Shown here in pieces: positions 1 through 64,000 of a stretch of 64,000 nt of DNA. The notes beneath the pieces were generated by a model. The model was not told the origin of the DNA. It was given only the letters and a program-made list of their open reading frames with translations, and ran no database searches. The stretch spans positions 306,892 to 370,891 of the forward strand of contig WELB01000132.1 of NCBI GenBank assembly GCA_009602725.1. The letters run 5' to 3'. The position numbers and the translations under genes were made by a program. Origin of the DNA: Spirogloea muscicola (Eukaryota > Streptophyta > Zygnematophyceae > Spirogloeales > Spirogloeaceae). The stretch's first letter is position 1, and every line of letters begins with the position of its first letter.

Positions 1-93
1 CAGCCTTCCCAATCCAGACCCTCAGGCATGCAGCACATTCAGGGCCAGACCACCAGAAGAAGAAGGTAGTGGACTCTCTGCAGCCGGCTTGAC

Positions 94-1709
94 CTGAGAA
101 TACTCAGTCTTTGCGTTGAAAGTGGCACTGTTCTCCACAAGCGCCTGCACAATCTCACCGCCCGTTGTGCCCTCCCTGCGCTGCTGGTGCGTGCATCAAT
201 CAGTCTCCGTGCCTGAAGCCAGGCGTCCAAATTGGCTAGACAATGAGGCTTCCAGCAAGACACAACCCGCCAGTGTCTATCCAAAGAGAATGGACAAAGA
301 GAATGCAAAGCCTGCCGATAGCAGCAGAGACACGTGCACCGAGAGCCAGGCTTGTATATTATGTGAGAGCTCTGGAAACTTGCAGCCAAGCACATCCCAA
401 AGTGCAGGCTGTGGCGTGCTTCACCTCCGCATGCGCAAGATGTCATCCTCTGTCAGCGCCTGAGCCGTGTTGGTGTCAGAAAGGGATCGGTTGTCCTTGT
501 CCTGCATATCGGCATTGGCTGCGGCACTGACGCCTGCGCCCTTTGGGGCCTCGTTGCTGCCGCTGCTCCCTGAGAGCAGATTTGCACGACGCGTGCAGAC
601 GACCCTCAGCACGTTGGGCACTCAGAACAGCTCTAAGTCAGTGCGAATGGCAGGAGGAGATCTACTTAGCGACTCAGAGTGAGCGTCTGGCATTTAGTAC
701 GTGAACAGTCTGCGGAATGCAAGGTTAAGAGCTATGATGGAGATGTCATGCAAGCAGCCTTGTAGCCCTAAACCCCTAAACCCTACAATCCTAAACCCTA
801 CAACCAAGACCCTAAACCCTATCGAAGTGACCACGGAACATGGCGCGAGGCACAATCGCCGCAGCATCCAGCCACAACTCGCCCAAGTCACTCAGCTCAA
901 GCCCTGGACCGCCCTGGCCCCCAACATGAGCCCTCCTGGGGCACAACTCATGTCCTATTTGGGAGCTGCAGTAATGGACACCCCTTTCCTAAGAGCTAAG
1001 GCCCAGCGGTGGCAGCCTCAAGAACATGGGAAAGCCGACTACTTGCTTCCAACTGGTGGTCTCCAGCAATCCGGCTGCAATCCATGTCATGCAAGCCCGC
1101 TTTGCCTCCAGCCGGCATGGCCTGCCGGGTCTCGTATCGCAAGGACAGGAAAGGTGACGCACCGTCGAGCTTCACCAAATGAGCTCTGCCGTCGCGGTTG
1201 CTGTCGGCGGTGCACAGCTCAAAGGTGGCGCCGAAGGGGCACCCGACGAGCTCCACGAGGTCGCACGACGCCTTGCCCACCCTTAGCTTCCTGCAGCCGC
1301 CGGCGCTCATCCATCAGAATGAGACTCAGCTAACGAGGGCTCACACCGTCTCAGAGGTTGGCAATCTGGCCATTGAGTAAGTAGGAATCTGTTTGATGTC
1401 AAGAATAGGGTTTAGCATGGGGATGCGGGATACACGCCGGGACTTGCGGCGGGATGTGCGGCGCGGGTGGCGGGGGCCAGACCCGCCGCGCCGGACGGTG
1501 ACGAAGGACTGCCGCTCCCCGTTGACGTCGACGAGCACGGTGGAGCCCTCGGTGATGAGCGCTCCCGGCGCCGCTGCCGCCACCGCCGCCGCCTGCGGCG
1601 CTGCCTCTGCCGCCGGCAGCTCCTCCGACGGCGGCGTCGGCGGCGGCGGCGGCGGAGTCTCCGTCGCGGAAGCCGCCGCAGCGCCCGCCGCACTCGGCGG
1701 GGCCGCCAT
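94..1709 (-). CDS. TRM6: TRM6-like non-catalytic subunit of tRNA (adenine58-N1) methyltransferase, 3' end beyond the window
   Basis: TRM6 (Gcd10) pairs with the catalytic subunit TRM61 to make m1A58 in tRNAs, including initiator tRNA, in the nucleus. Four exons can be joined on the minus strand: 1709-1483, 1290-1163, 569-425 and 175-94. All have GT..AG introns and matching phases, giving 194 codons before the frame leaves by another donor. The N-terminus is Ala/Pro-rich, then comes the family's first beta barrel (GSTVLVDVNGERQSFVTV, then KLRVGKASCDLVELVGCPFG). The diagnostic block is DNRSLSDTNTAQALTEDDI, continued by EIVQALVENSATFNAKTEYS, which closely follows TRM6 proteins of plants and animals. 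The start is the ATG at 1709, the only clear Met ahead of the conserved part. The methyltransferase-fold half is missing because the window ends. It is divergent from the kinase-like gene on its right. Family assignment is firm; the exon 2 donor at 1162 was chosen because only it keeps phase. Confidence 0.85.
764..823. repeat. Degenerate plant-type telomere repeats inside a TRM6 intron
   Basis: Several CCCTAAA/CCCTACAA units, imperfect, lie inside the intron between the second and third TRM6 exons. The motif is the complement of the TTTAGGG telomere repeat of most green-lineage genomes. A similar array lies in the first intron of the recycling-factor gene. Confidence 0.75.
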
Positions 1710-2250
1710 GGCGGCGGACGCGCGCTCGAGACCTGAAGTTTGCCCTAACCCTAGCCTCGGACCGCACCCGGCAAACGGCGGACCGACGGCGACGGGACGC
1801 TGACGACTCAGTTCGTCGCTACGTTTCCTGGGAAGTCCAAACGCCGGACAACGAGCCGGGCGGGGAAGTCGATGGGGCCGCAGGGCCGGGGAGGTGGGTG
1901 GCGCCGCCTCCAGATCTGGCGGCTCCTGCTCCCAATCTGGCGGGGAGTGGTACGCGGCCCGCCTCGCTTTCACAGTCGAGCATCCTGTTCAGCCAATGTG
2001 CACCGCACGGCGAGCTGAATGCGCCGTAGCCAAGTCTGTGGGCGGCGGCACCGGGCTCGCCAGACTTGGCGGGGGCAGGGGGCCTGGCCGAGCTGCAGGC
2101 GGCAGCTGGCGCCTCCCCCCCGTCCTCCCTCGCTTGCCCGGCCGGCACACACCGCCGCCCCTCCTCTCCGTCCCTGGCCCCTTGCCTTATTCCCTCCCCC
2201 CCCTCCCCTCTCCCTCCCTCTCTCTCTCTCTCTCCCTCCCTCCCTCCCTN

Positions 2251-2282
<32 letters not shown>

Positions 2283-2733
2283 CGCAGACGCCCTCTCACA
2301 CCCTGGGCCCAGGCGGGAGCACCCCGAGCACCCTCTCGAGCCCGCAGCAATGCCTGGAGCTTGGCTGCAATGCAGGTGGGGAGTCATTGATATCAGGCAG
2401 TCACTGCCCAGTCTGCCGTAGGGTGCTAAGTGCCCCTCTTGCTTTCCTCTCGCGCGTGTTTTGACAGTCTAGCCAGCCCACTGCCGCAATGTGGCGGCTG
2501 CATACGAGGTCCGCCTCTGCCCCGCTCTTAACCACGTTCCACACTAAACCTGCAACTTTCTGCTCTGCTAGTCTTACAAAGAGGTCCTGGCACCCTCTTG
2601 TCACCTGCTCCATGCACAGGTCAGCCACAGCCGTTGCCGGAGGCACTCTTAGGTGAAGGTCGTGCCAGTGGACCGCTGAACTTTGTCACTTTGGTGGAGT
2701 CTGGCTGGATCTAGAGCTGGAGCATCTGCAGCC
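1710..2733. promoter_or_regulatory. Divergent intergenic region, GC-rich, with CT microsatellite
   Basis: This stretch separates the start of TRM6 (minus) from the first ATG of the kinase-like gene (plus), so it should hold both promoters. It is GC-rich to about 2210, then has a CT tract at 2214-2280 interrupted by one N at 2250, which marks an assembly join. No ORF here resembles a known protein. A non-coding 5' exon of the kinase-like gene could lie in 2300-2720. Confidence 0.5.
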
Positions 2734-5601
2734 ATGAGGATCATGAGGCCAGATCGCGAGGTCGCAGCTGCAACGTTCTGCATGAGCAAGCATGGGGAGC
2801 CGCAGCATGACTATGAGCTGCAGCAGAATGTATCACCGAACTCGGCCTTGTCCCAAGTGGGCCTGGCAAGAGACAGTCTAAAGCCCCACCCCAAGTACGC
2901 CATTATCCCCTGGACGAATACAGAGCGTGCCTTGAAAAAGGCTGGAGCAATGGGCATTCTCTGCACCTTCAGGGACCTCGAGACCAAGGAGAGAGTCGTT
3001 ATAAGGATGATGTGCGACGCCTTTGGCAACATTGTTGCTGCCCGCCGACTGCTTAGGTACTAAAGTATCACACTTTGGCATGTATGACTTGCTTGTAGAA
3101 CCAGCGTATTGCACAGCATATATGGTGTCATTGCTACTGCCTGCTATACATGTCGTCATTACTGTTTACTGATCTCTGACTACTGCAAGTCGCGACCAGA
3201 GGCCTCAATGTTTTGCTAAGACTTGTTGATCAAGATTATAGTTGTCATATCGTCCTCTCAGGGAGGTCACCATATTGTACCAGGCGCAGCATGAAAACAT
3301 CCTCGCCTTGAGGTGAAACACGACAGTCTTCCTGCCAGGACTTCATGACTGAAGATTATGTAAATTATAAATTTCAAAGCTCTTGAGCGAGAGCGAGTCA
3401 GTACATTCTTGAGCAGTAACGAGTCCGTGCATAGCTGATTGTTTAGTCAAGCTATTCTTCAGTGCTAGTAGTCTGGTCACATGCGAGTGTATGAAGGTCA
3501 GAACGCAACACATGCTGGAGAATGTGCTGAAGTGCCGTAAACAGTAAGCTGCTCAATCAAGTTACAGAAATGCTGACTTCCTGACGCTGCACATCTATTA
3601 ACCTCATTTCTAGGGACATTGTGATCAAGAGCAAACATCTGGAGCAAGTCAACGATGTATACTTGGTCTACGAGATGATGGACACCAGCCTCCACGACCT
3701 GCTAAGGATCCGGAGGCTTGAGGATGACTACTGCAGGTTCTTCTGCTACCAGCTCATGAGAGGGCTCAAGTATCTGCACTCTGCAGGTGTTGCCCACAGG
3801 AATCTGAAGCCGAGCACCCTGCTTGTCAATCTTGAGACTCTCGAGCTCCGCATCTCCGGCTTCTTTCTTGCTCAGTCAGTGCACAGCGCTGGAATGCGCA
3901 CAGGTCAGGTCTCCCTCATTGAATTTTAATGCATGTATCATGGCGAGGGCACACACTGATTCAGTGACAGTGCAGGCAATCACAGTCTGAATGGATGAGG
4001 GCTTGCGCAGCGATAGACATATCATGCTGGCCTCTCTCATCTAGTACGTGAGCTGCTGTCCCTGCACATGAGATATCATCTCATGTGCAGACGAATGGCA
4101 GGGCAGCCAACCATTAACTGACCGGCAATGAATGTGTGTATTGTGCTTGCAGAGTATGTTGCTGCAAAGTGCTATGACGCTCCAGAATTGCTACTTAGCT
4201 GCGGCCACTGTACCACAGCCGTGGATATGTGGTCTGCTGGATGCATCTTCCTTGAGATGCAAAGTGGGCAGCACATTTTCCCCAAAGCAAACAGTAACCT
4301 CCACCCTTTACACCAGGTGAGTCATGTATAATGGCCTCAGTAAGTCCGCCTACATAGGGGCAGCTGAGCAAATTCCACCCGCTTTAGTTCCAAACATGCA
4401 ATGTGTCTCCAAGTGGTTACGTTAGTAGCCTCGCCAGCACTGGAAGGAGCCACTGCCTATGGTCAATGTTGATGCATGAGATAACTATCATTATCACGTG
4501 ACCGTCAGAGCTGGCCAATCATGCAATATGAATAGTTTGCAGATTTCAGCTATTGCCAAGGTGATTGGATCCCCACAACATGGATCCGACCTCAATTTTC
4601 TGCAAGACTTTGAAGTGCAACATGATGTTCACAATTTTATAGGCGGCCATCCCAGATTGACACTTGCTTGTCAGTTTTCTGGCCTGTCCGACTTAGGTAA
4701 GAGGCTGCTCTGTGACGTCATGAATGCAGTGCCACCAGTGCAACTGTGAGCGTCAGATTCATGCATTAAGATGTGGGTGGCCTTTCGGTATTCGTGAGGC
4801 AGTGTATTCGTCATCTGCTGCTACGCAAGACTGTAGTGCCATCCCAGCTCATGGGCTGCAACAGTAAATTACAGGTCGAGTCAAACTGACTCGACCTGAA
4901 GATATCACATGGCTAGATGTCAGGACCACAACTCACAGAAATTGCGTCAGAACGTAGAATAAGTGACTGGCAAGGAGAAGCTCCCCTTCACCTAGCTGGC
5001 CGGCTCTCCACGTTGAGCCACGCCAAGCTAAGAGCACTTAAATTGCACAATACTGCAGCGGCTGACTTTGCGGAGAGGCTTCTCGATATCAACCCTTCAA
5101 AGAGGATGACTGCAGTGCAGGTGCACTTCGTATCTCTTTACTTCAGCCCAGCATCGCATATCCCGCCTGGTAGGAGCCGTGTATTCGATGGCATATTGAA
5201 TTTGCTTATCATGCTGCAGAGCCGCTTTGCTCGCAATTTAATCTGGTGGCCCAACATCTTCAGTGCATGGTAATTGCAAATGCAAGGACTTCATTGGTGT
5301 CTTGCAAAGCTGCAATTATACTTGCTGTCCGAGTATGGTCAGTCAAATGTCTAGCTCAATGGTAAGTCGATCGTTCGAAAGAAGGATCGCTTCTTTCGTA
5401 TCATGCACTCATTCATCTGATATTGGCCTGTCTTCTTGTCAGGCCCTGAGTCACCCATACCTGGCCAATCTCCGGGATCCCAGTGATGAACCTAATTGCT
5501 ACACGGAGCTCGCAATAGGGTTAAGAGATGAAGGCCTATCAATGGCTCAGATCAAGACTCAAGTGTTTCAAGTGGCATCCAAATATCGGTGCAAGAGCTA
5601 G
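2734..5601 (+). CDS. MAP-kinase-derived pseudokinase with intact TEY motif
   Basis: Seven exons join in phase: 2734-3056, 3262-3312, 3614-3903, 4153-4316, 4543-4696, 5059-5120 and 5443-5601, giving 400 aa. The order of motifs is that of a plant MAPK across the whole fold: beta strands 1-3 (KKAGAMGILCTFRDLETKER), helix C, YLHSAGVAHRNLKPSTLL, YDAPELLLSC, VDMWSAGCIFLEM, INPSKRMTAVQ, SHPYLANLRD and a C-terminal helix. Key catalytic residues are replaced. The VAIK lysine is Arg (VVIR), HRD is HRN, the following KPSN is KPST, and DFG is GFF. The MAPKK phosphorylation motif survives: the exon 3/exon 4 junction codon (G|AG) gives T-E-Y before VAAKCYDAPE. I infer a scaffold or decoy in MAPK signalling rather than an enzyme. 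The start is the first in-frame ATG; another upstream exon is possible. Several perfect hairpins sit in its introns and just past its stop. Confidence 0.85.
4062..4090. repeat. Perfect 13-bp inverted repeat in a pseudokinase intron
   Basis: The arms are CTGCACATGAGAT and ATCTCATGTGCAG with a 3-base loop, inside the intron after exon 3. Confidence 0.8.
4872..4898. repeat. Perfect 12-bp inverted repeat in a pseudokinase intron
   Basis: The arms are CAGGTCGAGTCA and TGACTCGACCTG with loop AAC, inside the intron after exon 5. Confidence 0.8.
5376..5398. repeat. Perfect 9-bp inverted repeat in the last pseudokinase intron
   Basis: The arms are CGAAAGAAG and CTTCTTTCG with a 5-base loop. Confidence 0.65.
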
Positions 5602-5659
5602 GTGACTTGCGATGTCACAGTATCTGCCGTGACTACTGAAAGTTGCCCGGAAGACCGAT

Positions 5660-5699
5660 GTGCTGTTGCCCATCCCAACGCTGGAATGGGCAACAGCAC
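5660..5699. repeat. Perfect 14-bp inverted repeat just past the pseudokinase stop
   Basis: The arms are GTGCTGTTGCCCAT and ATGGGCAACAGCAC with a 12-base loop, 58 bp after the TAG stop. It therefore probably lies in the 3' UTR and would fold as a stable RNA stem-loop. Confidence 0.8.
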
Positions 5700-5701
5700 T
5701 T

Positions 5702-8163
5702 CGGCTTTATCCATCTACAGCAACTGCTGGTCGAAGCGCCTCTTCTCTTTCAGAATATTCACATTCTTGCAGAGAAGCTACGCTTCAGGCTGATCAGCTT
5801 TTGCTTAAACTGTCTCTAGTTTCTTCGTAGTTGATGACCCAAAGACATTTAGCTGTGCCTTCTGCCTTCACAGCATGTGCAAAGTGAGGCACCTGCAAGC
5901 TACAGAACGGCAAGAAGTATGTTCTAGCTTACTAGCTCCTTACATACCCGACAATGCACGAATAGTGCATATTCCTGTGAGTATAAGTACGTGCCATCTT
6001 GACCTAGCATGTGTGGGTCACCAAAATGCACGGAAGAAGCGCCAATCAACCATTCATTATTCCAAGCTAAAAACTTACAGCAAGTAGATCCAGATTACGA
6101 GTGGCCGAATCACTTAAGCTTGCTCGTGTCTGCAAGTATACCATAAGTGACAAACGTAATGCTTTTGTAAGCATTACGTTGATCAAGTCATGTGCTGGAG
6201 GCAAAATTGTGAGCTACTCGCAGGAGAAGGCCTCCTGGCACACGCCTCGAGAGAGGTGAGAGTAAGCCAGAGAGAACGACTGGATCGCAGTTGGCTCAGG
6301 CAGACAGTCACTACTGAAGCCTCGAGCACCTGGCTCCAGGCTTTGAGGTTGTGAAGAAGCGGCCCTACAGTAACATGTTGGGACATCTGAACGTCGGGCC
6401 GTAGTAGTGATGGTTGGGGGCATTGGAAGGAAAGTTCGTGTATTTGAGAGAAACGAAGGCCAAATGGCCAAGTACAAAGGCAAGCACTAAAGACCTACAT
6501 AACCTACAGCACATTGACCCGCTCAGTAACCACGGGTCAAAACAATAAGGTGGCTAATCGATGCCTGAATTCTAGATGGCAGATACGAAGCCCTTTCGCC
6601 ACCAACTGGAGCTCGCCCAGCTTTCTGGTGCAAAGCATTAGCCTGAGCACGCTGCAAACAGGAACTCGTCATGGCAAGAACGACAAATATGCAGCTGGCA
6701 AGCCCATCTCAGCCAAGCATTGGAAGGGCTCCTCAGAGTCCTGCCTCAGCGCAACACTAAGAAGAGCATCATCAGAGAAGACTGTGAGGGCGAGGACGAG
6801 GACGAGGACGACGTCGAGGACGAGGATGAAGTAGAAGATGACAGCATACGCGACGCTGAGAAAAGGATGAGGCAGTGGCATAGGTGGGCATATTGTTGTG
6901 TTCATCACCTGCTGCCAGGCATCTTCGTGCTGTGGCATATGCGAGATTGTCTTCGTCGATGACATTCCTCAAAGATGGCGTCACCTATAAAAGTGAGGCT
7001 GGCTACTGGGGGCTTGTGGAAGAGATCGTTGGCAAAGCTGTCAAACGGCCATCATCAATTGCCCTCTCCTGAGGCTGTGTCGCGGCTAGAATTGCCTGCT
7101 GGCAGCGGACAGCATCTAGCTGGGGTGGCGGCTACCATATCCATGGCAAAAGCTTGTCACAATGCTCGCCTGCAGCGTCCTACGGCCGTATTATTAGTAG
7201 TTGCCAGTGGTCGAAATAGTGGCGAAGGTGGCGCCCGGCGACGGCGGCTGCCAAAACTCTGTCCTCTAAATCTTATGCAACCTGAAAGCCACTTCTGAAC
7301 TGAAACAGCGGGCGCACTCAGTCGGCAGGCCGCGCCAGGGGGCGTGGCGCTCAGCACTTTGGCAGTATGCCACCGGCTAGGTCGGATGGCACATGGTAAA
7401 TATACAAAAGAGCGTGGTTTGTGTGAGGAGCTAGTAAGCTAGAAGCTCGTTGCACTACAGTAGTTCGATTGTAGGCGCCTCTTGCGAAGGCGAATCTTTC
7501 GCCGAAAGCCTGGAGTGGAAAATACATATTCAGCGAATCCAATTTCGATCTAGTCGGCCTGAAGCGAGGTTCTCTGCATCATATGAGCATTCAGAAGGAG
7601 AAGAGGCGCTGCATCAGCGGTTTATGTCCCGGTCCACGTCCGTGTATTGCAAAGAGCTTCTAGCTGACTAGGTCCTCACACAGACCACGCTCATATGTAA
7701 TTTTAACATGTGTACTAGCTTGCATTGCATCTGCATAACTGCACCATGTGAGTGCCAAAATCTCCTTCATATTCATGTGCATGCCTATTGCATCACAGCA
7801 AGCAGACACCGAAAGGATGATGCCAAGTGTCCCGCTTGCTTGTTTGCTTGCTATTGTTCGCGAATATGCTACAAGGTAACAACTGGTTATTGTTGGTGGA
7901 AGCTTGATCATGGAGTTGCTGGAGGCGAGGTGTTAGCTTGCTCCTTGACAAAGTCCGATCAGCAGGAGGCCCGAGAGAGAGGTGAGAGTAGGTCAGAGAG
8001 AAAGACGCTTCCATGAGAAAGCGGTGGCTGGGAGAGGCTCAGCCCAGAAGAAAGAACGGACAAAGAGAGGACAAGTGGACCAGATGTCAACCCAACCTGA
8101 CAGCAAATCATGTCTGAGGAGGACATGTCAGCCCTCCTCCTACCTAAAGCGAACTGCTCGTTA
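5702..8163. other. Intergenic, no supported gene; hairpin, dispersed repeats and acidic triplet tract
   Basis: I find no ORF with recognisable protein features. A perfect 12-bp inverted repeat (AACGTAATGCTT / AAGCATTACGTT, loop TTGT) is at 6153-6180. A dispersed repeat at 6431-6545 recurs inverted at 30649-30765. A (GAGGAC)-like tract near 6785-6845 could encode an acidic stretch but has no surrounding gene evidence. At 7965-8060 there is a partial copy of the dispersed repeat family seen in the later blocks. Confidence 0.5.
6431..6545 (+). repeat. Dispersed repeat copy (partner at 30649-30765, opposite orientation)
   Basis: Shared landmarks in order are a GTTCGTGTATTTGAGA-like block, CCAAATGGCCAAGTACAAAGG, AGACCTACATAACCTACAG, and a hairpin TTGACCCG...CGGGTCAA at 6514-6540. 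The second copy carries all of them as the reverse complement. No ORF is conserved. It may be a short non-autonomous transposon. Confidence 0.7.
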
Positions 8164-9215
8164 CTAACTACAAAGAGCGGCATTGTTAAGGATGAGGGCT
8201 TCGATCTCATCAAGTTGTTTGAAGTCGATAAGGTCGAAGTTAGCGCACAGCGGACTGTTGGGTGACCCCCACCCGCCACAATGTGACGGTTGGAGAAAGT
8301 CGAAGACGGCGAGGTCAATGCCGTTTTCGCCATATGAGAGTGAAGGGCATGCCTCCTGGCCGCCTGCGAGGGCCGCCACTGCCGGCACCGCCACGTCAAC
8401 GGTGTCCGAGTTGACTGGAATGGGGAGGGCGCCCTGCCCGGCTGGGAGGGCCGCAGTCAGCTTGCTAGCATCCTTGCCGCAGTATGACGGCTCGAGAACC
8501 GCCTCCTGCCCGGATTGGAGAGACGCCGCTGCCGGCATCACCATAGCAGCGGCAGCGGCGGCCTGGGGTCCGATCAACTCCACAAGGCGCTGCAGCAGCG
8601 TCAGGTTCTCGGCCGTGAGCCCGGCGAGGCGACGCTCGGCGACCGCTACGGCGTTCATGATGCCAGAATAGGGCTCCACCTTCAGGAGCCTCGCCTCATC
8701 GAGAAGGCTGCAGGTTGCGATGCGCGTGTCACATCAGAGGCAGAGTTTCCGCCTACAGTCAGCGGCAGCAGAGGCCGACAATCGGGACGCAGCATATGCA
8801 GCTTGCTGCAGTGGCGGCCGGTCTCAGACCTGTCGACCATTTGGAGTTTGTCATTGTGGGAGTCGCCGAGCGCAAGCATCTTGGTCAGCTGCTTCGCCCC
8901 GAATGCCTTGTGAATGTCCACGAACACGGCTTCGCCGTCGTTGTTGTGCTCCACCGGGAACAGGCTCGCGAGCGAGCAGCCAGCCGTCTCAGCGCCAGTG
9001 GCCGGATGCACGGTGTTGCACGACTTCTTGAAATGGCGGCAGCGGCCGCAGCTGCGCCCCTTGGCCAGGGCCCGCGGCGGCGAACGGCTGCGCTTGCGCT
9101 TGCCCTTGCCCGCCGGCGGGCTCGGCCGCAGGGCGCCGCCGCAAGCCCCAAACTGGCGGCCCGCGAGCGGAGCAGCGGCGGGCGTGGGAGGGAGGCCCAG
9201 CCTGGACCGGCCCAT
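8164..9215 (-). CDS. LOB-domain (LBD/ASL) transcription factor with expanded zinc block
   Basis: Two exons, 9215-8830 and 8707-8164, join in phase to give 309 aa. The N-terminus has a basic nuclear-signal-like stretch (GKGKRKRSRSPP). Next comes a cysteine block SCGRCRHFKKSC, then the GAS block FVDIHKAFGAKQLTKML, which matches the LOB-domain FANVHKVFGAS...KML motif. The splice then gives DSLLDEARLLKVEPYSG, matching the family's YEA.AR..DPVYG segment, followed by a leucine-rich coiled coil (LAGLTAENLTLLQRLVELI). LBD proteins are plant-specific DNA-binding regulators of organ boundaries and lateral organs. The cysteine block is odd: if the Cys in ETAGC is the fourth ligand, spacing is CX2CX6CX13C instead of CX3C, a ten-residue insertion. 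The start is the ATG at 9215; an earlier start in the GC-rich stretch beside the gap cannot be ruled out. Confidence 0.75.
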
Positions 9216-9295
9216 GGCGGCGCGGGCTGCGGGAGGAGCGGCTCCCACGACCGCCAGCCGCGTGCCGAGCTTGCGGCGCTCGCAGCAGTGCGGCG

Positions 9296-9354
9296 NNNNN
9301 NNNNNNNNNNNNNNNNNNNNNNNNNNNNNNNNNNNNNNNNNNNGGGGGGGGGGG
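9296..9354. other. Assembly gap (N) flanked by a poly-G run
   Basis: N runs from 9296 to 9343 and is followed at once by about a dozen G. The gap lies in the likely 5' region of the LBD gene. The poly-G edge looks like a sequencing or gap-filling artefact. Confidence 0.9.
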
Positions 9355-12300
9355 GTGCCTCCGACGCGGTCGCGCCATCTCGCGGGCGGGGGGTCACGTT
9401 GCCTCCACGTGGCGAAGTATGAGCGGCTCGACCGACAACGGTCAGGCTTCCCGCGCAAAAGGCTTCCCTCACGTGCGCCACGCGAGCCGCCACGCAAGCT
9501 CCGCAACGGCCCGCCTTCGCGCGCTGATCTAGATCGCGATCGCTCGATCCGGACCGCATCGCGCGCGGCTCAGGACCGTCCGATGTCCGGCGCCTCCGAT
9601 GCCGCGGCGCCAACGAAGGGGCCCCCGCAACGAGGGCGCAGCCTTGCAGCTGGCTCGGAAGCCGACAGTCGCTTGACCTTATTCTGAGCCGTAGCAGCTA
9701 CAGCGCCTCTTGACATAAAAGCAAGGCTTGCATGGCGGTGGCATACCGCCGACGTGCTGAGCGCCACGCCGCCTGGGCGTGAGGTGGCCGCTCGCCGGCC
9801 GTGCCTGAACGCTTGCTGTTCAGATTCGAGGCAAGGGCTGCCAGCTGCCGCCAATGCCAACTTTGCTGCTGCTTCTGCCACTGTCTGCTTGCTGATAGAA
9901 CGGTCGCATGAGTCCGCTTCGCGAGCAGCGCAGCAGGTGGTGTCTATCGTGGAAAAGGTAGCGGCGAGGCCAGCTGCCAAGTGGTTCTTATACCATTGCT
10001 AAAAGCACGTCGTCTCTCCACCTTGACCTAGCCGTGCTGGCCCCGATGCCGACGTTGCCACGCTTCTGCCTACGGTAATCTGTGCTTCGCTGACTAAGAA
10101 GCCTACTGCTAACACCATGGACGCGGTGGTTACCGAGTGACGGCGTTCTCTGGCCTCACAAACGAGACTTTGCGCCTGATGCATCACAAGTCGGGGCAGG
10201 TCTGTCGCCCTCGAGGCTGCCTTTCTTACACAGGAGCTTGGTGGGCCACCATTTCCTGGTGAGCCGTGACTGCGGCAAAGGCTGAGACTTGAGGGCCACT
10301 GCACTCGCAGTTGGGCTGGGTCATTCCTTATTCTACGCGCTTCCCTGACTTTCCCTTCTGCACACAGCCACGCAGCCAGTCTCCTCCTGCACATCTTGAC
10401 GACGTGAAGCAGTTCAAAGGCCAAGCGTGCAAAGACGAACCTGACGCGCACATGCTTCTTCATACAGCCTCTCCGAGGCAATATACGAGGTGGCCATATG
10501 TGGACCCGCATCATGCCCATCAACCGGGGGCTGGCACATCACAGGCCGGGTTGACCTTGTCGGTTGTTCTGCGAGCGCCGAAGCCCACAAAATGTTGTGG
10601 ACATTGGCGTATGTAGCACACACACGTAGAAGTAATGTCCTATGGCATGTACAAAGGCGAGGCGCCGCTTGCTTCACAGCAAGTGGCATGCGTCGCCACT
10701 TTTAAGCAGAGGAAGCACACCTTTGAAGAACTTCAATGCCCTTAGCTGTCACACTACGGTGGCTCTGCCCACGTGTCGGAGCTGCTGAGCTCTGACACAG
10801 ATGCGTAGATTGGCGGAGTGTAAATGAGGGCCAGCGAAACGAGTTTCTACATCCTCGACTAGGCAACAAGAGGATGGGACTGCCTCAAGAGGCAGTGACT
10901 GTGAGCTGTCAGCAGCCAGCTGCAATTTTGAGGACAAGCATTGGCGTACGAAGAGGGCACGAAGGACGCACACTCCAGATTGGCTGCTGCTTTGACGGAC
11001 TCAATAGGCCCTAAATATCAGGGCAGGTAGGAAAAGCTAGGTGAGAACCTGCTCTCTGCCGGAAAGCTGGATAGAGCAGAGGACTAGCTGTCGACACTGG
11101 AGTTGGTTGCTAGCCCGCTCTGCACCAGTCACCGTGCGTGCGTTGCCAGCCGCAGCAGCAGTGCAAGTTGCTGACAGAGCAGGGAGCCTGACAGGTCAAA
11201 ATCCGCATTGGCAAATGTCCTCCACGGCTGTTATCACTCTGCCATGACGTACTTTAATCTCGGGCTGGCTGCTCAGAGCCATGCTCAAATCGAAGCACGG
11301 ACCGCCAAATAGTGGCAGGAAAGTGGTTAAGAAGAAATGACTCCTGCCATTCAGCGAGTGTCAAGGGCAGCAGCGCGAGCAGCCCGTCTTCAGGTGTACT
11401 AAGTAAAACTCTTCATCTCGCTCCAGCGTATACAGGCATTCAATTGGGGACTGCCGCCCCTGTGTTTCGGCGTGGCAACCTTCTTCCAGCTGCTAGATAC
11501 TCCGGGTTGCGGCTGTTGACTAGGTTCACCGAGCACCCATTCATAGTGTCCATTTGCGTAGCTGTGTAAAATGCACGCTTTCTGATTCTGTTGGACCTTG
11601 TCCATTCCTCATGGGCTGGCCTTTCACGGCCATCGCCCCCTTTAGAAGAACAACTACTCTGGGTGTGTGGGTACTAATGTCACACTGTTACCTTGGTCAC
11701 CTTCAAATCAGCCCGATTTTTTGTAATAGCTTTTGCCTGAAAGTATATTTTCGGCTTAAATCGGCCACCCTTCATTACATGCGCAGTGCGCGCCTTCTCT
11801 CTTACTCTACCCTTTTCCCTTCGGACCTTGTCACCTTCTCGGGCTGGCTGTTCCCAACTCTTGCCCCCTTTACGAGAGCCACTTTCTTTGGAGCATGGGT
11901 CGGGTAAAGGCGACTGTCAGCGGCTTCATCCCGGATGCATTGAAGGAGGACTAGCTGAAGGTGGTTGCAAATTGCCAGGGTCGGGCTAGCTACAGCGGCG
12001 GCTTCCGTGGACGCTGACGTGGCTTAACGCTGACGTCAGTGGGATTGAGAGTTGGAAGGTGGTGGGAAAGCGGTGGGCCAACCCCCATCGGCCGTCGGGG
12101 CCAAGGAAACGGGTCTGGACGAGATATGTGGCGATTAGATGGGCGCTACCACAACTACTGAGTGGTCCATCCTCCCCCCTTCTGCCATAGCCTCGTCAGG
12201 CCCCACAGTCGCTGCTTAGCTCGTAGTTTGGCCCCTTCGAACCTTGTCAATTCTTTTCGGGCTGGCTTCTCACAGCCCTTGCCCCCATTGGGAGAGCCAC

Positions 12301-12546
12301 TTCTTCCAGAAGCCATGTAGCCAACCAAGCGGCGGGAACGGGACCGTACGAGCGCGAGTTTGGCAATGGCGGGCAATCAAATGGGGCCACCGAAAGCTAT
12401 GTAGCCATTTAAGAGCCCTTGCCCCCTTGCCCCCATTGGGAGAGCCACTTCAATTTCCATTTAAGAGGCGCTCCACCACCCAACTCCCATCACTCGGTAC
12501 ACGCCTCCTAGCCTCCCCTCCGCGAGGAAGTTGCTGCCGCAGCGCC
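9355..12546. other. Intergenic, no supported gene; dispersed repeat copies toward the right
   Basis: The ORFs here have no recognisable domains. From about 11580 the GGCTGG-hairpin dispersed repeat appears several times (11585-11650, 11830-11890, 12140-12310, and a fragment at 12415-12452). The last copies end within 100 bp of the EF-hand gene start, so they may overlap its promoter. Confidence 0.5.
12140..12310 (-). repeat. Dispersed modular repeat, block A copy
   Basis: It is nearly identical to the copies at 30940-31135 and, reversed, at 26255-26400, 55860-55935 and 56080-56250. Landmarks are GTGGTCCATCCTCCCCC, CGCTGCTTAGCTCGTAGTTT, CGAACCTTGTCAATTC, the hairpin GGGCTG-GCTTCTCA-CAGCCC, and CCCATTGGGAGAGCCACTTC. 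Confidence 0.75.
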
Positions 12547-14833
12547 ATGGCGGAGCCCGCGCCCGCAGCGGAGCCCGCGCCCGCAGCGGAGCCCGCGGTG
12601 GCGGCGGCGGCGGAGGCGGATCCGGAGGCGANGGTGGCGGCGGCGGCGGAGGCGGGTCCAAAGGCGGCCGACGAGGAGCCGCCGGCGTCGTCGGCGGCGG
12701 CGGCCGCGGCGGCGGCGGCAGCGGCGACGCTGGACGGCTCCAAGATCCGCGCGCTCGTCGGCGACGACGCGGCCTTCGCCGCCTTCGTGGACGCCAAGTT
12801 CGCCGAGCTGGACGCCAACGGCAACGGCAGGCTCTCCAAGGCGGAGCTCAAGCCCGCGCTGCTGGCGCTCGGGCCCACCTTCGGCATTCCACCGCCAGGT
12901 TTGCTGGCGGCTGTTGCAACTTGCTGCAGGCCCTCTTGCGGTGGTACCTACGAGGCCTTGTCGCCGGCGTACGATCAAAAGCTCACTCTGTGCTCATGCT
13001 AAGAGAACGAAGCTCGCCATGCCGCCATGTCCTGGCGGGCTGCATTATGCAAGACCATGTTTCTGTTACAGCTGAGCTGTTACAGACATCTGCAAGACGC
13101 CTCAATGTCGCAATCCATGTTGAATTATTATCACAATGCATGAAACTCCGGCACTTCAGTCATCTGATACTACCACGAGGGACACCTGCGGCTCACCGAC
13201 GCTGCGAAGACTGAAGTGTGGACTGGCAATCTGAGGTGCCGTGCTCAGGCACAAAGGAGGAAGCTGATAAGCTGATTGACATGGTCTTTGAGGCGGCCTT
13301 CGCCAAGGACGACAAGGAGGAGGTCACCAAAGACGAGTTTGCTGCATTCAACAGGGAGATCCTCCTCGGCATTGCCGACGGGCTGGAGGGTACGCATGCT
13401 GTGCTTTGATTCACATGCTAAGTCAGGATGGTATGGAAGTCGTAAGAGATCGGTGAATTACAGGGTATTTCTTTACTGTTCTGTTGTCTCCATCGGGCAT
13501 CATGCGTGGATTGGTGATGACTTGCCGGCTTGCAGACCAGAGCCTAAACAAATCACTACAAGGAAGCCCTGTTGGTGGCACTTCATTGTGCTGACGACTT
13601 AAGCCCGTTGCGCAGAGGATCCCGTCATGCTTGCCGTGCTGGATGGCTCCCAGTTGACCAGCCTTCTGGACGACGAGGACGAGTTCGCGATGCTGGCAGA
13701 GAGCGTCTTTGCTGAGCTGGATGCTGACAACAGTGGGAAGATATCAAAGAGCGAGCTGAAGAATGCCTTCTCCAAGTTGGGGTTGTCTGCCGGAGTGCCT
13801 CCAGTTGGAGGTGAACAGGCTGATGACAGCAACTCTCAATCTAACACAGCAGCTCACTTTCTCTTACTCTCTTTATCACACAAGCACATAATTGGCATAC
13901 TGATATACAAAAAATTCTAAATGGTCAGGAGCAGTGTGAGGTCTAAAACATCTGAAATCCCAAGTGAAAGTACTTGGATTGGTTTTACTGCACGAGACAT
14001 TGACTGAATCTCTTATGAGTGTTTTTTTTTGAAAGCGATTTTGCAGATGTGGTGCATTGAGGAGGATTGAAGAGATGCTGAGCAGCTGACATGGAGTTGC
14101 CTGTGGCTCCACTTTGTGCTTGCAGCAACACCCGAAGCAGATGAGCTCATCGATGGTGTCATTCAGAAGTACGGTCACGGGGAGGGGGAGCTCGGGCAGG
14201 CAGAGTTTGCCAAGCTGCTCCAAGACACGCTGACTGACATTGCCAGTTCCCTGGCAGAAAGACCTATTGTGATGGCGCATGATGTCAAAGTCCTGAACGG
14301 GGCTCGCCTGAGGAAGGTGAGCCATGAGATAGTTGAGCGCTTGGCTCTATGACTGTTACCCATCATCAGCAGCTCACACGTTCCAACAATGTCCTGGACA
14401 GATGTTGCTCACTGTTTCCTACATTGTGCCCTGCTGTCCATGTGCCCTGCTGTCCATGTGCTGCTTGCGCCCTTGCATCTTCATCTGGGTCCTATTGTCG
14501 TGTTGAAAGGTGCTGAACAACGAGGAGTTGCTCTTGGAGTCTACTACGAAAATGTTCGAGGAGTGGGACCTTGACAAGGACGAGAAGCTGAGCAAGGGTG
14601 AGATTGTCACGGCTTTCAAGACCCTGGGGCTCAGCTTCGGTCTCCCTCCCGAGACATCGCAGGCAGAGCAGGAGATCATCTTCGGCAAAGTCTTCGATGC
14701 CGCTGACTATGACCACAATGGCATAGTTGACAAGGACGAGTTTGCCATCCTGGCCAAATCCCTTCTCAAGAGCTTGGCAGATGAGCTGGAGCAGAATCCC
14801 ATCATAATCGAGACACAGATTACTGTTCGGTAG
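12547..14833 (+). CDS. EF-hand calcium-binding protein made of three tandem modules
   Basis: Five exons (12547-12898, 13249-13389, 13616-13810, 14126-14316, 14510-14833) join in phase to 400 aa. After an Ala/Glu-rich leader with one ambiguous base (12632), the same roughly 105-residue module appears three times. Each begins LDGS/LNGA, then has an EF-hand, a PP-containing linker, a second EF-like motif and a tail of the form ADGL..DPVM, SSLAERPIVM or ADELEQNPIII. Loops DANGNGRLSKAE, DADNSGKISKSE and DYDHNGIVDKDE look able to bind Ca2+. DLDKDEKLSKGE lacks the central Gly, and the second loops of modules 1 and 2 are degenerate. A single module resembles a small plant EF-hand family of unknown role. 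It is probably a soluble Ca2+ sensor or buffer, with no transmembrane segment or enzyme domain. The start is the ATG at 12547. Confidence 0.8.
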
Positions 14834-17549
14834 ACAGTTTCAGCTTTGACTAGGCTAAGGTCAGCTCTCGCACAGAGGTGATGAATAAGCATAGTTCAAG
14901 ATGATGACCAAGGTCATTGACGAATGCCTTTATTTCTCTTCATTTGTGTGCGCGCACATCCATTGAGGTCTTGGGAGCCTCAATAATGTTGTTGTGCTTT
15001 GTACAGCCGAACAGTTCCACTTGAGTTGGCAATGGAGGTCATAGCCTCTTTCAAAAGCTTGAGATTGCAAGATCGTAGTCGTTAGAAGGGTAAGGTGGCT
15101 TTCTGCAGTAGCTCGATAGCTCAATTTATGCAAGGTGTCATCATGGCAATTCAGTTATCACAGAGCAGCAACGGATAGTACATAGTAATGACTGGCTCAG
15201 AGACTTGTGCGCTTCATAAGCTTTGTATGACTGCGTCCTTCAGGGCTTGTCAGCTCGTGTGGTGATCTGTCTTACTCGCATCCTCCCATCAGGAGGTTGA
15301 TGTAAGTTACTGTCTCAAAGGTCCCAATATTCGTGCTTGTATTGCAGTGGTGCGTAGTATTACCTGGGTCTTAGTGGCCACCTCGCCAGGCAGGCGGCTG
15401 ATTTTGCTGGCTTTGACATTGCCGCAACACGAGCCCTGCTCGAACGATATCCGACAGCATCAACAAGTGTCTGCGTCGAAACCCAACAACAGAAGAAGCT
15501 CATCTACTTGCTGCGATGTGTACTTTAGGCCAGCTCAAAGGGGAAGTAATGCTCTTCCAAAGGGGTAGATGGCTGTGAAAAGCCAGCCCAGATGCAATGT
15601 AAGGGTGCATGGCTGTGAAAGGCCAGCCCTGAGGATGGACAAGGTTCCAAGGAGCTGGAAAGTGCACAGCATACAGCTAAGCGCGTCAATTAGAGGTGCT
15701 CAGTAATGAAAGATGTGTCGAAGCGAAAGGTGGCAGGGCTGCAAAGGGCCAGCCCACAAGGAATGACAAGGTTCATGGTTACCACTAGCAGCAGCAGGTC
15801 TGACTCCAACCTGCGGCCGCAGGTCGGCTGCAGGTCAAAGTCATTTGCAGCCAAACAAGTGTCACCACGGCGAAACAAAGTAACGGCTCTATCGATTCAA
15901 GGCAATGGTTGCGAGAGGCTAGCTCAGTGGAAAGGAGTCTTTTCAAGAAGAAATTGCTCGCCCAGAGAGAATGTAAGGCAATGGCTGTGAAAGGCCAGCC
16001 CGAAGGAATGCAAAAGGTCTGAAAGGGCCGCATGGCACAAGAAGCAGGATACTTCTGTCGCAAGGAAAACAAAAAAGCATGTAACAGGCGCGGCAGGTGG
16101 GAGGAAACTCTTCCAGTACAGGGCGATGGCTGTGGTTGGCCAGCCCAGAAACAGAGTGAACAAAAGTTCGACAGGGCCAGAAAAGAGAAAAGCGCCAACG
16201 CACAAAGCGAGAGAAGGCGCGGCCAGATTGACTGGTGGCTGTGAGAGGCCAGCACAAAGGAATGGACAAGGTCTGAAGGAGCCAGATGGTGCAGAGAGCA
16301 AGGTGCGAAGTGCAAGCGACTCAAAGTGGCGATCTGGGTAGGGGGCGTCCCGGACGTCGCCGCCGCGCCGTCTGACCAGCTTGTCACCACTGGGGCCCGC
16401 CGCTGGGGCCGCATGGCGGGCCAGCTGGGAGCGGGCGACGGGACATCCGGGGCCGCCGGCGGGGGGCGCTGGCGCCGGCCAGGCGCCGCCCACGCCCGAA
16501 GGCCCGACGATGGGCCTGCCCGCTTAATTCGGGCAGCCTCGGAACGGAACACATTCATCACAGCCCGACCCCCCTCATCGAAAGTGGGGGGCCCAGCTGG
16601 GGCCATTTCGCTTCTCTGTTTCCACCCGGACTTTTTCGGCCTACCCGTCTCGGCCGGGCAGCACGGGCCCCGCGCGATCGGCCCGCCCGTGCCCTCGTGC
16701 CGGGCGGCGCCGGCTCCGCCGCCGCCGGCGCTGACCCTTCCCCTGCTGTTCTCGCGCCGTCGGATATGGAAGGACAGAGATGGATTGCATCTGCACCGTC
16801 CAGGGCCTGTCCCCGGGGGTGCTGCAGGCTGGTGGCCCGAGTTGGCGTGAGGAAGGGAGGGAGGGGGAGCGGTTGGGCGAGAGCCTGCCCATGGGAATAA
16901 TTTGATAGAGGGGAGGGAGGGGGAGNCGGGCCCAGTCGACCTTGTGCTGGTGTTGCTCTGAGCGACGAAGGCCTGCTAGAGGTCCAAAGGAGCGCCGCGG
17001 CCCCTGGCAGGCCTTGCTTGACCTGCATGCAGAGCATCTGGTGCTGGCCCGCGACAGGCGGCGTTGGCACGGGTCACGACGCTCAACCCGACGTGTGTGC
17101 CGTCTGCGAGCATGGCCCCCACGCTCCTTGTGCGTACCACCGATGCCCTCTGCCTTGCTCCACCTACCACTAACACCCAGAATCCCTTAATATAAGCCTT
17201 GTTTAATACCACGAGCCCGAATCATCATAACCGAAGCTTTATTAATCTCAACTCTCACCTCCTACCCTTCTCCCCCTCTACCACTCTCCCCACCTCCACT
17301 CGCCCACCTTCTCCGTCTCCTGTTCATCTCTCTCTGCGAATCGCCTCTCCACCCCGTCGAGCTGGCAAGCCAACGTCCCCCATGGCTCACATGCTCGCGG
17401 CTGCCGCCCCCTCCGCCAGCAGCCTGTGGGCTTCTTGAGCTCGCAGCAAGCAGAACCTGCACAGAACGTGGCCAACATTGGCACACCTCTTCGAGCACAA
17501 GGGCAACTCAGTGCTGGCCTCCGCCGCTTCCACCCTTGCAGCCGCCCCA
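14834..17549. other. Intergenic; dispersed repeat cluster at 15560-16345, otherwise no supported gene
   Basis: 14834-15560 shows nothing I can interpret. 15560-16345 holds several partial copies of the GGCTGTGAAAGGCCAGCC hairpin repeat. 16346-17180 is very GC-rich with a single N at 16926, which marks an assembly join. 17190-17440 is pyrimidine- and C-rich and probably holds the 5' leader of the coiled-coil gene. Confidence 0.5.
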
Positions 17550-19084
17550 ATGAGCCCCTTTGCCGAGGAGAGCTACCTGCCAGGCAGCTGGACCCTCTCG
17601 GCGTGGCTCGCCGAAGGCGGCAGCGGCCCAACTGGCGGATGCAAGGTGGAGAACGGCAGCAGCGACTTCCTGGCAGCGTGGCAGCCCAACTGCGCCTTCG
17701 AGGACGACCCTCCACCACTGCGGCAGGTCAGACTGCACTCAGAACCAGCAGCTTGCAAATGCGCATGCAATTGAGCAGGCGAGCGAGTGATGCACCTTGG
17801 CAGCACCTCCTGATGCTGCCGCCACTGCTTTTCATTGCGGAAGTGCAGGTCTATGAGGCACCGGCGGTCGGCATTGTTGGAAAGTTGCTGTGGAGGCCTA
17901 GCACCGAATGCGGAGCTGAACAGGAGCTCTGCAAGTTGGCTGCATGCAAGGACGGCAGCAGCGTCCACGGCGATATTGTCGAAGACGATGAGGCGGCGCT
18001 GCTAGCTGCCGAGCTGGAGGCAGTGCGGGCGCAGCTGAGAGCGGAGCGCCTGGCGCGGCGCGAGGCGCAGGCGCTGAGTGCGCAGATGGCCGACGAGCTG
18101 GCAGCTCATGGGGATGCACTGGATGTTGCATACACTGAGCTCGCAGAAGCTCGCGCTGCCGCCGCAACGGCAGCCGTGGCGGCCAGCAACATCAATGGCT
18201 GCCACGCAGAGTCAGAGCAACGTGGGATGGCAGAGCGGCGTTTCTTGCGAGAGGTGGTGGGCGGCCTCAAGGAGGAGCTCGCCGGCGCGCGGCGGGAAGC
18301 GGCCGAGGCAGCTGCGCGCCAGGCGGCTGCGGCGGAGGAGGCGGAGGAGGAGGCTGTGGGACTGCGCCTGCGCGAGGAGTGGCGCATCCAGAGCTTGCAC
18401 GACCGCATGGCGGAAGCGGCGGCCGAGCACACCGCCAGACTTGCCGTGCTGGCAGGCCGCGAGGCGGCAGTGGCTGCTGCTGAGGCTGCCGCTGCAGCAG
18501 CGCTCACTGCCCGCGCGGCGGCACTCGAGGGCCTCGACGAATTCCTGCGCCGTGCAGCTGCTGCTGCAATGGCTGTCGGGGCGGGTTCGGCGCCGCCGTC
18601 GCCATCAGGGGCCACTCTCAGCAGCCGGCAAACTCTGCCAGCGGCGTCAGAGGCTACAGCAATGGCTTCTGCAGTGGTCCTCGGCCGGCCGCCACGCGCC
18701 AGCGGGAGGCTGGCAAGGCTGGGCATCGCCCGAGTGACGCCATGCAGCGACGGCAGCGAGCCTGGCCTTGGTTGCAAGAAGGAGGCGGAGGTAGCCAGCC
18801 ACGAAGAGCTCGTTGCACGCGTCGAGAAGCTGCTGCTATCGGTGCGGGCAGCAATGCTGGCCCTGCCGTCAGCGTCTACCACTGCATGTGCCCACACCTG
18901 CGAGGGCACTGATAGCGCAGCAAAAGCAGCGGTAATGGCAGCGGCCGCGATTATAGCGGATGGCAAGGACAAAGCCGGCATTGTGCCCTTCAACGCCATA
19001 CAACCTTCGACGCCACCGCAACGCCGCGGCTGCAGCTTCCTGAATTGGTTCCAGGCGCCACCTTCGCCGATGCTTGCCAGTTGA
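17550..19084 (+). CDS. Alanine-rich coiled-coil protein, function unknown
   Basis: The best model is two exons, 17550-17726 and 17849-19084, joined in phase to 470 aa; the intron is CAG|GTCAGA..GTGCAG|GT. I do not recognise the family. The N-terminal 60 residues (MSPFAEESYLPGSWTLSAWL) are not repetitive. From about residue 95 to 290 the protein is rich in Ala, Glu and Arg with heptad-like spacing (LEAVRAQLRAERLARREAQ, LREEWRIQSLHDRMAEAA), as in long parallel coiled coils. The rest is low-complexity Ala/Ser with a few conserved-looking patches. There is no signal peptide or membrane span. The start is the first ATG after an in-frame stop at 17436. An upstream exon supplying a different start is possible. 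The intron stays open in frame, so a read-through form could exist. Confidence 0.55.
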
Positions 19085-19727
19085 GGTGGCCACCACGTTC
19101 TATTGGCACCACTCTCAGCACATTTTGCACCGGTGCCTGCTTCGCCGACACCAACCTCACCACTTGCCACTCGCTTTGCGCCCAGCCATGTTGTCTGCTG
19201 CAGTACTTGGGCACCCGGTTGCCAGCTCTGGCGTAAACCCAAAGTTGTGATAGCCCGACCCTCACTCAGCCTCTCACCTTGTGGCTCTCACTGCTCAAGG
19301 TTCCGGTAGAGATGCAGACCCCCTCTCCACCAACTTTTGAGCCCACACTCCTGCATCGCCTGCTTTGCAGCGCCTCCCCGTCGCTCTGGACCTTTGAGAG
19401 CCAAGCGGCACAATAATGTCCACAATTGCAGAACATTACTGCATATGGCAATAAGGCTGCACCTCTGTGTGCCGTGCTTTGAGTCTTGTTCAATCATACT
19501 ATCTCAATGCTGCTCTCCATCTCTTTTCTTCGACTGAATAGCTGGGGTGGGTAGCCGGCAAAACGTTGGTGTGTTTTGAAGACAACGTAGTAGTCGATCC
19601 ACGGGCGCAATGGCCCCAACAGCCGCCCAGGAGCGCACAGCAGCCTCCCACAGCTCAAGAACAGAAAGGATCCCAGCGAAGCACACGGCCAGCTATGGTC
19701 ACATCGCACTAACTCAACCAATTACAT
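19085..19727. other. Convergent intergenic region, nothing recognised
   Basis: This is the space between the 3' ends of the coiled-coil gene (plus) and the recycling-factor gene (minus). I see no gene or repeat here; it should contain both 3' UTRs and polyadenylation sites. Confidence 0.5.
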
Positions 19728-21592
19728 TCAGCTAGCCGAGAGCTCCCGCTCCTTGCTCCCGCATGTATCCTCCACTTTTTTGGTGAAGCTGTTGGTTAGT
19801 TCCTGCACCTGCAGCGCAGGGCAAATGTGTGAAGAATAATAGAGGCAATCTTGCCAGCAACCAATGCCACGGCATCTGCGGGCTGTGGTGACGCCAGGGC
19901 TGCCTTCTCAGGTACACTGTGCTTAGTGTTGCAATGTATAATGCAATGAGGCCCACGGACCTCCTTGGACTGGCGCTTGACCTCGTCCTCCGACATGCCC
20001 TCCTCGTCCTTGGCGCCCTTGAGCTCCTCCAGTCCCTGTTAGGCAGAGGACATGGCCCCACCACCCTTATAAGCAAGCAATTGAATGAATGTATAAGCAA
20101 TCCCCCGTGAGGCTTGTGAAATGAATCTGCATAAGATGTGCATGCCCGTGCATGGCGCAGGCCATGGTTGATGCAGCCCAAGGAGGACCTTGGGTCTAGC
20201 ATAGCAACACACTCAGGCTTTTAGCATTCTGTGACATGAAACTGACCTCCTTCCTAGCCCGCCTGATGCTGACCTTGGCTGCCTCGCCAGCCTTGATGGC
20301 AAGCTTTATCATTGCCTACACATTGTCACGCAGATCAAGCGGAGCAAGCATCACAACATGCACAAGAAGCCCCTGGTGTGGAGACCCCTCCTGGACTATC
20401 TGCTTTGCATGCTATCGGCTCTAATGGCCTGAGGCCTCGCCAGTCAGACTCAACGCCCCTACAATGAAGCAGCGCCAGCGCAGCAGCGAAGCGAGCTCTG
20501 CGGTCATCTACAAACCTGACGGGTTTCCTGCGTCAGCCTGCCACAAGCAATTACACAGGACTGCACATGTTGGAATCGCTTGAACGTTTTCGTGTTGCCA
20601 TGGTCGTGTCACTGAGCTGCATTGCACAGTGACGTACACTCTGTGATAGGCCAGGGGTGGAGAGAAAGGGTATTACAAGTTGAAAAGGCCGTTGACTTAC
20701 TTGGGCACGTTCACAGTGAGCGAGCCTCCAGCGCCCTGCGCCGGATTGAGCCCCATGGGCGACTCCGTGATGCCCTTCTCCACCTCGTGCAGGAGCTGCA
20801 GAGGAGCTCGCAAGAACAGTAAGCGACGGTCAGCAACGCTGTCCTACAGCGGTCCTCAACAGCACGTCGCTGCAGCTGACTCAGCCCAGCCGCGTCGGCT
20901 GAGCCGGTGGCTGTGCTCACGCTGGGGTCGTAGAGGGTGACGGCGAGCGTGTGGGCATCGGCGAGCGAGACGGTGGCGACGCGGTTAAGCGGAGTCAGGG
21001 AGCCGTAGGCGCTCACGACCACGTGGTCGAGCATGCCTGCACTGAACGCAACCAGCGGCCCCGCGGGCTCAGCCAGCAGCTCGTTCTGAAGTTAGTAAGT
21101 GCAAAAGTTGTTGGCACACCCCAAACCCTAAACCCCTGAACTGCAAGCCCTCTACTCTAAACCCTAAACCCTGTTGTTGCTTGTGAGTTTGCACACAGAG
21201 AAAACAGCATCGCAAGCCCAGGTGCCCAAACACACACCAAAGCTGTCAAGATGCAGACCAGCGAGTATTGACGGGCTGGGGCTCATCGACGCAGTTCCGA
21301 GGAGCGTCAGTAGAGCAACTCAGAGCTGAGAACAAGGAGCTGAGATCCAGGCCAAGTCCTGAGATCAGACATGGTCATCATCAGGGTTTGGGGTTCAAGG
21401 GTTCGGGTTGCTCCAGTGAGAGACCAACCTGGGGTGGCCCGCCCAGTGCGCAGCTTGCCGAGCTCGCGGCCCAAGGCCTCCACGGCGGCCTCCATGCCCT
21501 CCCTCGCCTTGGCGATCACGTCCCAGTCCACCGCTGCCTCCGCGACTGGCGCGCCCGGCGGCGGGCTGCGCCGCCGGCCGCTGCCGGCCGGG
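19728..21592 (-). CDS. Ribosome recycling factor, mitochondrial type, 5' end missing in gap
   Basis: RRF releases 70S-type ribosomes from mRNA after termination. Seven exons join in phase on the minus strand: ~21592-21429 (partial), 21036-20921, 20795-20701, 20537-20516, 20315-20247, 20035-19961 and 19808-19728. Conserved segments in order are VEALGRELGKLRTGRATPG, MLDHVVVSAYGSLTPLN, LLHEVEKGITESPMGLNP, KLTQETRQAMIKLAIKAG, KVSIRRARKE, EDEVKRQSKEVQELTNSF and a SKEREL tail. RTGRATPGMLDH, YDPS and SIRRAR are closer to plant mitochondrial RRF than to plastid RRF. The fourth exon is only 22 nt, yet it restores the universally conserved LTxExR segment. No start codon is visible: the frame stays open into a poly-A tract and the N gap, which must hold the targeting peptide. 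It is divergent from NOL12. Confidence 0.85.
21120..21175. repeat. Plant-type telomere repeats in RRF intron 1
   Basis: Imperfect CCCTAAA units lie in the first intron of the recycling-factor gene. A second degenerate patch (GGGTTTGGGGTTCAAGGGTT) is at 21383-21402 in the same intron. Confidence 0.7.
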
Positions 21593-22541
<949 letters not shown>

Positions 22542-22758
22542 CCCGCCGGTACCACCGCCGCCGCCGCAGCCGCCGCCGCCGCCGCCTCCGCCGCCTGCAA
22601 GCCGCTCGTGCTCGGGCGCTGGTCAGCGGCCCGGCTGCTGGGCCTTGCGCATTTCTGCGCCGCCGGAATGGCGCTGCTTTCGGCGGCCGTGCCGCCGTGG
22701 CTGGCTGGCGGCGCAGCGCCTCCCGGAAGGCCGACGGGGAGCTCAGGCCTGGCCAGCG

Positions 22759-23673
22759 ATGGCCGAAAGCCGCCGCAGGGAGTTCGTGACGGGGTTCCGG
22801 AAGCGCAAGCAGCAGCGGCGGAAGGAGGCGGAGCAGCAGCGCGAGGCGCGCGACCGCCTCAAGCGCATACAGGCCCGCAAGGAGGTAAGAGGATGGCCCC
22901 CTCCCCGGTAGGTGGGCGGCGGCGCTGGCCGTGTGAGCTCGGCGTCGCGCTTTGCCATGCCTTGGAGCTCGCTGAACTCAAGCATCGCGTTGCGGGGCTT
23001 GCCTGGGACGGACTGTGCGTGGCGGCGCAGGCGAAGCGGCAGAAGGAGCTGCTGCTCCCAGCGAGAGCCGAGACCGCAGAGGCCGAGGCGAACGACGGTG
23101 AAGAAGACGGCCAGGGCGGCGCTGGTGGGGGCGACGAGGATGACGACCAAGCTGGAGCAGGTGTCGCAGGTGGGCCAACGCGCAGCCGCACGCCCTCCAG
23201 CGCACGCTCTGGCGGCACTAGCGGCGGCTGGGCCAGAAGCATCAAGTGGCATTGAGTTCCATTGGCACATTGCAGAGAATGCGGTGTCACTCTGTGCGCT
23301 TGCCTCGCCTTTGGCAGGGACGCTGGTGTACAAAGTTGGTGAGACGTCATCAATGGTCGTGACAGTGACGCCCATCGAGGCTGATGAGGCTGCCGGTAGC
23401 AGCCACGACGCAAGCAGGCCCGTGAGGGACGGAGGCACCGCCGGGGTGGCTGGAGGCCGGAGCGGTGGCGCGGTCGGCGGCGCCCCGGGTCAGGCGCCGG
23501 GGCAGCGGCGCTCGCCAAAGGCAAAGGCGGCAGCGGCAGCTGGGGGCAAGGCCAAGAAGAAGCGCGCCGCCTTGACGGCGCGTCGGCGGCCCAAGGGCTC
23601 CAAGGCGAGCGGCAGCCATGGCAAGCGCGGTAAGGGCAAGGGGCGGCCCGTACGCAAGCGCGCCAAGCGCTAG
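22759..23673 (+). CDS. NOL12/RRP17-family nucleolar protein (25S rRNA-binding)
   Basis: NOL12 in animals and Rrp17 in yeast bind pre-rRNA in the nucleolus; Rrp17 is linked to 5' exonucleolytic trimming in large-subunit assembly. Three exons, 22759-22884, 23031-23160 and 23318-23673, join in phase to 203 aa. The N-terminal signature is RRREFVTGFRKRKQQRRKEA, matching the family's RREYLTGFHKRK. A basic helix and an acidic Gly/Asp region follow. The TLVYKVGETSSMVVTVTPIE segment corresponds to the family's conserved TVTV patch. The tail is very basic (KAKKKRAALTARRRPKG and RPVRKRAKR), as expected for nucleolar targeting and RNA binding. The start is the ATG at 22759, directly before the signature. 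It is divergent from the RRF gene across the gap. Which exonuclease role applies in algae is not known. Confidence 0.8.
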
Positions 23674-24589
23674 TGCCTTGGCCCCGCTCTTCGTGACCAT
23701 ATCCTTGCCAGTGCCTTGTGCCGTATGCAGGGGTCTGTGACATTCCGGACTATCCCTGTGCCATGATGTTGAAGCTGGTGCCATTTGGGGCCAGAGCGGG
23801 CACTGATGGCAGGAACGTACTGCGTTTGCACTCTCCATGCACCGTGAGGGGCTTGGCCGCAGCCGCGTCTTAGCCATGGATGGAATGCTACGCCCCTGCC
23901 TATTCGCCTGCGCGCACTCTGGAAGCCCAGGCCTGGCAGTTGAGACGGGTTGGTGCTGGTGCGAGTGCGGCGCCAGCGTCGAACGTGCCGGCCAGATGAC
24001 AATCACGTCCAAATTGGTCGCCAGGGGCCCTTCTCCAGAAGATGGTCGACAATGGTTGCAAAGTATCTCCTGTGCTCAGGTAGTACTTCCGCGAGCTGCC
24101 AGAGTGGCGGAGAGAGGGAGGGAGAGATAGACACAGAGACAAGAGACATACAGATAGCGGAAGTGAGAGAAGGGCGGGAGGAGGGGGGAGGGGGGGGGAG
24201 AGGAGGAAGGGGAGGGGGAGGGGCCGCGAGAGCGAGAGCGAGAGCGTGAGCAAGCGAGAGTGAGGGAGAAACATGCGACTGCTGAATTTGAGGAGCTGCT
24301 ATAAAAGCCAGCCAGGTGCATACAGAGGGTGTTCATGACTATATTCGGGAGGCTGCTGATATTAAAAAAAGAGCGGCTGTGAAAGCCAGCCAGATGCATA
24401 CAGGTGTTCATGACGGAGCCACAGGCTAGACAGCCAGGGCGCTCTTAGTAACCCCGTGTCAGCAGTAGGAAGTCAGATGAGCTGAGGGGAGGAAGAGCAA
24501 CCCCGCTGCGCAAGCCAGAGGCTGCTGCAAGGGCACGACCAGCGGGGAGGGAGGGGAGGGAGGGAGCCGGGAGGGAGGCAATTGGAGGG

Positions 24590-25200
24590 CGGGGAGGCAG
24601 ATTCTGACGGCACCAACTGGACCATCTGGAAGGAGATGGTGGAGCTGGCCATGGACCACCTTGGTCTACTGGCCATTTCACATGGGACAGAGGCAGAGCC
24701 GATGTCGCAGGAGGACGACGCGGCTGCTTCGGAAGCGCTGCAGAAGTCCAGGCGGAGACTGACTAACTGCCTCTACCTTCTGAAGTGCAGCCTCAACGAT
24801 GCACAGCTGAGGCTGGTGGTGGTAGTGTGGGAAAGAAGACGCCCGCAGAGACGTGGGCGACACCGTGCAAGGAGAACAGAAATGCTTAATGCGTATAGCA
24901 TCTTGCTGAGGAGTTCCACCAGTATGGCGATGGGCCCACCAGAATCTGTATCCATCGTCTGCCCAAAGGATGCGTGAGAAGGCGCAGGAGTCAGATGCAG
25001 CAGGGCAGCCTTCTCACCGGACATGTTGGTGGCACACCTGTTTCACAGTCTTCCGGCAAGATACAATAACACCATGGAGATGCTGCAGGTTCACAAGCCA
25101 CCACTATCTTTTGACGACTGTGTAGAGCTGCTTCAAGGAGTCGAGGATCCTCAAAGACGATGGGATCGGAAAGAGTCTAAGTTAGAAGGTAATGAGCTCT
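24590..25200 (+). mobile_element. Ty1-Copia-type gag fragment, decayed
   Basis: The reading frame gives DGTNWTIWKEMVELAMDHLG and, in a shifted frame, LPARYNNTMEMLQVHKPPLS. These are the opening FDG.NW..WK motif and a later LP..Y..T segment of Copia gag (UBN2/DUF4219-type) polyproteins. A frameshift separates them. There is no nucleocapsid zinc knuckle, protease, integrase or reverse transcriptase nearby. It is a fragment, not an autonomous element. Confidence 0.7.
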
Positions 25201-25399
25201 ATGAACGTAGGGACCAGCAGCAGTTACAAACGTCCTCCCTTCTTGGAACAAGTTGTGTGCTTGGCTGTTGCTGTTACTGCTGCTGCGGCTGCAGTTCGTG
25301 TCACCAGGGCTGCTGCTGCTGCTGCTGTTCGTGCTGCTGGTGCTGCCAGGGCTGCCGCTGCTGCCACTGCTGCTGATCCCTACGTGCATAGAGCTGTTT

Positions 25400-26060
25400 T
25401 TTTACCTTCTAACCTGGACTCTTTTCGATCCCATTGTCTTTGGAAGTCTTCCTTGTAGATTCTCTACACAGTCGTCAAATGCTAGTGGTGCTTTGTGCAT
25501 CTGCAGCGTCTCCATTGTGTGATTGTATCTCGGCGGGAGACTCTGGAACAGGTGCGCCACCATCATGTCTGGAGAGACGGCTTGCCCTACTGTGTCCAAC
25601 TCCTGCTCCTTCTCACGCACTCTTTGGGCGCAGATACGATATTTGCTGGACTCATCGCCATAACGTGGAAACTTCTCCGCAAGATGCTGATGCTGATCCG
25701 CGTGTTTTCCTGTACTCCTTGCATAGTTTCGCCCACGTCGGGCGTCGTCTTTCCAATCACCAGCCTCAGCTGTGCAGCGATGAGGCTGCACTTCAGAAGG
25801 TAGAGGCAGTGAGTCTGCCTCCGCCTCTGCAGCGCTTCAGAAGCAGCCGCGTCGTCTGTCTGCAATACCGGCTCTGCCTCCGTTCCTGTAGAAGGGCCAG
25901 CAGACTAAGGTGATCCATGGCCAGTTCAACCATCGCCTTCCATATGGTCCAGTTGCTGCCGTCAAACTGCCTCAAGCCCTCGAGGCGTCCTCTGACACCA
26001 TGTAGACTTGCGCCCTCCTGGCCTTGGCTAGCCATGTGAGTGGCGAGGTGCGCCGAAGCG
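25400..26060 (-). mobile_element. Second Ty1-Copia-type gag fragment, facing the first
   Basis: The minus strand encodes GLRQFDGSNWTIWKAMVELA, then ALQRRRQTHCLYLLKCSLIA, then VAHLFQSLPPRYNHTMETLQ, with frameshifts between. It is colinear with the plus-strand fragment at 24590-25200 and clearly similar at the DNA level, so the two form an inverted pair meeting near 25390. Confidence 0.7.
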
Positions 26061-26254
26061 GGTCTCTCCGCTTCGGCGCCCGGCAGCGGCTGCAGTGGCG
26101 GCATCGCAATGCAGCGGCAGGATAGCATGCAACCCGGTTGGGATATCTGCTTGTCAAAACAAGTGGTCGCGGTGGTCCCAGCTAGGCTTGTGACTGCTGC
26201 GCCAAACGCGACCATGCACGAATCTGGCGTCTTGGCATCTCCTTCAAGTGGAGA

Positions 26255-26600
26255 GAGGGAGGGAGGGAAAGACTCTTCCAGTAGAAGAAGTGGCTCTCCC
26301 AATGGGGGCAAGGGCTGTGAGAAGCCAGCCCGAAAAGAATTGACAAGGTTCAAAGGGGCCAAAGTACGAGCTAAGCAGCGACTTCAGGGCCTGAAAATAA
26401 GGGCTCGCCGATTGAGGATAGTGAGAAGTGCGCGCCCATAGAGAAGAGGGGCTGGCAAAGCCAGCCCAAAAAAGAATGGAGAATGTCCAAAGCCAAAGAA
26501 AGAGGAGCCGGAAGAAGGACTACACTACAAAACACTGCATAGGGGCTGGAAAAAGCCAGCCCAAAAAAGAATGAACAAAGGACGAGAAGGGGCCAGGGGA
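26255..26600 (+). repeat. Dispersed modular repeat, block A then block B
   Basis: Block A (26270-26395) has GGCTCTCCCAATGGGGGCAA, the hairpin GGGCTGTGAGAAGCCAGCCC, GAATTGACAAGGTTC and AGCTAAGCAGCGACTT. Block B (26440-26600) has the tight hairpin GGCTGGC-AAA-GCCAGCC, AATGTCCAAAGCCAAAGAAA, GAGGAGCCGGA and TACACTACAAAACACTGC. Both blocks recur at 55-58 kb. Confidence 0.75.
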
Positions 26601-28383
26601 AGTACGAAGAATAACAAGCACAAAAAAGGAATGAAGCAGCTACGAAGCACTCAGTAACCCCTACTAAGCAGCCTCAGGTCAGAGAGACTGGGTTCCTTGA
26701 AGCGGGTCTCCTGGCCAGAGCCCGAGGCAGCAGCGAGGGCTCTGCCTGCACGCAGGTGCAGCGCGCGGGCCATAGACCTCTGCAGCGAGACGGCCAAGCG
26801 CAGGCGCTAGCGACTGCTGCATGGGAGTCCACCGGCTCCCCATGGAAGCGGCGGACAATGGCGTGGCGTGAGATCTGGTTGAGCAGATGGGCCAGCCCAG
26901 AAGAACGAGAGGGAGGGCCATCTTCGAGCAAGGCGCGCACGATCTCTGTAAGGAGGGAGGAAGGAAGAGAGATTGCGACTGTGGTTATTTAGAAGAGCGG
27001 CCATGAAAGCCATGCAGAGGATGTTCTTTATTATAGTAGCGGAGGCACGGGTTAGGCAAACAGGGCGCTCTTCGTCTCCTCGTGTTAACAATAGGAAGCC
27101 AGATGAGCTGGGGAGGAAGAGCAACCCCGCCGAAGAAAGGGAGGGGAGAGCTAGTGCCAAATATATCGCGGGAACGTTGGACATTACGTCAGGCTGATTC
27201 CGCGGGAGTTCTGAGTGGGAAGGGGGGAAGGCGCGCGGTGCTCATGAATTTGAAAGGGAGGCCAATTCTGGCCCTACAAATGTCCTTTTGACCGGGTAAT
27301 GAGCTGGCTAAGGGGGACACTAATATCCCCGAGTGAGCACATGCATATCGGACAAGCTATACTGAGGAGCCAAAACACCACCACGGAGCCATTAGCCTGG
27401 GCTAATGCACGACCAGCACGCTGGTGTATCGCGAGGGATGGGGCAAAGCGCGCGGGGCACATCTAATGATGGGAGGCCAGCTTGAGCCTTACCGCCGCGG
27501 AAGCGCTTGGTAGGGGCCACATCTCACCCTAGTGGCGTCGACTTGTGGTATCCATTTGCACCGACAACTTCATTCTCAGCAAGCAGCAGAAGTACTGTAT
27601 TCAAGTGTTATATGAGGCAAATCAGACTTACCCCTTCTCTATGCGTGAGGTGGACTGCAAGATCTCAATCCTGCAACTACTGATGCAGGAGTCGTAGGTC
27701 AAGACCAGCGTGCATTGCGAGTGGACACTGAACCTCAGATACTTGCCTTCTTCTGAACGCGCCTCTGAGGTGTTCGTCAGTGCCTTGGCTAAGCAGTCTA
27801 TGTATTTCACTCAGGCATGCCACTTGCAGAGTGATATTGTCAGTTTCGATGTGGAGCTTCTGTGGCACACTTCTGAGCAAGCAGCACTTGCTGCTTGCTG
27901 TTGTGAGAAAGTACACGCCAGTCCTTAACAAGTAGGATCCCATCTTGAACAGATGGCCATGTCAAGAAGAATGAAGAGCGTCAAACCGTGAGAGCCAGTA
28001 ACGATAGCATCAACTTGGTGCATGGCTCCTCCCACATAACATAGGTGTTAATACATTCCTCTGGCACTCTCGTTTCCTTGACAGATCAGCTCGAGAATAG
28101 CAGGCCAAAAATGTCAAGGCCAGGACATTTCATAAGGCACCTGCTACGTGTACCATGACGACTGGGATGACACGGCTGCCCTTGCTAGTTCTACTGCCGT
28201 GCTAGATCTCCGATGTAACTGGAATTTTAGCCTACACCGTCAGGACGGTTGGCAGGTAAATCCGCTGGTGCCTGTACCTTACATATCAAGCACTGGCCCC
28301 GGAATTTTACACTGATTTCTGTTGAGACGACCTAGAAACACTCTATGTTACCTTTGACTGACAATGCAGAAACAGATCAAGCC

Positions 28384-30342
28384 TTAATCAAATTCTTCCA
28401 CTTCCTTCTTCGTCCGCATCGCCGTGCTCAATATGACCACATCCTCTTCCTTGTCATCATCCACGTCCTTGGGTTCTTCCTCATTCTCGTCCTCGTCTTC
28501 ATCGTCCTCGTCCTCGTCCTCGTCCTCGTCCCCGCCCGAGACATCTTCGCCATCCTCGCCATCTTCGTCGTCAGCATTCTCGTAGTCTGCTTTGTCAATG
28601 CTGCGCTGGGGCAGGCTTGCAAAAAGCCCAGCCGATGGCCCCCGCCGCCTGCCTCGCGGCTCATCGATGATGTTGCTTGTGTCGATGCCCTCTAGCTCCT
28701 TGGCTGTATCCAGCCGCTTCCTCACTCCCTTCAAGTCTGCATAACAATGGCAGCCTCAAGCCAGGGGCCGCCAATATTGCAAAGATTGCCCAGTGACAAG
28801 CCACGTAACATTCTGCTTGCCCTTGACAAATACTCATGTATAGGGCTTTGTGTTGCGTTGTAGATGTGAGAGTAGACATTGAGTGTGAGTAGCTATGTAA
28901 TTATAGGTAAGCTGAGATATGAGATTCCTCGAGAATCCTCATTTCAGCTGTTGGCCAAAGTCAAGCCATTTCATCACTAAAGGTCCATTGTGGACTGGCA
29001 CCTTTCTCCGAGGCGTCAGGCGAGAGGCCTTCCTTTGCGAGCAGCTGCACGAGCTCTGCCACCAGCACACTCTCCCGCTCTGCCTCATTCGCCCGTTTCA
29101 CTCTGGAGTACACGGCCGGAGAGATCCTGCACACTCGCATGAATGCAAAGTGGTGCCAAGGAGCATTGAGTCACAACCAGCGGAGCTGCGGGCGACAGCT
29201 CTTCTGCACACCTTCTCAAGCGAGGGCGATACACAGGAGGAAGCTGCCTAGTGTAATAGAGCACGAGTCAGTGGGGCAATCTCTAAATCCTTACTTCATG
29301 CCAGCGCTTTGGAGCAAGCCCTTGAGCCGCTCAACCTCATGGCCGTACGCAGCTCTGGGTGCCGCTGGCGGCTTAGCCTGCAGGCAGCGTCAGGACCACA
29401 TTCAGGCTGCTGGCAAATCTCCCCGGTACGTTGCCGGCTATGCTATTGGTGCCAAGAAGTAGCAGCTAATCCACGAATCTTGAGTTGGCAATCAAGAGTT
29501 GTGTTGTGAACTGAAGAAGTCGTGTGTTGGCTTTAGTCTCAAAACTAGCTCAGGGTCAGACCTTGGGCTGCGGGGCTTGTCGTCGCTTTTCTGTATCTTT
29601 ACTGACGTCGGACGCTTTCCGCTTCATCGGCACTTGCTTCCTGCTTGGCAACTCGCCGTCCTTCTGCCGCCGCCGCCGCCGCTGTGGAGCCGCCGCCTCG
29701 TCCTCTTCCTCATCCTCGTCCTCGACGTCGTCCTCCCCATTCGTTTCCCCCAACTGCGCTTCTGTAATATCAACACCTGCCGACACCACAGCTGGCTCCG
29801 CATCCTCGCCCACCGTAGACCCTCTAATTCCCACGTCGCCCTCCTCGGCAGCCTCCGCCTCAACATGTCCTGCTTCCTCCGGCGGCTCCTGCTTTGCAAG
29901 AATCTGCGCAGGTCCCAGTGCTGCAACTGTTGTGGGAAGTTGCAATACCACGTTGGTATCCCAGCAGGCCCAGTTGCCGGCTTCCCACGTTAGTGGCGAC
30001 TGGGTGAGGGGCCCGCGAGCAGTGGCACCTGGTCCACGAGCTCGCCCACGAGCTGCTTGTGGGCGTCCAGGCCGCCTACGGGCAGCCCGAGGTCGTCCTC
30101 AAGGAGCCGCCGCACGGTCTTGAGCGTCAGCGACCTGCACGCAGGAAGGCGCCTCTCCCAGCCTCAGCGCCTTCCTGCAAGCTTGCAGAGGCCCTGCTAG
30201 TCCTGGGCCATCGATGCCGGCAGCTGTCAGGCTGCGCCTTGTCTGAGAGGCCAGCTTTGGCGGCCTCGTACTCCTTCTGGCGGCGCAGGTCCGCCGACCG
30301 CCGTAGCACAGCAGCACGCACACTTGCAGCGACCTCCGTCAT
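28384..30342 (-). CDS. HIRIP3/CHZ-type histone chaperone
   Basis: Proteins of this family bind H2A-H2B or H2A.Z-H2B dimers through a C-terminal CHZ motif. Exons in phase are 30342-about 30290 or 30249 (end unresolved), 30134-30029, 29903-29562, 29377-29295, 29126-29002 and 28736-28384. The second exon encodes a DEK_C-like helical segment (SLTLKTVRRLLEDDLGLPVG). The third is a very acidic linker ending in a basic run. Then come HEVERLKGLLQSAGMKIS, YSRVKRANEAERESVLVAEL and LLAKEGLSPDASEKD, and finally KGVRKRLDTAKELEGIDTSN followed by IIDEPRGRRRG, the CHZ core. A long Asp/Glu tail ends in EEFD-stop. It probably acts in the nucleus in H2A.Z handling. The first exon starts at the ATG at 30342, but no GT donor in the needed phase is visible; a GC-AG intron is the likely answer. 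Confidence 0.8.
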
Positions 30343-30648
30343 TGCAGGACTGCGTGCTGCTAGTGTTGTAAGGCTGGCAACTAGTGCAAAGTGACTGATG
30401 AGCTGATGAGCTGCACTCTAGTAACTCGGCCTTGCTTTCGAGCACGGATACAAGAAAGCTGTAGGGGCCACTACTGCTGTAGATGGCCAGCTGTGAAAGA
30501 ATGTACGAAGTGCGAGTGAGAAGAGAAAGGTTCTCTCAGAGGAACGAATGTTAAGGAAAGGCTAGGCTTCAAGGCTTAGGAGACGCGGCGTTCTGCATGC
30601 GCAGCAGGTGTGAGGATAACCCCGCACCTCCTCTCCTCGACCTTTATG

Positions 30649-30765
30649 TTTTGACCCGTGGTTTCTGAGCGGGTCAATCTACTGTAGGTTATGTAGGTCT
30701 TAAGATGTGCTTGCCTTTGTACTTGGCCATCTGGCCTTCGTTTGTTTCAAATACACGAATTTTTC
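30649..30765 (-). repeat. Inverted partner of the dispersed repeat at 6431-6545
   Basis: It carries the same landmarks in reverse order and opposite strand: TTTTGACCCG...CGGGTCAAT hairpin, CTGTAGGTTATGTAGGTCT, CTTTGTACTTGGCCAT and AAATACACGAA. Confidence 0.7.
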
Positions 30766-30939
30766 TCTCCATGAGCTACTCTGCTCTACATTTCATATAG
30801 TCCCAGTCTATTGCTGTGGTTTTGCCTGAACAATGTATTGGCTTAAGTTGGCCACCCTCTCATTGATGCGCACCGCGCCGCTGTCCCTCTTCGGTTCTTT
30901 CAGACCTTTTCAGACCTAGTCCATTCCTTTGGGGGATAG

Positions 30940-31190
30940 TTTACCGGCAGCTAGTCTGTCGGATGTGAGGCTCCTCACTCGTAACTACTAAGTGGTCCAT
31001 CCTCCCCCGTTCTGCCGTAGCCTCTTCAGGCCCCGCAGTCGCTGCTTAGCTCGTAGTTTGGCCCCTTCGAACCTTGTCAATTCTTTTCGGGCTGGCTTCT
31101 CACAGCCCTTGCCCCCATTGGGAGAGCCACTTCTTCTATTCCTTTGGGCTGGCCTCTCCCAGCCACCAGTTAATCTGGCCGCGCCGTCTT
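30940..31190 (-). repeat. Dispersed modular repeat, block A copy
   Basis: It matches the copy at 12140-12310 almost base for base over GTGGTCCATCCTCCCCC to GAGAGCCACTTCTTC. A second hairpin unit (GGGCTGG-CCTCTC-CCAGCC) follows at about 31147-31170. Confidence 0.75.
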
Positions 31191-32345
31191 GATTTTTCTT
31201 CTTTGGCTAGCTGGCTAGTCACGGCCACTGCCCTTTTGAAAAGCCCCAGCCCCTACTCTTTTCAATTTGGAGATATGAAACATCGCTCTACAGGACAGAA
31301 ACGTCACAGCACCAGCATCTGAAGCTTGCCTGCACTGATTTGGGCCTCGTCCCAACGAAGTGGAAAAGAGGCAGCCGAGTGACCCACAGTAATTAATATA
31401 GAAAGACGCTTCCAGGAGAGGGCGTTACGATTAGGACTCCTTCCTTGCTAGCTATTCCGACTTGCTCTCCTGACTAGAGGTTACCAAGAGTCCCTTTGCT
31501 GCTGTGTAAGTATTTAGCACTCCGGCTCCATCAGACCTTGTCCATTCGTTTGGGCTGGCCTCTCCCAGCCACCAATCAATCTGGCCGCGCTTTCATTTCT
31601 GTGGAGGCTGTGAGTATCCCCCCCAAATCAATGAAGAGAAGAAGAGGAGGTGGCTTTCCTAAAACTACATGCCAGCGGTGAATGGCCCTAAAAGGACGCA
31701 AGACTAGCCGCATTCAAGCCCATAAGATGCGCGAGAAGTGGTCCTTCATATTCTAGCTGCATGAAGAAGAGGCTCTGAAAGGTGTGATGGCTGTGAATTT
31801 GCAGCTGCATTGTATGAAATAGAGAAATCGAAGCAGAGGAAGTGCTTGGTGAAGCTTGGCTGTATGTCAAAATCCTACTAGTAGTCACGCCGTAAATGGA
31901 ACCAAGCGCCCAATGGTTGAGGGACTGGGTCTACGGCACTGCATATGGCAGGAGAGCATAAAGTGCCCTGCAAGCTGTCTGCTATTCCACTTTTCAACGG
32001 GGTATGTGATCCCTTCTCTCGCCTGCTAGCGTTCTTCTCGTGTAGGAGGCAGTCTGCCCCGATCCACGTTCGGTCCTCAGTGGGCTGGTCCCAGACAGCC
32101 AAGGCCCTATTCAGCTGTTCTACCTATACTGCGCTTGATACTGCAATCAAACCTCCTCTTGCTTGTTAATAATGTCTTGCACAATCATTAATAACGAGCC
32201 TGTGTCTGGGCGAACTACAGGTAGCACCTTTGCTTGCTGGCCCTTAACAACACGTCCCTATGGGCTTCACAGAGCAGTCACTTGTTGCTCTTTGATAGAA
32301 GCTCTCTTTCCCCTCTCCTAGAGTACTCTGTCGGGCCGCAGCCAA

Positions 32346-32500
32346 TGTCAGTGACCTGCCTAGCTAGCTCTTGCAGCGACATAGTGTCAGAGGAACATGA
32401 GCGGGAAACACCAGCATTGTGGCAAGTGTCAGTGAGCTGCCTAGCTAGCTCTTGCAGCCATGTAGTCAGAGGAATATAAGCGAGAGTCACCAGCATTTGC
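32346..32500. repeat. Tandem duplication, two diverged units of about 75-81 bp
   Basis: The units start at 32346 and 32427. Shared blocks are CTGCCTAGCTAGCTCTTGCAG, GTCAGAGGAA and CACCAGCATT. No ORF is conserved. Confidence 0.7.
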
Positions 32501-33122
32501 ACTTCAACTGTGGGCTCGTGTGATGCTCAGAGACGCGGCTACTTGTTAGGATCGCTGCCCGCATCGAGTGTCACGCCACATCTGACTGTCATCCCAACCT
32601 AGAGCAGCAGCACCAGCAGCCGGGCTGTCTGAGCGCCTCTGCAGCTGCTGCATGCGGGGTACTAACGAGTGCAATTTAGCCTGGCAGATCAGTGGGCTGC
32701 ATCATTGACTACCTTGATGAGGCCGTGTTTCCGGCCACTGCCAACATTGTCTACCCGTCCGTAAACTTCGCTGTTGTAGTTGCTCATGGCCATCCTTGCG
32801 CCAACTGTAAGGCATTCTAGGATTCACTGGGCGTCAGATGTCTTCGCCGCAAGCCTTGATTCAGGTTACGATTTGAGTCCTGCATTCAGCCCTTGGGTCA
32901 GCAGCACTCTCCACATGTCACTAGTGCGAAATGTTGGTAAGCAAAAATTCCCTGGCATCCCGTCTTCTTGGGAGTTAGGATCGTCTGTTTGTTAGCCCCT
33001 TCCGCATGTCACAAGCGCATTATTATTTTTTGGGTGAGCTGAACATTGCCTGGCATCCCGTCTTCTTGGGTGGTAGTGACGTCTGTGCTGCGCGTGCTCG
33101 CCTTGGGGAAATGTAGCCATTG

Positions 33123-33174
33123 CCCACCTGCTGCGAGCAGGGAGGCTGCCCACCTGCTGCGAGCAGGGAGGCGG
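33123..33174. repeat. Tandem duplication of a 26-bp unit
   Basis: The unit CCCACCTGCTGCGAGCAGGG plus six bases occurs twice in a row, differing at one position near the end. Confidence 0.8.
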
Positions 33175-33209
33175 CGCACTCCCGTGTCTGATATCCTTTA
33201 TTGGACCTT

Positions 33210-33945
33210 GTCCAGTACAAGCAGCTCCCCCTTAAAGCACTTGCCCTTGTCGAGTCGTCTGGCTTGCGCAGCGGGGTTGCTCTTCCTCCCCTCAGCTCAT
33301 CTGACTTCCTGCTGCTGACACGTGGGTACCAAGAGCGCCTGGTCTGCCTAGCCTGGTGGCTCCGTCATGAACACCTGTAAGCATCTGGCTGCTCTTACAG
33401 CCGCATTGGGAGAGCCACTTCTTATTCTTACAGCCGCTTTCAAATTCAGCAGCCGCATTCTTCTTTCATTTGGGCTGGCCTTCCACGAGCCGTCGCGGCT
33501 TTTGTTTCTATGGGCTGGCCTCTCACAGCCATCGCCCTCTACTGGAAGCGTCTTTGGCTGTTTTTCTCTCCGGGCTGGCCTCTCACAGCCATCGCCGTCT
33601 ACTGGAAGCGTCTTGCTTCCATGTCGCCGGGTCCCTCGCCCAAGTTTACCGGATGCGCCTGGCCGTCTCTTTGCAGCGGTCCCTAGCTTTTGCGGTCCAC
33701 TTGCGCGCAGGCCGCGCTCTGGCGGCGGCCTCCGGCTTCCGTCAGGGCGACGTCTTTCCGCCTGCTAGCTACTCAGACTTGCATCTGCTGACGAGAGGTT
33801 ACTGAGAGTTCGCTTACTGCTGTCTCAGTCCTTAGCACTCCGACTCCTTCAGACGCTGTCCATTCTTTTGGGCTGGCCTCTCCCAGCCACCAGTTAATCT
33901 GGCCGCGCTTGCTCTCTTCCAGTGAGAGGCCAGCCCAGGAGAAAG
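33210..33945 (-). repeat. Dispersed modular repeat cluster (several units)
   Basis: It contains a unit shared with 24400-24540 and 27000-27130 (GCGGGGTTGCTCTTCC, CTGCTGACACG), two tandem hairpin units (GGGCTGGCCTCTCACAGCC followed by CTACTGGAAGCGTCTT at 33507-33614), the 50-codon ORF at 33653-33805, and a further hairpin unit at 33870-33930. Confidence 0.7.
33653..33805 (+). other. Repeat-borne 50-codon ORF with conserved frame
   Basis: The ORF begins MRLAVSLQRSLAFAVHLRAG and ends DLHLLTRGY-stop. A copy on the minus strand at 57469-57317 has exactly the same length. Other copies at about 26.7 kb, 56.3 kb, 59.2 kb and 59.7 kb keep much of the same frame, with a lost start, a lost stop or an indel. 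I do not recognise the peptide. Whether it is expressed is unknown. Confidence 0.45.
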
Positions 33946-34898
33946 AACGACTTCCAACTTCTCTGGCCGCTTCAAACATATATTCTTTCTTTGGAAGCGC
34001 TCTCAAGCCAAGCTTCAGCAGCAGCCACTGCCTTTGCTGTTATTGGGGTTCAGGTTCGGGTTCAGGGTTCACAATTGACGGCCACACCGTATTGGGTGAT
34101 GGTAGGTCCACGTTGGGGTTGACAAATGTAGGGGTTTTTGGTGCACATCCAAGCCCAGGAGAGTCGAGAAGGAGATTCAGACTGGAGAGATTCGAGATTT
34201 ATCTGCTTCCGTATCTGCCTCCACGGCTCAACGGCCAGCACGTAGCTGCGGGCGGGCGGGAGAAGCCGTGCCGGCAGCGTCACGTGGGCTTCGCTCAACA
34301 CTGCCGCCATGACCACCAATGCCCGCGCCGTCCGCACTCACCGCCGCATTCTGCGGTGCGCTGCCACGCGGCCGGCTCCGAAGCGCCCTAGCCGCAAGCT
34401 GGACGGCACGCGATTGCGCCACGTGGACGGCCGCGATGCGGTGCGCGCCCGGCGGTGGCACGACAGCTCGCTGTCCGCGGGGCCGGGGGGGGGGTCCTCT
34501 GCGGGCTTCCGGCGAGGCGGCAGCTCCGATGCGCCCGCGGCGTCTGCTCTGCAGACGGCAGTTTGGCGTCAATTGCATTGGCCCGCCCGTCGGCAGGCCA
34601 GGCCAGTCGGCCGCCGGTGCCCCGCAGAGGACGGCCGTCTGCCCGCCCTGCCCGCAGGGAGAAGACTTTTCCCGGTGCCCGCTGGCGGAGGGCAATGGGG
34701 TCGCCGAGATGTGCCTCCCCCCACCATCTGACGTGGCGTCATGTCAAATAAGGTGGAGGCTACGGGCAGCCCTGGGACATTTTCCTCTCTGCCCGCCGCC
34801 GTCGGACCAGAGGGCGACCCCCGCCCTCACTCCCGCGCCCCATCCCGCGCGGCGCGGTGCCATTACCGGGCGTCATCACCGCCGCCGCCGCCGGCGCG

Positions 34899-34930
<32 letters not shown>

Positions 34931-35088
34931 TGCTGCGGCTCAGAAGAGCTCGCTCGCAGCCGCCGTCGCCGCCCGCAGCGCCGCAGAGAGCGCCGCGAAC
35001 GCCGCGCGGGTGACGGAATGGGGGCACGGCGCGGCCGGCGGCCTGGCCTGGTCCTGTNGCTGGCGGCGGCGGCGGCGGCGGCGGCGGA

Positions 35089-38000
35089 ATGCCGACCGCG
35101 GCCGCGGGTTTGGCCAGAGCGGCGGCGGTCGTGCTCGTGCTGGCGGCGGCCTTGGCCTTTCCGGCGTGCGCAGAGGCCTTGACGCGGCCTCAGGACCTGG
35201 CCGCGCTCCAGGCCTTTGCCGGCAGGCTGACGAACCCCGGCGCGCTGCCATGGCCCGAGGACGCCGACCCCTGTGACGGCACGTACCTCGCCTACGTCCA
35301 CTGCGCGGCCGACCCGGCGTCCGACGGCCTGGACGCCGTCGTCGGCCTCTACCTGGACGACCTGGGCCTGGAGGGCACCGTGTCCGCTGCGCTCGGCAAC
35401 CTGACACTCCTCCAGGACTTGTACCTCGGCGGCAATGCTCTCGGCGGCGAGTTCCCCGCTCTCGGCTCAATGCCAACCCTCAAGGTTTGCAGCCATTACC
35501 ACCGCCAATCAGCATGATTGCCACTTGATCCCCATCGTCCTGCAGTGCATGGACTTTCTTGTGGCAAGAGCGCGGATCGTTCTTAGCGCCAGTAGCCGAA
35601 TCCTCACGAGACGAACTGGCTGGCAAGCGGCAGAGCGTGTTATGTCATATGACTGCACTGCATTACCTGCACTTCATGCATGAGAATTGGAGGAGCACTG
35701 ATTTGATTGGTATGCTGGTGCCGAGCAGAAGCTGGGGCTGCTGAGCAACCAATTCTCGTCGCTGGGCAAGGGCCTCTTCACAGGCCTGCCGAATTTGGAT
35801 GTGTGTATCTCACTTTGCAACATAACTTCCTGTTATCACTAGATTGCGCTAGTCTGCAAGATGAAGTCCCCACATCTTCTCTTTATTGAAGTTCTTGACT
35901 TTCAATCTTACGATCGTACGATCTTACGATTTCAATCGCACGATCGTACGAAACTTGTGGCTCAACGAGGAGCCGTCAACTTTGGAGCTCACAAATTCAA
36001 GGACGCTCCGCATCGTGCTCCCGCAGTACTTGGTCCTCCTCAACAATACCAACCTCGGCGGCGGGGCTGGTTTCCAGCTCCCGGACGACTTTGGGGCCCT
36101 CAGCCAGCTCACGGTCCTGGACCTCTCCAACACGTCACTCACAGGGCCCATCCCAGCGCTCCTCTTTGGCCTCAGCTCCCTCAGCAATGTCAGCCTTGCG
36201 CTCAATAGCCTCACTGGCGGCCTCTCAAGCAGCTTCGATGGCGCCCACTTTCCCAACCTCGTCTCCCTGCGGCTCAACAACAATAAAGTGAGACGAATCT
36301 TTCTGACTCCCGTCATACAACGATCTCAGCTTGAGAATTTGCTTTCTCAATCGGACAATTGTCGGTGTTTCTGTGCATCACACTGAAGTTTGTTGGTGGG
36401 CCCATGCTTAGTTGTGAACAGTGATTTGTTGTATCATGCGTGGTCCATCTCACGTGGTTATAATGTCCATATGTTGACTTGCGGTCACCACATGACCATC
36501 AAAGGCAAGCTTGGCCTATTTGCAGTTAAGCGGCCTCATCCCAAGCTCGCTGGCCACCATAAGCGGCCTCTACGAGCTTTTCTTGCATGGCAACGTTCTC
36601 ACTGGGCCCATCCCTCCGGCGCTAGGCCAGCTGGTCTCGCTCCAGTCCCTGATACTGGAGTACAACAACCTCGTGGGCCCTGTGCCTGGATTCATGTCAA
36701 GATATAATGCAGCTTACTATCTGACTGGAAATGGCTTCTGCGGTCTGGTTGGCCAGAGTTGCGCCACTGAGACCATGGCCCTCCTCACTTTTGCGAGTGC
36801 TGTAAATTACGATACTCAGCTATCCAGCTGGATCGGCAACAAACCGTGTGTTTGGAAGTACGTTGGCTGCAACAGTGCAGGCCATGTCACAAGGTTTTCT
36901 CCATCGCAGCTCGATCTGCAGGGGACCCTGAGGTAAGCAAACTTGAGAAGCCGGACGCAGTGGTGATGGCGAAGTTGATGTGCGCTCATGTCATGCTTGC
37001 ATGAGTGCAATCGGACAACTTGCAGGTCTGCAAGTCTGTGGTTGCTTGTCATACATTGTGATCTGCATCTTGCATCTCAAAGTAGATGTTGCAGAATGGT
37101 AAGCCTGCCATAAGATCCTATGGCACTTCAAACTCCACCAGCAGGCGCTTGTCAGTGCCAGAATTAGAGCAGGATCCTTTAGGATCGAGAGCTCTGGTCC
37201 AGATAGAAAATATATTTGTGCCTACGTTCAGCTGTCTATAAATTTCATGCTTCCACTGTAGATGTATGTTTCCAGTCGTGTATGATATTATTGATCCTTC
37301 TGCATGACGTTCTTTGCAGCCCGTCTCTGGCATCGCTCTCATATCTCATGTACCTCGACGTCTCCAACAACCGCCTCGCTGGCAGTGTCTCGCCACTGTT
37401 CACTCTGCTGCCGGAGCTGCTCGTCTTCAACGTTGCCAACAACAACCTTACCGGCGTGTTCCCGCTCTTCAATGCCACCCGAGTCGTTGTCACATACAGT
37501 GGCAACGGGTTCATCCTGCCCCCGAGCAGCCAGCCATCAGCTCCACCCATGACAACGCCGTCGCTAGCGCCGGTTGTGCCGAGCCTGCCGTCGGCGCCGC
37601 CATCTCCTGGCACGCCGTCCAGCCCGCCCTCGCCGTCCACCACGCCCAACAATGCCCCCGGCACACCCCCAGCTCCAGGCGCAGGGCCGCCCGGGCCGTC
37701 TGCCCCACCTGCGCCCGGTACTCCTTCGCCGACTCCCGGCTCTGGCTCGCCAAGCTCCAGCTCTCCTGCTGGGCCCTCGCCACCGGGCGTGCCCAGCTCG
37801 CCAGCTCCGCCTCCCCTGACATCGCCCAGTGGCAGCGGCGGAGCCTCCCCACTGCCAGGGCCAGCGTCTCCTCCCCCTGCCGCACAAGCTCCAGTCCCGA
37901 CTCCAGCCCCGTCTCCAGCAGCAAGCCCTGATCCTGGTCAAGGGGTTGGCGGCCGCTCCAGTGCGAGCTCCTCCATCCTGGTGGCAGCTATCGTCGTGCC

Positions 38001-40813
38001 GTCGATCGTCGTCGCTCTTTCCCTCGTCGTACTCTGTGTCATTCTACTGTGCAAGCGAAGAAGGCGGAACCATGGGCTCCGGAGGGTCTCAAGCCCCAGC
38101 AACTCGGCAGGCCTGAACAGCAAGGGCGGCTCCGCCAGCATGTCCAGCCGCTCCCTTATCGGCACTTCAGCGCTGGCACTGGCACCGCTGTCGGGCAGCC
38201 TCACCAAGTTCTCCATCACCACGCAGGACGACAATGCTGTCAGCTCGCCGGTCAACAGCGAGTACGGGTGAGCTAGCAGTAGTGCAGCCTCTTCAGATGT
38301 GGACTTACACTTGTGTCTGCGTGTCCTGAGAGTACTACACTATTTCTATCAAGCTTTGCAGGAGGCTTGTCAGCATTAGTACAGCTTGCTGCTCATACAT
38401 GAGGTGCTTAAGGTCTTATGGCTTAGCTCCACTGGATAACAGGGACATGTCAATAAAGCTTGAGGTCATCCAAGCAGCAACCAACAACTTTGCAGACCAA
38501 AACATAGTAGGCCGTGGAGGCTTTGGCACTGTATACTATGGTCTACTGCATGTAAGTCTCTGCCTCTTCTTTCTGCAGTCAGTGTCTTTGGCTTGTGCAG
38601 GACTGCAGGCAAAGGGCCTGCGCAAAACTTACATCATTATATGTGGTGGTAGAGTTGCAACATTCGATGTGAGCGTTGATTGGTTCTTGACTTCTTCCAG
38701 GATGGCACCAAGGTTGCCGTCAAGAGGATGGAAGCAGGCGCTCTGAGCCAGAAGGCTCTCAAGGAGTACGCTGCAGAGATCAGCGTCCTTGGAAAGCTGC
38801 GCCATAGACACCTGGTTGGGCTGCTTGGTTTCTGTGTCGACGGATTTGAGAGGCTACTTGTCTACGAATTCATGACACAGGTGACTGGCCACTATGCATC
38901 CTTGGTTCAAAAAAGGCCTTGAGCTACTCTTACGCCATCCCAGTCACAGGGGTTTGCTTGAAGTAGATGGCTCAGAGTGGTCATCGGCTCAACCAGGGCC
39001 ACCAGCTCTTCATATTGCTGTCTGCAGGCATTGTAAGGACGATAGTCCACCTGTGGGTTGGCTTTGCGCGGCGTGCATCCTTGTCCTTCCTGACTCTGCA
39101 TGACGTTTCCATGGACAGGGACCGCTGAGCAGACACCTCTTTGAGTACCGGAGGTGGAATCTGCAGCCCCTTGATTGGAGGACAAGAATATCGATTGCCC
39201 TGGATGTTGCTCGGGGCATTGACTACCTGCACTCCCTTGCATACAAGTCCTTCATTCACCGTGACCTCAAGGTATTGCAGGGTGTCTCAAGCGCATATGA
39301 GTGTAGTGTTGTGCACCAATAGGCAGCTACCACATCACTGGCTAGCTGCAATTTTCACCGCCTGTTTTCCTAATATGGTCAATGACTTGGCCGGCACTTA
39401 TATGAAATTCCAACATGACTTGAACACTGTGCAGACCAGTAGCTCGTTCTGGCAGTTGTCACATGATGAGGCAACATGCAGCTGATACTCTTATGTTTTT
39501 GTATGTTGGAGTGTCTGGCAGCCTTCCAACATACTTTTGGATGACTCCTTCCGAGCCAAGGTGTCCGACTTTGGCCTGGTGAAGCTGGCCCCAGAAGGAC
39601 TGCACTCTATTGAGACACGGATTGCGGGAACTTTTGGATATCTCGCGCCAGAGTATGCAGGTATGCGATGTACAGGATGTATAATCTGCCTTCATTTGCG
39701 ATAAGATGGTCACTGTGTGAACCTTACTGTCTGCAATCAGGGCACAGGAAGATAAGGTGTTCTCTTCTGTGGACACGTGCTTCTACTTTACATACTCACT
39801 AATGGGTTTGGCTTGGCTGTGTTGGGTGAATCTATTGCAGTGACTGGGAGGGTAACAGTCAAGTCAGACGTCTTCAGCTTTGGTGTCATCTTGATGGAGC
39901 TCCTGACCGGCAAGCGAGGCCTGGACGAGAGTGCCCCAGAAGAGAGCATGCACCTGGCCTCCTGGTTCCTGCCGATCATCCAAGACAGGGCGGCAGTTCT
40001 GCAGGTTCGCAAACATTGCCGAAAATTGCCTCATGCGTTTGCAGTTTGCTTGGACCCACTTCCACGGCACTTGCTGTCAGTGGGACAGACATGTGTGTCT
40101 GCACAGACAGGTGCGAGGCAGTGTGACGTAGTTACAAATGCAGATGTTGTCTACTTAATTTGAGAAGAGTTGTCATGCAGGTGCTGGACCCATCTCTGAA
40201 TGTTGGGCGAGAGGCACTGGAGAGCATGTATCAGATTGCCGAGCTTGCGGGCCATTGCTGTGCCCGCGACCCGCGGCAGAGGCCCCAGATGAGCGATGCG
40301 GTGGCCCTTCTAACACCCCATGTACAACAGTGGAAGCCTCAGGTATGTCTGTTTCACATGATTGCGCAATGACTGACATTAACAGCTGGTTCTTTGTAAC
40401 CAAGTCCCTATTTTGGGTGCCACTCTGTCCACTATCTGCTTGTTGATGCAATGTAGGCTTGCCTGACAGGTACTGAGGACTGATTCTATCCTGTACTTAG
40501 ACAATACCATAATTGAGAGTGCCACGAGACCTGACAGGATGCTGTGCATTTGGTGAACTGAGAATGGTATACTCACATTCGACAGAGTGCAGGGAGTGCA
40601 GATTAATCTGCCAGTCGTCAATGTAGTGGAAACATTGTCATTATGTATCATAAATCGTACTGTGACAAAACCCTTGTGGCTGTCCAGGACCCTCTGGAGG
40701 ATGCCACAGGTGGCATTGACACCGGCATTAGCCTTGCGCAAGCGCTGCAGCAGTGGCAGGACATGGCAGAGGGCGACGAGCTGCCAGCCGCCTATGGAGG
40801 CTTTGGCTCCTGA
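35089..40813 (+). CDS. TMK-like leucine-rich-repeat receptor kinase
   Basis: Twelve exons (35089-35484, 35729-35800, 35892-36287, 36526-36932, 37320-38267, 38443-38551, 38701-38880, 39119-39271, 39522-39660, 39841-40004, 40181-40342, 40688-40813) join in phase to 1083 aa. The order is: signal peptide ([20 protein letters not shown]), N-terminal cysteine cap, LRRs, a non-LRR island with the TMK pattern ([11 protein letters not shown], then [16 protein letters not shown]), two more LRRs, a Pro/Ser-rich linker of about 130 residues, a transmembrane helix ([20 protein letters not shown]) and a kinase. Catalytic residues are intact: [57 protein letters not shown] and the tail [10 protein letters not shown] closely match Arabidopsis TMK1-4, which transmit auxin signals at the plasma membrane. 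An auxin role here is inference only. Exon 6 could instead start at 38362, also in frame. The boundary of exon 3 is doubtful. Confidence 0.9.
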
Positions 40814-42383
40814 ACTCGATGACCAGTCCTGCCCCAGAGTGGGACAGTCTTCACTCAAGAATGTCTCCCATCTACATACTTGTCCATGTTTCGTAGCCAG
40901 GTGCTACCTGCACTGGCGGGCTCGAGCTCGAGCCAAAGCTCGTAGAGTATTTGACCATGGACAATCTCACTTCCTCAAAGGCCCCACCCCTGCCCCTGGA
41001 CGATCGAGCCTAGCTTCTCCACTTACAAGCCAATCTCAGAACCGTGGACAGAAGATGAAGCCATTTGCGCTTCTGCCTTCTCAAGAACTCGCCTCTGCCC
41101 CCTTGCAGGGGGCGAACCTAACCAGGTGTGTGTGTGTGTGTGTGTGTGCGTGTAGCGCCCACTTACTTTCTGGATCTCCAGGTTTCTGGCCTTCGCTCTG
41201 CCGATGAGGGTGGAGAGGAGTCTCTTACCAGAACGTGACATTTCTTGTGACTAAATAGTGATGGTTAGCTGGCTCACTCAACTCTGACGTCATATGTGAC
41301 ATGGAGGGATGTGTACAGCATGCAAAGCAGTGCACATCCTTTGACTACACAAGGGCGGACTTGGCCATGAGCATAGCTTGTCGGTCGAAGCAAGCCTTGG
41401 AGTCAGCAGTGTCCGAGTCTGGTTGGACTAATCGGATGGACTCACCACAAGAGATTACACACTAGGCAGGAGAAGATACACCTCACACGATTGGTGGCGA
41501 AGGTCCAAAGAGGAGGCATAGGGGAGCGTGCAAGGAGCTACGTGCCTGCTTCTTTGTGTTTTTAATGTGAGGAGGCATAGGGGAGCGTGCAAGGAGCTAC
41601 GCGCCTGCTTCTGTGTTTTTAATGTTTCTTTAGCAGACCATCTTTTACCGTTCATCAATTGACATGCTGCAGCTGCTGTTGCTTAAGCATAGGCTATATT
41701 CGTGGTCACTTATGGTGCATACGAGCTGATCTTGACCAGGACAAGCGTGGGAGGATAAGCTCAATAAGTCACCCCAGCAGCAAATGGCCCCCAACGCAGC
41801 AGCATGAGGGCTGGTGAGCAGGTTTATTGACTTCTCATCAACTCTTCGCATCTGACTCAAGCCACTCAGCTAATGGTTACTGCTGGACTGCTGCCCCACA
41901 CTTACTAACAAGGTAGCAAACACTCACTGTACAATTTCCGTAAATCATGGACTACTTGTACGACATATCATTGCAACACAAGGGGGATATAGGAATACCT
42001 AGTGAGCTCAGACAAGGCTCTTGAAGATTGTCAAAACCTCATCTCAGCCACTACACTTATGTTCCTGCCAATATTCGTGTGATTGCACAATACACCAGCC
42101 TAACCCCCTATCCGTACATGGCACAGAGCCATTCTGCTTCTGTCAGAGATGTCAAGAGGCGTGAAAGACCAACAAATGTAAACGTGGTCTAGAGTACAAT
42201 GCTTCCGGGTAGGACTAGCTAATAGGTTCCAGGAGTACAGGCCAATGGCCAAGTCTACACTGAGGGAGGTCAACCTACAAGCGCATGAGCTATGGGGCTA
42301 ATTGAAAGCGTCGGCTGCTTAGCTTGCCTACCACTGCAGCAGGCACATGCTTTGCACTACCTACACTGGGAGCTGCCTGAAGC
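40814..42383. other. Convergent intergenic region with GT microsatellite and a tandem duplication
   Basis: It lies between the 3' ends of the TMK-like gene and PRP8. A (GT)n tract spans about 41126-41152. A 59-bp unit (starting GAGGAGGCATAGGGGAGCGT) is duplicated in tandem at 41510-41568 and 41569-41625. I see no gene. Confidence 0.6.
41510..41625. repeat. Tandem duplication of a 59-bp unit
   Basis: Two copies differ by one substitution and a two-base indel, so the duplication is recent. Confidence 0.85.
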
Positions 42384-53853
<11,470 letters not shown>

Positions 53854-53949
53854 CTCCTCCGGGGTCAACGGCGGGGCCGCCGGCGGCGGCGCGGCCAGGG
53901 GGGGCTGCGCGGCGGCTAGGGGCGGCGGCGGCGGAAGCAGTGGCGGGGC

Positions 53950-53969
53950 AGATCGGAAGAGCGTCGTAN
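53950..53969 (+). other. Illumina adapter remnant beside a single N
   Basis: The sequence AGATCGGAAGAGCGTCGT at 53950-53967 is the start of the standard TruSeq adapter read-through, followed by one more base and an N at 53969. It lies in the first exon or 5' UTR region of PRP8. The bases are not genomic. Confidence 0.92.
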
Positions 53970-55844
53970 GAGAGGCGGCCGCTGCCGCCAAGCCCTCGCA
54001 GGCGCACTCCGCCTCGGAGCTCGCGCCGCGACCCCCGCGCCTGAGGCGGCGGCAGCGGCGGCGGCGGCGGCGGCGGCGGCTGCGGCTGCGGCTGCGGGGG
54101 TCGCGGGGGGTCGTAGCTCGGGAATCGGTGACTGGGACTTGGTGAGACAAGGGTTTCAGTGGCTCCCCCCAGCATACCCCGCCCCCCCCTCCCGTAAGGG
54201 CGACCACGTATCCGTCAGTGTGTAGATTGTACCAACCAAAGGCAGTAGTAGCCTATGTGTCTCCACGTTACCCCCCCCTTTGCCAGTGGTGACAAAGCTG
54301 CTTATTACTCCACTACCTCTCCCAACCCCTCCCCCCCGCCGCCGCCGCAGCCCCCGCCAGCGCCTCAGGTTGCTCAGCCTGTTGAGGTGCGCGGCGCGGG
54401 CTCCGCGGCGGCGTGCGCCTTCGAGGCGGACACTCGTGCAAGCCCCGCGTTAGTGGTCACCGGTGGTCTCTGAGCCCCCCCTCTCTGAGCCGTCATTTGT
54501 GCACTTCGAGCCCTTCGTTGCTGTTGCTGCAGCAGCCGCCGCGGCGGAGCGCGGGCGCGGTGAACGGCGAGGGTAGGCCGCGGCGGGCGGCTGTGCCTGG
54601 TGCTCCAATGTACGCGCGTTGTTTCCGGGGCTCGCGCAGCGCTGAGACGGGGCGCAGGGGCGCGGGCCGTCCTCCTTTGTGGCGGCTCTAGCTGCGCTGC
54701 TCTGCCCGCGCAGCATCCTCCGAAGCGCTCGTGGCGGCGTGCTGCATAGTTTTTGGCAGGCCCAGACAGGTCTGTCGCGTTGAACGGCGTCGAGCAGCCG
54801 CCAGCGGCGGCGGCTTTGTGCCAGCATCCTGAGCGACTTAGGGCAGAGAGGGCCACGGTGGTGAGCTCGCTTTTTGAATGCCAAGGTTGCCTTGAACGCA
54901 GCGCCTGAGTGCCAAGCTGCAAAAGGTCGTCCTTGCTATGCGCCCCTTGCTGCCCACAGTCGTGGACTGCGGCCTCCAACCCCTTGCTTTCTTGTCGGCC
55001 TAATGTCTACAGCAAGTTGTCCAACTGTTGGCTCTTGCTGGAGCCATGTTATAGAGAAGAGCGACCTTAACAGCCTTAACCTAACCGTAAAGTTCGAATG
55101 TCATTGCTATCATGTTCTGGTAATCTTACTACAGTCTGATAGCCTCTGCTAGTCTGCCAGGTGAAGTGCCATCTGTAATATGACCGGTCTGCAGCATTGC
55201 CGGGGGGTTGAGTTTGGTTGTGCAGGATGACGCATGTGGCTACTGATAAGTGCATCTGCTTATGAGTTGATCAATGTATGTAGAGGGAAAGTTTGTGTGG
55301 CAGTGCCCCTGCGAAGTTGCTCCTGGCTAGGGCCAACTTGAGCGCAGTCTTTGACCCAGCTAAAATTCATGTGCAGCGTGACAGCATCTAGAGTGCTGAG
55401 AGAACTGGCTTTGCTCCCGTCAAGATGCAGGAAGTGTGGCCCTGGATTGCACATCTATGGAGGCTATTACCGTACCTCTTTGCGAACAAGTTGCTTGCAG
55501 TGTAAGCTTAGTACAATTTGTCTCGCCTTTGTGCATGGCTAGTCAGCTTTGCATGTCTATGCAGCTGATATTCTGGAAGTCTTACTAGGACCAGGCTTTA
55601 TCCAGGCTTGAGGGGTGGCCTTGTGAGCTTGAGGTGCAAAACGTTGTACTTGGAATATGCAACTTATAGTAATAAACGCTTAAGTTGTATTATGCATCGC
55701 CTGACCAGCTGAGCTGTTTGCCAAGATGCACCTCTGATATACCTCTCTGAAAGACCTTGCAGCAAGCTGGGGACTTTTGAATCTGGACCAATTGAGAGCC
55801 GGGAAAGAAGTAGCTCTTTCAAAGAAAGTGCTCGCCCACAGAGG

Positions 55845-56750
55845 GTAGGGGCTGGGAAAGAGAAGTGGCTCTCCCAATGGGGGCAAGGGCTGTGAGAAGC
55901 CAGCCCGAAAAGAATTGACAAGGTTTGAACAGGGGCCAAATTACGAAGGGGCCAGAAGCACAAACTCAAACCTGGGGTAGGATGAATCACTCAATAGCAA
56001 TGAGTGAGGAGCCCCAAATCCGACAGACTAGCTAGCGGAAAACTATCCCCCTGACGAAAGCCAGAGGTAGCAGCTCGGAGAGAAGAATTGGCTCTCCCAA
56101 TGGGGGCAAGGGCTGTGAGAAGCCAGCCCGAAAAGAATTGACAAGGTTCGAAGTGGCCAAAGTACGAGTTAAGCAGCGACTGCGGGGCCTTAAGAGGCTA
56201 TAGCAGAACGGGGGAGGATGGACCACTCGGTAGTTACGAGTGAGGAGCCTCACATCCAACAGACTAGCTGCCGGGAAACTATCCCCCTGACGAAAGCCTG
56301 AGGCCGCAGCGAGAGCACGGCCAGCACGCAGATGCGAGGCGTGGGCCATGGACCGCTGGAGGGAGACGGAGAAGCGCATACGACGCATCGGAAAGGCCAG
56401 CCCAAAAAGAATGGACAAGGTCCAAAGAGCCAAAGAGTGCCGAAAAACCACACAGCTTGACACTACACGACTGCAGATAGAAGAAGTGGCTCTCCCAATG
56501 GGGCCAAGGGCTGGTGAAAAGCCAGCCCGAAAGAATTGACAAAGGTTTGAAGGGGCCACAATGACGGAGGAGCCTGAAAATGCTATGTCAGAACGGGTGG
56601 AGGGTGAAGCCCAGTACCCGCAAGTGAGCAGCAGCAAGTCCGAGTGACTCGTAGCTGGGAAGCTATCGCCTCTGGATCTCGGCGGAGTGCCTCTTTCCCG
56701 GCAGCTGTTGTTCACTCGTGGGTACTGAGCTTCCATCTGCATCGTCTACG
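55845..56750 (+). repeat. Tandem run of dispersed modular repeats, block A copies
   Basis: Three successive block A copies start near 55860, 56080 and 56485, each with GGCTCTCCCAATGGGG, a GGGCTG..CAGCCC-type hairpin and GAATTGACAAGG. The second continues into the 50-codon ORF module (minus strand, ATG at 56379), in which the stop codon is changed to CGA. Confidence 0.75.
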
Positions 56751-58235
56751 TGTTTTTCAGTGTTTTGTAATGTAGTCCTTTTTCCGGCTCCTCTTTCTTT
56801 GGCTTTGGACATTGTCCATTCTTTTCAGGGCTGGCTTTGCCAGCCCCTCTTCTCTGTGAGCGAGCCCTTCCTCTATTAAGGGGGCCAAGGGCTGTGGAGA
56901 TGAGTCAAAGGTGGCCAGCCAGGGCTGTGAAACGCCAGCCCAGACGAGTGGACAAGGATGGAAAGCGGCTGGAGAAAGAAAGAAAGTGGCTCTCCCAATG
57001 GGGGCAAGGGCGGAGAAAGTGAGGGCGATGGCTGTGATTGGCAACTCCAGTGAAAGGTATAAGAAAGTTCGAAGGGGCCAGAAAAGCGTCAAAGCAAGTG
57101 GGAAGGGCTCGCCCATTGAGGATAGGGGCTGGAAAAGCCAACTAAAAAAAGAATGACCAAAGTACGAGAACGAAGAAAGTGCTCGCTCATAGAGAAGAGG
57201 GCTGGCAAAGCCAGCCCAAAAAAGAATGGACAATGTCCATGGCCAATGAAAGAGGAGCCGGAAAAAGGGCTACACTACAAACCACTGCAAATCATATAGA
57301 CGATGCAGAGGGAAGCTCAGTACCCACGAGTGAGCAACATCAGGTCTGAGTAGCTCACTGCAGGGAAAGAAGCACTCCGCCGAGACCCAGAGGCGGTGGC
57401 CATAGCACGGCCTGCTCGCGTGTCGACGGCGTGGGCAAGGGAGCGTTGAAGCGATACGGCCAGGCGCATGCGGAGGACTTGGGCGAGCGAACCGGCGGCG
57501 TTGAAGCCGGGCATCGCCCCTGGCAGACCCGGCCGCCGGTCAATGGCCTCGCGGGCAAGCCGCTGAAGGAGATCCAGCCACCGGCTGCCGAAAGCCCAGT
57601 GTACATCCATCGGCAGGGCCGCGGATTCATACCCAACTGGGTGATCAGCACATTTTCGCTCCTTGCCCCGGGCCGCCAGGCCGACCGCGTGCCCTGCAAA
57701 CGACGACGATCTGGTTTGGCGGAGTCGATGCAGTCAGTTGTCACCATATCGGCGATGATGCGGGGACCGCCGCCTGGCGGGATGGCGACCAGGTCGGCGC
57801 GTCGTGCATGGGGCTGGCCGTCGGCGTCCCAGCTGGATGGGCATTACTGAGGAGGATCTCCACAGCCACCTTGAAGCCAGCCTCCGAGAAGGAAGCGCTC
57901 GCCCATAGAGAAGAGGGGCTGGCAAAGCCAGCTCAAAAAAATTGGACAATGTCCAAAGCCAAAGAAAGAGGAGCCGGAAAAAGGGACCCAGTCTCTCAGA
58001 CCCGAGGCTGCTTAGCAGGGGTTACTGAGTGCTTCGTAGCTGCTTCGTTTCTGTTTTGTGCTTCTTGTTCTTTGTACTTCCCCTGGCCCCTTCTCCTCCT
58101 TTGTTCATTCTTTTTTGGGCTGGCTTTTTCCAGCCCCTATCCTCAATGGGCGAGCCCTTCTCTCTGAAAAAGGACTACACTACAAAACACTGCAAAACAC
58201 ATAGACGATGCAGAGGGAAGCTCAGAGAAGGGGGC
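56750..58235. repeat. Dispersed modular repeats, block B copies in both orientations
   Basis: Block B (GGCTGGC-loop-GCCAGCC hairpin, GGACAATGTCCA, GAAAGAGGAGCCGGAAAAAG, CTACACTACAAA, CATAGACGATGCAGAGGGAA) is at 57180-57330 and 57890-58235 on the plus strand and at 56735-56870 on the minus strand. The 50-codon ORF module (57469-57317, minus) abuts the block B copy at 57180-57330. Confidence 0.75.
57317..57469 (-). other. Repeat-borne 50-codon ORF, second intact copy
   Basis: It begins MRLAVSLQRSLAHAVDTRAG and ends DLMLLTRGY-stop, with the same length and frame as 33653-33805. Middle residues differ (SGSRRSASFPAVS against SGFRQGDVFPPAS). Confidence 0.45.
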
Positions 58236-58548
58236 CAGGGGAAGCGCTAAGAAGAGCACTCAAGTGGCCAGCGGGTGCTCATCAAATTTCGCTGGCCAGA
58301 GCCTGCGGTCGGCCCGGGCCAGGTTGCGGCGGCGCGGCGGCCGCGGCGGTTGTGGCGGGTTTGGCGGCGCGGGGGGCGGCAGCTTCGGGGGCTCCGCCTG
58401 GCTGGCGGGCTTCCCTCGGCCGCGGGGGCTCCCCCCTCGCCGGGCTGCAAGCTTGGCTTTGTGGGACCCTCTCGCCAGTCGCCTCCCCCCCCCCCTCCCC
58501 CCGCCCGCCTATCTTCTACCACCCCTGGCGGCGGCAGCGGCGGCGGCT

Positions 58549-58582
<34 letters not shown>

Positions 58583-58949
58583 ACCAGTTTCCCGCCCTTT
58601 TTCAAAAATAGATTTGAAATGGGTGGAGGGATGTCTATTTGAGGGAGCCCCTGAAATCGCCGCGATGGCCATCGTCGCAGCATCGGACGGTCACAAGGGC
58701 CACAGTGTGTGGCCACCAAATTTGGTGGGCGATTGCGCGAGGCGGCCATCTTCGGGCCACGGCCCAGCAGCCAGCAGCGGGTGTTGCTCGAATTGAGGGG
58801 CCTTTGTGCGGGCGCCACCGCTGACCGCCTCGCCTGAACCAGAGAAGCTCTTCCACTAAGAAGATGAAACAGCTCTCACGGATAGCAGATTCTAACGCCA
58901 GGAGGCTGTCAGGCCTGGCATTATCGAGTGTGCTGTGTGCTGTGCTGTG

Positions 58950-60000
58950 TGCTGTGTGCTTTAGAAGCTCTCTCTGGCCCCTTCAAATTTTGTTGATCTG
59001 GGCTGTGGCCTCTCAAACCTATCGCCCTCTACTGGAAGCCTCGTCTTTTCTTATCAAATGCGACTCTCCAGCTTCCTTCCAGCGCTCCTGGCACATGCCT
59101 TGCATCTACGCGGGTGGGCGTGCCCTGGTTGCCGCCTCTAGCTCTGGGCGGGGCAACTCCGGCTCAATATGCGGGGCGACTCTTTCGCATGCGTTTGTCC
59201 ATATTTATCCAGCGGTCCTTGGCCAACGACTTGCACCTTCGTGCTGCCCGTGCTCTAGCTGCAGCTTCTGGCTTTCGTCAAGGGACTGCTTTCCGGCGGC
59301 TATCTTTCTGACTTGCGGCTACTAATGAGAAGTTACTAAGTGATCATCCTAGATGGTCCTTGCTTAATTATGGCTTTCTCTGGGCCCTTCGAACTTTGTT
59401 CATTCTAATTTCTGGGCTGGCCTCTCACAGACATCGCCCTCTACTGGAAGCGTCGTTCTTCGATTGAGGAAGAAGGGCGCTTGGGGCGGTGGCAGTGAGA
59501 GGCCAGCCCAGATAAAAGAACGAACAAACTTTGAAGGGGCCAGGGAAAGTGCTAAAGCACACGGGTATCAAGTAGCTAAGAAATACTCAGATACCCCTGC
59601 TGAGCAGCCGCAGGTCGGAGAAAGTGGTCTCCGGGTAGCAGGTCCCAGGCAGCAGCTGATGCACGACCGGCACGCAAAAGCAGCGCGTGTGCATGGACCT
59701 CTGCAACGAGACGGACAGGCGCATGCGATACACCTGCACAAGCGAGCCTGCTACATTGTAATCCGCCTGTTCCTGCTCCCATGGTACCGGCTGGAGATAG
59801 CGCTGCGCAAGAGCTGGTCCAGCAGCGCGAGCCACCGAGTGCCAATCGCCCCGTCGATGGCGAGCAGGACGTACTCGTCCTCCCACGAGTGGTCCGCATA
59901 CTTTACTCCTTCGGCCCCGGGCTGGCGTTGCCAGCCCCTCTTCTCTATCGGCGAGCAATTTCTTTGGCCCGGGCGTCGCCGGCCACCGCATGCAGAGGGG
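58950..60000. repeat. Dispersed modular repeat units near the 60-kb join
   Basis: Units with CATCGCCCTCTACTGGAAGC occur at 59000-59040 and 59425-59460. Plus-strand (59189-59315) and minus-strand (59725-59590) copies of the 50-codon ORF module are present but broken by indels. A block B-like hairpin (GGGCTGGCGTTGCCAGCCCC) is at 59919-59938. Confidence 0.65.
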
Positions 60001-60025
60001 ACTACTTTTCCTGGTGCTAGCTATN

Positions 60026-60218
60026 CAACGTTTCGGAATATCACGGCACCCCCAGTTACGGATACCCTCAAGTCAGAGACAGAAGCGTCTTCCGCATTCT
60101 TGATATACTTGCTGGCGATGCTCAGGACAAGCTGCAACAGCGCAATTTTTGTTAGCTTACGAATCACCTGCTCCGTGAGCAATTGCTCGCTCCACGTCTT
60201 GACGAGCTCAAGAACCCT
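60026..60218 (-). pseudogene. Probable chorein N-terminal-domain fragment, cut at an N
   Basis: The minus strand is open and reads IRKLTKIALLQLVLSIASKY, then IKNAEDASVSDLRVSVTGGA, then VIFRNV. This resembles the start of VPS13-like bridge lipid-transfer proteins, where a hydrophobic helix is followed by YxKN...L.VSLWGG.V.LRNL. Upstream in frame it reads RVLELVKTWSEQLL, after a possible acceptor at 60219. The frame is broken at 60025 by the N, beyond which only repeats are found. It may therefore be an intact gene misassembled, or a true fragment. Similarity is short and the call is tentative. Confidence 0.35.
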
Positions 60219-60679
60219 CTGTGATTGTAGTGATGCTAAGCGGCATAAGCACGACCCTTGTAGCTAGCATAATGAGCGTTCTAGAGTCATCCGCATCCGT
60301 GGCTGACGAATCAGGTGAGAAAATTGTGCCGCGGGCTTGCTTCACAGAAGCTGGCAATGACATATGACCGCAACTGCGGGATGCATCAAATTCTACTCCG
60401 AGTGTTGCCGAGAAAGGCAAGCCGAAGATTGGCAAGTACCGGAGTGAGCAGATATCGCTGGACGTTGCCGAGCACGGAGGGCCGGCCCAGCATAGAGCTC
60501 AGCAGACGGCTCAGCAGACCTCCGGAGGCCGCGCGCGACGGGAATGTGCGCCTCCTTCTGTATCAGGCGCCCCCGCTTGCCGATTCACGAGTCATAGGCG
60601 TCGCGCTCGCTCCTCAGCAGCGCCGTAACCAGGCGGCGAGAGAAACAGAGCCTCGATGGATCTCTCCCGCCTCAGCCGC

Positions 60680-60710
<31 letters not shown>

Positions 60711-61664
60711 GCCGTCGCCGTCGCCACTGCTTCGACCACTTCTGTCGGCCTATGTCAAATGCTCATCCATCACCGACAACCTCGCCAGTGCACCCGGGGG
60801 GGGGCGCCTTCTGCGGGCCATCCCGGCACGGCTCTCAGCCTTGGCGGAGCGACGCTTTCAGGCACAGGCAGCGATCGCGGCCAAGGAGCACTCTGCCAGG
60901 CTGAGATCTCGGCATCAGGGGCGGCAGTCGTGTGAGACAGCCATCTCCTTGGCAGCCAAGCCCAGGAGTGCCGCTGGGAGAGCCCTGCGCTAGAGCAGAA
61001 GCCTGGGGGTAAGCGTCACGTGGACACTCGCTTGGCTAAATTAAACCAGGGCAGACTGCAGTGCCGGCCTTACTGAACCCCTGCCTCTGCTGCTGCTGAC
61101 GGTGCAGAGCAAGGCGGTGTCACCCTGACATCTTGCAATTTGGGGTTCAGCTCAACAAGGTGGGCCCGGCTGTCATGACACATTCTCTTGAGGTGAGCTT
61201 CAGCCATTGAAGCTTTCCTCTCACCCGGAACAATTGCCTGCCCTTCAAAGTTATGCAGCCAGCTACTGAGCATGCTTTAGTAGCAGCCACTTGCCAACAG
61301 CGTAGTGCTACTTGGGTCTGGTGCGACATTGAAAGCTCACTCGTGTGTCACGCTTGTGATCTGACAGATGGATCGCTGCTTTTGGACCCCTTCTCCCGGC
61401 AGGAGGGGCTGCGGCTCGCTTGGCAGTCTGGAATGCATGCCCTCACTGCCTGCTGTGTGGTGGCTGCTGTCTGTGCTCCAAGAGCAGTGGTGGCCTTGAC
61501 AACAAAGCTTCCATGCCCTTACAAGAAGCTAACTCATGAGAGTGCTGAGCTCTCCTGGCTCACCACGCACATCCCCATAACCATTCTTTGATTCTTCCTG
61601 CTAGCTCAGAGTTACTCCATCTCGTCATCTGGCTTCTGCTCATCATCAGGCGAAATTGTATTTG
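60219..61664. other. Intergenic, no supported gene
   Basis: A CCG-rich stretch lies at 60670-60725. A 112-codon ATG-started ORF at 61253-61591 (plus) has no features I recognise and is best left unannotated. A 5' exon of the chorein-like fragment could lie here. Confidence 0.4.
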
Positions 61665-64000
61665 CTAGTATGCCGGCAAGATGTAGTCAGCAGCCAGCGC
61701 AGCAGAGCAGCACTGTTTGTCAGCTGAGTATGCCTCAAAGATGCTCAGGAGCCTGTCAAAGATTGGCTTAGCTGCCTGCGCGGCCACCATAGGCATTGCC
61801 TCCAGCTCCAGAGCGCCTGAACGAGCAAGTCCTTCCTCTGCAGAAGCTGCTGCCGGTTCTTGGCCATTGTCTGCTGCTGGAGCTGGACCATCAGAACGAG
61901 TTGCTGCATCAGCTGAATCTTCAAGCAGTGTGGGTTGCTGCGGAGCATGGCAGACTGCACATATGCAGGCACAGCCCGTGAGGCGGCCCTCAGCCTATAC
62001 ATAAACAGTGGTGAAAGACTGCCGAGATACATTGCTGCGGACCTGTGGCACCGGCGTCGTCAAGCAGTCGCTGCAGCTCCCGTGACCGCTGCTTCAGTGC
62101 GACAAACCCATCACCCTCGTTTCGTTCCACCACGTGCTCCATTTCGAGCAGGGGCCAGGCCTTTGGGGCACTGGCAGTGCTGGCGCTGCGCTTGTGATGG
62201 AGGTTGCGTTTCCAGTTCTGCACAAGGTTTGTCTGCAAAAGGCATTGCAAGCCTTGCTGCGCTGCCACCTGATGTCCCAGCTCGAGCAGGAGCCCTCCAG
62301 CCCTTGCCGAAGGCCTTGGCCAGACCATTGGGGAGTCATTGGCCTCATCGTTAGCTGGATGTCGTCCTCCGCCGCTGCCAGTTGTTGTCTGCCGAGGAGG
62401 CTTTGTGAGTGTCGTGCGCAAGTGGCTGGGGATCTTCTTGACGAGCTTCTGGGCGCGGCTGTGGGCCCCGAGCTGCAACATGCGGCGCTGCGCCTCGGCG
62501 TGTTGCAGCCTGCTGGACTCCGAGCAGCGGGTATCTTTGGGCTCCGCTCGCAACGTGGCCGCCAAGAGCAACGGCCTGTCGCGCTTGGGCCTTCGCCTGC
62601 GAGAGGCCCTGTTGAGGAGCGCAGGATCCTGCCGGCTCGCGGACGTGCTGACCTCCTCCCAGCCGCAGTGTTCACCCGACTGCTCCTGCTCGCCCTGCAG
62701 CCTGCTGCGGCCGTCCAGCCTCAGAGCTTGTGAGAGCCGCCCTGACTGGTCGTCAGCATGATGCCTGCGCTGGCTGCGCGCCACCTCAATCATGCGCCAT
62801 GCTCGGACTGAGCCGCCCAAGCTACCGCCTCTGGATCTCCCACGTTGCGGGCTGGAGTTGCCAGTCTGGCTGTTGGCCTGGGTGCCGTCGTCACTGTCTG
62901 ACAGTCGCTGGCAGCGCTTGTCATCATCATGCCGACTGCTTGACTGGTCGACCGGATGAGACGGGTCGCTGCTTTCGAGCCTCGGTATGGACTCACAGAT
63001 CACAAGCGCAAGCTTGTCCACTGGGGCCTGCAGAGCCTCCACCAGATGCTGCGGTTGGTCCCAGTCCATGGCATTGTAAAGCTCCTTGATCTCGTCCGGC
63101 AAGTCAGCCACGTAGCTGTATGGCCAAGGTCAGGGCCCTCTGTCAGCTGCATACAATCGAGCATTCGAGTAGCACAACAGGGCAAGCCTTCCTTGTGCTT
63201 TACGTGGCAGTAGAGCTGCGATGTTGCGTCAGCAGTATGCAGTAATGACAGCAGCTGGCAGCTTTGGGCGAGCTGATATACGGCGTCAGGATGTCGTCAG
63301 CGATGGCCTTCATGGTGGCCTCCGAGTGGAAGCGCAGGGCGGGGCAGGCCAGCAGGTCTGCGACCTCGTCCAGAAGCTGCTCGCCAGCGGGCCGCCGCCT
63401 CAAAAAGGTGGGTGCCATAGCCGGCTGCTCCCGGAGCTCCCGCAGCAGCTCCAAGCGCAAGATAATCTGCAGCTCCTGCCTGGTATGACGGTGTCAAGGA
63501 GTAGAGGCAAGGCAATCTATGGCGAGAGAACAGAACCCATGTGACGTCTCCTGATAAGATGACCCATGTAGTGGCGCAGACATCATATGCTCAGGAAAAT
63601 TGTGCCTCTGATAATGTGAAAGCCATGGGCGCAGCAGCCGCTGGATGCGATGCCAATGCACTCAGGCGATTAGAAGGCGAGGCGGCTGCTGACTGATAGC
63701 AGTGCAACAACCACGTCCAGGGACTGGTCTGACGGCGGCGGCGGCGACGGCGGGGTTTGAACCCGCGACCTCCGGCTTGACAGGCCGGCGCTTTGACCAG
63801 CTTAGCTACAGCTAAGCTGGTCAAACTTTTCTTTATTCGACGGCGATTTGCGGCTAACTTAGCGGCAACCGGCTGAGGAGGATACTCTCGAAACGTGGCC
63901 CGGCAGCGGGCGGGGTCGTCGCGGTCGGCGTCGGCGAGCGCCTGCCAGTCGCGCAGGTGGCGCTGGGCGAGCTCCCCGGGCCGCCGCAGGAGGCGCCGCC
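61665..64000 (-). CDS. Probable Treslin/SLD3-like DNA replication initiation protein, 5' end beyond the window
   Basis: Treslin/SLD3 helps load CDC45 onto origins in S phase. Exons that join in phase are 63475-63282, 63115-62043 and 61954-61665. A partial first exon runs from 64000 to about 63858 (possible donor CCG|GTTGCC). The recognisable part is the helical SLD3/Treslin segment: ELQIILRLELLRELREQP, then GEQLLDEVADLLACPALRFH, DDILTPYVADLPDEIKELYN and AMDWDQPQ. The long middle exon encodes a Ser/Arg/Gln-rich, probably disordered region with SDP, SSP and TLTK sites that could be kinase targets. The last exon ends LLSIFEAYSADKQCCSAAL..ILPAY-stop. The LQIILRLELL motif is the main basis for the call. 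Other parts of the family diverge fast, so this stays probable. Confidence 0.5.
63742..63815 (-). pseudogene. tRNA-Asp(GUC)-like sequence lacking its 5' acceptor strand
   Basis: The minus strand carries an A-box-like TAGCTAAGCTGG, an anticodon arm CCGGC-CTGTCAA-GCCGG with anticodon GTC, a perfect T arm GCGGG-TTCAAAC-CCCGC containing the B box, and a 3' acceptor strand CGTCGCC. The seven bases where the 5' acceptor strand should be (TTAGCTG) do not pair with it. It lies in an intron of the Treslin-like gene on the same strand. It could be a tRNA pseudogene or the head of a tRNA-derived SINE. Confidence 0.6.
63792..63825. repeat. Perfect 16-bp inverted repeat mirroring the tRNA D arm
   Basis: The arms are TTTGACCAGCTTAGCT and AGCTAAGCTGGTCAAA with a 2-base spacer. 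One arm is the D-arm region of the tRNA-like sequence; the other replaces its 5' acceptor strand. Confidence 0.9.

Follow-up and report, generated by a model that had tools for sequence, protein, structure and literature searches.

Introduction

Can a MAPK that has lost its catalytic residues and kept its activation motif still be a working gene, and what would its product do? The question is raised by the window, a 64,000-nucleotide stretch of DNA from Spirogloea muscicola, in which a MAPK-fold gene lies at positions 2734-5601 of the forward strand. MAPKs of the plant lineage have been studied mainly as enzymes. MAPK pseudokinases are already known as a kind, the example described as phosphorylated by MKKs being yeast Mlp1; among the matches listed from the open-licence PMC literature, none concerned a MAPK pseudokinase in streptophyte algae. 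Judged from sequence, it is highly likely that the locus encodes a constrained protein-coding pseudokinase, and its product probably functions by binding other proteins, not by catalysis, because catalytic residues are lost, the activation site is kept, and marks of selection are present in two copies. If selected, a MAPK pseudokinase with a TEY motif and a docking site would separate, in nature, the binding of MKKs and phosphorylation by them from the phosphorylation of substrates, and non-catalytic MAPK signalling would thereby become testable in the plant lineage.

Structure of the Gene

The gene comprises seven exons, every intron is bounded by GT and AG, and the joined exons give 1203 nt encoding 400 amino acids without an internal stop; both the gene ends and the in-frame exons are as originally predicted. 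The product consists of a 66-residue N-terminal extension followed by a MAPK-like kinase domain. Briefly, exon 1 (2734-3056) contains the start ATG, the extension, the Gly-rich loop region (KAGAMG, with two glycines retained and Y73M), the VVIR motif, and the start of helix C, and exon 2 (3262-3312) contains the end of helix C and the next strand. Exon 3 (3614-3903) carries HRN, KPST, and GFF and terminates within TEY; exon 4 (4153-4316) completes the E codon, supplies the Y, and also encodes APE and DMWSAGC. Exon 5 (4543-4696) encodes part of the C-lobe, exon 6 (5059-5120) reads ADFAERLLDINPSKRMTAVQ, and exon 7 (5443-5601) comprises the CD docking motif LRDPSDEPNC, the C-terminal tail, and the stop TAG.

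The acceptor of exon 6 was assigned by spliced alignment to Arabidopsis MPK4. Two acceptors 120 bases apart, 4939 and 5059, are both in frame in the window copy, and an exon 6 beginning at 4939 (4939-5120) was rejected because the alignment sets the acceptor at the later position. The 5059 acceptor drops an insertion of approximately 40 residues that no other row of the MAPK alignment contains; the MPK4 match is 264.9 bits in one stretch, compared with 247 bits in two stretches under the 4939 model, and the Pfam kinase score is 159.2 compared with 155. Furthermore, the frame of the second copy of the gene, on contig C19, opens under the 5059 acceptor; its frame-shifted appearance came from the 4939 model and was rejected, and a dN/dS of 0.38 between the copies, computed under the same wrong model, was dropped. 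For exon 4, the spliced aligner placed the end at 4325 in the window copy, and 4316 was retained as a strong donor common to the C19 copy.

MAPK Membership and Loss of Catalytic Residues

Among the 60 best of 136 PDB sequences, the best match of the product is Arabidopsis MPK4 (E 1.3e-77), followed by MPK6 (5e-74), with ERK1/2 and p38 ranking after these two, and the Pfam Pkinase model matches with E 1.7e-46. By its kinase-domain sequence, the product belongs to the MAPK family. MPK4 and MPK6, the closest solved relatives, share TEY and the CD motif with the algal protein at 40-42% identity over 314-315 aligned positions (calculated with the 4939 model of exon 6), whereas the algal protein has lost the four catalytic residues K, D, N, and D and three activation-segment arginines and bears a four-residue insert before LHQ.

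All four substitutions that were originally predicted are found in the translated seven-exon model: VVIR for VAIK (aa 88-91; K91R), HRN for HRD (aa 186-188; D188N), which HER3 likewise has, KPST for KPSN (aa 190-193; N193T), and GFF for DFG (aa 207-209; D207G), where G209 is lost as well. Thus, the catalytic Lys, HRD Asp, Asn, and DFG Asp of MAPKs are all replaced. A pseudokinase is defined here as a kinase-fold protein missing one or more of the VAIK Lys, HRD Asp, and DFG Asp; all three are missing in both copies, which gives the earlier designation as a pseudokinase its sequence-level support.

The extent of divergence was assessed over 94 columns invariant across 11 MAPK rows, namely four PDB sequences and seven from the same genome, the latter including two near-identical triplets and excluding the partial C48 and the CDK-like C328 sequences. 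Each pseudokinase copy retains 63 of the 94 columns, among them the helix-C Glu, the HRD Arg, APE, and DxWSxG, and the expectation of an otherwise intact MAPK fold holds to this extent; it does not hold for the other 31, which include arginines of the activation segment and, after TEY, the T-R-W / Y-R stretch. All four catalytic residues fall among the 31 changed columns (chance P 0.010, a modest value, and the rows are non-independent).

The canonical MAPKs modelled in the same genome comprise at least a TEY triplet (C346, C192, and C166), a second TEY type (C80 and the partial C48), and a TDY triplet (C24, C8, and C229). The two pseudokinase copies group together with 100/100 support, and their stem measures approximately two changes per column (2.27 in a 14-row tree using the 4939 model and 2.05 in a 13-row tree of different rows); with this long branch neither tree places a sister among the MAPK groups. 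The two TEY types, as modelled, share none of the six intron positions of the pseudokinase; one exact coincidence with the TDY type and one off by a base were considered too weak for placement. A single-protein query of IMG/VR, sensitive to close relatives only, returned no confirmed relative. Two further MAPK-like loci were observed: the C48 homeologue of the C80 MAPK (L041) has no N-lobe exon within 5 kb, and C179 (L047) has an N-lobe exon resembling that of C80, with no C-lobe recognisable after it. By sequence, both are broken or mis-assembled MAPK copies.

Activation Segment, Docking Motif, and Proposed Function

TEY occupies aa 221-223 in both copies and, as originally predicted, is rebuilt at an exon junction, exon 3 ending with the G of the E codon and exon 4 beginning with its AG (G|AG). 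The Val immediately after TEY is retained in both copies, as are the HRD Arg (R187) and the helix-C R108. By contrast, three activation-segment arginines are changed (R212Q, R227K, and R230D), and T226 and W228, located after TEY, are changed too. In ERK2, arginines such as these, both the two retained and the three changed, bind the phosphates of the activation loop. Because R212, R227, and R230 are lost, phosphorylation of TEY probably could not yield the usual active state, and their loss argues against a normal phospho-switch.

The CD docking motif of the C-terminal tail is recognisable at the sequence level: LRDPSDEPNC in the window copy and LRDPSDEPKC in the C19 copy, compared with LHDISDEPEC in MPK6. 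The core, DPSDEP, corresponds to DPTDEP in ERK1 and DISDEP in MPK6, and is less conserved in C80 (DPAVEP) and the TDY-type MAPKs (KVEREP) of the same genome. The CD site of MAPKs has been described as binding basic/hydrophobic D-motifs (PMC10605237, PMC4370755).

These features are best read as those of a MAPK paralogue that is non-catalytic and acts by docking, for which yeast Mlp1, the loop of which lacks the threonine, offers a precedent. Mlp1 (Kdx1), a pseudokinase paralogue of the MAPK Slt2/Mpk1, belongs like the algal protein to the MAPK family, and has been described as a catalytically inactive MAPK that is phosphorylated by Mkk1/2 and activates Swi4/Swi6 non-catalytically (PMC9106771, PMC8836261). 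Mlp1 is reported to be monophosphorylated (PMC9106771), whereas the algal gene retains the whole TEY. Altered catalytic residues are also described for HER3, KSR, and Tribbles, which act at least in part by scaffolding or allostery (PMC10605237, PMC4718504) and belong to kinase families other than that of the algal protein.

On balance, a conserved non-catalytic MAPK that acts through protein binding, with TEY and the docking site still in use, is favoured; the specific mechanism by which docking and TEY would operate is proposed more tentatively. The protein would be a MAPK paralogue that diverged, lost phosphotransfer, and now acts through binding, with little or no Mg-ATP bound. The acidic CD patch would serve as a docking site for basic D-motifs, whether in MAPK kinases, in phosphatases, or in substrates, and an MKK may phosphorylate TEY; since three activation-segment arginines are gone, such phosphorylation would at most alter binding. 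The net effect would be to compete with, or to assemble, the genuine TEY MAPKs present in the cell, and the features that partners would read, i.e., the TEY segment, the CD patch, and the fold, are those that survive. The role originally suggested, a decoy, scaffold, or allosteric partner, would fit the retained TEY and CD motif.

The chief rival, which is rather unlikely overall, is that TEY is a relic or a plain structural element in a conserved non-catalytic scaffold outside MKK signalling. It owes this position to the changed arginines, which suggest that a TEY phosphate would not lock the usual active loop; the loss of T226 and W228 and the long stem branch (2.05 changes per column) point in the same direction, whereas the retention of TEY, the next Val, and the CD motif in both copies argues for continued use of the site.

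A Second Copy and Evidence of Selection

A DNA search of the genome (153 Mb, 471 contigs) with window positions 2361-5700 found one other such locus only, C19:206684-210088, the remaining hits being short inverted matches within both loci. When 81 kb around the window was compared with 50 kb of C19 by blastn, a collinear block was found, broken by insertions, with identity mostly of 81-91% and a few pieces of 72-79%; because this block is shared, the two copies are taken as homeologues. All seven exons recur in the C19 copy, as do the four substitutions, TEY, and the CD motif, and the C19 protein differs from that of the window at 28 of 400 residues.

Between the copies, dS is 0.106 and dN is 0.032, giving a dN/dS of 0.30; synonymous differences number 26.5 and nonsynonymous ones 29.5, and a Fisher test on the rounded values gives p 4.4e-5. 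In the N-terminal 66 residues, dN/dS is 0.21, and in exon 3, 7 of 290 nt differ. Across 1625 aligned intron sites, 235 differ (14.5%), and the introns contain 24 gap runs, from which 17.8 gap runs would be expected in the coding sequence if exons and introns share one indel rate; none was found (P about 2e-8). When neutral evolution was simulated at the intron rate, divided between two lineages, 3.1% of 4000 copies were without stops. These values, taken from two copies within one genome, indicate that the pseudokinase has been under purifying selection since the block duplication. The constraint is looser than that on the canonical, presumed active MAPKs of the same genome: the kinase-domain part of the canonical homeologues gives a dN/dS of 0.011-0.101 in all seven pairs, and the value for the pseudokinase is 3 to 28 times as high. 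The dS of the canonical pairs is 0.068-0.195, and the two sets of duplications look similar in age.

It is unlikely that the gene is a duplicated MAPK that no longer has a function and is decaying as selection relaxes. A dN/dS well above that of canonical MAPKs and the long branch would be expected of such a gene; set against them are the absence of exon indels, a dN/dS nonetheless reduced to 0.30, and the open frames and intact splice sites of both copies under the 5059 model, with no frame-breaking difference between them. The shared substitutions, the dN/dS, and the lack of exon indels together indicate that the window copy is not a product of sequencing error and is hardly a decaying one.

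Less probable still is an atypical active kinase in which other residues serve Mg-ATP and act as the base. Precedents are described, namely Arabidopsis ILK1, listed among pseudokinases that bind nucleotide or have activity (PMC9403797), the disputed case of KSR with Arg for Lys (PMC10605237), and several other cases of nucleotide binding or activity in pseudokinases (PMC4718504), but here K, D, N, and D are all lost together, along with G209 of DFG, and their joint loss makes catalysis very unlikely. A sequencing or assembly artefact is scarcely credible, for although the assembly has gaps, one of them inside the third homeologous block described below, the second copy bears the same substitutions with introns that differ by 14.5%.

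Genomic Context

Genome triplication has been reported in S. muscicola (PMC7994812), and kinases and blocks of this genome occur in threes. A third homeologous block lies on C36, where the left flank of the gene (window 1-1638, with a plant-type telomere-like repeat near 770-830) corresponds to C36:803,162-804,810. A run of N (C36 794,052-803,161) begins exactly at the end of this flank. The right flank corresponds to C36 787,475-787,971, and only the left anchor is unique because a second similar place is found at 725,894-726,391. Loss of the third homeologue was considered and rejected, since the place expected for it on C36 is the run of N, where a copy may or may not lie. Extra copies of right-flank sequences (window 7.6-15.5 kb) were also observed at C36:717-726 kb and C19:283-290 kb, in addition to the homeologous places.

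Approximately 53 bases 3′ of the pseudokinase stop, a strong hairpin is located in both copies (window 5655-5704 and L039 7044-7093; the folded stretches score z -7.5 and -7.6). In a DNA search of the 153 Mb genome it was found at these two loci only, and it is possibly a 3′ UTR element or a small-RNA precursor. Further downstream, window 6431-6716 is an interspersed repeat of approximately 286 bases that occurs in at least dozens of places at 89-92% identity; as it is missing from the C19 homeologue and has an 11-base direct repeat on either side (6420-6430 and 6717-6727), the sequence indicates that it was inserted after the duplication. Another repeat, of approximately 154 bases (window 12153-12306), is present on at least 27 other contigs at 95-99% identity. 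On the reverse strand, Rfam reports a tRNA at window 63748-63810 (53.4 bits), where ARAGORN reports none, and the open frames at window 43000-48955 resemble a Prp8-type splicing factor.
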